A DNA stretch of 64,000 nt, from the NCBI GenBank assembly GCA_900155495.1, contig FTLJ01000573.1:1-64000 (forward strand), in the 5' to 3' direction. This stretch comes from Porogramme epimiltina (Eukaryota > Basidiomycota > Agaricomycetes > Polyporales > Polyporaceae). The notes under the pieces were generated by a model. That model worked only from the letters and a program-made list of their open reading frames with translations, made no database searches and was not told the origin of the DNA. Positions 1 to 64,000 of this stretch are shown piece after piece; position 1 is the first letter of the stretch, and each line of letters starts with the position of its first letter. The position numbers and the translations under genes were made by a program.

Positions 1-2582
1 CGCGCTCCCCACGCGTCCGGGGCCCCCGCGGCCACGCCCCCCTTCTCCCTTCTCCCTTCTCCCTTCCCCCCACTCCCCTTCCTAACCCCTCTAACACCCC
101 GCGCCCACCCCCAAGGACCGCAGAGCTCGCAGAACAGCAGGGGTCCCAGGGTGCCGCGCCGGCGCGCCCAGGCTGTCAGCCAAAGTTCGGACGCACGCGC
201 TGCGCGCCGCCTGCGCGTCCGCGACACCGCGCGCGCCGTGCAGAAAGAAGCCCTCGCGCGCTTCTTCTCGCTCTCCGAAAATAAGCTTGCCTTACACACA
301 AGATCCGCGGGCGCACCACGCACCACTCGCCACTCGCCACTCAGCGCACACTGCACAGGGCCATCGCCGCCCGCCCACCCGCGTGGCCCGGGGCGGGCCC
401 CCGGTGTCACCGCGCGCGCCCGCCGCTCTCTCATAGCTATCAGCCGCGAGAGGTGCACGCGTTGACATGGTTCTCGGAGGGAGACCGCACTGCGCCACGC
501 CGCCGCCTCCGCCGGGAGGACGCGAGGGCAAGCGGAGAGGCGCTCGTGTGCGGTACGGTGCGGCCCGCGGGAAATCCCGCAAGTACCAGGACCCAGGTGT
601 GGCGCCGAGTGCAGGCCGAGCGGACTCTGTGGGAGGCCTCGAACGTTGTTGTGTGTGCAAGTATGTGGCGGCGGTGGGCGGTGGCACGCCGAGAGCTCGC
701 GCGACCACTTGGCTCAGTGTTTTTTCGGTCGAAATTTTTCTTCATTATGTGCGCGTAGCGAGGAAAACGTTCGGGAGGCGTCGTATGTCGCCTCTTAGCT
801 ATTGGAATGTGCTTCTCCACGCCATCGCACTGCGGCTGCATGCCCAGCGCGTCTCTAAGGAGACGTAGGAACGCACCTCCATTCAGCGGGCGCGGTTTGG
901 GTCAGCGTCGAGGAGGGCTGAGGCTGGCAAAGGGACTAGCGCCGATCACGATCAGATTGGCTCGAGGCCGATGCATTGCGAATGAGGCGTTTCGGCGGAC
1001 GACGACCCGCGAACGACGACACTGTGGCCGGTGCGGACCACGGAGGAACGTGCGAGGACGGTGGCGGGGCCACCACGAAAAAGTCGTCCGCGGTGCAAGT
1101 TTCAGCACGTCGCCTGGGCGGGCGGTGGCCTGGGTAAACGCACGGCGGGGGGACCCGGCCGCGACGAGGACTCGGACGCCTCGACGCCCAGCGCTGCAGG
1201 CTTGACTCGGGCAGGGGGCGGCGGGGCCTGGGCAGGCGCACGCCCCTCTCCTCCCCGAAAGGGCGGAAAGTTCGGACAGGAGAATATGAGCCTGGGAGCG
1301 TCGGAGGCCCGGCGGGGACGCGGTGGTCCCCACGGGCCGAGGCGTGCCAGCAGATGCATATTGAGATGGAACGGCGCGGTGGAAGGCGAAGGGGGAGGAG
1401 CCTTCATATTCGGAGCGCCCGAGGCACAGAAGCAGCGGCACACGTTCCGCGCGGAATAAGTACGCTGTACACGTCCCCGCACGCTTTGGGCAGCGCGCGC
1501 CCGATCTCGATTGCGGTCGACCAGCTTCTGCGAGGGCACGCATGCGGCCTGCACTTTTCTGCTCAGCGCTCGCTGCTGCCCCTGGAAAGGGTCCACCGCT
1601 TCGCGCGAGCCGAGGACGCGCGCAATTGGGCGAGGAGGGTGCTGGTGGTTGCGGGTGCGCACGGGGCCGCGGGGCGGTGACGGTGGCCAAGAAGCGCGAG
1701 TACGGGCGTGCAAAGCTTGTACGACGCACGAGTCAGACCCGCACACGCCGGGGCGGTGACGGCGGATACTAAGAGTGCTAGAAGGCCCAGAGGATGCTCA
1801 GAAGTGGAAAGCCCCCCACCGCTCCGCGGCGTGGCAGGGCGGGACAGTTGGCGTCTGCAATGGCACTACTGTGGGCTGGGCTAGCGGGCCCTGCACATGG
1901 CGCGGGAAGCACGGTCGTCGGGAGACGGGGGGACGGGGCGCATAAGGCACAAATTGCAACGAAATGATCAGATCACCGAGAGCGGTGGTGCTGCGGGAAA
2001 GAGGCCGGCCGGGCTGGCGCGACGGTGGCTGGCCGCTGCACGAATGTGGGCGGGCGGGCGAGCGGGCGAGCGGTGGCGCTGGGCGGCTGCTGTGCTCGTT
2101 CGCGGCTGCGAGAGCGGGCGAGCGACGGCCGGGCCCTGGGCGTATTCCAGGTCGGGTCGGGGGAGGAGAGGGCCGCATGAGCGATTAGGAGGGCTCGGAG
2201 GGCGCGGCTCGAGGGGCGGCTCGGCGGGGAGGGGTCGGAGGGAGAGGCGACGGGCGTTCAACCAGAGGGCTGGCCGTGAGAACGTGCGAAGCCCCACACG
2301 GCTGCCTAATCGGGGGTGCGAATGCGGGGTTGTGATTGGCGGGCGAGTACGAACGTGCAAGGGACGGAGGGGCTGGTGGGCTCGGGCGCGTCGCGGGGAA
2401 GAAAGTTGCGCTCGCCCAGACTGTCTCCTTCCAGCGTAGATTTGATCGCCCTCGGAAGCCCATCTGCCGATGCTCCTTCTAGCACAACTTAAAAAGCGAC
2501 ATGCGCCCGTCCACCCTCCCTGCTCAGTCCATCCCCACGAGTCTCCCACCCTCCGAGCTCCCCCTCTCCACCGCCGGACGAG
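1..2582. other. GC-rich gene-free upstream region
   Basis: No convincing gene is seen. Many long open frames occur on both strands, but they overlap in all phases, are rich in Arg/Pro/Gly/Ala and share no recognisable family motif, as expected of GC-rich noncoding DNA. The right end carries the phosphate transporter promoter: a pyrimidine-rich leader and a TATA-like run (cttaaaaagc) near 2488, about 95 bases before the transporter start. Confidence 0.6.
40..67. repeat. CCCTTCT heptamer tandem repeat
   Basis: A short pyrimidine array with about four copies of the unit CCCTTCT lies at the left edge, within the GC-rich noncoding segment. No function is implied. Confidence 0.7.
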
Positions 2583-4675
2583 ATGACTTCCTCCTACGTG
2601 GCTGACAAGGCCTCCACCTCCTCCGCAGAGGCCCCCGTCTCGCGCGATGCCTACGCTCTCGACGAGAAGCGTAGGGCCGCCCTCGCCGAGATCGACACCG
2701 CCAAGTTCTCGTAAGTCTCTAATCTCTCCCCCCCTCTCTCCTCCCCCTCACGCGACCCCACGCCAGTTGGTTCCACGTAAAAGTCTGCATGGTCGCCGGT
2801 GTCGGCTTCTTCACCGATGCGTACGACATCTTCGCGATTAACATTGCGTCGACCATGCTTGGCTACGTCTACGGCCACAACAGTGAGTATCCTTATCTCT
2901 CCAACACGTTCGACTTCCCCCTGACCCTCCTCCCCTCAAGACCAAAAGCTCTCGTCCAACCAGGACCTCGGTGTCAAGGTCGCCACCCCCGTCGGTACGC
3001 TTGTCGGTCAGCTCCTCTTCGGTTGGCTCGCGGATGTTGTCGGTCGTAAGCGGATGTGTGCGTAACCCCCTCCTCCTCCTTCTTGTTTAGCGCGCGCTAA
3101 ATCTCCTCCCACATAGACGGTGTCGAGCTCATGCTCATCATTGTGGCTACCTTCGGTCAGGCCCTCTCCGGCGCCGGTCATGCGGTCAACATCATCGGCG
3201 TCCTCGTCGTTTGGCGGTTCATAATGGGCGTCGGAATCGGTGGTGACTACCCCCTGTCCGCCGTCATCTCTTCCGAGTTCTCCTCGACGCACATCCGTGG
3301 TAGGATGATGACCGCCGTCTTTGCCAACCAAGGCTGGGGTCAATTCTGTGCGTACCCTACTGTTTGCGCGATTTTTCGGCATTTTTACTCATGGAGGTCA
3401 TTTAGCCGCTGCGCTCGTCGCGTTCATCATTGTCGAGGCGTACAAGACCTCCCTCCTCAACGACGACCCCACGGTCCTCGCCCACGTCGACTTCATGTGG
3501 CGTCTCCTCATCGGTCTTGGCTGCGTTCCTGGCGCGATCGCCCTCTACTTCCGTCTCACCATCCCCGAGACCCCCCGCTTCACCATGGATGTCGAGCGCA
3601 ACGTCAAGCAGGCGACCCAGGACGTCGAGAACTTCCTCACTTCCGGCTCCTACTACGTCGACCCCGACGCGGTCATCGAGCGTGTCCAGGCCCCCAAGGC
3701 GTCCCGTCGCGACTTCGTTGCGTACTTCTCGCAGTGGGAGAACCTCAAGCTCCTCATTGGTACCTCGTACTCTTGGTTCGCGCTCGACATCGCCTTCTAC
3801 GGCCTCGGTCTCAACTCCTCGATCATCCTCAATGCCATCGGCTTCGGCACGCCTAGCTCCAGCCTCACCGGCACGAACAAGGTGTATCAGAACCTGAAGA
3901 ACATCACCGTGGGCAACATGATCCTTTCCGCTGCTGGCCTCATCCCCGGCTACTGGGCGACCTTCCTCGTGATCGACAAGTGGGGCCGCAAGCCCATCCA
4001 GCTCATGGGCTTCACCATGCTCACGATCCTCTTCGTCATCATGGGTGCGTACGGTCTTCTCCAGATCCGGTCCGAGATCAACCACCCTAATCTAATCACA
4101 ACTTTCCCACGCAGGCTTCGCCTACGACAAGCTCACCGCGTCCGACAGTGGCAAGAAGGCGTTCGTCTTCCTCTACTGCCTCACCAACTTCTTCCAGAAC
4201 TTCGGGCCCAACACGACTACGTTCATCGTCCCCGGTGAGGCGTTCCCGACGCGCTACCGCTCCACCGCGCACGGTATCTCGGCCGCGAGCGGCAAGCTCG
4301 GCGCTATCGTCGCGCAGGTCGGCTTCGGCAAGCTCGTCAACATTGGCGGCACGAACGCGTTCGTCAAGCACCTGTGCGTACCTTTCCTCTCACAGTCCAG
4401 GTTCCTGCGCATCCCCGATGCGTGGCTGGTCGATGCGATCGTGTGCTGACGACATGTGGCGATGCGTACACAGGCTCGAGATCTTCGCGTTCTTCATGCT
4501 CACGGGCATCTTCTCGACGTTCCTCATCAAGGAGACGAAGCTGCAGTCGCTCGAGGAGCTCTCGAACGAGAAGCAGGAGGGCTTCATCGATGGTCAGTCT
4601 TTCTCATGGGCATTGAACGCGATCTGTCGGTGTCTGACCTTCTGTCTTACAGGTACCCCGAAGAGGTCGGCATGA
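2583..4675 (+). CDS. PHO84: PHO84-type inorganic phosphate:H+ symporter (MFS)
   Basis: Major facilitator of the phosphate:H+ symporter family, acting at the plasma membrane in phosphate uptake. The start at 2583 opens a short hydrophilic N-terminus; introns begin at 2711 (to 2766) and 2883 (to 2940), with further short GT-AG introns near 3057, 3350, 4043, 4374 and 4590. The spliced product is about 540 residues, the usual size. Diagnostic pieces are [14 protein letters not shown] after TM2, the phosphate-porter signature [16 protein letters not shown], the central DKWGRKP loop and [21 protein letters not shown] in the C-terminal half. The last exon is joined across an intron to end in TPKRSA. 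Neighbours give no pathway link. The family is confident; high or low affinity cannot be judged. Confidence 0.92.
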
Positions 4676-7600
4676 AGCGCACCGCTTTATTAGCTCGCCC
4701 GCTCGCTCTCACGACCACGTTTTCTCTCTCCTTGCATTACCTATCTATTACCACCCACCCGCCCATGTCGCTCTGTCACTCGCATCGTTCACGGCCCTAC
4801 AGCGCCACCTCTTTCTTCCTCTAGTCCGTACGCTCCTTATACCTATACACAGTACTCACGACGAGTGACATGTACTCCTGCTGCTGAGTGTAATGCTAGT
4901 GTGCTCGAAACGCTCCCCGTCTGTCTGTCCGTTAGGTAGCTTGGCTGGCGCACCGTTGCCCCTCGTGGATGGTTTGTCTATGGGATTGTGAAAGTAGTAA
5001 TTTTTTGCCCCTCGTACCTACGTAGAATACATACGCTCCCCGCCGCACGCGTGCCACCGCGCACGCACGTTCGCAATGTACTCATAATAACGATCGATGT
5101 CCCCTGATCCCCCTGACCCGCCCTGGCGGCCCCTTCCCCCTCGCTTGCCCTCGCTAGGCGTGATGATTTTGAAGGCCAGGGACGCGGTGTGGGGGGGGGA
5201 AGCTTCGCGCGAGGGTGCCGCCCATTGTGCGTTTAGGTAAGTGGGGGCAAGCGAGTTGACGTCGGGACCGGTGCGGAAGGCGAAGGCGAGATCCCGGGCC
5301 GCGACCGAATCTTGGTGGATCGCCGGTGCCAGTGCTTACCGTAAGTGACGCTCCACCCTTCCTGCCCCCGAAGGGTCTAGGCTGGCGGGCCGCGGTCGGA
5401 GTGCGCTCCTCCGGAGTGGAGCACTCAGCACTGGAGCTGGAGCCTGGAGCGCCTGGCGCGGGGGGCTTGGCTGGAGTCCGGCGTCGGCGCAGGCGGCGAA
5501 TCGAATTGTCGGCCACGCTCGATTTGGAGGGAGATGTGACGAGCGGTTCCGCGGTGCGCGATGCATCGTGCGGGTGGTGCGTCGTTTGCGTCGGAGAGCG
5601 GGGAGCTGTTGAAAAGGGAGGGGGGGTGTGCGTGTGTGGGGAGGAAGTCGTGAATCTTGGATCTTGGGAGTCCCTCAGCCTCCGCGCGCACACTTTACGT
5701 CCGGTGAGACGCGTCCGAACGACAGCAGGTGTGTGCGCTCGCGTTTGCCCCCGTGCAGAATGCCACTCACCGCACCTCTGTAGACAGAGCCTCCTCAACC
5801 CGGCCACCCCCCCCAATACACACACGCACCATGCCGCCGCCCAAAGCTCCGCCCGCCCATCCACAGAAGGAGAAGTCCGAAGGGGCGGCGGCGGGGCGGG
5901 TCCCTGCTGAGCCATCCGACCCGGCGGACGGGGCGCCGACGGCCCCGCGCGCGGCGCAGGAGGAGAACCCACAGCTCGTAGCGCACCGCCGTGGCTGGCA
6001 GGCGGCTGACGCGCGCGGAGGGTCCAGGTCCGGAGCGAGGGGCGGAAACGCGAAGGCGAGGCTGTGAGGTGGTACTTGGGTCGTGTCGCGAACGTCGGGC
6101 TTGGGAGGATGGCTGGCCGGTTGTGCCACGAAAGTGCCGTGGGGAGGGGAGGGGTGGCGGAGGCGCTGAGGACAAGTTGTCGCTCATGGGTGAGAACTCT
6201 GTGAGATTTGTCCCCGAACAATCGATCGCGCGTGTACATCTTGCATGCAGCTGCTGGTCGATGTGGCGGCGGGTGTACAGGAAGCAGTTCTTGGATGTGG
6301 TTGAAGGGTCGTGAGAATGACGGCATAACCGACTCTGCCCCGCGTCGCGGGCGTTAACACAGGTTGGTTACTCCCCTTAAGCTTGTACATGACGCCGGCC
6401 ACCATATAATCAGACTGATTCCTCTACTGCCTTGCGTGCTATCTTCTTGCTCAAAGTCACCGACACCATCGAGCTCCGATTTCATGTGGCTCTTTTTGCG
6501 CTCCACTGACTGAGGACCACTATGTCGCTATGTCGCCACTGAGCCCAAGCAGCTCTCATACGTATCTTCAATGCACTTCTTTCCTACATTCAAGGCGTTG
6601 CACCGTTCCTTGCGAGCACATACGCACATTCTACCTTGCGGCATAGTCAATGTCATCCTTCTCGCTAGCGTCGTCCATATCTAGTGATCTATCGCCTAGG
6701 AGGAGCCCCGGGCTGCCAACTGTGTCGTCACGAATGCGTACGCGTCTGATGCTCACGAAACATCGATGGAATTAACAACACAAATTCGCAAGTACACTTC
6801 CGGTAAGCTAGGTCTTCAAGCTTCGATGGTAGGTGGCTGACTTTCCTATGGGTAGATGTCAGCCTCGTGTCCCCGCCGGAATGAAGTCATCTTGGTCCCG
6901 ACTCGAATTGCAGCTGTCTATAAATCAACGCATCCTCCCCCAGCGTCCTCTTTCCTCACTCTTCTTTCTACCACCATCTTCGTTCCGCCTCCAGCACACC
7001 CCCTCTACCCGTCAATATCCCATGTACCATCAGCACGAACACCTACGCTGGCCGTAAGGTTTCCGTCGACAGCAAGGCTACCAAACCCGTCCCGGTGTTG
7101 GGGTCCGCCGTACGTTTCATCGCCCCCCTTCATTCTCCCTCCCCATTACCTCCTGACGTACCCGCAGTGCACCCTGGTACCGCCTCAACAGGCGCAAAAC
7201 GACCGACGCATCAAGTACCGCGCCTGAGGCGTCCCGCGATTCATCGGGGCACCGCGCGGGACCGGGGAGACAAACCGAGAGCGCCGCACGGATGGCCGGG
7301 TGTGCCTGACCATCGGCCTTCAGACCTATATGCTCCAACCTCCTCATTGTGGAGTGGGGAGGCGGGCATGCCCCGGCCTCGGAGGTGGCGTGCCGAGGTC
7401 GTCGGGCGGGGGCTGACGGATGTCTAGGGCAGCCCCCCTCGCGTTGGGCGTGTTGCTCGCCGAGCTACGTCCCGCGACGAGATGACATTTAATCGGGCGC
7501 GGAGAGCTGCCGCTTGGGTTAACGGGGCCGACTTGGGCGTGCACTGGTGGGGTTTGTGGCAGGATGGCTACCTGTCGCGCTCCCCACTCTCGCGCGTCCC

Positions 7601-8688
7601 GGTCGGTCTTAGGGACACCGGGGTATGGTTGAGTGGCCCCGGCGTCGCAGTACCGTCGTGACAGTCCTTTGCGGTCTGGCGAGCCGCGGGGGACAGCCCC
7701 TTCGGGGGCCGGTCTAGCTTCGGCTAGGCCACCCGCTACTTTCTCCCCCTCTTCGTGCAATCATCTTCCTTCGTGTCCCGAAGAAAGGCGGCTGCACGAA
7801 GATGGGCCGAAGGACCAAGGCGGTCATCGTATGCCTATGTATGTATTATGATTTGGTCTTGTAGTATGTAGGTGAGGTCCCAGAAATCTTCAACTGGAAG
7901 CACTGCCCACATGCCTCTACACGTCTCGGCTTGGATACCTGCTGAGAAACGCGGTGCTCTGACAGATACCTGCCCTTGAATAGCTTCGACACGTGCAAAT
8001 ACGTCCCCAAGACGGACTGCGATGCCGACGAGTTGACTTCAAGGACAGCCTCGTCAAGCCGCTATCATGGAAGACAAGTCGCTCGCCCTCAATCGTCCTG
8101 CTGACCCAACCCTAGCCAGACAGTCAAACGTTCGTCTGTCAAGGGGCTCCTAAACGGGACAACCACGTCCGGGAAACGGCGGCCTTTCTACGTGTGCGAA
8201 CGTCGTTGAGATACCGCAGACCCGTGCAGTCGGATCCGTGTTGCCCAGCAGCCGCAGCCCGCTTCGCAGCCCGCGGAGTAACAGGGACGCTCCCGCACGC
8301 TGTCAGCTAAGCCGGACAGCTTGCCGAAGGAATCATATCAGCCCCTGCGCTGAGTAACGCAGAAGACGCGTGGGGTGCTGTCCCAAGAACAGAAGTGATG
8401 CTAGAGTATAGTGAACTGGCTAGCTAAAACAGCCGCCTACGTAACTCACAGCTCGATGATGAAGTACATACCTAGAAATGATGTAACTCTGCGTAAGTTG
8501 AGACAAATGACTTCTGGTGCACTGGGTCCTATCACACGACATCGAGACGGACGTCGTTCGCGGTGCATCCCAATGACGGAGTGGCAGAAAGGATACAAAG
8601 GCGACCCGACAACACTACATGTCGTCAAGGCGAGAACGACGGTGGAGGATCAGTGTGCACAGTGGGGACAAAAGTCATATTACAGCCG
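4676..8688. other. Gene-poor intergenic spacer
   Basis: Holds the 3' UTR of the phosphate transporter and about 3.5 kb without a supportable gene. A transcription-unit-like motif is seen at 6917-7160: TATAAATC, a pyrimidine-rich leader and a GT-AG intron-sized gap (7110-7168). However, the reading frame across it has no in-frame ATG and soon stops. Other open frames here match no family. It may contain gene relics. Confidence 0.5.
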
Positions 8689-10207
8689 TTATGTCTCTGT
8701 CGGTTTCGGCTTCTTTTTCTGCGCCCAGAGTTGGTATATGAGGTGAGGTAGGTGGAAAACCGTAGGGGAATCACTCACGTATGCTACAGCCTCGAAGTCG
8801 TACTTGATACCAGCCTCTTCGAGTTTCCGCTTCCGCTGCTCCTGACGCTTGAGTAGCCGCCTCTCGGCCTTCTCGATGTCTTTCTCCTCGCGTGGCTGAG
8901 GAGAAATTGCGTCAGGTTGGCGGTTTTGTGTATGATGGGGGTACTAGACGCACCGCATTATGTATAACCCTTGCCACACGGTCGCGAGGAACCTGCCGCC
9001 ACTTCCTGTTCGCGCCAACCCAGAGCTCTGGATGCACTTGGTCCTTCGGGATGACCTTGCACGTGAGGATGTGGCCCATGAGGAGGTAGTTGTCCATTGT
9101 CTCAGCAACAATCTGTGCGACCGAAGATGAATCGAACTCTATGAAGCCGTAGTGCTTCGGCTTGCCAGTCTGGACATTCATTATGAAACATGTCTTGAAC
9201 GAACTATAGATTTCACGTACCTTTTTGTTACGAGACAGCCGGAGCCTCGTAACCGTGCCGAATTGCGAAAAGTATGCTCGCATCTGCTCCTCGTAGAAAC
9301 CATGTGGTATCCGACCGATGTAGATGACACCAACATCCTGGTTCTTAATAGACAGTGTCAGGCGAAGGGCATCTGCGCAATGAAGGATAGAACACCTCAC
9401 CTGTTTTCGCTTTGCCTTCTCGAGTTTGCGCCTCACGGTTTCGTCGTCTTTCGCAATGGTCGGAAGCTTGCCGATGTCGATACCGGGGATATCGTCCACC
9501 ATCTCATCTTCGTCAGACGAATCATCGTCGTCAGAAGAAAAGCCGTAGAAGGCTTCCTCATCCTCCTCATCCACCTCAGCCTCATGCGGTTGCTCAGGGT
9601 CTGATTCCGCGTCCGCATGCGTTTGCTCGGGTTCAGGTTCTGGGACAACCTTCGCGACCTTGCTCTTCTTCGAACGCTTAGAAACAGGTTCTTCCGAGGT
9701 CGCTGGCGGCTCATTTGTAGGAATAGTGGGCTTGGCCTTTTTGGAAGACTTTGAGTTCTCCTGAACCGCCTTCCGTTTTTGAGGAGTGGCCTTTGCAGCG
9801 GCCAGCTTCGACTCCGTGGGCTTTTCCGCTACGGCGTCACTCTTCTCGCCGGCAGACGATTTTCTCCTCTTCTTCTTCTCGCCCTTCTCCTCCAATACAG
9901 CTTCCTTCACGGACGACTTAGCCACAACATCCTCCTCTGCTACCACATCAGCCCCATTCTTGCGCTTCTTGGGGGCGGAGGTTGTTGCCTCGACCGCAGC
10001 GACTGGGTGCACTTCGTCCTCCTCAGTAACACCCTTGCGCTTCTTCTCTTTGGCAGGTTTCGAGGAAGATGGCTCCGCGGGAGCAGCGTCGGCGTCGAGT
10101 TTCTTCGCCTTTTTGGACTTCATTGGCGTCTCCGGCTTGAGGTCCTGTTGGGACTTCTTCTTCGCCAATTTTGCGGGTTTCTCCGTCTCAGATTTCGCCT
10201 TAGCCAT
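8689..10207 (-). CDS. NIFK/Nop15-like nucleolar RRM protein
   Basis: Predicted nucleolar protein for 60S ribosome biogenesis (yeast Nop15, animal NIFK). The start at 10207 gives a 430-residue product with introns 9344-9400, 9170-9220, 8896-8953 and 8719-8778. The first ~265 residues are a Lys/Ala/Glu/Ser-rich low-complexity tail with many KKRK-type nuclear signals and an acidic stretch ([22 protein letters not shown]). A single RRM follows (about residues 270-350), with the RNP-like segments VIYIGRIP and KHYGFIEF. The conserved post-RRM segment [13 protein letters not shown] is diagnostic, and a charged C-terminal helix ends the protein. It is divergent from the Cdc16 gene, with 284 bp between starts. 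An upstream in-frame ATG at 10246 would add 13 residues and is less likely. Confidence 0.85.
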
Positions 10208-10491
10208 AGTGAGCAATGAGAGCAGAGGAGGAGGAAAGGGATACACGGGTGGAAGTACTCAAGACAAAATTTGGACGATCTGCGGGCGAAGCGAGAGTAG
10301 ACGCCCGAAATGCGGGCCACGTGGTTTACAGACGCGAAGCGCGTTCGCGCCGTTGACCGTGAAGTGTCCCGACTTTGGCTGCTTTGACCTCTTCGCTCTC
10401 GTCCCAAACCACGCCCTCCCTCAGCTCCTCGCACGCCGTCTGCAACACCTGGTGTCGCATATATCTGCCGTAGCTGTTATCCTCTTGCTCG
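10208..10491. promoter_or_regulatory. Divergent promoter NIFK-like / CDC16
   Basis: A 284-base gap separates the two divergent ATGs, so both genes must be driven from a shared intergenic region. No TATA box stands out. Co-expression of a ribosome-biogenesis gene and a cell-cycle gene is possible but is inference only. Confidence 0.5.
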
Positions 10492-13186
10492 ATGTCTGCT
10501 ACACCACCGACAGGCTTCGCTATGCCGCGAGCACCCTCCCCGTCCGGATCGCGCCCTCGCCACTCCCTCAACACCTCCTTCTCTTTCGGGCCGCAACCAC
10601 TCCTCGACTCTCTTGCAGATGCGAATACTAGCGGCGCGTCAAATCAAAGGTCTTATCTTGACCCAAGCCGGTCGATTCTCCAAACATCGCCCCTCCGTGG
10701 GTCACCTCGCATGCAACGTAGAACAAAAACGACGGCAAGTAGGCATCCACTCGCGAATGACACAACGGATGTCTTTCAAGATGACGCGGACGACGAGGAT
10801 GAAGAGAGGCAGCAGTGGGGCATAGTCGAGCGCATGCGTCTGTGGAGGCACGACGCGCTCATGCAACACCTGCACGACTCGGCCGCGTTCTGGGGTGATA
10901 AGATCGTCACTTGGACCAGTGCGTAACACTATATCCTTCTGCATATATCCGTCTCTAACCACGCGCGGTTCGCAGACGACCCGAACGATGCGTTCTGGCT
11001 CGCCCAGACGTACTTCCTGAAGCATGAATATTCGCGCGCGGAGCGGCTGCTCACGCGCCCCTTCCCAACCGCCCCACCGCGCACAGGCCCCATCGCAGCC
11101 GCATCTAACGGCACCGTCCAACCACCATTTGCGCCCGCCGCGGCGAACGCCAAGGGCAAGGGGCGCGAGATGCCCCCACCAGCTATACCGTCCGCCTTAG
11201 GCTTTGGCTCGACGGCACCGCGCGCGCAGGGGGTGCAACGTCTCCCCGTAGGTCCCGGCGAGATGGTAGACGTTGCGGTACAGCACGAGGACGGCGTGTC
11301 GCGCCTCGTCGATATGAGCGTCGCGTGCCGGTACCTCGCCGCTCAATGCCAGATGCGACAGGGGAAGTGGAGTGACGCACTGGAGATGCTTGGGGAGTCG
11401 AACCCGTTCCGAGAAGCAGCTGAAGGTGGCTCCGAGGTTCCTAACATGGATGGTGGTATTAAGGTGCGTACTACCACCCGAGCGACATTGTCATGCTAAT
11501 CCTGCCTGTGTGCAGATCGAGGCTTCAATGTGTAATCTTCGCGGACTACTTATGCTCAAGCTGAATCGCGGTGACCAAGCCAAGCATTGTTTCATGGAGG
11601 CGTTAGCTCTCGATGTGAAATGTTATGAGGCGTTCGAACACCTCATTAGCGGCGAGATGATGACTCCGGAAGAAGGTGCGTTCCCCGTGGTCAACCGAAG
11701 TAGCCCACTTAATGACCTATCTATCTGGTAGAATGGGAATTTGTGCAATCATTAGCATACCGGGAACAAACACCATCAGATTCTGAGTTTATTCGACTCA
11801 TGTACTTGTCGCAATTACGGAAGTACAAGCACGCGGAAGAACACGCATTAGTTCGAAGAAGACTGGTAGACGAGTACGGTCTTGGAGATAACCCGGATGT
11901 GCTCTACAGCTTTGCGGACGCATTATATACCCAATTACGTTGGGCAGATTGCTTTGCTATCACGACTAGGTATAGTCTTAACCCCTCATTTAGATTTCAC
12001 TCACTCACACTGCTTCAGGATTCTTGGTCTTACAAATGTACACAAGAACACCATGCCCTTGCACATCGCTTGCATGTACCACCTCTCCCATCTCAATTCG
12101 CAACTATTCCTCCTCGCCCACGAGTTGGTCGACAAGGAGCCAGAAAATGCCATTAGTTGGTATTCGGTCGGCATATGGTATATGTGTGTCGAGAAATATC
12201 AGGAAGCACGGACGTATTTCAGGTGAGCGAACAATCTCATATGCGTCGCCGGTTCCTGACATATCCCTTGACATCTAGCAAAACGTCCCTCATGGACCCT
12301 CGTTTCGCACCTGCATGGATCGCGTTTGCGCATGCCTTCTCTTTTGAGGGTGAGCATGAGCACGCCGTTACCGCGTACTCGACGTGCGCACGGCTTTATA
12401 CCGGGTCACATCTCCCACTCATGTTCGTCGGGATGGAACACATCATCCTCTCGAACAAGCAGCAAGCGGAAGACGCACTTGTCGCCGCACAGCACATGTG
12501 CGACGGGGACCCACTGTTGTACAATGAGCGCGGTGTCATGGCGTTCTCGAACGAGGAGTGCGTGTCCTTGTTTCAACAACAATGCGTACTAAGGCTGACC
12601 GGAGATGCAGTTACGAAACTGCGGTCAAACTGTTTGAGGACGCGATTAATCTCGCCAAGATTGTTCAAGCCTCCCAGAAATCCTGGATACCAACCTACCT
12701 CAACCTCGGCACAGCACTTCGCAAGCTTGGGTGAGTTTGGTCGGGACATGTTGCCATCGCACTACCTAAGAGTCTGACATGACGTGTACAGACGTTTCGA
12801 GGAGGCAAAGGTGGCATACCAGCGTGTCCTAGAGATTGATTACCGCAATGTGAACGCGCTATCGTTCATGGGCGTGACACACCACCTCTTGGGAAACATT
12901 GAGGCCGCGATCGTCAAATACCACGAGGTACGCTGCCTTTATCTTCCATATCTCATCCTCCTTCTCATGACGTCTCCAGGCGCTGAGCATCGAACCTATT
13001 AATGGTTACGTCCTCGAGCTGCTTGATATGGCCCTGGAGGCCAGCGCCGACCTGGGACCGTTCGGCTTCAAGCGCGGGCCACCCGGCGGCGAGGACATCT
13101 GGGCGGAGAAAATGCGCGAGCATCGGGAGCACAGAGATAAGGGCAAACAGGTTGCCAACACTGGGGACTTTGACACGAGCTTGTAG
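10492..13186 (+). CDS. CDC16: Anaphase-promoting complex TPR subunit Cdc16/Cut9 (APC6)
   Basis: Scaffold TPR subunit of the APC/C ubiquitin ligase, needed for the metaphase-anaphase transition. The start at 10492 precedes a Ser/Pro-rich N-terminus; introns include 10919-10975 and 11464-11515, plus short ones near 11673, 11969, 12221, 12559, 12730 and 12928. The protein has the family order: N-terminal segment with MRLWRHDALMQHLHDSAAFWGDK, an early TPR block (DPNDAFWLAQTYFLKHEYSRAE), then the Cut9 core (KNTMPLHIACMYHLSHLNSQL; ENAISWYSVGIWY; DPRFAPAWIAFAHAFSFEGEH; YNERGVMAFSNEEY; WIPTYLNLGTALRKLGRFEEA). The end is a short charged tail. It is slightly long at the N-terminus, where low complexity is common. 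Family assignment is firm. Confidence 0.9.
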
Positions 13187-13297
13187 GAATTAGAGGCGCG
13201 GCGTTGTGTACTATAGTGGTACATTCGTCATCGAGATCAGGGAGAAAAAAAGTACACTACACACCTTCATCCACTGATTGTGACACTTATCTGCTGC

Positions 13298-14363
13298 TTA
13301 TTCGAAGACCGCCTTGCGCATTGTGTCGCGCTGGTATCGCGCGCCCTCTCGCTCGTGTAAAGGGAGCGGGTTGCTGCCCGCGTAGCCCCACGCGTACCCA
13401 AGGCTCTTCCCACCCATTTCTGGCGTCGGCCGCCAGAACGAGGGCTGTATGCGTGCCTTCTCGCGAGGCTTCTTCTTGGGCCGTTTTCTCTTGGTGTTCA
13501 TGCCAGTGTCAGAGGATAGCTCCACTTCAACTATAGGACAGCAGCTCGTCTCGTGTGCGTGGGGAGAGGGCTCGACTTTGAGGGAGGTATCGGATTGTGA
13601 AATGCGGGGAGGGATTGGGAGACCTTTTGTTCGCTCTAGAACGAGGATAGGCGGCTGAGGACCTGGGAGGTCGGCAGCCACCGATATGACCTTCGATGCC
13701 GTTTTCGATGACGGCTAGGGAATAGTCAACGACGTTTGAGAGTAAATATATAACAGTTAGAGAACGCACCGGGAAAGACACTTGAGACCCTGCTACAACC
13801 CACGCGAAGTCGACCGCAACCTCTCGTGCGCGCGATGCTCGCGTCACCGCCTCCTCGTTGGTATCTTCCAGTGCTGGCCCCTGCGATCTGTTGAATGGAA
13901 GTCAGAGGAGGCATGAGGAGACCACAGAGTGAAGGACGGACGTATAAACAGGAGCTAGTTTGGGTGTAATAACAACGGCCTTCGGCTGAGAGGACCCAGA
14001 AAATAGTCGAAACGCTGATAAAATGTCAGGCTGCATTGGACATCGTAAGGACCCGGGGAAAACAGCCGCGGAGGACGTACACACGGCAATAGGCTCCACA
14101 CGTCCTCCCTTCTCGCCATCCTTGGCAGTCTTTCGTCTCTTCCTCCGCGGAGCACTGTCTGGGTCTTCTTGAGGACGAGAAGAGACTGGAATGACGTCGT
14201 CAATCGTCCGCTTCAAGATGCTCTCTAGGCGGGCAAGCATCTGCGCATGGTCTGGGTTTGATTGAACAGGCTCATCTTCATTGTCCGAGTCGTTCAGGGC
14301 AGATCGAGATATTGTGGCCGTAGAGCTGAGTAAAGTATATGGATTTGTGTGTTTCGGGATCAT
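13298..14363 (-). CDS. Orphan basic nuclear-type protein
   Basis: Three exons: 14363 to about 13950, a middle exon about 13889-13776, and a last exon from about 13720 to 13298. The product is about 285 residues and I do not recognise a family. The N-terminal exon is acidic/polar (DSDNEDEPVQSNPDH) and then strongly basic (PRRKRRKTAK, an NLS-like run). The C-terminal exon has a second basic cluster (TKRKRPKKKPREKAR) followed by a compact segment, SFWRPTPEMGGKSLGYAWGY, that looks conserved by composition. Nuclear localisation is inferred. It lies tail-on to the laccase part of the chimeric gene; a decayed copy of exon 1 is found beside laccase B at 29.8 kb. Confidence 0.65.
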
Positions 14364-14916
14364 GGTAGAGATATTGGGTTGAGAACAAGGAGCGCACAGG
14401 TTCCTGGGCAGCTGACTTGGTGGCGCCAGGTGAACACACTCAAGTAGCGGCCGCGGCTCAAGCGCTCAGGACAAAGAGGCTGGGCTGGACGGCGCCAGGG
14501 CGAGCTACCGGGTGGGCAGCTTGCGCAACTATTATCTAGAGCATGCATGCTGGGTGCTGGCGCGAAGATCAAGAAACGTCTGTACATTTATCTGAGCTGG
14601 GTTTTTGTACGCATGATCGATTCTACAGCAAAGGAGGGACTGTCTGAGCAAGCAAGAAGGGAGCGATACGAAAAGGCGCGGAAAAGATGGTAGCTAACAT
14701 TTCAAGCGATACGATGTGATATCGGGGACAAGAACGATGGGAGGGACAAGAAAAATGGACGAGAAGGAAACAGGAGATAGACGTTGGGGGCCCGCCTCGC
14801 GGGCTCGACGCGCCCCTACAGTAAGGGCGGATGAGGGGATTCTGGAGAAGGAATTCCGTCTTGATTTGCCTTGATCCCTCTGAGTTCATCCTCATCCGTA
14901 TAGTTTTCGCCGGGGC
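14364..14916. other. Intergenic spacer, chimera 3' end / orphan gene 5' end
   Basis: A 553-base gap between the stop of the chimeric laccase and the start of the orphan gene, both on the minus strand. It must hold the laccase 3' UTR and the orphan promoter. No further gene is seen. Confidence 0.5.
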
Positions 14917-17900
14917 TTAGTGCTCGTTATCGGGAAGTTCGTTGTAAATGTCGCACAGCTCGTCCCACTCATCCGGAGGATGGACCGTATCGTTCGTAGT
15001 GCCGGGAATGTCTTCAGCGAGAACAACCGCGAGACCTGTTTCGAGATGGGGGTCTTTGTGGCAGTGGAGGAACCACGGCCCAGGGTTGTTCGTTTCGAAT
15101 CGGATCGTCACGTTGTCGTCCACCTTACCCGCGCTGACGGTGTCGCGCCACATCGGGTTCTCGTAGTTGGGTTTGTGTTGACCCGCGCTCTGCACAACAG
15201 CAAACGCGTGCTGTAAACACAGAAGGCATGCGTCAGGAACACCCGTTCCACGTACGGCACACACTGGTGAAGCGGAAATAAACTTGTACGTACACCGTGC
15301 ATGTGGAACGGGTGGGGTACGCCTCGTGTGTCTTTGTGGAGGAAGTTGATCTCGATAGTTTTGTTGATCGGAAGCGGGATGATGCTTCCCTTCGGCATCA
15401 GTTCCTCCGGCTTGTATTTACCACTCAGGATCTGCAGCAGGACGGGCACCTTCGGCGGTACGAAGGTGTGACCGTTGACGAGAAAGTGATTGCCCTCCTG
15501 TTGCATAATGTATAAGACGAGTTATAGATTTTCATAAAAATTGACGACAGTGGACTCACAACCGATATCTCAAGGCTAATGGGCTTGTCAACACCACCAG
15601 GGTAAGGGGCGCCAGGCTACGTAACACCTCTATGAGTGCGACTGCCCGGCCCCGGTCGTATTGGGATCACGTACCACTGGCATCGGCGTGAATGGAGCCA
15701 AATCTTGTTCACAGAGCATGTTGACTAGCGCGGGTGGTTCAGTGACGTTGGGGTCAGCCACAGGAGCACCCTCATAGCGCAGGATTGCAGAGTTGTTGCC
15801 ATTGGTGAAATTATTCGTGTTGGGGTTCGCGCGTATCCAATAATTGTCAATAGGTTGGTTCGCTTCAAGCTGTGCAAGTGATGTGAGGACCAGACACTCA
15901 GCTCTTGGTCAAGAAATAACTTACAACGAACGAGTATCTCTGTCCTGCGAAAATCTCCAGGGAGTCCACACGGTGTGGCTTGGTGCTGATAGAGTCAGCC
16001 ATGATGATGGTCATGTTGTGGCTGTCAATGCTAAAGATATAGTTCGGGTCGCACGACATAGACACAAGCCTGAAGCGGTAGCTTAAAGGTGATGAATGAA
16101 AGTGAGTTCATCGCGAGGACCTAACACAGCAGCTTCGTGCGCTCACCGTTTTCCCGGTGCAACTTTGATGACTGCCAATTCACCAGAGACATCGCCTGAA
16201 GGGGATTTGAAGCGGCTAAGGCCATTGATTAAAGTAGAGTCCGGTTTCCTGAACAAAGGTCTGAGTGAAGTATCAATAGAGGGTACAGGTCGTCTCCGAA
16301 ACTTACGCGCCACGCGGCAACAGATGGGCAGCAAGGTGGTACCAGTCAGCTAATGTGATTACGGTGTACTCTATTCAGTCACTATCATCAGAAGGATGCG
16401 AGTCATCATATAGCGACAGAGCACACCGTTGTCAACATCGTAGTACTGTTTCAGAGGGTCTTCCGGGTCGTAAACAACCATCGGGCCCCTCAAACCGTCG
16501 CAATATTGAGTGCTGAGGTGGCTGTGGTACCAGAATGTACCTACGAAAGATAGAACCTTATTAGAACGGAGCGACGGTCGTGGGCCTTTCCATACAAGTG
16601 CAGCTCACCAGATTGGTTACCACCGGTGAAGTTGTATAAGAACGAGTGTCCAGAAGCAATCGGACACTGGCTCACGAAAGCCGCGCCGTCGGCCCAGGTC
16701 GTGCCCTTCTGAAAGAACCCGTGCCAATGCTGTACCACTTTAATTCTTGTGCGCTACCAACCGATATAAACCCCATGGACCTACAATACTGGTAGTCATG
16801 TTCATAGTGTGGTTCGTCAAGTTATCGGTGACATTAATTAGGAACCGGTCACCCTATGCAGGTAGAGTTTATTGACAATTAATATTTACATATCGATGAC
16901 CGTATAGAATGGGACTACAGACCTTGTTACCCACGATGAGGGGTCCGGGAGTGCCGCCATTAACGACAATAGCAGCGCGCTGAAAACCATCGGGGGCGAC
17001 CCTCTGGTCAGTGATAGTGAGATTTGCGATGGGCCCGATGGCCGCGTGCGTCTCGTCGTATGGAAAGCCGTATGAATCTGCGCAACTGTCCTCTGCAAAG
17101 ATAGCGTGTATGAGGCATGGAAGACGATTTATGAAGGGGGGGTGGGCGTACTGAAGGACGCGGGGCACATAGTAGCAGTGTTATGACTGCCAGTGCAGCA
17201 ATTCGGGTTGCTGTCTAGGCGCCGAAGACGACAATGTCAATTATGCGCTGCGACGACGCAAGAGAAAACAGGGAGACATACTGTCGCCAGCACTGAAGCT
17301 AGGGTTGCATGCATTGTTGCATCCGACGAGTTGTCCCTGCCCATTTCCCGGGCCCTCGAGTTGGTCTGGGCCTGCATACACGGAGGACGCATAATGAGTG
17401 GCGGCGGCAGAGCGGGTAGAACAGCATGAGGGCAGCATACAGTTCACGTTGAGATCCGCCGAATGGGTTGTGTAGGAGCACCCCTTGTCGTTCGTGATCT
17501 GCATGGGAAATTCGAAGCCGTCGACAACGGGAACTGCTTGCGAGCGGCGAGAACTCAGTGAAGAGACGAGAAACTTGCATTGCTAAAATTGTACATGAGC
17601 GAGACTGACCATCGTAGTTGTCGTTCGCATTCTCATTGAGCGTAAACTCAGCAACGGTAGCAGGGGGCACACTCTACAAGGTGACTCAGAAACGTTAGCG
17701 GTGTTCAATTACCGAGGATGTGGACAATGCGGGACATACCTCGCCGGTGTTCTGATCACATTGTAAGCCGCCGTCGCATCCGCCGGAGACACATTGAGTC
17801 GGCCCGGGGACCCCCTTGCTGAAGTCGCAGGAGGGACGACCCTAAGCGGGAAAGGCAGTCAGCGCAGCCGGAGAGACGAATGGGAACCGGTGAAATGCAT

Positions 17901-18318
17901 ACCCAGATACGTCCGGACCCCCAGTTGTTCGAGACCTCTGATGGAACTGTCTGGTGGTCGTCTTGTTGCCATCTATGGCACGCAGCCAGAAATCAACGGC
18001 GGTTTCCCTAGCTTTCTTAAAGAGGAGCATTACCCAGCGACGTAGTCCGGCTTCGGGGGGCTCGCCGAGTCTGTGTGTAACTACGATGATTGATGGAGAG
18101 TGTCAGAACAGTATCACGGATGTTAACGGCAGAACATATACACGTACGCCAGGCCTACAGCATCGTCTAGCGTCAGCGAGTTCCATAGATCGGAGACCGA
18201 GGTGGTTAGCTCACCAAATCGTGAAGCCACAATTGTTTTCCACGGTCATCGTTCGCCCACCGGCCTCTGTAAAGAGGATGGCAAGCGCAATAGCGGCGCT
18301 AAGCAGAATTGCTTTCAT
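14917..18318 (-). CDS. Thaumatin-like protein/laccase fusion (laccase A)
   Basis: One uninterrupted exon series codes a secretory signal and thaumatin-like domain (residues 1-230) followed by a complete laccase (231 to about 729). The start at 18318 gives a hydrophobic signal ([16 protein letters not shown]). TLP hallmarks are [57 protein letters not shown] and CCTGSHNTA. The TLP stops after PYDETHA, without the terminal Cys-containing strands. In the same exon (ends 16922) the laccase begins [13 protein letters not shown], exactly where mature laccase B begins. All four laccase copper motifs are present: [30 protein letters not shown]+HAF (split by an intron) and [12 protein letters not shown]. 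Introns in the TLP half include 18155-18214, 18082-18147, 17973-18033 and 17534-17609. The laccase half keeps the same intron positions as laccases B and C. Oddities: no laccase promoter or signal peptide, a 7-nt microexon, and Lys and Pro at normally hydrophobic sites in the HCH motif. Confidence 0.8.
18148..18154 (-). other. 7-nt microexon in the TLP part
   Basis: Exon 1 ends in the codon for the Trp of CGFTIW (intron 18155-18214, GT-AG). Only with a 7-base exon (GCCTGGC) followed by a second intron (18081-18147) does the frame continue into [17 protein letters not shown], which matches the conserved N-terminal strand of fungal TLPs. Direct joining of the flanking exons gives stops or a wrong frame. 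Confidence 0.65.
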
Positions 18319-18395
18319 AGTGTAGGATCCAGGATGTGTGGTCGCCTGGGGGAGAGATGGGGAGATGGCTTGAGAGAACTGGATGGCTGAGGGTT

Positions 18396-18403
18396 TATTT
18401 ATA
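18396..18403 (-). promoter_or_regulatory. TATA box of the TLP/laccase gene
   Basis: TATAAATA on the minus strand lies 78 bases upstream of the ATG at 18318, a normal distance. Transcription of the fused laccase therefore depends on a thaumatin-like gene promoter. Confidence 0.6.
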
Positions 18404-19167
18404 CAGGACGTCTCGTATGGTTATTTTGTCCTTCGGCGAGTCCAGGCTGTTCAAGTGACATGATGACCGTCAGTGGATCTGACAGCAAATTCACGAGAAG
18501 GTGGTCTCGACATACCAATGTTTCCGTATGGCATCGAGGTTCGCTCGTCGGGAACTTGCTAGGATGGGGACCGAACGGTGCATCACTTGAACACTGCTGA
18601 TTCTTCAGCTGCCACCCACTACGTGGAGCTCGGAGTGAAGAGGTTCCCTTCGGCTTCAGCCGAAAGCCTTCAGCTAAACCACCTCAAGCGTTGGATGGTG
18701 CACGGCGGGAAGAAATTGGTTTCTGGACCTCGGAAGTCTGCATGTATAAGCCCACATAATCCTATTTACAGCCTTGTAAGGAGAACAAGCGTCATAAAAT
18801 ACTACTAGTTACCTTGAACCTGTATAGTACGAAGTGGCAGGTGGCACAGAGCATAGCCCACAATAGGCAGGGGATTGGCACCCGACCAGCCGGGGAGAGC
18901 AACTTGCCGGGCCTCCGTGTCTCCGTCGCCACATAACTGCCACAGTACGAGTCACAGAGCGAATCACTATATGGTGACGTGAACCCCATGCTGGAGGCTG
19001 ATAATCGAGGTTGTGTCTTGGTGCTGTCTGATGCGACAAGGGGGCTGCGTACACTGGATGCGAGGAGCGCGGAGGTTAAAGGATTTCGTGGGACACGCAG
19101 GCAGCGGGTGAGAAAAAAAGCACACACCTGTTTGAGGCGTGTCTAGGAACGGGAGTGCCTAACCCCT
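18404..19167. other. Intergenic spacer
   Basis: About 760 bases between the chimeric gene promoter and the stop of the membrane protein gene. Nothing with coding character is seen. Confidence 0.5.
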
Positions 19168-19707
19168 TTATCTTGTCCGCTCCTCCTTGATTGACACCCG
19201 CTTCTTGACGCGGGGTTTCGAAGGACTTCTCGCCTTCAATACGCTCTTCTCCGACCTCGGCTCTACCGGGGGTGGCAGCTCTTCGGGCAGCTCGTCCGCC
19301 TTCCCCTGCGGGCGTGGGGTAAAGAACGTTCGTGTAATCCCCGCGGAGAGGGCTCGTGCGAAGTACCCCACACCGAGCGCACAGAGGCAGGTTGCGCCAA
19401 CGAAGACGTAGATTGGGTAGATGTTGCGCGCAACGGAGAGCACGATGGCGTACGGCGTGAAAACGAGGAGGTCGAGGAGGACCTGGGCAAGGATGATGAC
19501 AGGCGCAAAGAGGTAAGTCAAGGGGTAGTAGAGGAGCGTAACGGGCGCAATGAGGGAGAGCACGAGAGCGACGGTGGTGCGGGAGAAGAAGCCATAGGAG
19601 ACAGAGAGGGCATGACCGAGGAAGCGGGCGAGCTCGATGATGGGAGGGGCCTGTGGGCCAGCAGGAGGTGTGCCATTGCCTTTGAAGAGCCCGCCTGGTT
19701 GGCTCAT
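19168..19707 (-). CDS. Small multi-pass membrane protein, unknown
   Basis: A single exon of 179 residues from the start at 19707. The open frame extends upstream to 19965, but the added part is not protein-like and overlaps TATA-like sequence (tatataagat region near 19935). The middle is hydrophobic, with three likely membrane segments (SRTTVALVLSLIAPVTLLYY; YLFAPVIILAQVLLDLLVFT; YPIYVFVGATCLCALGVGYF). The C-terminus is a basic, Pro-rich cytosolic tail ending near KRVSIKEERTR. I do not recognise the family; the layout is typical of small ER or organelle membrane proteins conserved in agaricomycetes. Function unknown. Confidence 0.6.
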   Translation of the reverse strand: MSQPGGLFKGNGTPPAGPQAPPIIELARFLGHALSVSYGFFSRTTVALVLSLIAPVTLLYYPLTYLFAPVIILAQVLLDLLVFTPYAIVLSVARNIYPIYVFVGATCLCALGVGYFARALSAGITRTFFTPRPQGKADELPEELPPPVEPRSEKSVLKARSPSKPRVKKRVSIKEERTR

Positions 19708-20149
19708 GTTGACACACTTGTCGCGGCGGAAGTCCTTGTCGCGAGGTCGAGCGGATTGAGGGTGCAGGGGATCGACGTCATCGCCAAGCGCCTGTGCGGT
19801 TGGGGACGTTGTTTGCTTCGGAAGCCTTTGCCAAACAATCAGAATAGGCGCCACGTGGCAGAAATCAACGAAGGGCTGGAGACCGCGGCGCCAGCGCCCC
19901 ACGATCAAAATACGCAAGGGGAGGAGGTACATATACAGTGCATATAAGATACAATTAGGCAACAATAAAACACAAGACTACACAAAGTGCTACGCGAGAG
20001 GAAAGATGTCCGAGGATAGCTCCGGGGGACGCAGGCGCGAATGCGATGAAATGCGTGATTCCTTGTCTCGCGCCGCGCGCGCTCACTCCTGCGAGAGATG
20101 TCAGATGAAAATCCACTCCGCGATGAACTCACGAACACGTGGGACTCGC
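19708..20149. other. Intergenic spacer
   Basis: About 440 bases: the promoter of the membrane protein gene and the 3' end of the NTPase gene. TATA-like ATATAAG (minus-strand TCTTATAT) lies at about 19941-19949. No gene. Confidence 0.45.
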
Positions 20150-22133
20150 CTAGTAGCTCATTAGATCGGGGCTCATGCCAACAAATTGCATGTAGACATC
20201 GCCCGGTGTGCCATCAAACTCCCTCGCCATGTTCCACCTCACGCCTGCCTCATCGAAGTAGTCCGGGATCACCAAAACGTATTTGACCTTCACGTCATTC
20301 TGAGCGGCCGCTGCCTTGTCCACCAGAGCCTTCACGGCACCGAATCCCTCCGCAGCTCCGTTGTGAGAATTGCTGACTGCCGTTCGGAAGAGCCACAAGA
20401 CAACGTCAGAGGAGGAACCAGCATCGACAGGCGAAATCTCGTAGAAGAAGGCGTCGAAGAGCGTATTGTCAAGAGCCACAGAGACGTAGCATGTGTCGGG
20501 AGTTACAGAAACGAGGTCGTCCAGCCGTTCATATCTTTGGATCTTCCTGGGGATGACGGGCAGCCTCGAAGGGGAGCCGGGGAGGCTTGGTACTTGGAAG
20601 CTGGTACCAGCTAACGACGACTGCTGCGGCAAGTCGTCGACCCGGACCGATTGTACCTGGTGGGGAAATGCGCAGACGAAGTGGTAAGGGAGGCTCCCTT
20701 GGTCTCTAGAAACCTTCTTCATGAGCATGAGCCGGTCCAACGAGAGGCTACGGGATGACGGGGAGAGACCACTGATGAGGTGTAGGGCGATGTGTTTGAA
20801 GAGGTACCCCGAAAGGACCTCTGCGTACGGACTAGTGACCTTACAATTCTCGAACATACTTCGAACTTGGTCCAATTGAAGCTCCGACAGTTCCCTCCAC
20901 AGATGTCCGGATGCCAGCGTCCCTTTGATAGTTAAGACGGTTCTATCGTCCTGCAGGTCTTCAGAGGCCGGGTCGTCGTCCGTGTCTTTAGGGTTCGAGT
21001 CGGGTTTTGACTTTTGAAGCAGTACGAGCCCAAACAGCTTGTCTGAAAAGGGGGGGTAGGTCATATATGCTGCGGGTGTGCAGATGTCCTTCAAGTGTTG
21101 GACGGCACTTTCGACATCGGCCTGATAGTTTTTCCTGTTATTTAAGAGTCGTATGATATCGCGTGGACATCCACCGACTTGAGACGAAAGCGCAGCGATG
21201 CCAGCAGGAGTACTGAGCCTCTTGAGGATGCTTGCCTTGACTGCCAACATTCCGTCTATCTGGAACCTGAAAGGACATTCAGCTATACACGACCTTGAAG
21301 AGCGATAACACGTACAGATGACCGAGCTCGTTGTTGTCCCACGGGGACAGCAGCCATCGAAGAGCACGGTCCTTCGCTAGGTATGAGAATCGTGTAGCAT
21401 CAGGCGAGGCGAATACTGCGTAGAAAGTCCTCGCGCTGTTGATCAGGGTATTGACGATAATTTTCTCCCCATTGGGAGGATCGAAGAGGGACCAAACACG
21501 CTGCGCGGGGTTATAGGTGATAGAGTCGAGGTCTTCAGACTTGATTGACGCTGTCGCTCGCCTCCATACGCATTGCTCATGGAACCAGTACGTCACTCCA
21601 GCCTTGGTGCTGAACATGACCTCGTGGCCTGAGGCCAGGCGCATGAGCAAGACGTATACCGCGAAGTATGACTTTCCTATGCAAGAGAGGGGCTTGAGAC
21701 AAGGATATTTTTGGGACAGAGGAAGACTGACCGATTCCGGGCTGCCCAGTTATAACGACTCCAGGAACAGGAGGGTTTCTCACATGACCACGCTCCATGC
21801 GGTCGTACATGCTCTTGTACTCCTCCCGGACGTAAATTTGGCCATGCGAGTCTTTGAGAAGATCGAGAGCGTTCCAGATTTCAACCTGTGGTACCTCCAC
21901 CAAGTCACAGACACTGTCAGAGCGTATATTCCACCAAGCACGGCAGAAGTCAATCCATCCTTTCCCTTGACACGACGACCATCCGGATGGCTAAAAGGTA
22001 AAGAAGAATGAGACTCGATATATGCGAGACATATTGAGCAGCTCGCCAGTTCAGGTTCAGCGTCTGAACGAGGTCTCTCGAGCGCGAGGGAGCTACCGGG
22101 AACGGAGGCCGGAGGTGGATGAGCCGTGGTCAT
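20150..22133 (-). CDS. RHS/Crinkler-type P-loop NTPase
   Basis: Predicted P-loop NTPase of the large RHS/Crinkler-like family of agaricomycetes, whose cellular role is unclear. The start at 22133 (MTTAHPPPASVPGSS) lies in a short first exon; the acceptor near 21977 leads into FCRAWWNIRSDSVCDL. The Walker A motif GQPGIGKS is split by intron 21677-21731 after the Gly before Lys. Downstream are the family features of a hydrophobic strand (SYFAVYVLLMRLASG), WSLFDPPNGEK and WLLSPWDNNELGHLY. The long C-terminal region ends in KYVLVIPDYFDEAGVRW and QFVGMSPDLMSY. An intron near 21268-21316 joins the last large exon. There is no ubiquitin-like Crinkler header, unlike the related broken gene at 57-61 kb. 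The reading frame appears intact. Confidence 0.65.
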
Positions 22134-22810
22134 GGTTGATTACGGGTTGAATAGGGGGCGTAGCAGACGTGCTAACTGGAGCGAGATGGTAGAGGCAAAG
22201 GCGCCGATTCGGACCGACAGGGGGAGAAACCAGCGCTCCAGATGTGAGGACTGTGGCTCGGGCGGCTCGTGAGCTTCACCAGCGCTCTCAAGGCAGGTTT
22301 TTTTCCCCTGATGCAATAGTGAGTCATAGATACAGTATGTGCCGTGCGGCCTATAAAGCACCCCCCAGATGACCACGTCCGCTTCTCTTTCCCTTCCTCC
22401 CTATCTCATCCCTGAATTTCACCTTCTGAAACATAGGATTCGTCGATGTCATCACTCTACGCTACACATGACAAAGTTCTACAAATCGATAAGTGACTAG
22501 AACTTATCACAAGGTGTAAGAGACTACATAACTAGTACGCTCAACACCGTTCCCAATAATAAGGTAAGCAGGTGGGGTAACGGGGGGATCATAATGTACA
22601 GGGAGGGGGCTGACGGGAAAATCCATAGGTAAAGCAAAACGAGACGGGGCATAAAGGAGTCGAACAAGGCGACAAGAACATGCGGCGCTTAGGTGCATCC
22701 ACGAGATATCGGGACCCGCTGTGAACGTTGTTCAGCCACCGATGTGCTCGCGGCGGGCGCATACGTACCATGAGGGGGAAGGAAGGGCACGTTATGTGCC
22801 TATAACTCTC
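22134..22810. other. Intergenic spacer, NTPase 5' / MAF1 3'
   Basis: About 680 bases with no coding signal. Holds a TATA-like CTATAAAG region on the plus strand near 22352 and the MAF1 3' UTR. Confidence 0.45.
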
Positions 22811-23869
22811 TCACAGGTTCGCACTCTTACTCAGGCCCATCGCCCTCGCCCCGGCACCGACAGCGCCCTCCCAGCCCAGAAACCGCTCGTTCGACACCTT
22901 CCCGGGGGACCCATACGGGACGTCCTGGTCCATCCACGACGCGATGCCTTTGGAGCGCGCCCATATGGAGATGAAGAGGACGCGCTTCAGCTTCCGGTTG
23001 AGGAAAAACCAGTGTGAGCTCCAGAGGAGCGCGCCGCGGCGGCGGACCCGCCCGCCAGGAGGCAGCTCGTCTGTGTCATCGCTCGAGCCGGTGCTACGGC
23101 GACGCGTGGGTGCCTCGTCGACGTCGTAGTCATCGAACTGGAACTGCGTTTCCTCGTCCGAAGATGGCGCCTCGTCGTCGTCGCCGGCCGCGCCCACGTC
23201 GTCCTCCTCGTCCGAGTAGTCGTTCGCGTGGGGGTCGAACTCCATGTCGGGCGCGTACGAGTAAACCTCGCACTCGGCGAGCTTGATGTGCTCGTCGAGG
23301 CAGTGGTAGAGTGTCGGGTGCGTGCCCGACTGTGCGCGGGACGGGGCGCGAGGACTCGGCTTGACGTAGAAGTCGAGCGGGGATGAGGACGTGGGGACGG
23401 ACGAGGGGAAGAAGTCGGACGAAGAGGGCGGGTAGGATGAGTACGTCCGGGGTGCGTGAAGGCCCGAGCGGTGCGGGGAGACGAGGGTCGTGCTGAGCGC
23501 GTTGAGGACGCTCGCGCCAGACTCCTCCCGGTTGAAATGGTAAGGGCGGACGTCGGAGAACTCGTGGTCCGGGAATGCGACGTTGAGGGTCGCGATGAGG
23601 AGGTATAGCGTCTTCCGCGAATGGTGCTCCTGCATGGGCCCAAAGGGGGTCATCTCGGACTCACGGTCGAGCACCATGTCAGAGGGGAGGGGCGGTGAGT
23701 GAGAGACCTCGTCCGCGTACGCGCTCTCGAGCGTACGGAAGAGCTTCTTGTCGCGCTTGATGTTCTTGCAACTATAGGCTTCGATCCGAGTGTGCACAGA
23801 GCACTCGGGACCCTCGTGGGTGAGGGCCTGGGCGAGGCGCGAGAGCTCGGGCAGTTCGATGTATTTCAT
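22811..23869 (-). CDS. MAF1: MAF1, repressor of RNA polymerase III
   Basis: Global negative regulator of Pol III that acts downstream of TOR and moves to the nucleus under stress. A single exon of 352 residues. The N-terminal box MKYIELPELSRLAQAL and HTRIEAYSCKNIKRDKKLFRTLE are diagnostic, followed by a Ser/Pro-rich linker. The second conserved block is SRKTLYLLIATLNVAFPDHEFSDVRPYHF. The C-terminal box is SSHWFFLNRKLKRVLFISIWAR, after an acidic segment (DEEDDVGAAGDDDEAPSSDEE). The size suits fungal homologues with long acidic linkers. Absence of introns is unusual for this window. Confidence 0.93.
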   Translation of the reverse strand: MKYIELPELSRLAQALTHEGPECSVHTRIEAYSCKNIKRDKKLFRTLESAYADEVSHSPPLPSDMVLDRESEMTPFGPMQEHHSRKTLYLLIATLNVAFPDHEFSDVRPYHFNREESGASVLNALSTTLVSPHRSGLHAPRTYSSYPPSSSDFFPSSVPTSSSPLDFYVKPSPRAPSRAQSGTHPTLYHCLDEHIKLAECEVYSYAPDMEFDPHANDYSDEEDDVGAAGDDDEAPSSDEETQFQFDDYDVDEAPTRRRSTGSSDDTDELPPGGRVRRRGALLWSSHWFFLNRKLKRVLFISIWARSKGIASWMDQDVPYGSPGKVSNERFLGWEGAVGAGARAMGLSKSANL

Positions 23870-26846
23870 GGTGGGAGGGTGGTAAGGACACTAATGGGGG
23901 CGTACAGTGCTGCTCGAATGCGTGTATGGTAGTATATGGCGCGTGTTGCGGCTGTATGCTGAAGGACAGCTGCGGCACACCGGGTCGAGGTTGATAACGA
24001 GGGGGCTGGGTGTCGTGGGCGTCAGGAGGCTGCGGGTGCGAGTGAAGCCTATCTTGCTGAAGGACGTCCTATTGGGCGCGTTCAGCACCGTAGAGTGTTC
24101 TGTGGCCGTGAAGGACTTGAGAGAGAAAGAAGGGATGTTGGAGGGTGGGCGGACGTAGGGAGGCGGGTGCGGTGGGAGGCGTACAGGGAGGAGCGCCGTG
24201 CGGAAGCCTGCCGCCGGACGTCATGCGTGATGTTTGGCCCTAGTTTGTCCACCTCCGATCCCGCGACGCCCGTGCGCCCAAAGGCGGTTTGTCTGCGCAC
24301 GTTCTCTCCTTTCTTTCCGCTCGTCGCGCCTGGCTCCCCAATCATTTCTTTACACCTCTCGTCCGTGTCAAGCGCGGCCCCTTTCACGGTCGACGTCGCA
24401 TCCTGTGTATCGTGCCACTGCGGCTTACCTTATGGAGGGTCGAGCGCCGGTGGGCAGTACACTTGAGCTCCTTTCAGCCGGTTCGATCAGCTTGGTCCGA
24501 GATTTGACGCTTCAGCACGTTCTTTAGGCATGCGTATTGTCTACTCCTCGGACCCGTTTCCAAAAGGTAAATCAACCCACTTTACAGACTTCCGAGATCA
24601 CCATGTGGCCACAAAAGGAGCGACCACTGCCAAGTGCCTCCAACCCGAGCGATAGGGGGTTGCTATCTCGGCCAAGTTCCAAGACAGCGCGACTCACGAG
24701 GCGAATAGCCTCTCTATCTGGTGTTCACTTCGTCCGGACGCCATGAGGATGAGTATATCGACCCCTTTTGTGCGCACGAATTATGGGACCAGAGTGAACG
24801 GATTTGTGTGCATTCGTGTCACTGTGCTCAAGCCTCAGGCGCTTTCTCCGGGACGACACAGATACCACATCATTCGGGCACGTACCTTTGGTGTTATACG
24901 AGCCACAGCGGGGATGGATTGGTAGCTAGGGCACTTCTTCTACCCTTAATCAACAGAATCAACAGAGGATAGGGTGAGTGCTCAGTCCCCTATGTCTCCA
25001 CCTACTTATGAACCAGATCTTACTAAAAAGCAAATATTCAAATATCCCGGCGCGGCGCACAACTACACCAATTATAAGCTTTGAGCTAGGCAGACCTTAC
25101 ATGTGGTTCTATTTCCGCCTCACATCAAGCCGTCCGTCGTGTACGTGAACAATATGCTGTGTGGCTCTCCCATGAACGTAATCTGACCACGGGCGCGGAA
25201 CGCATGCGGGCCAGCGTGCCTGATTTACAACGACACAGCTGCCTAATAAGTACCGAGGGCGTCGCACCGCTACGACGTATTGACATGCACCGCCAAGGGG
25301 GAGCAGCAGTCTGCGGTCATGCCAATGTCATTCAAGATTATGTTTGAAGCTATTCGTGTGCAGCAGAATGTGGGTAACTCAAATAAAAGCCGCCATAATG
25401 TGCTTGGGCCGGTTTTAACCTTACAGACATCCCACTTAACACCGCGGGCACACTCTGGGCTCAGCAAATATCACATCTGTCTCAAACTTGCCGCAAGCCA
25501 ACGAGTTTCCGCTAAGTATAGATAGCTGTAAGTGTTAGTTTAGTGACGTCACCGGATCAGTATCCGTCATTACTGACCATTTCGGGGTTTAAATCAGTTC
25601 TAGCGTCAATTTCTAGGAGCTCGGCAACTCGGGTGGCTCTCCCTTCATCTGCCACTCTCTTCACGACCCTCATCGGCCGAGTACTCGACGCTCATTGTCC
25701 TCGATCCTCCGACCCTAGCTGCATGCGGCGGAAATACCTTATCATTCTTATTCAAACGCGCGCTAGCCCGTCGGCGTGGCACCGACGGTCCTACCCACGC
25801 CGCACGCCGAGCACACCCTAGAACCGCGGCCGGCCTGTCTGCCTGAAACGGCGTTTGAGTGCTTGCACCGTGCACTCGAACATTGGCGAACAAGCTCAAG
25901 CAGGTGGACCATATGGGTGTCACGTCCGATATCGGAAACTCTCCTTCCCAGATACTTGGAGCCGACAGGACGAAGACCGGCCGTAAGCCGCTAGGCGCAG
26001 ACTCCAGAGGCGTTTGAGTTGTTTCATTCTTTTGGTAGTTGACACTGCAGTCATAACTACATGCGCAGGTATGTAGAGAGTCCTCTCTAGCCACTACCTC
26101 GATCTTGACACGCTTCTTCACCCAATAGGCATTTGTTCAAGTGCCCGGAGCACAGAGTGGAACGCCATGGATGCTGCCCGGCGTTCCCGAAGTTGATTCC
26201 AAGTTCCTGTCCACTACACATCCCTGACTCGCTTAGCTACGGAACATCTAGACTGTCAACGGGTATGCCAGCCCTTCCTGAGAATTGTTTATGTCCATCC
26301 GCGCGGGATGGCCTTCAAAGGTTACCCCATATCATCTCTAAAACAGAAATGGAGCGATGGAATCAAAAGCAAATCATTAACCGATCCAAGGCGGAATCAG
26401 CGCACCCCCTTTTTGGAGCCCTCGGTGCAGCCAGCGTATGAAGCGCTACTCAACGCCGCCCAGCGGCAGTCCGGCCTACGGGATGCTGTGCTCGGGGGTA
26501 CCGCTGACATTCACAGCGTGGTCCGAATACTTCGCATCCCGCCTGTCCACCACCACCTACGCGCCGTATATTCCGGTGAGTAATTTTAACACACTTAGAG
26601 GGGGGTTACGACACACAGGGGCGCCCGAGACAGGAAATTGAACCATACCCGTGGACACGCTCACACCCAATACCGCTCTTACACCCAAGTATATCTCCAA
26701 ATGCACAACGCAATGCCATTGTAAGCCATTCTTGCCCTGTGAGGGCCCGAGGTATCAGCCGACGTGAAGAGGACTCGCTACTAAACGCCACGAGGCCCAC
26801 ACCAACCCCGCCAGGTTCGCGCGAGGACCGCTCCCAAAGGGCGCTG
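23870..26846. other. 3 kb gene-poor spacer
   Basis: From 23.9 to 24.5 kb the sequence is GC-rich and promoter-like (MAF1 upstream region). From 24.5 to 26.8 kb it is less GC-rich, and open frames are short and unrelated to known families. A 91-residue frame at 26308-26583 runs up to a good splice donor (gtgagt at about 26574), hinting at a lost exon, but I cannot name it. No RNA gene is seen. Confidence 0.45.
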
Positions 26847-26905
26847 CTTTGGCGTTTGACTGCGACATGCCGCTCAGCTTCGCATCGTGGAGCGACCGCG
26901 GTGCC
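26847..26905 (+). promoter_or_regulatory. Duplicated laccase promoter block, copy B
   Basis: A 59-base block 320 bases upstream of the laccase B ATG. It matches 52 of 59 bases with 30447-30505, which lies 298 bases upstream of the laccase C ATG. A metal-response-like TGCACAC (TGCRCNC) lies nearby at 26911-26917. Confidence 0.6.
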
Positions 26906-27166
26906 ACCGGTGCACACGCTCCCCGGGTACAGTCGCCGCCTACGGACAGCCCTGCCGCCGCACGCGCGTCGGAGCCTCTTCGAGGCGCGCGTCAGCACGT
27001 CCAGCTCTCTCGGTTCCCCGATTCCGACCCCCACGTCGCGCCGGGGCAAACCAGTACTTAAGAGTCTCGAGCGAGGCATTTTTGCCTCAGCTCGAACCTC
27101 TTCGAGTCGCGCCTCTTTCAGACTCCCGTAACACTCGGTCGTCGATCCCCACGACTTGTGTACACC

Positions 27167-29374
27167 ATGGCGAAACTCTCTTTGTCGGTACCTCTCCTCG
27201 CCCTCGCCCTTACGATGGGGACGTACGCGGCCATTGGGCCCGTCGCCGATCTCGTCATTACCGACCAGACGGTCGCTCCCGACGGTTTTTCGCGCTCTGC
27301 TGTTGTCGTCAACGGTGGTACTCCCGGGCCCCTCATCAAGGGCTACAAGGTCCGTGATCTTTGCGCGGGCACGGATGTGTAGGCACTAATCGTGGATGAC
27401 ATCTATCCACACAGGGTGATAGGTTCCAAATCAACGTCATCGATAACTTGACGAACCATACTATGAACAAGACCACCAGCATTGTGGGTCCACGTCGTTA
27501 TGTCACTTCGGTACTGCACATGATCGTTAACGTGATGCCTTGGGCCCCACAGCACTGGCACGGTTTCTTCCAGAAGGGCACGACCTGGGCCGACGGCCCG
27601 GCTTTCGTGAGCCAGTGCCCGATCACCTCTGGGAACTCTTTCGTATACGATTTCACTGCTGCTGACCAATCCGGTATGTCAAGCTACGCGGAACAGCCCA
27701 TGACGCTCCGTTCTGATCGGGATCCATTTACCACAGGTACATTCTGGTACCACAGTCACCTCACTACTCAATATTGCGACGGGTTGAGGGGCCCGCTCGT
27801 TGTTTACGACCCAGAGGACCCTCTCAAGCAGTACTATGACGTTGACGACGGTATGTTCTTTCGCTGGATGATGAATCGCATCTTTCTGACGACAGTGACG
27901 AAATAGAGTCCACCGTGATCACACTGGCTGACTGGTACCACCGTGCTGCTCACCTGTTGCCTCCTGGCCCGTAAGCTTTAGAGACGACTTGTATCCTATA
28001 TTAATAGCTGACCAAGAACCGTGTTTTAGTACTGCGGACTCTACTTTGATCAACGGCCTTGGCCGCTTTATAACCCCATCGGGGGCTCCCTCGGGTGACT
28101 TGGCAGTTATCAGCGTTACCTATGGAAAGCGGTAAGTGCACGAAGCCACTGCGCCGGGTCTTCACGATAGGCTCATTTCCATCCGTCACCGTTCAGCTAC
28201 CGCTTCCGGCTTGTGTCATTGGCGTGCGACCCAAACTACGTGTTTAGCATTGACAACCACGATATGACCATCATCGAAGCCGACTCTATTAGCAGCAAGC
28301 CACACACCGTCGACTCCCTGCAGATTTTCGCAGCACAGCGGTACTCGTTTGTTGTAAGTCATTTCTCGGCTGATAGGTGAATGTTTGATCCTCACATCAC
28401 TCGCACAGCTTGAAGCGAATCAACCCATTGACAACTACTGGATCCGTGCAAACCCCCACGGCACCAGTAACTTCACCAGCGGCATCAACTCTGCCATCCT
28501 GCGCTATGACGGCGCCCCTGTGGCTGAACCCAACGTCATTGAGCCACCTGCACTTGTCAACCTCCTCCGTGAACAAGATTTGACTCCGTTCACCCCGATG
28601 CCAGTGGTACGTGATCACAACATGACCGCAGGTGTGCAGTCGCGCTTATAGAGGTGTCACATAGCCTGGCACTCCTTACCCTGGTGGCGTTGACAAGCCC
28701 CTTAGCCTTAACTTTTCGTTCGTGAGTCCACCTCCATCGTTACAACTTCTTTGTGAAGTCCTACGACTCATCCTGTACATCATACAACAGACCGCCCCCC
28801 ACTTCTTCATCAATGGCCACACCTTCAATTCGCCGAAGGTGCCTGTCCTGCTGCAGATCCTGAGCGGCGCGCATACGGCGCAGGAGCTGATGCCCGAAGG
28901 GAGCGTCATCCCCCTCCCGATTAACAAGTCCATCGAAATCAACTTCCCCAACGGAAATGGTGCACCAGGGGGGCCCCACCCCTTCCACTTGCACGGTGTA
29001 CGTAGGAGTTCCTTCCTCCCTCGCCAATGTGCAATGCATGTATCGGAGGGACTGTTGCTGACGCGCGCCTTCTTTCCCTGCAGCACGCGTTTGCGGTTGT
29101 GCGCAGCGCGGGCCAAACCGAACCCAACTACGAGAACCCGATGTGGCGCGACACCGTCAGCGCGGGTGTAATGGGCGACAACGTCACGATCCGGTTCGAG
29201 ACTAACAACCCTGGGCCGTGGTTCCTCCACTGCCACATCGATTTCCACCTCGACGCCGGTTTCGCGGTCGTCCTCGCTGAAGACATCCCGGACACGGCGA
29301 TTGCAAACCCGATCCCGATCGAGTGGGACGAACTTTGCCCCATCTATGACCTGCTTCCCGACAGCGAGCACTAG
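27167..29374 (+). CDS. Laccase B (multicopper oxidase)
   Basis: Secreted blue copper oxidase (benzenediol:O2 oxidoreductase) for lignin, phenol or pigment chemistry. Eleven exons: 27167-27349, 27415-27483, 27553-27673, 27737-27850, 27907-27970, 28030-28131, 28197-28353, 28409-28606, 28665-28721, 28791-28997, 29084-29374; together 520 residues, the family's usual length. The ATG in acaccATGG starts a signal peptide ([21 protein letters not shown]) before mature [20 protein letters not shown]. Copper ligands are in [41 protein letters not shown]+HAF and [12 protein letters not shown]. The residue after the final Gly is Phe, the type linked to high redox potential laccases. Tandem with laccase C in the same direction. 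Confidence 0.95.
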
Positions 29375-29791
29375 GTTTCAGTTGGGTATCTATGTCTTGA
29401 CGAGTGTCGCAGGACCCTAGTATCGCGTATGATGGACCTCTGAGGCTGAGGAACTGATTTATAGTCAATATCCGAGTAATGTACATATCTATGTCGGGAT
29501 AATTGAATAATACCCTTCAACTTGAATGCAGTATTGTGCCGACCTGTTGTATACGAACCGTGAGACTTATAATTTACCAAGAGACGTGATCTTTATGACC
29601 ACTGGCATGGCATAGGCATCATATAACTGATCACGTGTTCGATCCTAGATCTCATGTGCCTCAAACCTCCAATTTCGGGAAACGGCAACTTAAATCAGAT
29701 TGATGACACTGCCTGGCCAAGGTCATTCGCTACTAATTCAGCTACTCAGGAATCTGTCTTGCACACGCTTTGTTTTCGTCTTGCTATCTCT
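29375..29791. other. Intergenic spacer after laccase B
   Basis: About 420 bases between laccase B and the decayed orphan-gene copy. AT-richer than the genes; laccase 3' UTR. Nothing else seen. Confidence 0.45.
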
Positions 29792-30100
29792 ATGGTCTTC
29801 AAACACCCCAATCTGTGTCCTCTGCTTAGTTCCACAGTCACTATCTCTTGGTTCCCTCTCAACCCGGGCAACGAAGACGAGCCTGTCCACTCAAACCCGG
29901 AATATACACAGATGTTTGCCCGCCTAGGGAGCATGTTGAAATGCACTACTGTTGACATCACATCAACTTCCTATGTCCCTCAAGAGACCCTGATGGTGCT
30001 TCGCGTAAGATCAAACGAAGGACCGCTAAGTAGAACAAGATGGAACGGGGACATAGGAAGCTCGTTGCTGTCTGCACGTCTCCTGCAGCGACTTTAATGA
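29792..30100 (+). pseudogene. Decayed copy of exon 1 of the 13.3-14.4 kb orphan gene
   Basis: Translation from 29792 (MVFKHPN, then LLSSTVTIS, NEDEPVHSNPEYTQMFARLGSML and VPQE) aligns residue by residue with the start of the orphan gene at 14363 (LLSSTATIS, NEDEPVQSNPDHAQMLARLESIL, RPQE). A one-base deletion after the PQE codons (about 29985) shifts the frame. In the shifted frame homology continues (DPDGASRKIKRRTAK against DPDSAPRRKRRKTAK), then a TAG stop, then KLVAVCTSPAA against EPIAVCTSSAA. Later exons are missing. It follows laccase B in the same order and relative direction as the parent follows laccase A. Confidence 0.85.
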
Positions 30101-30446
30101 AGACTTTCTAATGTGGCCTGATGTATGTTTAGTGATCCTCCTGATCCTCTCAACCGAGGTCCGTTGTCATTATATCTAAGCCGGCTCCTCTTTATACTTC
30201 TGTCCCCTTTTTGTGTTTCCCTCATACCGCCTGTCGCAAGGACCCTCAGCGGAAGATATCAGCGTGGGGTAGGGGGATTAGCATCGGGCCCACGAAAGAT
30301 TGCGATTGACCTCCCGGGGGGGTCGCAGAGTCCAAGGTGACCTGCCCAGTGCGTTTACCGACCGTCCTGCACTTGCCCACCAACCTTACTCACTCTTGCC
30401 CTAGTCGCGGCTAAACCGTCATCAAAGGTAGCTTTATGCACCACTG

Positions 30447-30505
30447 CTTTGGTGCTTGACTGCGATATGCCACTCAGCTTCGCGTCGTGGAGCAACCGCG
30501 CTGCC
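30447..30505 (+). promoter_or_regulatory. Duplicated laccase promoter block, copy C
   Basis: Partner of 26847-26905 (7 mismatches in 59 bases). Metal-response-like heptamers fitting TGCRCNC follow at 30542-30548 (TGCACGC) and 30563-30569 (TGCGCAC). A TATA-like GCTTAAAC lies near 30628. Laccase induction by copper through such sites is known in white-rot fungi; here it is inference. Confidence 0.5.
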
Positions 30506-30744
30506 GTTAGTGCTCTCACTCACCCGATACTGTCAGCCCCATGCACGCCGAGGCCTCCTCAATGCGCACGTCAGCCCTTCCAGCCCTTCCAGCCCCCTCA
30601 GTTCTCCGATCCCGCCGCCCATGTCGTGCCGAGAGCTTAAACGTCCGGGGCGAGACATTTTGTGTCAGGTCGAATTCCACGCCCCCCCCCTTCCTCAAGG
30701 CTTCCGCAGATCTTGGTGGTTGACCCCATCGACTCTCGTGCAAC

Positions 30745-32910
30745 ATGGTGAAGCTCTCTCTTCTGGAACCTCTCCTGGTCCTCGTCATCGCGATGGGGGC
30801 ATATGCGGCGACCATCAGGCCCGTCACGAACCTCGTCATCACTGACAAGACGGTCGCTCCCGACGGCTTTCCGCGCGCTGCTGTTGTCGTCAACGGTAGT
30901 ACTCCTGGGCCCCTCATCATAGGCAACAAGGTCCGTAGTCATATTCTGATATACGACAGTCTTCATTGTGAACAGGATCTATCTACGCAGGGTGACCGGT
31001 TTCGAATCAACGTCACCGATAGCTTGAAGAACCATACTATGAATAAGACCACCAGTATTGTGAGTCTATGGTGTTTCTTTCACTTGGTAGTGCACAAGAA
31101 TTAACATGATACAGCATTGGCACGGATTCTTTCAGAAGGGCACGACCTGGGCTGATGGCGCGGCCTTCGTGAGCCAGTGCCCAATCGCTTCTGGGCACTC
31201 GTTCATGTACGACTTCACCGCTGCTGACCAATCTGGTAAGTTACACTGTATGGAACGCCCCACGACGCTCCGTTCCAATCGGGTTCCATTTTCCATAGGT
31301 ACATTCTGGTACCACAGCCATCTCACCACTCAATATTGCGATGGTTTGAGGGGCCCGATGGTTGTTTACGACCCAGAGGACCCTCTCAAGCAGTACTACG
31401 ACGTTGACAACGGTATGTTCTTTCGCAGTACGATAACTCGCACCCTTCTGACGACAGTGGTGAAATAAATAGAGTTCACTGTGATCACATTGGCTGACTG
31501 GTACCACCGTGCTGCTCACTTGTTGCCGCATGGACCTCCTCCGTAGGTGTCGGATGCAACATGCGGCCTGTATCAATAACCGACTCAGGACCGTGTTTAG
31601 GGCTCCGGACTCCACTTTGATCAACGGCCTTAGCCGCTTTGTATCCCCTTCAGGCACTGTCTCGGGCAACTTGGCAGTCATCAGCGTTACACAAGGAAAG
31701 CGGTGAGTACAGGAAGCTGCTCTGTCCTCGCGGTGAACTCATTTTCATTCGTCACCGTTAAGCTATCGCTTCCGGCTTGTGTCGATGTCGTGCGACCCGT
31801 TCTACGTCTTTAGCATTGACAACCATGACATGACGATCATCGAAGCTGACTCTGTCAGCAGCAAGCCACACCGTGTTGACTCTCTGCAGATCTTCGCAGG
31901 ACAGAGATACTCGTTTGTTGTAAGTACATTTTTAGCCAAAGCTGAACATCTGATCCTCACATCACTTGCACAGCTCAAGGCGGATCAACCCATTGACAAC
32001 TACTGGATCCGCGCGAACCCCCACGGCGAGGGTAACTTCACCAACGGCATCAACTCTGCTATCCTGCGCTATGAGGGCGCCCCTGCAGCCGATCCCGACG
32101 TGACCAAGCCGCCTGTGTTAGTCAACCAACTCTGTGAACAAGATTTGACCCCATTCACCCCGATGCCGGTGGTGCGTGATTTCGACATGCCTGAGGGCGT
32201 GCAGTTGCGCTTATAAGGGTATTTTGTAGCCTGGCGCCCCTTATCCTAGTGGTGTTGACAAGCCTCTGAGCCTTGAGATTTCGTTCGTGAGTCTACCGCT
32301 GTCACTATGAGACCCTATAACACGTCCTATACGTCGTACAACAGAAGGACTCCAACTTCCGCATCAATGATCATACCTTCGTACCGCCAAAGGTCCCTGT
32401 CCTGCTGCAGATCCTGAGCGGCAAGCACAAACCGGAGGAGCTGATGCCCAAGGAAAGCATCATCCCGCTTCCGATCAACAAGTCCATCGAGATGAGCTTC
32501 CTCAACGGACACGATTCTAAAGGCGGGCCTCACCCCTTTCACTTGCACGGTGTACGTCCCAGTTTCTCTCCACCTTGCCAATCAGTGTGTCTGTTCCTGA
32601 CGCACACCTTCACCTACAGCACATGTTTGCGGTCGTGCGCAGCGCGGGCCAGGCCAAACCCAACTACGTAAACCCGATGTGGCGCGACACCGTCAGCGCG
32701 GGTGGACCTGGGGACAACGTCACGATCCGGTTCGAAACGAACAACCCCGGGCCGTGGTTCCTCCATTGCCACATTGACTTCCACCTCGACGCTGGACTTG
32801 CGGTTGTCTTCGCTGAAGACATTCCTGACACGGGGCCCGCGAACCCGGTCCCGGTCGAGTGGGACGAACTGTGCCCCATCTACGATCAACTTCCCGACAA
32901 CGAGCACTAA
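30745..32910 (+). CDS. Laccase C (multicopper oxidase)
   Basis: Paralogue of laccase B with the same eleven-exon plan: 30745-30930, 30991-31059, 31115-31235, 31299-31412, 31473-31542, 31601-31702, 31763-31919, 31974-32171, 32230-32286, 32345-32551, 32620-32910; 523 residues. Signal peptide [21 protein letters not shown], then [20 protein letters not shown]. Copper motifs [41 protein letters not shown]+HMF and [12 protein letters not shown]. The T1 axial-type residue is Leu (Phe in B), so substrate range or redox potential may differ. The intron ending at 31762 uses an AAG acceptor where B uses CAG. The reading frame is intact. Confidence 0.95.
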
Positions 32911-33578
32911 ATTTTGAGGGGGCCGGTGGCTCGATAAGCGTCGGAGGACTCACCGGCTTAGAGCATGAACTTCTGGAGTTGCAGAATCGATTTATGAGCT
33001 GTGTAGTGTGCATATTTACGTTGGATTAATCGCATGGTCTCGTTCAATAACCAGCTGAGGCGAGAATTCGTGGACATAAGCCTCACGAGAAAGGAGTCAG
33101 CAGTATATTCAGACGACAATATCCGTAAATTCCTTTCAGTTTGCTCATTATAGTCTAATTTAAGGTGAGATTTGGTACCTGCATAAGTCTGAGGCGTCGA
33201 GTGCAGTCGATCATGTGTTCAATCTCAGATGGTGCCTTGACATTTTACTCAGGTTTTATGCGGCGGTGAGTCGCCATCGGCCACCGGTCAATTGTGTTCA
33301 CCGCCCAAGAGCTACGAACTGCCTTCCATTCTCGACATTCCATCATCGATTTGTCGCCTGTCCACTATCTATGACCCCTCATATCGTCCGCGTATACTCA
33401 GTGGTCGTTGATGTAAATCTGAACTTACGCGCCACACATACAAGTATCCACTCGATAGCATTCTATTACGCTGGTCGTCTTTACTAGGTCGTAACTAGTA
33501 TCATACATGCTTATCTAGAGACTTCCCTTCAAGTCCTTAATGTATATCATCTAAAGGAGAGTGATAGAAAAAACGAGG
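32911..33578. other. Intergenic spacer, convergent 3' ends
   Basis: About 670 bases between laccase C and the ABC transporter, whose 3' ends face each other. AT-richer, no coding signal. Confidence 0.5.
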
Positions 33579-36500
33579 TCACTCGCGACGCTTGAACATG
33601 CTCAGCAGGCTCCCGGTCCGGACGCGGAACAGGTACGTGAACAGGTACACGCACACGACCTGTAAATACCCCATTCCCGTTAGCAACCTGTATAAGATGT
33701 TATATGCAACTCCAAGAAGCACTCACGTTGAACACGATGAACGCCGCGAAGATGCCCAAGTCGCGCCAGTGGTTGTCGTAGAAGATGTTGAACGTCAGCC
33801 CCAGGAACGCATCTGTCGTCGCGAACGAGCAGTACTGGCACGCCGCGCCCGCCGCGTCTGAGGTACCTGTAAGGTACCCGCCCGCACTGGCGATGTACGG
33901 CGCCATGTAGTCCGCGCACGTCTGCGCAGCGGGCGGCGTGATCGTCACGAGCTCGACCGCCGCGCACTGGATCTCCGTCCGGCCGATGGCCTGCCCGAGC
34001 AGCGCCTCGGTGAGGTAGGTGTACGGGGACAGATGGTACATCCACTTCCACCACCCGAGCTGGCTGAAGGGCTGCAGGACGCCGTTGCTATCGCATTACA
34101 TCGTTAGATGGATGTCAGGCCAAGTAAAGGGGACAACGTACAAGGTGAGCACGAAGGAGAACAGGAAGCTGAACAGGAGCGCCGCGATCTCCGCGTTCGG
34201 AGACATGGCAGCGACGGCCTGGCCGATTGAGGTGTAGTAGAGCGGCATCCAAATGCCCATGACGAAGTACGTGAAGCCCGCGCGCGAGGTGGGGAAGCCG
34301 ACGGTCCAGTACCAACAGAGGAAGTAGAGCGACGAGCCGAGGATGTTCCACGGGATCTCGACGAGGATCTGGGATGTGACGAGTGCGGACCAGCTGTACA
34401 TCTTGCTGTGCCGCTCGCGCACTTCGAAGATCTTGCGCATGTTGATGAACGCTACCTGCAGCTGGTTGGCGAGGGCGACGCTGATCATCATTGACATGAA
34501 GATTGCCTGAGAGGTATCGTCAAGAAAACGGTCATAACTGGGAGTCATGGGGAAACTTACGAAGAGGTGGTTCTGGGTGCCCTGGATGGTCGTCTTGGCC
34601 TGGTAGAACGAGAAACCGATGAGAAGCGCCGATCCGATGTTGAGCGCGACTTTGGAGAGCAGGTACGTCGGGTCACGCCAGTGCGCCTCAGCATCACGCT
34701 TGAAGAGGAGAGACATCTGGTAGAACCACGAGGTAGGGTAATCGCTCTTCACCCGCGCTACCACCGGTGGCTTGCTGCGGCCTTCGGCATGAAAGACGGC
34801 GAGTTCGTCTTGAACGCGAGACGCTTCCTGGGAACCCTTCCATGCGCCGTGCCAGTCGATTTCCGTGGATGCGGTTGCACCCGCACCAATTGCTTCAAGG
34901 ATGTACTCGGCCCTGCGAGCAGATTGTCAGCATAACAATCTTTACTGAAATAAACGGCCAGATATTCACGGATTCTCAGCATCGCCACATTTGCGCGCAC
35001 CATTCCGCTCAAAGTAGTCGATGAGCACGCTAGACCGCTCGCCGATGTCGCCGAAATAGACCGTCTGGCCGCCCTTGCGGAGGAGCAGGAGGCGGTCGAA
35101 CACCTGGAACAGCTCCGCAGACGGCTGGTGGATCGTGCAGACGATGGCCTGTCCCGCGTCCGCGAGGTCACGGAGGAAACTTGTGATCGCCCACGCGCTC
35201 TGAGAGTCGAGACCGGAGGTCGGCTCGTCGAGGAAGATGAGGGACGGCTTCGCGACGAGCTCGACCGCAATCGTCGTGCGCTTCCGGTGCTCGACGCCGA
35301 GCGAGCCCACGACGGCATCACCGTACGATTCGAGCCCGCACATCTTCAAGACCTTCTCGACGCTGTGATTTTAGATCCCGTTAGTAAAATGACATTGTAT
35401 TCATGGACAAGGGACACTTACTATGCCTTCTTCTCCTCGAGAGAGACCGACTGATCCTGGCGGAGACAAGCAGAGAACAGCAATGCCTCGCGCACAGTGG
35501 ACGTAGGCAGGTGAGTATCCATCTGCTGAACATAGCCACTATTAAGCAACCACTTCTGTTAGCAAAGAAAGCGTCGAATCGACACATGAAGAACACTCAC
35601 GTATGAGCTTGGAAATCCGTTGGGAGAGGGTGCCCGTTCATCAGCCTGTCACCGGTCACGACGCCGCCAGTAGTACGTTCGGCGAGGACGTTGAGAAGCG
35701 TCGTCTTGCCCGCACCAGATTCACCCATCAGGGCCGTCAGCTTGCCGGGGCGGACATAGCCTGAGACATCGTCTAGAAGTTGGCGCGTGCCCTTATCAAC
35801 GGGGACCGTGTACTGCAAGTGCTGGAATGAGAAGATGTCGCTGGTATGCTCTGCTGCAGCGTTGTGCGCGTCGGAGCGGCCAACCCGGTCCACAGTGGAT
35901 GACGAGCCGCTACCCTTCTCTTCATCGCTTGCGCCTTCCTTCTCCGAAGCAGACACCGCGTCAGATTTGGAGCCGCGCTTGAAGAGCATGACGCTTGTAT
36001 CACCGGCCAAGCTCTGGTTGAATTCCGTGAGGACCAGAAGGACAGCGATGAAACCGAGAGCGAACGCGCAGAGGACGCCGAAGTTCTAGGAGAACGAAAT
36101 GAGTCGCATTATGATGGTTAAAGCGAGTAGGAAACTTACCCGCCAAAGATGGCTGTAGGAATAGTTGTAGGCCAAATCGAGGTAGCTCAAACCCGACACG
36201 GTAGATACGCCTGGAACAGAGCCGACGGTCGTGCACACTTGGTTCTCAAGGGTTACATTCGTGTACGCCGGACCCTGAGGGACAAGGGTGGCGCATTCCG
36301 CGTTGACCGTGTGGAACTCGTTCACCATCATGGCCTCGAAACCGTAACGGAGAGGCTGTGAACATCCGTGAGTGAACGGAGACTCGGTAATGAGAGGAGG
36401 ATACTGACGTTGATCCAAATGATCCACTTGAGAGCGCCGATCATATATGGCTGAGGCAGCGAGTAACCAGTATAGAGGATGAGTACCAAAGTACTGAGGC

Positions 36501-38761
36501 CAGCTACCGCGGTAGCCGGAGCGGGACTCTTGAACGCCGCTGCAAGAGTCCGGAACCACGCCTTCATACTGATAGTGCTGACGAAAGACAGAATGAAAAA
36601 TGTGCTGCCACGAAAGTCAGTAAAGCGGAATGAAATCAACGGAGGAGAGGACGCTCACAAGAATTGCCCCGCCGTGGCCGAGAGACCGACGAGGAAATAG
36701 ATGAGAACACCGAAAATGATTTGCGTAATGAAAGAGATGGGAACGTCCACGAGAGTGAGGGCGAGAGCCTCGACGAAGGGGTGGTACATCGCCGCCCGAG
36801 ATTGGCGGTGCACAATGGGCCGCTGCGCGAACAAAGCCGGGATTTCCGACATCGTAGAGAGCGCCGCGAACATCATCGCGAAGAAAAGTACACCGCCTTT
36901 CGGGAAGAACGACACCGTATTGTTGTCCAACCGGAGGAAGACCGTGCCCATGATGATCGCCTGGATGACGAACGAGGCCATCTGGATGACTTGCGCAGTG
37001 AGGTCGCCACGGAGAATCTGCACGCGGCGGCGCATGAGGGCGCGCACTTGCATGGGGATCGAGACGATGTACGGGCTCTTGGAGTTCGTGCGTCGGGCAT
37101 GCTCGGCCTTGACGCTTTGCTTGTAGTGCAGGACGCGCTCGGGCTTGCCGACGAACTGGTCGCGGTATGCGTCCATATCCTCGCGGTTGAGCTGGGCGAG
37201 CTCGGACTTCCGCCAGTAGGCGGCGAATTCGGTCGCAGTGCGCGGGACACGGTTCTCGAAGCCGTTGCGAACAATACGGCCGTTAGGATCGGTCACTAAA
37301 ATTAGAGGGATAGCGTTGAGTGAAAACAGTTTTGCCTGGGATCTGAGGCGACGTACCTGCAACAAGGAAGTCCGCGGTCGTCTGCCGGTTGGCAGGCTCG
37401 TACCCCATGTCGATGAAGTACTGTTTTGCCTGGTTCGCGGGGCCGAAATATACCTGCTTGCCCTCGTAGATGACACAGACCTTGTCGAAGGTCTCGTAGA
37501 GTTGTTCGCCAGCTTGGTAGATGGCGACAATGGTAGACTGGCGTGCGATATCTGTGGAAATACGAAGGGCCTGCACGAACTCCAGGGCGGTGGATGCACT
37601 GGTAGTCCGGCCATCAGATGTTGCGGCAACTGCGAAAAAGAACAGACGTACTCCAGGCCTCGGGTGGAGTTGTCCCACGATGTCAACAAGCTACGGGTAG
37701 CTAGTGCCTCACTAATCGAGACGCGCTTCTTCTCGCCTCCCGACACGCCGCGAATGGAAGCATCGCCGACAAGGGTGTTCTTGACGTGCCGAAGCCCGAA
37801 CACCGTTTCGAGGACCTCGGAAATCCGGGAGATGTGCTGTTCTCGCGATATCCCGTCCAGGCGCGTCTGTGGGGCCCGTGTCTCTGCGGCGAAGCGAAGA
37901 GTCTGGTCGACTGTGAGGGTGGGGAAATGGACGTCGTCTTCGGGACAGTATTGCACGTCCCCACGATAATGCGCCTCGACCTGTTCGGGAGAGAGCGAAT
38001 CGTACCACACTTCTCCCTCGACCTTATGGTACTCCTGCCGTTGATTGGCCAATGCTTTGAGGAGGGTGCTGCACCCAGATCCCGGGCGCCCAAGAACGAC
38101 TGCATAGTCGTAGAATGCAAAATAAGTAAAGACCGTTGAACGGGCGACAGCGACATACGTAGCATCTCTCCCGGTTGCACAACGCCCTCGAACCCGCTAA
38201 GGATGTCGCGCGTAGTGGGGTGCAGGGTGTTGCGGACGTCCTTCAGCAAGTTCAGCGGGTTCAAGGCGGATCCAAAGGTAGACTGGTATGATGCTGATGC
38301 CCCCAAGCCTACTACGCGGAGGTCCTTGAAAACGACTCCCAACTCTCTCCGTTTGATATCTGATTCATCGAGCCTATGGCAGTGGCGTCAGTAAGAGTGC
38401 ACCGCGATGGTCAAATTGCGTACCTCTTGATAACATGCCTAAGGGTCTTCTCGAAGTCAAATGGACCGTTGTCGAGTGCGAGGGTGGTGTCTGAAGAAAC
38501 GGACTGAACAGTTGCTCGCCGGCCGTATTCTTGTGACTGCCTCGACAGGGTCCTGCGAAGCTGTTCGACACCCTCCGGGTCGAAGCGGCCAATGTCTACG
38601 TGCGAGCTCGTGGAGAGTTGCCTAGAGAGGGACGCGCCATGGGTAGGTGACGCTAGTTCCTTCGATAGGGGAACATGACGATGGTTGAACGTAGCAATGT
38701 CGATGGCAGTGGGAAGCTCAGGGACGCGATCTTGCTTCTCCGACGAGTCTATGGTGGACAT
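33579..38761 (-). CDS. PDR/CDR-type ABC transporter (ABCG, full size)
   Basis: Plasma-membrane multidrug efflux pump with the reverse (NBD-TMD)2 order. The start at 38761 gives an N-terminal Ser-rich tail. NBD1 has the fungal-type degenerate Walker [10 protein letters not shown] (after an intron at about 38102-38161), signature [10 protein letters not shown] and the D-loop context NSTRGLDAST. TMD1 covers [19 protein letters not shown] to [16 protein letters not shown]2 has canonical Walker [10 protein letters not shown], signature [15 protein letters not shown] and Walker [19 protein letters not shown]2 includes [13 protein letters not shown] and ends at the last hydrophobic exon plus a short tail, MFKRRE. 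About 1,450 residues and at least ten introns; all frames join without stops. In wood decayers such pumps export plant phenols and terpenes, which fits the laccase neighbours but is not proof. Confidence 0.92.
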
Positions 38762-40078
38762 TTAGGAGGATTGTAAAGTAGAAAAAGCGAAGGGGAGAGG
38801 GAGTGGAGGGTTAGCCACTTTCCGCAGGACGATGTTCCAATATATCCCTCCGCAGGCAGGGTCCTCGGGGCGGCCGGGCAACATTTCCGGCGCACCGAGA
38901 ACAACAATTCGCGTAAGGGAGCATTGGTTATCGGGGACGGCAACGATTCCAACACGGGCCTTGCAGGAGAGACGCGTCAGTTTCGCTTGGTGGGCGGCGC
39001 GAAGCGGTTAAAGCAGTGCTCACCCCTGTAATGCAGACGCCCTCACGAAATTCCTCTTACGCAGTGCAGTCCGGTCTGGTCGGCTGGATGCCTGCGGGGC
39101 CCATGGCCCGTACATCTTGGAGGGCGACACCAACTTTCCACGTCACCAGATTTGTCTCTGCTGCGTTCTCCGGGGCCCGAATTTGTGAGCAACGAATTCC
39201 GGGCGGCGGCCCATACAAATGAACATTCGGCAAGCACATCGCGCCGTGGCCTTCAGGATTGACGTGTCCCCTAGGGTTCCGACGTGTCGCGCGAATGCTA
39301 AGATAGAACTTTCTTGTGTCCCATCTTCATGTTATACCAGCAAGATGTGCGTTGACATTGGTATATACTAAACAACTTGGAGACAGGCTTACGGTGCACT
39401 GGTGACTGCTTGCAATGCAAAGTACTGCGTACTGCGACTCGCACTCTTTCTATCCTCGTACGTGTTTCTCTCCGATATTGATACGTCGAAAAGGGGTGGT
39501 TATTGTCGCATTGGGCCTCGTCGCTCAGAAGCTGAAGCAAGGAAATGGAGAGCGCACTAGCAATTTGAAAACAAGATATGATCTGACTGGGTGAAAATAA
39601 TATTGGACTTCCCCATAAAAGGAAGAGAGCGTCTGTTACGTAAATACGCGTCAAATGTCCTGCCCATGATACCGGCGGCTGAGAGCATTCCGCCACCTCC
39701 TTTGTAACGCTAGATCTTCCCAGTAACCCAGACCTGGCGTGAATTGTTCATGTTAGATGCTCGGGAGGGTCGAGTTGTGCCGTGTATAGGTTTGTCTCGC
39801 TATTTGAGGAAAAGTATATGCTTTGCTTCGTGGACTTTGTATTGAAGCTTGCTCGCCCTGAGCCCTCAGTGCCAGTACGGATAGCATAAACATCTCTAGT
39901 ATGTACCATTCACTCCATTACGCGGAACACAGCATGATTATAATGCATAGACCAGTATCCCCTCTACTAGGCTAAGTATCTTTGACACTTTCCCCATCCA
40001 ACGGTCCAGGCACTAATGGCATCGTCAACGTTAATATCCGCAGTGCTTGGTGAGAAATTGCATCACTCGCCTCCTATA
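38762..40078. other. Intergenic region, ABC transporter promoter
   Basis: About 1.3 kb upstream of the ABC transporter and downstream of the hydrolase gene. Contains GC-rich promoter sequence near 38.8-39.25 kb, then AT-richer DNA. No gene is seen. Confidence 0.5.
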
Positions 40079-41078
40079 TTATATTATCCTCTTCGCCCCA
40101 GCCCACTTCAAGATGGAATGGTTCGTCTCCTCCGGGGACTCAAAGTGCGGCGAGTGCCCGATGCCCTCCACCATCCGCACCTCCACGTCGTCGTACACCC
40201 TCTTCGCGATCCCGATCATGTTCTCGTGCACACAGTGCACGTCCTCCGTGCCCTGGATGATCAGCACCGGGATCGGCCGCGCCGTGCGCTCCCACACCGT
40301 ATGGTCCTGGACGCGGCGGATGCTGAACCAGCGCGCGGTGCGCGGCTGCGCGATGAACCCGCCCATCCAGAGCAGCTTCGTCGGATACGGGAGCGGCGCC
40401 TTCACGCACGAGTCCACGAAGCCCTCCGCGGCCTCGCTCATCTCGTCCGCGCGCTCCGACATCACCTTCGGCACGAGCCAGACGACGGTCGGGTGCATGC
40501 ACTCCGGGTGGTAGTGCAGCGCGACGATGGACCCGCCGACGTAGACGACGCCGCCGAGGTAGTCCGGCCCGTACGCCGTCACGACGTCGACGACTATCGC
40601 GCCTGCGAAGGAAAGAAGCGGAGCCGCGTCAGCGTCAGCCGCACGTGCTGGCGCTCAAGCGCCTGTGTCGTGCCGGACACTCACCTCCCAGGCTCCTGCG
40701 AAGGGTCGCACACGGTCAGTGTCCAGGCACCCCTTCCATGAATCGCGCGGAGGACGCTCACCATCCAGCCAGGATCGGGCGCACGACGCCGAACGCGTCA
40801 CACACGGTCTTAAAGTCCTCCGCGAGGCGCGCGGACGCGTAGCCGGCCTCGTCTATGGGCTTGCCGCTGCGCCCGTGCCCGCGCATCTCGTACCGGACGA
40901 GGTGGAAGGTGCGCTGCAGCGCGGGGTCCGCGAACTGCGCGTCCCAGCCAAGCGCGGTGCACGAGAGGCCGTGGACAAAGACGATCGCGGGCTTGGACGG
41001 GTCCCCTGCGGACTCGGCCCAGATCTTTGTGCCGTCGGGCGAGGTGAGCACTTGGATGCGAGAAGTGGGGTTGGTCAT
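40079..41078 (-). CDS. Alpha/beta hydrolase
   Basis: Serine hydrolase of the alpha/beta fold, about 277 residues; the substrate is unknown. The start at 41078 (MTNPTSRIQVL). Exons 41078-40762, an 11-base microexon 40695-40685, and 40602-40079; both introns are GT-AG. The oxyanion loop is FVHGLSCTALGWD and an RGHGRSGKP segment follows. The nucleophile elbow GWSLGG is rebuilt only through the microexon. The acid is the Asp in IQGTEDVHC and the base is the His in GIGHSPHFE. No signal peptide or targeting motif is seen, so it is likely cytosolic. The lineage resembles epoxide hydrolase/peroxidase-like AB hydrolases, but the class cannot be fixed. Confidence 0.85.
40685..40695 (-). other. 11-nt microexon carrying the catalytic Ser
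   Basis: Flanked by introns 40696-40761 (gtgagc...cgcag) and 40603-40684 (gtgagt...cgcag). It supplies the last base of Trp, then Ser, Leu, Gly and the first base of the next Gly, giving the GWSLGG elbow. Without it the nucleophile is absent. Confidence 0.75.
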
Positions 41079-41929
41079 GGTCGTATGTCGAGCGCCGGTG
41101 CGGTGGTGCGGTGGTGAACTTAATAGTGCGTATAGACGCGAACGTGAGCACGAGTGGCGCGAAGAATCCGAGAGGTGGGTTCTAGTGAAATCGTGTGAGC
41201 GCGCAGTAAGGGTGCTAGTCACACGACGAAGTCGAGAGGGAACGCACAGAGAGGTGAGCAGGAGCGCTGAATCACAGGGCTGAGGTGGGGGATGTGTTCT
41301 TCAGGACATGCGAGAACGCGAGCTTATTTACTGTCCCGGATTCCAGGGCTATTCTCGTCCTGCGACACTGTTGGGATACGCATTGCACGCGCCCTCCCGC
41401 CGATGAGACCAGGCGGGCTTGCCACTCACGGCCTTTGCGCCCCATGGGATGCGTCGCGCACCGTCTCCGCTTGCCCGGTCGGCGTGGGAGGGCGCGCTCT
41501 CCTCTGACAGAACTTCTTCCGCGAATGGAAGACATTGCTGTGCGGAACAATATGATGTCAGTTCACGAGTGCGTTCGGGCGGCGCGCGGACGGCGCGGAC
41601 GGAAGCGGTACGTACGCACAGACTGTTTCCGGACGGACATGTGTCCAAGGGGTCAGAAGGGCGGAGGGCGGAGGGCCGCGGACGGAGGTCACGCCCGGTG
41701 ATGGATCGTGTGTAGCATTCTTCGAATCTATGTACCTATCCGAACGTACTCGTATACACTGGATTACCATTGGTTGCGATTGTCCGGCACAATATGCTAG
41801 ATGAAGCTGTAGAGATGTATAATGCGAGATAGAGCCTATAAGTAAACGTATGGACGGAACCGCCCGACGGCGCCACAGCACACCACAACACGGAGATAGC
41901 ACAACATTTCCCTCTTACCACGCACAGCC
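41079..41929. other. Intergenic region, hydrolase promoter
   Basis: About 850 bases. The first ~250 are the upstream region of the hydrolase; the rest leads to the exchanger's 3' end. Open frames here overlap in several phases and show no family motif. Confidence 0.45.
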
Positions 41930-44587
41930 CTACCCGAGAGCCTTGACTTCAACAATGATATTCGCAATCATAAGGCAGAGGTATGCGCATAAGAGCGCGA
42001 CGCCCCATTTGCGAGGAAGGAAGTACCCATTGAAGGGTACGAACACGAGCGTTGCGAGGAGCACCGCGAGGAGCCCCGTCCCGGTAATGACGAGCGTCGG
42101 CGCAAAGTGCAACGGGTACGGTACACCTGTCTCGCGTACGATGACCGAGCCCGAGACACCCACTCCGAGGAGGATGTTCAGCATCGGTCCACCGAAGCAG
42201 GCGGAGAAGCCCATGACGGGCGCGAACACGGCGACGGACATGTTCGCGACGAGGTCCGCCAGCGAGTTCCCAATGGCAAAGATCGTGATGCCGATGATGG
42301 CGTCCGAAAGGCCGAAGAGGAAGCCGAACGTCTGCGGAGGCAGGATTTGGGCGGGAGCGGGTGAGGAGCTCGTCCGCGGACAACGATGACGTGGGGATGA
42401 CACGCACCTGGAGCACCTTCACCACCTCGTCGGCAATGGCCATAATCCACACGACCGCCACAATGAAACCCATTGCGCACCGTGCAAGCTGGGAAGCAGG
42501 CGAGCGGCCCGAGCCAGCAAACACGGCGACGAAGATCGCCGCAGTAAACCCGGTGACGCCTGTCGCGAGCAGGAGCCAGCCCTCGTACCTGACGCCGTCT
42601 GAACGTACACAACTAATGTCAGTGAACGCCGCGGACATGAAGCGGAACAGGCCACAGGCGGGCGCACGCACCAAAGAGGACCGCCGCGCAGAAGAGCGGG
42701 CCGAGACAGCACTGCACCGCCATGAGCCACTTGTTAAACCCGAGCTCGTGCATCTCCTCTTCGACCTCCTCTTCCGCGATCAGCGCGCGCTCGATGCCCT
42801 CCTCCTCAAAGTCGACCAGCCGGCCCTCGCTCCCGCTCGCAGAATGGCTGCGCTTCTCCGGAGACGCGCTCGCGTCGCTGTACGTCGTGACAACGACGGG
42901 CAGCGTCAACGTCAGCGCCATGACCGCCGGAGCGGCGAGCACCGCGGCGACCTTGCCCAAGAATGTCTTGGCCCAAAAGCCGTGGAGCGTCGGGAACAGG
43001 ATGTGCGCGACGTGCGCCAGCGTGCCCGCGACACGCTCCCGCCGCGAGGGCATTACGATCGTCTGCGACTCGGTGTCACCATCTTCGTCGCTTGTGGACG
43101 TCGGCGAGGCGGGTGTATGCGAGATGACGGGGATGGGAATCGAAATGGGCGTCTCTACGTCCGAGATACTGGTGGGCTCGTTGAGGAGCGCGGGAGCGGA
43201 ATTCTCCGGGGGTGACCGTTCATTCATGGGGAGGCCCAGGGCGACATCCCATGGGTCGCGATCCAGATAGCCGGGGCTACGGAGGGGGGATCGCGAGCCC
43301 GATGTCGTGCCGCGCCGGGGCCGGCGATACGAGTAAGGGGTGAGAGGACTGTCGAATCGCGATAACGACGAGGTTGCAGCGTCGCGCTGCAGTGAGGAGA
43401 CGACACGCCTGAACTCGAACGCGCCGACAAGTGAAAATGAGGGCATGTGACTGAGAGGCGGTGACGACGGAGATGAAGAACGCGTGCGGGGGCGTCTCGG
43501 AAGATCTGTTTGGAGTCCGAGCCTTGGTGGATCCGGGTGGGACACGGAGCGTGAACGGGAGTATGTGGAGGGTACTTGGAGCGAGTTCGTGGGTGGGGAG
43601 GGATCGGCTGCTCGCCATTAGTAGGCGCGAGGGTATAACGGGGTGCAGGACTCACGTTCGTCCAAGTATGGCTGCTCGTCGTGATACGGCTCCTCCTCTG
43701 CATACTCGCTGCGCATGAGAGCTTCGTACCTCTTCCGGTTCTCTTGCCGCGTCCGCCACCAACTCCCGACCACTACGGTGGTCACGTAGATCGCGTAGAG
43801 GACGATCATCCCGGCCGCCTCCCAAGCTTCGAGCTTGTTGTCCCATAGCACGACGAGGAGTAACGTGACCGCGACGGTAAAGAACCCGACGTCGCGCAGG
43901 AACGGCCCGCGCACCACCTTGAAGGGCTTGATGATACACATGGAGCCGACCACGCACGATGTGATGAACGCTGCGGCGCCGAGCAGCTCTCCTATCGCGA
44001 GGCCGCCAGAATTGGAGCGCATCGCGGAGAACGTGGCGAACATGTCGGGACTGCCGTTTCCGAATGCGAGGAAGGTCACTCCGGCAACATTCTCGTCGAG
44101 GCCAAGTAGATGTGCGATAGTGCCAAGGTTGGGACAGAAGAAGTCGGAGGCGGAGATGCCCAATGTTGAGAAGAGGAAGATGAGCCAGAGGGCGTACCCG
44201 ACGAAGATGAACGGGCGAACGGCGTTGTCTGAGCAGAAGTAGGACTCGAGGTAGCCAATGCCGAGGAAGGTGCGGTCCATGTCACACACGTCCCTGGCAT
44301 GCGCGCATTGTTCGTCGTGGGGTATGGATAAAGGTTGGCATTCCTGGATTGTTCGTTCAGCGCGATGCGGGGGAGGAGCGAGACACTACTATTCCGGTGA
44401 AAGTACGCACTTCGTTCGCGATGAGAAGCCCGCTGAGTTGGCTTGCATCGTCAAAGCTTCGCTTGGAGAGGCCGGGGGTGAGGAGAGAGGATCGCGTGCC
44501 GAATTGGGCGTAGCGGGAATGGGACCAGAGGACGCCATTGATGGCGAGGAGTGCGACGAAGACGAGTTTGGGGGTGCCGGACCACAT
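41930..44587 (-). CDS. Sodium/calcium exchanger family (CaCA) membrane antiporter
   Basis: Cation/Ca2+ antiporter resembling the fungal YDL206W/NCKX6 (SLC8B1) group, probably in an intracellular membrane. The start at 44587 lies in a short hydrophobic exon (signal-anchor like), followed by CDMDRTFLGIGYLESYFC. The alpha-1 repeat is VAGVTFLAFGNGSPDMFATFSA; the alpha-2 repeat is AIIGITIFAIGNSLADLVANMSVAVFAPVMG with downstream FGGPMLN. The N-terminal five-helix half ends near WWRTRQENRKRY. A long Ser/Pro-rich cytosolic loop (about residues 240-440) with acidic EEEGIERALIAEEEVEEEM sits between the halves, as expected. Introns occur near 44393, 43620, 42605, 42400 and elsewhere. It shares a divergent promoter region with the 45.2 kb gene. 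Confidence 0.88.
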
Positions 44588-45238
44588 GGCGGTGGATGAG
44601 AGGGAGGAGGTGGAGGAAGAGAGCGACTTGAGAGAGACCTTAGGGCATGCAGGTTAGTCAATGGATGTGAGCGAAGGGGCGATGAGCACACAGTGAGGAG
44701 AACGGCATGCGACCCGCACCCGTGCACAGTCCGAGTGGGGCACAGCAGTTCCGCAAGTGGACCGCACTAATTTCTCACCGTGTAATCTACGCCCTGAATT
44801 CGAACAGGGCCTCTTTCCGCGCTACGGGTCTTCTCCTGTGAGCATCCCACTCTTCCGGACGGGTTGCCTGGAGTCGGGGGAGGATGGAGGGGGTGTCGGC
44901 CGTGGTGTGCAGCGTCGGAAGGGTTCTAAGCACAGTTACCGGAGAGCCGATTCTCGGTTGCCGCGAATTCTAGTGGATTCAATTGGCCTGTAAGTCTGGG
45001 CGTGTTATGTCATACAGACGCGCGGAGATGAGGCCTGCTTGAACACGTGAAAGTGGGCGTTGACGTCGATCGGGCTAGCACAACTAGCGCCCAGGGCTGC
45101 AGTAAACCGTTCATACCAGCCCGTACACTTTTCTCGCTAGCACCTTCGCGCCGTTGCCGTCTTTCCTGCCACTCTTCTCCCTATTCCGACCTTTCTCCGT
45201 CTCGAAGGCGGTCTATACGCTCTTGGATACTGGTCGCC
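44588..45238. promoter_or_regulatory. Divergent promoter region
   Basis: About 650 bases between the exchanger start (-) and the small membrane protein start (+). No gene is seen inside; a pyrimidine-rich leader precedes 45239. Confidence 0.45.
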
Positions 45239-45906
45239 ATGGCCTCCCTCGTCTCCCTCTCAAGGCATACCCTCAAGCAGCTCAAGTTCGTCCTCCCTGG
45301 TGGCGCCCTCACATATTACTTCGACAGCCACAACCTCCTTCTCGGCATGCTTAATGGAGACGCCGGTTCCAAGGCATGGGCAGCGTACGTCTGTTGATGG
45401 TTCGCTCCCAGTGCAGCTGTCTCAACATATTGCTTGTTAGATTCTCTGCTCGTATCTCATTACTCTCTGCTGCTGTCACTGTCGCCCTCTTCCTCTACGT
45501 TCTTGTCCTTCCTCTCATCAAGGGAGAACAACCAAACGTAAGTGTGACAACCTCATTCATGGCTGCCTCTCCCTCTAACTAGCACGCACTAGTATCGACA
45601 CTGGAGACGGTCCGGCGTGCTGTCTACAGTCATTCCGGTACGTAATTTCTGCAGTGTCCCACGGTTCCGTCTAACCAGGTTTTCGAAGATTATGACTGGC
45701 TCAATAGTCGCCGGATGGTCGATGTTGAGCTACACATTGGGGCGGTGGTCGAGTTTGGGTTATATGAAGGGGATAGTGGCAGGTACGCTCATTCGAACGT
45801 GACAATGGCCGGGCGCTCACCTCTTACGCTGCTAGCTTCCGGCCTATATGCGCTCGCGTTTGGCCTTCTCGGTCTCATACCAGCTCCGAAGGTGCACAGG
45901 CATTGA
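45239..45906 (+). CDS. Small membrane protein, unknown
   Basis: Exons 45239-45384, 45441-45537, 45593-45637 and 45679-45906 join in frame to 171 residues. The start sits in cgccATGG. There are two likely membrane helices, one in the second exon (ISLLSAAVTVALFLYVLVLPLI) and one near the C-terminus (LLASGLYALAFGLLGLIPA), with a hydrophilic loop (FEDYDWLNSRRMVDVELHIG) between. I do not recognise the family. Intron junctions are regular (gtacgt, gtaagt, gtacgt donors), which supports a real gene. Confidence 0.7.
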
Positions 45907-46470
45907 TGCTGCACACCTCGCTATGTATTATTCGTTTCCCTTCCTCGCACACACATATACCTATGTATTCTCAATGCCGTCAATCTCACTAAACTGTAAT
46001 AACGCTTACTTCATCTCACGTTGACGTTCACCGCAACGTGCACGTGTTTAGACTTTTCACTTCTTAGCCAGGGCGACGGTACGTATTTGGGCACCGCAGA
46101 TGAAGTTGAAGACAAGTGTCCGCGATGAAAAGCAAGCGCCGGTTTGGTCGATGGGTGCCAGTACGGTTGGGGAGCAGGAGTGTTGCGAGGACGATTGAAT
46201 CGAGCTCGCGCTTTTTATCTTGTGCCACATTTATACCCGCCCCGCTCTTCCTCCAGGTGATTTCTCCATTCTTCTTCCCCACAGATCGGCGCAAGCCTTA
46301 CGCCCGAACTGGACGCGGCCATCACGATGAGGCCCAGAGATGACGTCGACCGACGGTCACCCAGCCTCACAATAGCGGCTGACACCGTCCCCCGGTGAAG
46401 ATGCACGCGTGCGGCCAGAAGCCTTCTCGCCATCCCTCTGGCTACTACTTCCATCCGGCATCTCCACGAA
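45907..46470. other. Intergenic spacer
   Basis: About 560 bases between two same-strand genes. 3' UTR and promoter only; no coding signal. Confidence 0.45.
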
Positions 46471-47921
46471 ATGCCTCATCGCTACGATTACACTCCTGAG
46501 GGTCTGCCCATCATGGTACGCTGTACTCCATCGTCACTAGTAGACCACTCATCAACCACTATCCCAACCAGCCCTCGCTGAGTGAGCGCACAACAAGTGA
46601 ATGCAACGCGCGCGCGTCGCTGAGGTCGTTGAGCTCCTTTGGCCCCCTGACCCCGGGCGACTCCCTATACGTGAACATCGAAGTTGTCAGCTCCGACATG
46701 GACGACATGGTGTTCGACTCCAGCGACCAGGATGAGGACAACTTCAAGACGCCGGTTGCACGTCCTGCCGAGTTCACTGCCGCCGCCGAGACCGACGCGC
46801 AGAGCTCCCCTTCCAAACCGAAGTCGATGTCCAGGGCGGTTAGCAAGGCGAAAAGCTTCGTGAGGTCGTTCGTGCAGCGGCGGGCAACTCGCAAGGTAAG
46901 CGATAGACACCATTACATTGCTCATGAGCTCAATTACGTCGACCACCGTAGGAGAAGGGCAGTGTGGAAACCATGCCCCAGTCAGCCTCCACGATGGCAA
47001 TCGCTAGCGCCATCCCGGGAGGGTGGAGGGAGGTAAGCTATACCCGTCTTTCCATTCGCATCTCCTGCTAACCCCTACCTCCAGGGACTCTCAGAACGCC
47101 CCGGAATCTCCATCCTCGTCCAGTCTGAGAGCCAGACCCTGCGCGACGCCTCGCCGGGAGACGACGACCGCGCGTTCAGCGGGAGCTCCATCACAGGTCT
47201 CTACACCCCCTCGAACGCGCCCTCCCCGTCCTCGTCCATCGCGTCGCTCGTCGCCGAGGCCAGCTCTTCCCCGCGGCTCGACGACGCTCTCGACCCTTCC
47301 TCGACCAATGCCAGCCTTGAAACGCGCTTGCGCAGGCTCGCGCCGACGTTCCTCCGCATCGCGCTCTTCCTCCCGTGGTGCGTCGCCGTCGGCGGCGCAG
47401 TCGTCCTCTTCCCCACGCACCTCTCCCGCGTCGCCTTCGGCGCAGGCTACCCCCTCCCCACCTCCCCGGACCTCGAGCCCTCGGCACCCGGATACGACTC
47501 CGACTCAGAGGGCGGCGGCGCGCCGCGCGGGCTGCGCCGCCTCGCGTTCTGGGCTGACGTCGGGCACGCGTTCGTCGGCATCTTCGCGGGCGCCCTCGCC
47601 GCGCTCGGCGCCGCCGCGGGCTGGGAGTGGGGCGCGATCGCGCTCGCCGCGGTGCTCGCGCGCGCGGCGTGGGTGTGGGGCGGGTACGCGGGCCCCCGCG
47701 GCGCGGGGTGCTGCCTGCGCGCGCGGCTCGGCGAGGACGACATGGAGAGCGTGTGGCTCGTGGCGCGGGGGCTGCAGGACGTGGTGACGGAGTGCGCGTG
47801 CGCGTGCTGTGAAGAAGGCGTTGGCGAGGAGCAGGACCAGGAGCGGGGGGACCAGGAGCGGGGGGAGTCGGGGCCGGAACAAAGGCTGGGACAAGTGCAA
47901 GCGCAGGAACAGGAGAACTGA
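46471..47921 (+). CDS. Orphan Ser-rich membrane protein
   Basis: Exons 46471-46515, 46572-46895, 46952-47032 and 47085-47921 give 428 residues from MPHRYDYTPEGLPIM. The N-terminal half is polar and Ser/Pro/Asp-rich (VVSSDMDDMVFDSSDQDEDN), with a basic patch (AKSFVRSFVQRRATRK). The C-terminal half has hydrophobic segments (FLRIALFLPWCVAVGGAVVLF and an Ala/Gly/Trp-rich pair near GHAFVGIFAGALAALGAAAG) and a Cys cluster (CACACCEEG). A Gln/Glu-rich low-complexity tail ends it. Family not recognised; likely a lineage-specific membrane protein. Confidence 0.6.
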
Positions 47922-48154
47922 GCGAGCCCACTATTCCCCTCCGATCCATTATACCCTCCAACTTTTTCTTTCAAGTGTACATCCACGCTATGATCGAGTG
48001 TTTATGAGAGTTACACAGGCGTGCGGAGGAACAAGAACGGCTGCATACACCCACAGGCACGCATAAGTCTATCTGTCTAAGCGGGTACTATGTACATCTG
48101 GCGCGACCGCGCAATACTTCCACCACGCTCCCGACAATGTGAACGGCCAGCCAC
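47922..48154. other. Convergent 3' ends
   Basis: A 233-base gap between two converging genes; 3' UTRs only. Confidence 0.5.
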
Positions 48155-49834
48155 TCAGATCGTCCTCGCCTCCTCCAGGCCCTTCCGGAGCGCATGCATC
48201 GCCCCGAGCCCGCGCAACCGCCGCTCCTCAACCTCCCCGCCGAGCGCATCCTCCCACCAGCGCTCGCCCTCGGGCACGTCGCGCCACCCGCCCGCGAGGA
48301 ATGCGCGCATCGCACGCAGGCCGCGCTTGTCGTCGAGCGCGGCGTGGCCAGACGCGCCGAGCAGGCGCTGCACGTGCGCCCAGTGCGGCGGCGGGTTCGC
48401 GCGCGAGTACGCCTCCACGCCAGAGCGGCAGAAGCCGTCGACGGCGTAGACGAGCGCGGGGGGCACGGTGATGCGCCCGATCTTGCACACGATCTCGGAC
48501 ACGGCGAGGCAGTTGATGACCGCGCCGTCGGGCTCGCCGCGCTCGAGGAGCTGCGCTGCGGCTGCCTTCGCCGCAGCGGCGGCGGAAGTGGGCGAGCCCG
48601 AACCGGACGGCAGCGGGGTGGAGACGCCCGTCTGGAGCCCGTTCGCGGTGTGCAGGGACGCGGTGGGTGCGGCGTCCGAGGGCGGGGTGGCGGAGCGCTG
48701 CTGGGCGGGCTGAGCGTTCTTGCCCTTGCCTTTCTTAGGCTTCGTCACAAAACGGGTGGCACAGTAAGTCTGGTACGCGGAGGTTCTCGGGTCAGCGTGT
48801 GCGGCGGCGAAGTGCGGACATGAGGTGCACGCACCCATTTGTTGTCCCAGCTCATGAGGCTGACACGCATCTCGTACCGGGAAAAGATGGGGATTTCACG
48901 CAGGAACGTGAAGTGCGTAGCTGGGGAGGAGAAATGCGTTAGGGGCACGGAGGGCTCGCGGAGAGGTCGTGTGCCGTAGGCCTTACCTCCCAAACCCATC
49001 CAGCCACCGACGCGGAAGAGAGTAGGGCAGCTCTCGAGGGCATACTTCATACGAGCCGCGTCAAGGTGCTAGAAAACACAACGTCAGCTGGTCAGGGCGC
49101 ATATAGCCGTGCGATAAGCGTACTTTGGGGTAAGAGGAGTTGCTGAGATGGAGGTTGTAGTCGCAGTCATCCGGACCTGCGTTGCGAGGGTAGATTCAGC
49201 ACGGCGAACGTGCACAAAGTTGTAGGAGGGGTGACGAGAATGTGTGTTGCGAGGGGTTTGCAATGCGAGGAGTAGAACTCACCTGCCCAAGTCTTGTACG
49301 TGACCTGGAATTCGAAGGGGTTCACCCCAACCTTGGACAGCCCCTCTACCCATTCCAAGCTCTTCTGTCGGCGAACCTTGGCAGGCGCGAGTATGTACAA
49401 GAGCTGGTTGAGGTAATACTTTCCCCGGAGTATAAACACAGGTCTCCACACATAGACTATATGCGGGGTAAGCATGGGGGTTCCCCGGCAGAAAGAAGCA
49501 CTCACAGTGCCACGCAAGAGGCCAGGAGCGTACTTGCACGAGGAAGAGGAAGAGGACGAAGTACTTGACGAGTTTGGGCGCAAACCGGAAAGACTTGGAG
49601 AAGAGGGCGCGGGCAAGCTCTGCAGAGTATGAGAGAGTGGCAGACGGCGGAGACCGAGGGTCAGTCAGGTGGCCGGTGCGGTACTCGCACGCTCGGCTGG
49701 GGCGCACCTGGGAGCGTGAGTCCGCGGAATCTGCTGAGCACGACCGCCGCGCCAGAGACCATGATTGCGAGTAGGCAGGCGGCTGCGAAGAGGGGACGCG
49801 TCGGGCGGCGTGCGCCTTGCTCAGATGCGGCCAT
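48155..49834 (-). CDS. THEM6-like hotdog-fold (4HBT_2) membrane protein
   Basis: Thioesterase-superfamily protein of the THEM6 group; activity unproven. The start at 49834 (MAASEQGARRPTRPLFAAA) gives an N-terminal hydrophobic anchor. Then comes SFRFAPKLVKYFVLFLFLVQ, and the hotdog domain is spread over five or more exons. It is marked by GPDDCDYNLHLSNSSYPK, HLDAARMKYALESCPTLFR, GGWMGLGATHFTFLREIPIF, RYEMRVSLMSWDNKW and RFVTKPKKGKGK. The Asp of DCDYNLHLSNSSY is the usual active-site region. The C-terminal exon is long, with an Ala-rich linker and an ending of GLGAMHALRKGLEEARTI. Each intron is 50-70 bases and the frames join. Confidence 0.8.
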
Positions 49835-50435
49835 ATATCCGGCGCTGTCTGCGGTTCTGGTGCCTGTGTGTAGCGCGGGATGCAGTTCAGAACGTGATGG
49901 AAGCGCAGCTGGGCATCAAGATAGAGAACCCCACAGTTTTAGGAAACGTCCGGGTCGAAGACGGGTCGTGTGGGAGGGCGCGTGGCCGGGCGCAAGAGCA
50001 AAAGTTTAAATATTCGGGGCCGCCCCCAACCTCCGTGCTGCCGGCAACGACGTACTCGCTGAGGCAGACGACGCTGCAGAGGCCCATCACCGTACCGGCC
50101 TCTACAATCCCGGATAGCCGGAGGGAATCGGTCGACATTGGCTTATACGGCGATACACACGGGAGGCGGTAAGCATTTTTACGATGGAGTTACGGGAAGA
50201 GTTGCGCGCCCCAACGCAAAATCATCCCCAACGTTCAGGCACATATGAAAAATGAACCGGGAGGCCAAGAGTAGGGGTATTTCTATTATATGGGGCAGGA
50301 CAGTATATACCGACGTGAGAATGTACAATAATGCATAAATCCAAACACCAACGCTATCACAGCGAGGCTCGTCACCGAGCTACCCAGGGCATTCCATGTG
50401 CGCCACAGCAAATCGTGTTCTCCCCGTCAACATCA
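49835..50435. other. Intergenic spacer
   Basis: About 600 bases: THEM6-like promoter and MGM1 3' UTR. No gene is seen. Confidence 0.45.
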
Positions 50436-53400
50436 TCAAAACATGCCACCGAACAGCCCTCGCTGTCTCCGCGGAGCAGGCTGGACGTCCGGTCGGAGGG
50501 TAGCCAGGCTGTTGAGCTGCTTCATGACCTGTGCAGAATGTATTAGCATCACGTTCTCGAAGCTCGCCTGGCGAACGTGCTTGCCTCTTCCAGCTTGTCC
50601 TTGCGCTCCTGCAAGTCGAGGTGCCGTCTGATCTGGGGATTCTCCCGCGCGAACTCCACGATCTCCTTGCGGTCGAGGTCATACAGCAAGCGAGAGTCTA
50701 TCTCACGTGGGAACTGTGCCGGGCGATCTGTCAGGGGCGCGCGCGCAGGAAGCGGGAAGGTGCGGGATTACCTGATAGAAGAAATGGTCCAGCAGCTCGA
50801 TGTTGATGAACATGGTCGCAGTATACGCAAGCTTGTCTGCGACCACATTGAGGAAGGCCTCAGGACATAGTGCATCATTCTCCGGCCCAGCTTTGCACCT
50901 CTTGGACTTCAGCGCAGCCAGTCGGAGTTTGAGAATCCCAATGCGATCACTGTACAGCATCGCATGGCGTGCTACATCCAGACGTTTGAGCACACATGGC
51001 TGGCATCCCCGACACCAACGCCACTCACCGTCAAGGATCTGCGCAGGGGGATACCGGTAATCGTCCGGGATCGCAGAACTCGCCTCGGCCTCCTCGCCCG
51101 CCTGCAGCCTGCGCTGCTTCCGCTCCCGCTCCTTCTCCTCCAGCTCCCGCACGTAACCCACCAAGTTGTTCAACCGCCTGCTCCCGCCGATGCGCGCTCG
51201 TATCTCGCGCAGCTTCTCCTCCGCCAGCTTCATCTCGCTCTCGAACAGCGTTACGGCGCCCGCGCGCCCGGCCTCCCACTCGCGCGGCTCGACCTCGACC
51301 TCGAACTTGTACGGCTTGATGCAGTTCTCGACCTGGTCCGACGTCACGCCGATGCGCTCGCGCAGGATCGCGTGCGAGAACTGCACGAGGCGCTCCGCCG
51401 CGCGGGGGTGAAACGTGAATGGCTCGCCCTGCGCGATCGAGTCGATGAGTGCACGCAGCCCGTCCGCGACGAGCAGCGTGGAGTCACGGCCGACGCCTGA
51501 CTTGGTGAGCAGCGACGACGCCGCGTCGAGCTTGTACCGCCAGTACGGCTCGACAGCGTCTGGGGCCACGCGCGGGTCCGCCCCGAGCGCAGATAGCTCG
51601 GGGGCGCGCTTGTCCGTCCAGTAGAGCTGCTCCAGGACGTCCATGACGCGCTGCTCGAGCATCTCCTTGAGCTTTGCGCGCACCTGCGGCTTGCGGAACT
51701 GTACTGTGTGCTCCTTGAAACGCCCCTTGAGGAGGTCCATCGTCTCCGCCACGTAGGACTCCGCCGATATCCGCCGGTCGTTGTACTGGACCTTGAATTG
51801 GTACTGGGCCTCTTCGAGTTCCAGCTGGACGGCGTTTGTGATCCCGTGTAGCGAAGACGCCATGGACGACTCGAGAACCTCCATCAGCCGCCGCCGGAGG
51901 GTGTCGGTGCCGACCATAAGCTTCGACGTGCTGCCATAGAAGTCCCTGTGAGAGCCAAAGAAGTCGGACTCCGCGCGCTTCGCCAAAGTACCCAGCATGT
52001 CCCTGTTGGCCTTCTTGCCGGAGGGCTTGCAGACAACCCCAACGTACCCCAGGTGGAGTGGGTACCTGTTCCCCGAAAGGATCGACGCCCCTTGCTCAGG
52101 GGGCACGAGGTCCATCTTCGTGATAACACCGATCGTCCGGAGCCCGAGCGGGTCAACCTTCCTGCTCGCCCGAAGAGCAGGGGAATTCGCAAGGTCGACG
52201 TCCGCAGCGCAGACGGCGAGGATAATATTAGGTTCGCGGATATACTTCTCACAAAGGCCGGCGATCTTGTCCTTGAGACTTTCAGGCTGGTCCATGGAGG
52301 CAATTTGAATGTATCCGGGAAGGTCGATGAGGGTAAGATCGGGTACATTGGGACTGTAGATGCGGAGGTCGATTGGGTCGTTGGAAACGCACTCAGAAGC
52401 GGGAACGGCGAGGTTCAGGTCGGTGAGCGTGCGCTGGATAGCACTGAAGTCCGAGATCTTCCCGAGACCAAGGGCCGGGAACTCCCCATACTCCTGGGGC
52501 GTGCTGCCGCTTGTTGCGGGAGTATGGATGAGCGTGAGCTCGATAGGTCGCCGCGTGACCATATTATTCCCCCTGGCCATGTTTGTTCAGGGACTGCAAC
52601 AGCGTCCGAGTTTCAGATAAAGTGCTTACTTGGGGAGGAATTCATGGCCGACAATGGCCTCTAGCACGGAACTCTTGCCGGAACTTTGACTACCGATGAC
52701 CACTATACTGGGCAGCTTCAGCGCGTCGCTCTGGTCGATACTGATCAGCATCGTCCGGATTTCGATGAGCTTCCGAGTGAGATGCATCAGTCCATTAGGT
52801 TGGGTATCGCCTCCGAAACCTTCTCCGTCATTGGCCTTCGAGTCTGAAGCCGACAACGATGTGGCGGCCATCATGGCTGCAAGAGCCGCTGCGTCGTCGC
52901 TGTCCGGTCGTCGTTTCTTTGAGGATCCTGAGCTATCCTGTCCTTCACCATGACCTCCGCCGCCCTCCGCAGACGAGAAGAGATCCTTGAGGAATTGCGG
53001 CGCTTCAAACGAGGGGAGCTTGACATCAGATACCTTCTCCGAGACAGCCTTGGCCGCACCGGACGCAGCATCGAGGACGTCAGTGAGTGTGTCTTGCACG
53101 GTAGAGAACGCCTCGTTCGTCTTCTTCTTGAACTCTGCAGCAGAGCAGCACGTCAGCGCACCTACTCAGGTCGTGCCCCGCCTGCGCCTCGCATCGCCGT
53201 GCGGACGTGCGGAGACAGAGTCGGGATGGGAACCGAGAGCCGAGACGCGAGAGGGAAAGCCGATATACTCACCTTCGAACTTGTAGTTTGCATACGTGAA
53301 GCCGCCCGCACCGACAGTCGCGGTCGCGACGGGCACGCGGAATGCACGGAGCACGAAGCGGGGGATGGACGAGTACGAGAGTGCGCGAACGTGCACATGC

Positions 53401-53591
53401 CGAATGGATGCGGCCTGGACACCGTAACGCGAGCGGGTGCGGAGATGCGTGTTCGTCAGAAGCGTCGCGAACTGGCGATGCACCGGGCGAGCCTGTGAAC
53501 GCGAGGAGGAGGTAGAAGCGGCGGAGCCATACGTCGATGCCTTGCGGGGCGTGAAAGCGGACGAGACGCGCCGACGGAAGGAGGCGTACAT
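50436..53591 (-). CDS. MGM1: Mitochondrial dynamin-like GTPase Mgm1/OPA1
   Basis: Inner-membrane dynamin for mitochondrial fusion and cristae structure. The start at 53591 begins an Arg/Ser-rich, acid-poor presequence ([17 protein letters not shown]), with a membrane anchor region near [18 protein letters not shown]. The G domain has G1 [10 protein letters not shown]3 LIDLPGYIQ and G4 TKMDL; the intron at about 52561-52626 falls just after the HEFLPK of the P-loop helix. The middle/stalk region is about 500 residues, mostly in one long exon (52580-50770). The C-terminal exons add [26 protein letters not shown] and end in QRGLFGGMF (stop 50436-50438). About 940 residues, normal for fungi. Intramembrane processing sites cannot be assigned by eye. 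Confidence 0.93.
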
Positions 53592-54232
53592 GATGCACGC
53601 TCGTCGAGCTGGAGGACCAGGGGATGGGGGTTCCTGGGCGGTCTAGTCCAAGCGTTCAGGGGCACCCGGGGCACTGACGTTGGCGAGAAGAAGCGTCTGT
53701 AGTCGACGGCTTGAGGATGGAGGGGGAGGCGTAGAACGAGGTCGATTGCAGCAGCGTCCAAAGTGCATAATGGGCGCGTACGCGACGTCGCGGCAGTCGG
53801 CAGGGCGGTTTCGAACCCCGATTACCTATTGACCTGATTGCCTCATCGGAGCTACAACATATAGACAACTCGGGTATAGCTACTTGATGACTATTCAATC
53901 CAGACTCTTCCTCCCGGAGCATGACCGATGCTCCGTGTCTGCAATCTTTGTCTTTCTCAAGAACGTATCGCCGGCTCACATGAACTCTGAATGCGACTCA
54001 CCCCTTCTGCGCTATTCCTAGTCTTGGTTCACTCCGGCAGGTGGGATTGTACGGACCCTCACGGTCAAGTCTCCCAGAGTCCTGTAGTGTTCTAAAACCA
54101 TACCGGGGCCGTATCACGATGAGATTTCGCCGATATCTGTAGCTCACTGCTCGGGTTCTCCAGTGCTCCCCAACGTCTTTCTGATAACCCCCGCGTTCCC
54201 CCACATCACCAAGCATCTCTTCGTCGAACCTG
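53592..54232. promoter_or_regulatory. Divergent promoter region MGM1 / aldolase
   Basis: About 640 bases between divergent starts. AT-richer in the middle. A B-box-like GGTTCGAAACC occurs on the minus strand near 53809-53819, but no tRNA folds around it. Confidence 0.5.
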
Positions 54233-55308
54233 ATGGCTTCTCCCGCACAAGGAGTACCTCCCCCTCCTGGGGTTTACGTCCCAGCGGTCCTCTTCTTCGA
54301 TGAAAACGAAGAACTCGATGTGCCATCTATCAAAGCGCATGTTCTCCGTCTTGCCCAGGTCAGTTCCCCGCTCGCTCTTCGCACAACTGTCCCAAGCTCG
54401 CAGCTCATTCGAGCCTGCGCCGTTTCAGGGAGGCGTCACGGGCATCTTGGTGCAGGGCAGCAACGGCGAGGCCCAACACCTCTCACACGACGAGCGCAAG
54501 GAAGCCATCCGTTTGACACGCGCAACCCTGGATGAGAACGGTTTCCAGAACGTGCTGGTCATTGCTGGGACAGGTGGACAATCAACCAAGGAATCGAAGA
54601 AGCTGTGTGTAGACGCGAAGGAGGCCGGGGCGTCCCATGCACTCGTCCTCACCCCTGGAGTGTGGCCGAACCAGATGTCGAAGGAGAGGATATTGAAGTT
54701 CCACCGCGACGTATGTCTCTTACCACCTTATGGCGGCATTCTTTCTCAAATGGTGTATGCATCATCGACAGGTTGCGGACGCCTCACCTATCCCCACAAT
54801 GATATACAACTTCCCGGTTGTGACTGCTGGCCTGAACCTCGACTCAGACATCATCGCGGAGCTGGGCACGCATCCCAACATCGTGGGCACTAAGCTCTCC
54901 TGCGCGGACGTCGGCAAGCTCAACCGGCTCACGTCGACGCTCCCCGCGTCCAAGTTCGCCACATTCCCCGGCTCATCCTCCGTCTTCCTGCAAGGCCTTG
55001 TCGTCGGCAGCGCCGGCATCATCGGTGCGCTGCCCAACGTCGCGCCCAAGGCCCACGCGGAGCTGTACAAGCTCTGGAAGGAGGGCAAGATGGCTGAGGC
55101 GCAGAAGCTCCAGTCGTTGCTAGCGCATGCCGACTGGGAGCTGCAGAAACTGGGCAGCATTGCGGGTATCAAAGCGGTCGTCTCAAAGCACTTCGGGTAT
55201 GGGAGCGTGAACGTGAGAGGGCCGCTGACCCCGAGAGATTTGGACGCCGCTGGACCGGCGGCGAGCACTAAGTTGGAGGAGTTGATAGTGCTGGAGAAGT
55301 CTTTGTAG
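54233..55308 (+). CDS. DapA/HOGA-type aldolase or dihydrodipicolinate synthase-like
   Basis: Class I aldolase of the DHDPS/NAL family. Exons 54233-54358, 54429-54710 and 54772-55308 give 314 residues. The barrel starts at GVYVPAVLFFDENEELDVPSI. GGVTGILVQGSNGEAQHLS is the pyruvate-binding loop, followed by VLVIAGTGGQSTKES. The conserved Tyr is in IYNFPVVTAGL and the Schiff-base Lys in PNIVGTKLSCADVG. The rest is regular, ending LEELIVLEKSL. Fungi make lysine by the aminoadipate route, so a diaminopimelate role is unlikely. 4-hydroxy-2-oxoglutarate or another keto-acid aldolase is the better guess. No targeting peptide is seen. Confidence 0.88.
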
Positions 55309-55415
55309 CATCTAGTGGAACTTGAGGTGTACGTTACGACTTATGTGAATTGCGGGTATGCCCAAATACAATGAATTATACCATAACATATATAGCAAGT
55401 CGCATGGGCGCAATC

Positions 55416-55979
55416 CTACAGCTTAGCCTTAGTCTTGGCAGCCTGTGCCGTGTGCCATTAGCAACTGAAAAGATCATCCACGGGTGGGTTTACACACCTT
55501 GAGTACACCATCGAGCTTCGTCGCAAACATCATGTTACCCTTCGTCTTGAGCTTTCCGCTCATGAACGCCTTTTGGCCATCGAGCTTGCCCTCCGCGAGC
55601 TGGGTGAAGGTTTCGTCTGACATGATGATGGTCACGTTGGCCTTGCTCTTAGGCTCGCCCTTGTAGACAGTGCCAGTAGTCTTGAGGTCGATCGTCCAGA
55701 CCGCCTCCTTGCCCTCGGCGTTCTTGACGCGCATTTCGAAGATACCGTTGGTCTACAAGCCAGTGGGTGAGCGCGTGTGAGGAGGGAGAGCACCAGAGGA
55801 CGCAAAAGCACACCTTCTTGATCTGTGCCTTCCTCTCCGGCTCGCTGTAGCCACTGAACACGTCTGCCAGCGCAGCGAGGATCTCGGAGGCCTAGGCGTG
55901 TGACCTCGAATGAGTCTCTCGAGGTAGGCGGCGGAGGAACGTGTCATACCTTGAACCCTTCAACCTTGATGTCAGACAT
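55416..55979 (-). CDS. SCP2 sterol-carrier/lipid-transfer protein
   Basis: Small SCP2-fold protein that binds acyl-CoA or sterols, usually peroxisomal. Exons 55979-55950, 55891-55814, 55752-55498 and 55442-55416 give 129 residues (MSDIKVEGFK + ASEILAALADVFSG...). The SCP2 core is WTIDLKTTGTVYKGEP, ANVTIIMSDETFTQLAEGKL, QKAFMSGKLKTKGNMM and ATKLDGVLK. Splicing the last intron (55443-55497) joins a 27-base exon that ends in AKL-stop, a peroxisomal PTS1-type tripeptide. If that intron is kept, translation ends after VCKPTRG (55474) and the signal is lost. Confidence 0.88.
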
Positions 55980-57434
55980 GGCGTGCAGCAGGTGTGTAGG
56001 ATGGGGGGTGTACAGCGAGGAGCGGAGAAGAAGTCGCAGCGAGCCGGATTTATACGGCAGTCGAGAGAAGAGGATGCGGGCGCGGGCGCGTTCCCCGCGA
56101 TGATGTATGAGATCATGGGGCGGCGAAGCGCATGTGATTCGCCACCGGGGCAACTCGCTCTGGGCTCGCAACCCCTCCGAATGGTTTTCACGACCATATT
56201 CCCTGCCCGGATGCTGTTGGCACCACTCCGACTCGTCACCATGCATCATCTTGGGGTGTACAAGCGACCATGGGGTGACCTTGTGCGCCGCGACACCGCG
56301 TGTATAGAGGTCCCAGGTTTCTAGACCCCCGCGAAGACTCTTTCAAGCTTCTATGACCCCCTTGATGAGGTTGTTCATCATACAGGTCAGATCCCAGCTG
56401 CCACCAGCTCGTTCTCGCCCACGACGAAGAGCCGTCTATCACCGCACCCCAAGATCTAGCAAAGCGCAGAACACCTATAGCAGAACATTTGTCCCCAGCA
56501 TTTGTCAGAAAAGACTCCGAATTCGCTTACGACTTTCTTCGGTGAGATAGTCACTGAACTCGAACAAAATGACATAGCACATCCTAATCTCGCAAGTTCG
56601 GTTCCTACTACGTATAATACTAGACGATCGGTGGACGCTGTTCCTTTACCGGACTTTCTAGACTGCTAGTTCTCAGTGCGGCACCATCTGTTTCTCAGAC
56701 GTACGTAGCGGCGACGGTAGTGCGCTTGCTTATTCCGTTCGGACACTTCACATACACAGTCAATGTGTTTCAAGCTGGCACGTTGAAGTCGAATAACCCA
56801 TGGCAACGTATGACACATGATAGTCGCAGGCCAACAGATGGGCTTGTGATACACGGGGAGACAGAACTACACCTAGTGAACTGTTGCTTGCCAAGCTAAG
56901 ATTGGCTGCTCGGTATAGTCCCACAGTAAGGCCCGTTGATCGAAGTCGAATTTCCTAGTCAAAAGAGAAGATCAGTAAGAAATGGTACATAAGTATTAAG
57001 CTGAGCTCAGTCAGACTCAGGTGTATATAACTTACGAATGAATCCTCCATCGCGGGGTCTGTCACTTGATCGACAGCCTGGACTTGTACTTGCCATCAAG
57101 AGTGCATACGAACGTGCCGTCGAGAACAACTTTTCCAGTCATATAGATAGGCAAGAGTTCCATAGTCGACAGAACATCACAAGAAGAGCCGAGAGCTTCC
57201 AGGACCTGAGTATGCGATTTTGCCAAGGTGACGTGGAGGTAGAGGAAACCCATAGAGGAAACCCACAGAAGAGCCTTTGTTCCGAGGGGAGTTGGGAGGG
57301 GCGGGTTTATACTGTGCAATGTATCTTGAGAGGCAAACTGATGCTGGGAATGAATCTGTTTTATGCCGCGGGTGCATCGACGGTATGTACTACGTCATAG
57401 AAAGTGACGAGAGGTCCAGCTTGTCGACTGTAAG
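55980..57434. other. 1.45 kb intergenic region
   Basis: SCP2 promoter, then AT-richer DNA. An 85-residue minus-strand open frame at 57062-57319 lies just past the broken NTPase gene and may be its last exon or unrelated; I cannot name it. No other gene. Confidence 0.4.
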
Positions 57435-58410
57435 CTATATGCATACACCGAAAGTTGGTTTGTATCCAATCATGTTAGGATGACGGAACGCGCGACGTAC
57501 CGACGCATCCTGCACCATAGGGTTTCTAATGACGATGAAACCAACCTCCACTTCGATGGTGTGGTTTGAATCGTAACTGTAAGAGACCTTGTTCGTCCCA
57601 CCGCTGAGAGCGTGTGCAAGGCTACGACCGACGTCTTCTCTCCCAACCACGAATAGGAGTGAGAACTTGATGTCCTCGAGAGCGTAGCCAAGCGAGCACA
57701 GAGTATCGAAGACATTTTTGAGGCACTGCTTGCGAATCGGACGCTGCACCGCCAACGCCATTTGGATGAATGCGACACGCTTATTGGTGGTCTCTATCGC
57801 GAGAGTGTCAATGGGGGAAAACGCGGTAGGGGGAACGTAGATGCAACTATTATCGAAAAGCTTCTGGGCCGCCTCGTTGAATTCGGCAAGAGTCGGAACG
57901 CAGCGGTGTTGTAGGAGCGGCAGGTCGTTCTCTTGGTCTCCAATGACGTAACGGAATTGATTGTGTGCGGCGTCGAGGATCGACCATGCCTCGAAGAGGG
58001 AGACAGCTACCGTTGGGAGGATCAATTTGAAGGCCTTGAAAATGTCGGGTAGTCGTTGACTAACGGCGGCACTAAGAGCGTCCAGGCAGCGACGGAGAAG
58101 GAAGAACGTTGGGATGATGTATGCGGAGGCGCCGCCGTGGTGGTAGACTAGCCTTGAAGTTGTCGATAAGAGGAAGAAGTGCTGATAGAGGGCATTGGGA
58201 TCAACACTAGCAGGGATGTCCGGGTATCCGCCGCGGAGGAAGTAAATCAATGTCTCAATGTCATCGCTGGGCAAAACGAGAGGGGTCACAGCGTGGTTCA
58301 TATCCGCCTCCCGGTCTCCAGTCTTGGGGATTACCTTCGTGCAAAGCCGCGCGGAAGGTCCCACGTAAGGGAAGAGCTCCAGGGGCGTGTAGAAACCTTC
58401 AGGTGTGTTG

Positions 58411-58418
58411 ACTAGTGT
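58411..58418. repeat. Target-site duplication, left copy
   Basis: ACTAGTGT directly left of the transposon. The same eight bases (nine if the next T is counted) occur at 59839-59846 on the other side. Confidence 0.8.
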
Positions 58419-59838
58419 TGCGGAGTCCGGTCCAGTCCGGTCCTACGTCGTCTCAGAGTAGGACCGAGGACCGGGACCGGGACCGGACCTCATACTCCAA
58501 GTAGGACCGGGACCGGACTTCCAGCACGCTGAGACCGGACCCGGACTGCGGTCCAGTCCTAGGTCCGGACCGGTCCCGGACCTGTGTCAGTCCGCACTCT
58601 CTGGAAATCGCTTCAGACTGGCCGTCACGCCAACAGGATGCGCAAGGGAGAAACTTACACAAATAGTAAAGATTTTTATCTCGTATAAAGGGAGCTTGGA
58701 CAGTTTATAGCACTGTCGGAGAAAGTGAGCGCCTTCTCAGAGTGCATATTGAGTATACAATGTCTTCCCTACGGCGTATATCGTGAGTGAATTGTGAGGT
58801 CCGAGCTGGACCATCGCCTGCGTCTTTTTTGGGCTCCTCCAGTCAGGCGAGTGAGCTTAAGAGACTATCCGCCTCTGCCATGGCCCAGGACGACTTCTCC
58901 CACTGTCTCGTGCCGCTCTCCACTCTCCAACACATCCTGCACCAGCTCAAGTCACTACCTATTCGACTTCCTCGACGACTTCGACGTGCTCGCCCCCAGC
59001 CCCTTCTCTGCCCTTCAACCTCTCATGGCCCAGCCTCCCCAGTGGCCTAACACCCTCTCCACTTCTCCCGCTGTGCCCGAGAACGGAGGGACTGGGTCTC
59101 GAGTGGGGGTTCGGCCGACGGCGGCAGGTGCGGGGAGGGACGAGAGCGCGATAATCCTTGTGTTGGCTCACTGCTGGCACAAGTGGTCAATGCTCCGGAC
59201 GTGCGACTCCTCTATCGCACACCAAGGCTTATACACTGTGTACTTAGTATTCATTGACAGTAGTTGTATTTAATATAGATTTAGTGACTCACTTGTCCTT
59301 CCAGACGTTGTAGTCACAACCAAGCCTGGGCCCAATGTGGAGAGCCTTCAGATAAAGGCACCAGAGGCTGAAAAAATTAAAAGTCACTATTATATAGTAC
59401 CAGAATCCTCACCCATGCTCGTATTGCATACACGAAACACTAAAACAACTGCAAGAAACCCAAACGAGACAACGGAAGGGTGTAGCTTCTAAGCGCCTAC
59501 CAGCGCGTGACGCCGCCACGCAAGGTTAAGCGCCCGAGTATTGACTAGCTCAGCAGAAGTCCTAGTGGTTTTATTGGCAGCCACCATCGCTAATTTCACC
59601 ACCAATTGCCCAACGAAGCCATGTATTGCACATGAAGACTTATGCCTAAGATCCTTAGGACCAGTTCAGACCGGTCTGGACCGGTCCTAGGCGGTCCTTA
59701 GTGGTCCACCAACCACTTGGGACCGGGACCGGGACCGGGACCACACACCCCGTAGGACCTCTAGGAGGTCCGGTCTCTAAGCGGTCCCGTCCGGTCCTAC
59801 GTGGGGTCCGGACGGGTCCTTGGACCGGACTCCGCATC
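58419..59838. mobile_element. Non-autonomous TIR DNA transposon (hAT- or KDZ-like)
   Basis: A 1.42 kb insertion inside the NTPase gene. The terminal inverted repeat is TGCGGAGTCCGGTCCA at the left end; the right end carries its complement, TGGACCGGACTCCGCA, plus two bases. The subterminal 150-200 bases on both sides are packed with GGACCGG/GGGACC units in both directions, typical of transposase binding arrays. The 8-9 bp duplication suits hAT or KDZ superfamilies. No transposase is recognised inside, so it is non-autonomous. Internal minus-strand sequence at about 59440-59280 looks like two exon fragments with a clean intron. Confidence 0.78.
59281..59440 (-). other. Captured exon-like fragment inside the transposon
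   Basis: On the minus strand an open segment (MQYEHG) reaches a donor, gtgagg. A 46-base intron ends in tttttcag, and a second segment (LWCLYLKALHIGPRLGCDYN + VWKD) runs to another gtgagt donor. Coding-like exons with matching splice sites suggest capture of host sequence or a relic of the element's own gene. I cannot name it. Confidence 0.35.
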
Positions 59839-59846
59839 ACTAGTGT
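59839..59846. repeat. Target-site duplication, right copy
   Basis: ACTAGTGT directly right of the transposon, matching 58411-58418. Confidence 0.8.
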
Positions 59847-61035
59847 TGACAATATGACTACGTCCAATGGTGAGTGAATGCTACCAACGTGAACGACATA
59901 AATAGACCTGAGTGATGCTATCTCTTCCTCGGACCATAGGCTCATTACCCGACAGTGGGCACATCGCTGTTCCTGAAATTTCGTGAACAAACAGAGTTGA
60001 AGGGGGGTGGAAAGAACGGCCCGGAAGGATGTCCCGACGAGTTTATCCTGGAGACCGGCTGCAGAATCAAAAAGCCCAAATGTTTTGGCCGAAAGGCATC
60101 CTATATCGCGGGCGTCGAGAAAATCGGCGCCCTGGTCACTAAAGAGAAAGATCGTATCCGGGACTGTGGAGAAAACGATGGTTTGAGGAGTTTGAAGGGC
60201 GCGGAGCAAAGCGTAGTAAAGGAATAGAGTCTTCCCTGTTCGTAGATTCATCAGGGGCAGATTAGCATAGCAGACATAAACAACGAACCAGTCCCCTGAT
60301 GGCCAACGACAACCAAGCTCCCCTCAGATGTTTCAATATGTTCCCAGAGTTCAACGTATTCTTCACGTATAATGATGGTTTTATTGGGCAATTCCAGCGG
60401 GAGTATCTCTGTGAGGGAGCGACGGATGATGAGTTCTCCAGACGGCAGCCTCTCGAAGGGGTATTCCCTGTTGATGCGAACACGAGTATGCCACTCTGAC
60501 ACCCACCTCGGCACTGGGAGAGGCACTGCATATACCCACATGTTAGAACGGGAAGAGGGCATCCGTATCGATGGGAGACCAGGAGCGGCGCGCACTCACT
60601 ACAAACAACGAGCAATACGCTGACATCCCAGACTGGCCCCTGGGCGAGCGATGCGACATTCTCATTCACATGTAAAGGACCGCGTTCCTCGTCTACAACA
60701 CGCTCTCTCGATGAGTAGAGCCGCTCGGATAGGGCCATCGTTTCCGCAGTGAGCCAAGGTCGGCGAAGCTAGACAAACGCTTCAGCATCCCCACACTCGA
60801 TTCGTCGCGAGAGGGGTACCTTCCATATAGACACACGGTCCTCATCAACTCTCCAGATACGTGCGAAATGGGCATGCATGCGGCCCACAGTGACATTGGG
60901 GAAGACCCTGGCGACGGTGAGGGAACTAACGGAGTGGCTTCCATCGTCGTGCACACGTTGGGCAAAGAACGTCTGATGGATACCAGAAATTGAAACACGG
61001 TATTCCGCGAGTTCAAGCCCGAGACAGCCTACCAT

Positions 61036-61852
61036 TTCGTGGGGCGCGTTGGGCTGCTAGTCGAGTACGTTCAATACCCAGAGGTATCAGGGGTGAGAAG
61101 TAGATCCTACCGTTGTATTATCGGGGCCATAGGGGTTGTCCGAGGTACGCGTTGGGGTACATGCGGCCATGGTAGGAGAGTCAACGAGACGTTATGGCAA
61201 ATGGGGTATGAACTCACAGAGCTGAAGAGATCAGTGGAGCGTTGTTCGGGAGTCGCGCATCATGTGACCACCAAAATGGCAGCCACGCCAATCCTTTAGA
61301 CTTTAGACGGTGCCGGTCAACATAGCCATTGACATGGTTATATGAAGAACTACAGTCTTGAGAGGCTTCCTAGTTGCAGACGTGTGGGCTTTACGGTGAC
61401 CGGAAGATGAAAACACACATGATCAGGCGAGTCATAAGGCGCCAGGCGTGCGAACACCAGCTCTCGAGACCACGCAGCTTTCGTGTGGCCGAAGTAAAAG
61501 AAGAGTGTTATTACAAGGGACGAGGGTCCTATCCAATCTAGACACACATGATTGGTGGATGATAAAAAAACGACAACATGCGATAAAGAATAGGTAGGTG
61601 TACATGGTATACGTATACTTGTTGTATCGTCGGAGTTCCGTTCCGCCGCCGCTCCTACGCGGGAGCGGGAGCGCGGCTCGTATTAGTGGTATCGTACATC
61701 AACCGCCGTTCTACAATCTGCAAACGGGCCACAGCTAGTGCAAGGACAAGATCCGGGTTCATGTGGGGGGTTCTAGCTGTGGAGTCACGCCGACTTCGTA
61801 ACCGGGGGAAAGGGACGCCAGGGAGCCCAGCAGACTCGGGGCCACACCATGC
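61036..61852. other. Intergenic spacer
   Basis: About 800 bases between the broken NTPase gene and the phosphoketolase stop. No gene is supported. Confidence 0.45.
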
Positions 61853-64000
61853 TCACTCGAACCTCGGCACGTCGAACATGCCCGCGGGGTCCGCGCCGTG
61901 CTCGAGGATGTAGTCCTTGTCCTTCTGCGCGAGGTGCAAGATGTGGCTGATCGTCTTGTGCGCGTCGATCTCCACGCGCGGGTTCAGCAGCGCCGCGCCG
62001 CGCACCGCGCCCGCCGCGAGGTCGTACCGGCTCGTCTTGTTCATCAGCATCATCATGAACGGCGACGTCGTCGTCCCCTCTTCGATGTACCCCTGGATCG
62101 TCATCCGGTCCAGGTTCGGCCGCCCGAAGAGCAGTCCCTACAAAGCGCCAACCTGATCAGCGTCGCTCTCACACTCACGGAGCAGAGAAGAGCGCACCTT
62201 AAGCTCGACGGGGTACCCGTGGTAGTTGAATATGACGGGCTTGTTCTTCGTGAAGAGCGACTCGAAGCCCTCGTCACTGAGCGAATGCGGGTGCGTGCCG
62301 TGGGGCCCGAGGATCATCAGGTCCGTCACGTTCACCACACGCACGCGCAGCGCCGGGATCTCCTTGCGGAGGAGCGCCGCGGCCGCGATGACCTCGAACG
62401 TCATCTCCACGCCGATGCCGACGAGCACGACGTCGGGCGACATGCCCTCGTCCGTCGACGCAAACTTCCAGATCGATGCGCCAGCGATGCAGTGCTGAAA
62501 TGCGGCGTAAATGGGGAGAAGTGGGTAGTGCGAGACCGTTGGGAACGCACCTTGTCAGCCTCTTCGGGGCTGAGCCACACGGGTGTTGGCTGCTTACTGC
62601 CAACCATGAGGTTGACGTAGTTCTTAGCGCGGAGACAGTGCGCCATCGTCGACAAGAAGCAATTGGCGTCGGGCGGCAGGTAGACCCGCGCCGAGGCAGG
62701 CTTGAGGTTGAGCACCGCGCCGATGAACGCGGGGTTTTGGTGCGAGAAGCCGTTGTGCTCCCTATTGGGCGAACTCTCAGCTCGGAACTCGACACAGAGG
62801 AGCGCATATACTCACTGTCGTGTCCAGGTGCTGGTCTCGACGTAGTTGAGGGAGCCCATGGGCTGGCGCCAGGGCACCTCTTGCGCGGTCTTGACGAACT
62901 TGGAGTACTGGACCATCATCGTGTGTACGATACCGAGGAAGGCTTCGTAGCTCGGGAAGAGGCCCGTCCGGCCGGTGAGCGTGTAGCCCTGGAGCATCCC
63001 TTGGCAGGTGTGCTCGGAGAGGATCTCGATGACACGTCCGCCATTGGCGCGCGACGCAATATCCCATTGGAAGTTACGTCCGCTATGCCGTAGGACGGCG
63101 TCGAGCTTGTTGGACACGAGCTCGTCGGGGGAGAAGATACGGAAGGCAGTTGGGTTCCTAAAACCGCAGCGTTAGCTTGCTGGGTAGCAAAACTAGTGCG
63201 GACGGTGCGTACGTTTGAGAGACCGCGTCGACGAGCTCGCCAGTGATCTTCATGCAACTCTGAGCGCTGCCCTTCTCAACGGCGAACTGCTTCCAGTCTG
63301 GAACCTCAAGCGGGGTGTACGCCTTGTACGCCTCCTCGCGCATGCCGACGCGCTTGCTCTCCTCCTTCGGGATGACGGAGAGGATGGCGTCGTTCGGAAC
63401 ACCGCTCTCACCGAAGAGCTCCTTCGGGCCGTACGAGAGCAGCCACTCTTGAAGCATCGCACGCTCGTTGGCGTCGGTCTTGGACTCGGGGAGAGGAACC
63501 TGGTGGGCCTTGAAAGAGCCCTCGATGTACTCGCCATGGAGCTCCTTGGGTCCCGACCAGCCCTAAGGGGAGGCGTCAGTCTTCTGAAGAGACCAAGTCA
63601 ACCATGGGACACACCTTGGGTGTACGGAGGATGAGCACCGGCCAGCGCGGCTTCACAATCGGGTTGCCGCTCCGCGCGGCCGTCTGAATCTTCTTGATCT
63701 CAGACAGTGCCCACTCCATGCTCGCGGCGAGATCCTCGTCGATGTTTTCGAGGTCCTCGACGATGCGGACTTGGTAGCCGTAGCCCGTGAAGAGGGCCGT
63801 GATCTCCTTGTCGTCCATGGTACCATAGATGGTACGCTCGGAGATCTTGAAGCCGTTTACGTGAACGATCGGCAGGACTGCACCCGACTCTGCGGGGTCG
63901 ATATACTTGTAGCCGTGCCAGGCACTGAAGAAGGATGAGATCTCAGAGCCAATCTCTAATGATATCGGAGCGGAACAAGGCTTACGTCGCAGTTGGGCCA
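61853..64000 (-). CDS. Xylulose-5-P/fructose-6-P phosphoketolase, partial
   Basis: Thiamine-diphosphate enzyme that splits xylulose-5-P or fructose-6-P with phosphate to acetyl-P and a triose or erythrose phosphate; cytosolic. The 5' part lies beyond the right edge. Seen here, in order: AWHGYKYIDPAESGAVLPIVHVNGFKIS, GYGYQVRIVEDLENID, KPRWPVLILRTPKGWSGPKEL, HQVPLP, LSYGPKELFGESG, FRIFSPDELVSNKLDAVL, NGGRVIEILSEHTCQGMLQGYTLTGRTGLFPSYEAF, REHNGFSHQNPAFIGAVLN, VYLPPDANCFLSTMAHCL and VNVTDLMILGPHGTHPHSL. The C-terminal XFP domain ends in GADPAGMFDVPRFE. Short introns occur near 63563, 63165, 62815, 62500 and 62140. Frames join without breaks; about 620 of roughly 800 residues are visible. Confidence 0.93.

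Follow-up and report, generated by a model that had tools for sequence, protein, structure and literature searches.

Organization of the fusion locus

The analyzed window is a 64,000-nucleotide stretch of DNA from Porogramme epimiltina (contig FTLJ01000573.1, positions 1 to 64,000, of assembly GCA_900155495.1). On its minus strand, a single open frame without a stop runs from 18318 to 14917 through 20 exons, and all 19 introns are of the GT-AG type. The spliced product has 732 residues; with the exon 15 acceptor that is homologous to that of LAC1 and LAC2, two intact laccase genes of the same window (Table 1), it has 728. A presumed signal peptide is followed in this product by a thaumatin-like protein (TLP) half and then by a complete laccase. 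Neither a stop codon nor a frameshift nor a broken splice site was found across the 20 exons. The initial annotation of a TLP with signal peptide that continues in frame, without a stop, into a complete laccase is thus confirmed with respect to the frame.

The exon structure of each half is that of its own family. The TLP exons were compared with those of the closest TLP paralogue, located on contig C895 of the same genome: nine intron positions are shared, the phases match, and exon lengths of 104, 7, 47, 70, 102, 93 and 90 bases are identical. Two exons of the fusion are shorter without loss of frame, by 3 bases (64 versus 67) and by 21 bases (63 versus 84). The laccase exons match those of both LAC1 and LAC2. 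Upstream of the start codon, the C895 TLP carries TATAAAAG at a position comparable to that of the TATAAATA box of the fusion. An internal start of the laccase was ruled against by the unspliced frame (ORF 16869..17180), which holds no ATG from the stop that precedes 17180 up to the start of the mature laccase. In the spliced message, the nearest in-frame ATG lies in TLP exon 9 (MCPAS...); a spliced transcript that begins inside the TLP could possibly use it, and the product would be a laccase without a signal peptide.

The Pfam scan and the protein searches reported below were made with a 755-residue gene model (for the search for TLP homologues, its first 253 residues). In this model, the TLP query carries 23 residues from the 69-base intron 17440..17372, and the laccase query carries 4 possibly intronic residues.

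Table 1. Features of the fusion gene and of the related sequences in the window
Feature	Position	Strand	Basis
TATAAATA box, ~80 bases 5′ of the TLP start codon	18396..18403	−	Read from the sequence; putative function
Start codon and presumed signal peptide (21 residues), followed by RTMTV	18256..18318	−	Putative cleavage site, from homology to other TLPs
TLP half: exons 1-9 and first 41 bases of exon 10	17052..18318	−	Exon structure of the C895 TLP; Pfam PF00314
TLP exons 1-5	18318-18215, 18154-18148, 18080-18034, 17972-17903, 17841-17740	−	
TLP exons 6-9 and part of exon 10	17673-17610, 17533-17441, 17371-17282, 17214-17152, 17092-17052	−	
TLP exon 9, shorter by 21 in-frame bases than in the C895 TLP (GVDFYHY gone)	17152..17214	−	63 vs 84 bases, same phase; alignment
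Junction: TAC GAC GAG / ACG CAC GCG, then GCC ATC GGG	17043..17052	−	Start of LAC1 similarity; codons
Laccase half, from the mature Ala (AIGPIANL) to the stop	14917..17042	−	11/11 copper ligands
Laccase exons, first part	17042-16923, 16853-16785, 16729-16609, 16540-16427, 16370-16307, 16260 (or 16248)-16147	−	
Laccase exons, remainder	16081-15925, 15869-15675, 15616-15560, 15497-15294, 15210-14917	−	
Sequence 3′ of the fused laccase, matching LAC1 downstream sequence 29728-30355 (+)	13763..14425	−	blastn, 64% over 672 columns, E 4e-25
LAC1, intact 11-exon laccase carrying a signal sequence of its own at the N-terminus	27167..29374	+	Gene model
LAC2, intact 11-exon laccase carrying a signal sequence of its own at the N-terminus	30745..32910	+	Gene model

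The junction and the origin of the fused laccase

The two halves meet inside exon 10 (17092..16923), at about 17052/17051. We placed the break there because the similarity to LAC1 starts at 17052 in the DNA (blastn) and at 17051 in the protein, where it sets in with residue 19 of the 61-residue first exon of LAC1. Since this exon spans both sides, the junction lies within one exon, as had been stated. The window contains no N. At the matching place, the C895 TLP reads TAC GAC GAG CCG AGC CAC ACC GCG CTC TGG, and LAC1 reads GGG ACG TAC GCG GCC ATT GGG. The Thr-His-Ala that stands ahead of AIGP in the fusion aligns with Thr-Tyr-Ala, the end of the presumed signal peptide of LAC1, and is probably encoded by the last three codons left from the former laccase signal peptide. 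By this alignment, the join is probably not located exactly at the N-terminus of the mature laccase, where it had previously been placed.

LAC1 and LAC2 are arranged in tandem ~9 and 12 kb from the fused laccase and are inverted relative to it. They are 81% alike in protein. The fused laccase resembles LAC2 (81% in protein) more than LAC1, with a DNA identity over 14917-17052 of 78.5% for LAC2, compared to 77.3% for LAC1 (blastn). The matching flanking sequences (Table 1) occupy the same relative place, 3′ of the fused laccase and 3′ of LAC1. Because both the laccase and its 3′ flank resemble the LAC1 region, the laccase and the downstream flank were duplicated as a unit. Judged from these similarities, the fused laccase is a 5′-truncated copy of this duplicated unit. 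A rearrangement would have joined a TLP gene, cut at its 3′ side after the Tyr-Asp-Glu codons, to the laccase copy, whose 5′ end would have been removed up to a point inside the signal-peptide sequence, where it meets the TLP; this order of events is one that we infer. Insertion of the laccase into a TLP gene whose tail lies farther downstream was rejected, as no such tail was found in the 64-kb window by lenient tblastn, where all matches besides the exon of the fusion itself had E values of at least 0.17. The duplicated downstream sequence also has a 187-codon open frame (13902-14465) with no Pfam match, which may be a gene or a remnant.

The laccase half

The laccase half contains all three multicopper-oxidase domains (PF07732, 5.8e-36; PF00394, 1.2e-46; PF07731, 1e-33; 755-residue model). 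All 11 copper ligands (ten His and one Cys, in HWHG, HSH, HPFHxHGH and HCHxxxH) and all five reference cysteines are kept, and the Asp motif of the substrate pocket, SCDPN, is present. One extra Cys occurs at position 302 of the laccase part. The three domains, the copper ligands and the five cysteines are shared with the basidiomycete laccases sensu stricto (Trametes/Pycnoporus cinnabarinus, PDB 2XYB; LAC1 and LAC2), and the exon structure is shared with LAC1 and LAC2. Unlike these laccases, the fused laccase has no signal peptide of its own and is preceded by ~230 TLP residues.

For a comparison with homologues, we aligned 117 of the best 120 of 3292 protein matches, after three of 965-1057 residues had been dropped. 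Of the 201 columns with 95% identity, the fused laccase has seven substituted and two absent, one of the latter being the start Met of the lost signal peptide. In the same columns, LAC2 has seven substitutions and LAC1 has one, and the homologues have a median of two and a maximum of 12, with at least seven in 10 of the 117. The best match of standard size among the 120 listed is a laccase of Trametes cinnabarina (64%). The three long proteins (P0020, P0021 and P0022, laccase-family members from Psilocybe, Gymnopilus and Pyrrhoderma) score above it at 51-55% and are perhaps tandem laccases or merged gene models.

The axial position 461 of the type 1 (T1) copper is Leu, one of the two residues (Phe or Leu) expected of a laccase sensu stricto; 13 of the 117 homologues also have Leu, compared to Phe in the other 104. 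Departures occur close to this copper. Ile453, next to the T1 Cys-His, is replaced with Lys (116 Ile and one Val among the 117), and Phe455, a Phe/Trp position two residues further on, with Pro, which occurs in six of the 117. These two replacements set the fused laccase apart from the laccases sensu stricto. In addition, Glu222, present in all 117 homologues, is replaced with Met. In models of two fungal laccases described in the available text of PMC4303304, the Ile and the Trp/Phe two residues on that we regard as equivalent line the T1 pocket. The Ile-to-Lys and Phe-to-Pro replacements in this loop may perhaps have changed the substrate preference, and the replacements of Ile453 and Glu222 could mean a loss of activity.

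The ratio dN/dS of the fused laccase branch, obtained from three-point differences over 496 codons, was 0.177 (NG86) and 0.172 (YN00). The corresponding values were 0.229 and 0.191 for the LAC1 branch, and 0.184 and 0.154 for the LAC2 branch. As far as can be told from its sequence, the laccase half is mostly sound.

The TLP half

The Pfam Thaumatin profile (PF00314) matches the fusion with an E value of 4.3e-40, but at profile positions 1-193 of 209 (755-residue model); the TLP half stops ~23 residues early. Its best protein match is from Lentinus tigrinus (P0002, 49%). We aligned it with 17 fungal TLPs (P0002-P0018), leaving out an 18th match (P0019), which is a fragment. Sixteen cysteines are invariant in all 17, and 13 of these are kept in the fusion: the cysteine of rank 7 is replaced with His, and those of ranks 15 and 16 are cut off. 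If the disulfide pairing of thaumatin is, as we assume for these ranks, 1-16, 6-15 and 7-14, three of the eight disulfides are predicted to be lost and three cysteines of the TLP half to be left unpaired.

Near-invariant columns were defined as those with at most one dissenter (70 columns), and the rule was applied alike to the fusion and to each homologue, the latter being compared with the remaining 16. The fusion has seven of the 70 columns substituted and eight deleted, six of them by the truncation and two by the 7-residue deletion in exon 9. Among the 17 homologues, substituted columns number 0-5 and deleted ones 0-1; the TLPs on contigs C895 and C485, two of the nine of this genome, have none of either kind. 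By this comparison, the deletions and the lost cysteines are firm evidence for damage to the TLP half, whereas the number of substitutions exceeds that of the homologues by a moderate margin only. In an AlphaFold2 model of the L. tigrinus TLP (mean pLDDT 80.9, pTM 0.80, 17 sequences), three residues of the helix 220-224 are removed by the 7-residue deletion, and the last two strands, 244-246 and 254-258, are both cut off. The charged residues R80, E121, D131, D134 and D236 (P0002 numbering), invariant in the 17 TLPs, are all kept in the fusion. These five may correspond to the charged REDDD residues of the TLP cleft. The dN/dS of the TLP branch was ~0.19 (NG86; dN 0.177, dS 0.94), a weak value given pairwise dS of 1.0-2.0, near saturation.

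The fusion shares the presumed signal peptide, the 13 cysteines and the invariant charged residues with fungal TLPs (the C895 TLP, L. tigrinus P0002 and Puccinia graminis 7P23). It is unlike them in that it ends ahead of the final two strands, where cysteines 15 and 16 lie, has His at cysteine 7 and a 7-residue deletion, and continues into a laccase. A typical TLP has 16 conserved cysteines and a domain that is complete to the C-terminal FCP strand; neither was found in the fusion, and the TLP is not complete. The earlier statement that there is no sign of decay does not hold for the TLP half. According to the available text of PMC3048497, typical TLPs form eight disulfides from 16 cysteines and small TLPs have 10 cysteines, one or two of which are missing from small TLPs of ascomycetes and basidiomycetes; the P. 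graminis TLP 7P23 is described with six disulfides in the corresponding part of PMC13148976. A TLP with fewer disulfides is therefore not impossible.

Related proteins and known TLP fusions

The fragment P0019, from a 1331-base ENA contig, aligns with the window at 17720..17253 with 68% identity over 156 columns, through the introns and with one single-residue gap. The C895 locus gave 36% over 192 columns with many gaps. By these alignments, P0019 is a close relative of the TLP of the fusion. It has Ser at cysteine rank 6 and keeps rank 7. The partner of rank 6 is presumably rank 15, which is cut off in the fusion.

When the TLP part was searched against candidates of 415-1321 residues, one of 1005 passed the threshold of 0.001, a 517-residue Puccinia protein with a thaumatin domain only. 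No thaumatin domain is listed among the best 120 of the 3292 laccase matches. These searches require shared five-residue words and cover annotated proteins, as distinct from unannotated genomes. A full-text literature search for thaumatin joined with laccase or multicopper oxidase found no TLP-laccase protein in the text available from it; in the available parts of PMC3948071 and PMC3835972, TLPs and laccases are separate proteins, and "fusion protein" refers to a nuclear fusion protein. The broader literature on laccase fusions, including PMC10741624, gave no TLP-laccase in titles and the opening lines of abstracts. Within these protein and literature searches, no precedent was found, in line with the initial annotation, which knew of no described fusion of this kind, and no other fungus has a protein of this architecture among the matches listed. 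The nearest known TLP fusions among those found are the plant TLP-kinases, in which a TLP domain is likewise joined to another catalytic domain in one protein (PMC3048497, available text). However, their partner is a kinase, with a membrane segment in between in the small-TLP-kinase, whereas the present fusion joins a truncated TLP to a secreted oxidase without a linker.

Interpretation of the fusion

The assembled sequence contains an in-frame fusion with a defined junction, a duplicated laccase-plus-flank unit, losses in the TLP half and constraint on the laccase branch. We consider it best explained, with a probability of about 55%, as a real chimeric gene in which the TLP half provides the promoter, the start codon and the signal peptide for the laccase and is otherwise a passenger that has probably lost its own fold. 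Transcription would start from the TLP promoter, and the TLP signal peptide would export the product. The TLP half would no longer fold as a thaumatin domain and would serve as a passenger leader, and the laccase half would fold and oxidize phenols, perhaps with a changed substrate preference. Most likely, the product is not a sound two-domain protein. We favor a role of the TLP half in start and export over a working TLP because pieces that probably matter for the fold (strands, part of a helix and cysteines) are gone. The reading as a real chimeric gene counts on the frame, open with homologous splice sites throughout, on a dN/dS of the laccase branch like those of LAC1 and LAC2, and on departures of the fused laccase from near-invariant columns that are about as many as in LAC2. 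As the laccase branch may for the most part be older than the fusion, its dN/dS is not proof of function since that event.

Whether selection has maintained the frame after the fusion was approached by a simulation of drift. Of the near-invariant TLP columns, 62 remain in the fusion, and the seven that are substituted (11%) were converted to ~0.05 changes per site, substitutions only. At this level, all of 300 simulated copies acquired a stop codon or a hit in a splice site. This suggests selection on the frame, provided that the seven substitutions postdate the fusion and arose without constraint. The argument is weak, as the homologues carry up to five such substitutions, and some of the seven may be of an ordinary kind that predates the fusion.

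It is unlikely that the gene is instead a young dead chimera, hardly expressed or misfolded and on its way to a pseudogene, with a frame that is open only since the fusion is recent. The damaged TLP half, the replacements of Ile453 and Glu222 in the laccase, the unpaired cysteines that would be expected in the secreted protein and the lack of a second fusion among the protein matches listed are all consistent with such a fate. Against it stand the 20 exons with no disabling change, the drift simulation, provided that its assumption holds, and the likeness to the intact LAC2 in near-invariant departures and in branch dN/dS.

The initial annotation had proposed a bifunctional protein, in which the TLP half still binds β-glucan and puts the laccase on the cell wall. 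This proposal is improbable and finds no support in the state of the TLP half, from which the two final strands, the greater part of a helix and three predicted disulfides are gone, and in which eight of the 70 near-invariant columns are deleted, compared to a maximum of one in the homologues. Consistent with it are the kept frame, the five invariant charged residues, the TLP-branch dN/dS, though near saturation, and the number of substituted near-invariant columns, seven, which is only moderately above the homologue maximum of five. Moreover, the six disulfides of the Puccinia TLP (PMC13148976, available text) indicate that eight are not obligatory. Some residual contact with glucan is possible, given the kept charged residues. 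Quite improbable, too, is a functional TLP-laccase in which the shortened TLP, its charged residues intact but its disulfides fewer, recognizes glucan and targets a laccase with an altered T1 site to the wall, with P0019 representing a second lineage with a truncated or fused TLP.

If the chimeric gene is expressed as in the preferred reading, it would be a secreted oxidase that has exchanged its own promoter and signal peptide for the corresponding parts of a secreted protein unrelated to it, and it would show the fate of a leftover domain. It would also be a testable case of a duplicated laccase that gains a new expression pattern, and a test of how well a laccase tolerates a large N-terminal extension, which is relevant to laccase engineering.

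Search of the assembly for orphan gene parts

A wrong join of two separate loci in the contig would be expected to leave an orphan TLP tail and an orphan laccase first exon elsewhere in the assembly (41.9 Mb, a draft of 926 contigs). A genome search for PF00314 gave 19 matches, which were sorted by place into nine genes that all show both a central and a C-terminal match, the fusion not being among them; a search for TLP tails found nine, at the same nine places. The search for laccase first exons gave 14 matches, of which the fused one alone starts at residue 19 and the 13 others start at residues 1-10. Each of these 13 pairs by place with a 3′ end among 28 Cu-oxidase_2 matches. Neither a TLP tail nor a laccase first exon was thus left without a partner in the 926 contigs, with counts that are lower bounds in a draft, and this speaks against misassembly. 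Such an artefact is very unlikely: the draft state of the assembly and the missing second case of a TLP-laccase would fit it, but it is opposed by the complete pairing, by a window free of N, by a join that is in frame, and by the deletion and the lost cysteine in the TLP half, which lie upstream of the join.

Two Cu-oxidase_2 matches, C239:107904-108149 and C774:36760-36924, have no laccase first exon found nearby and are perhaps other multicopper oxidases. Some of the TLP genes of this genome form clusters, with four on C485 (11.9-20.3 kb) and two on C310 (1.6-4.9 kb). The closest paralogue of the fused TLP (locus L024 on C895, 3088-4584) continues for 16 residues beyond FCP, more than any of the 17 homologues, among which P0014 has the next longest extension.
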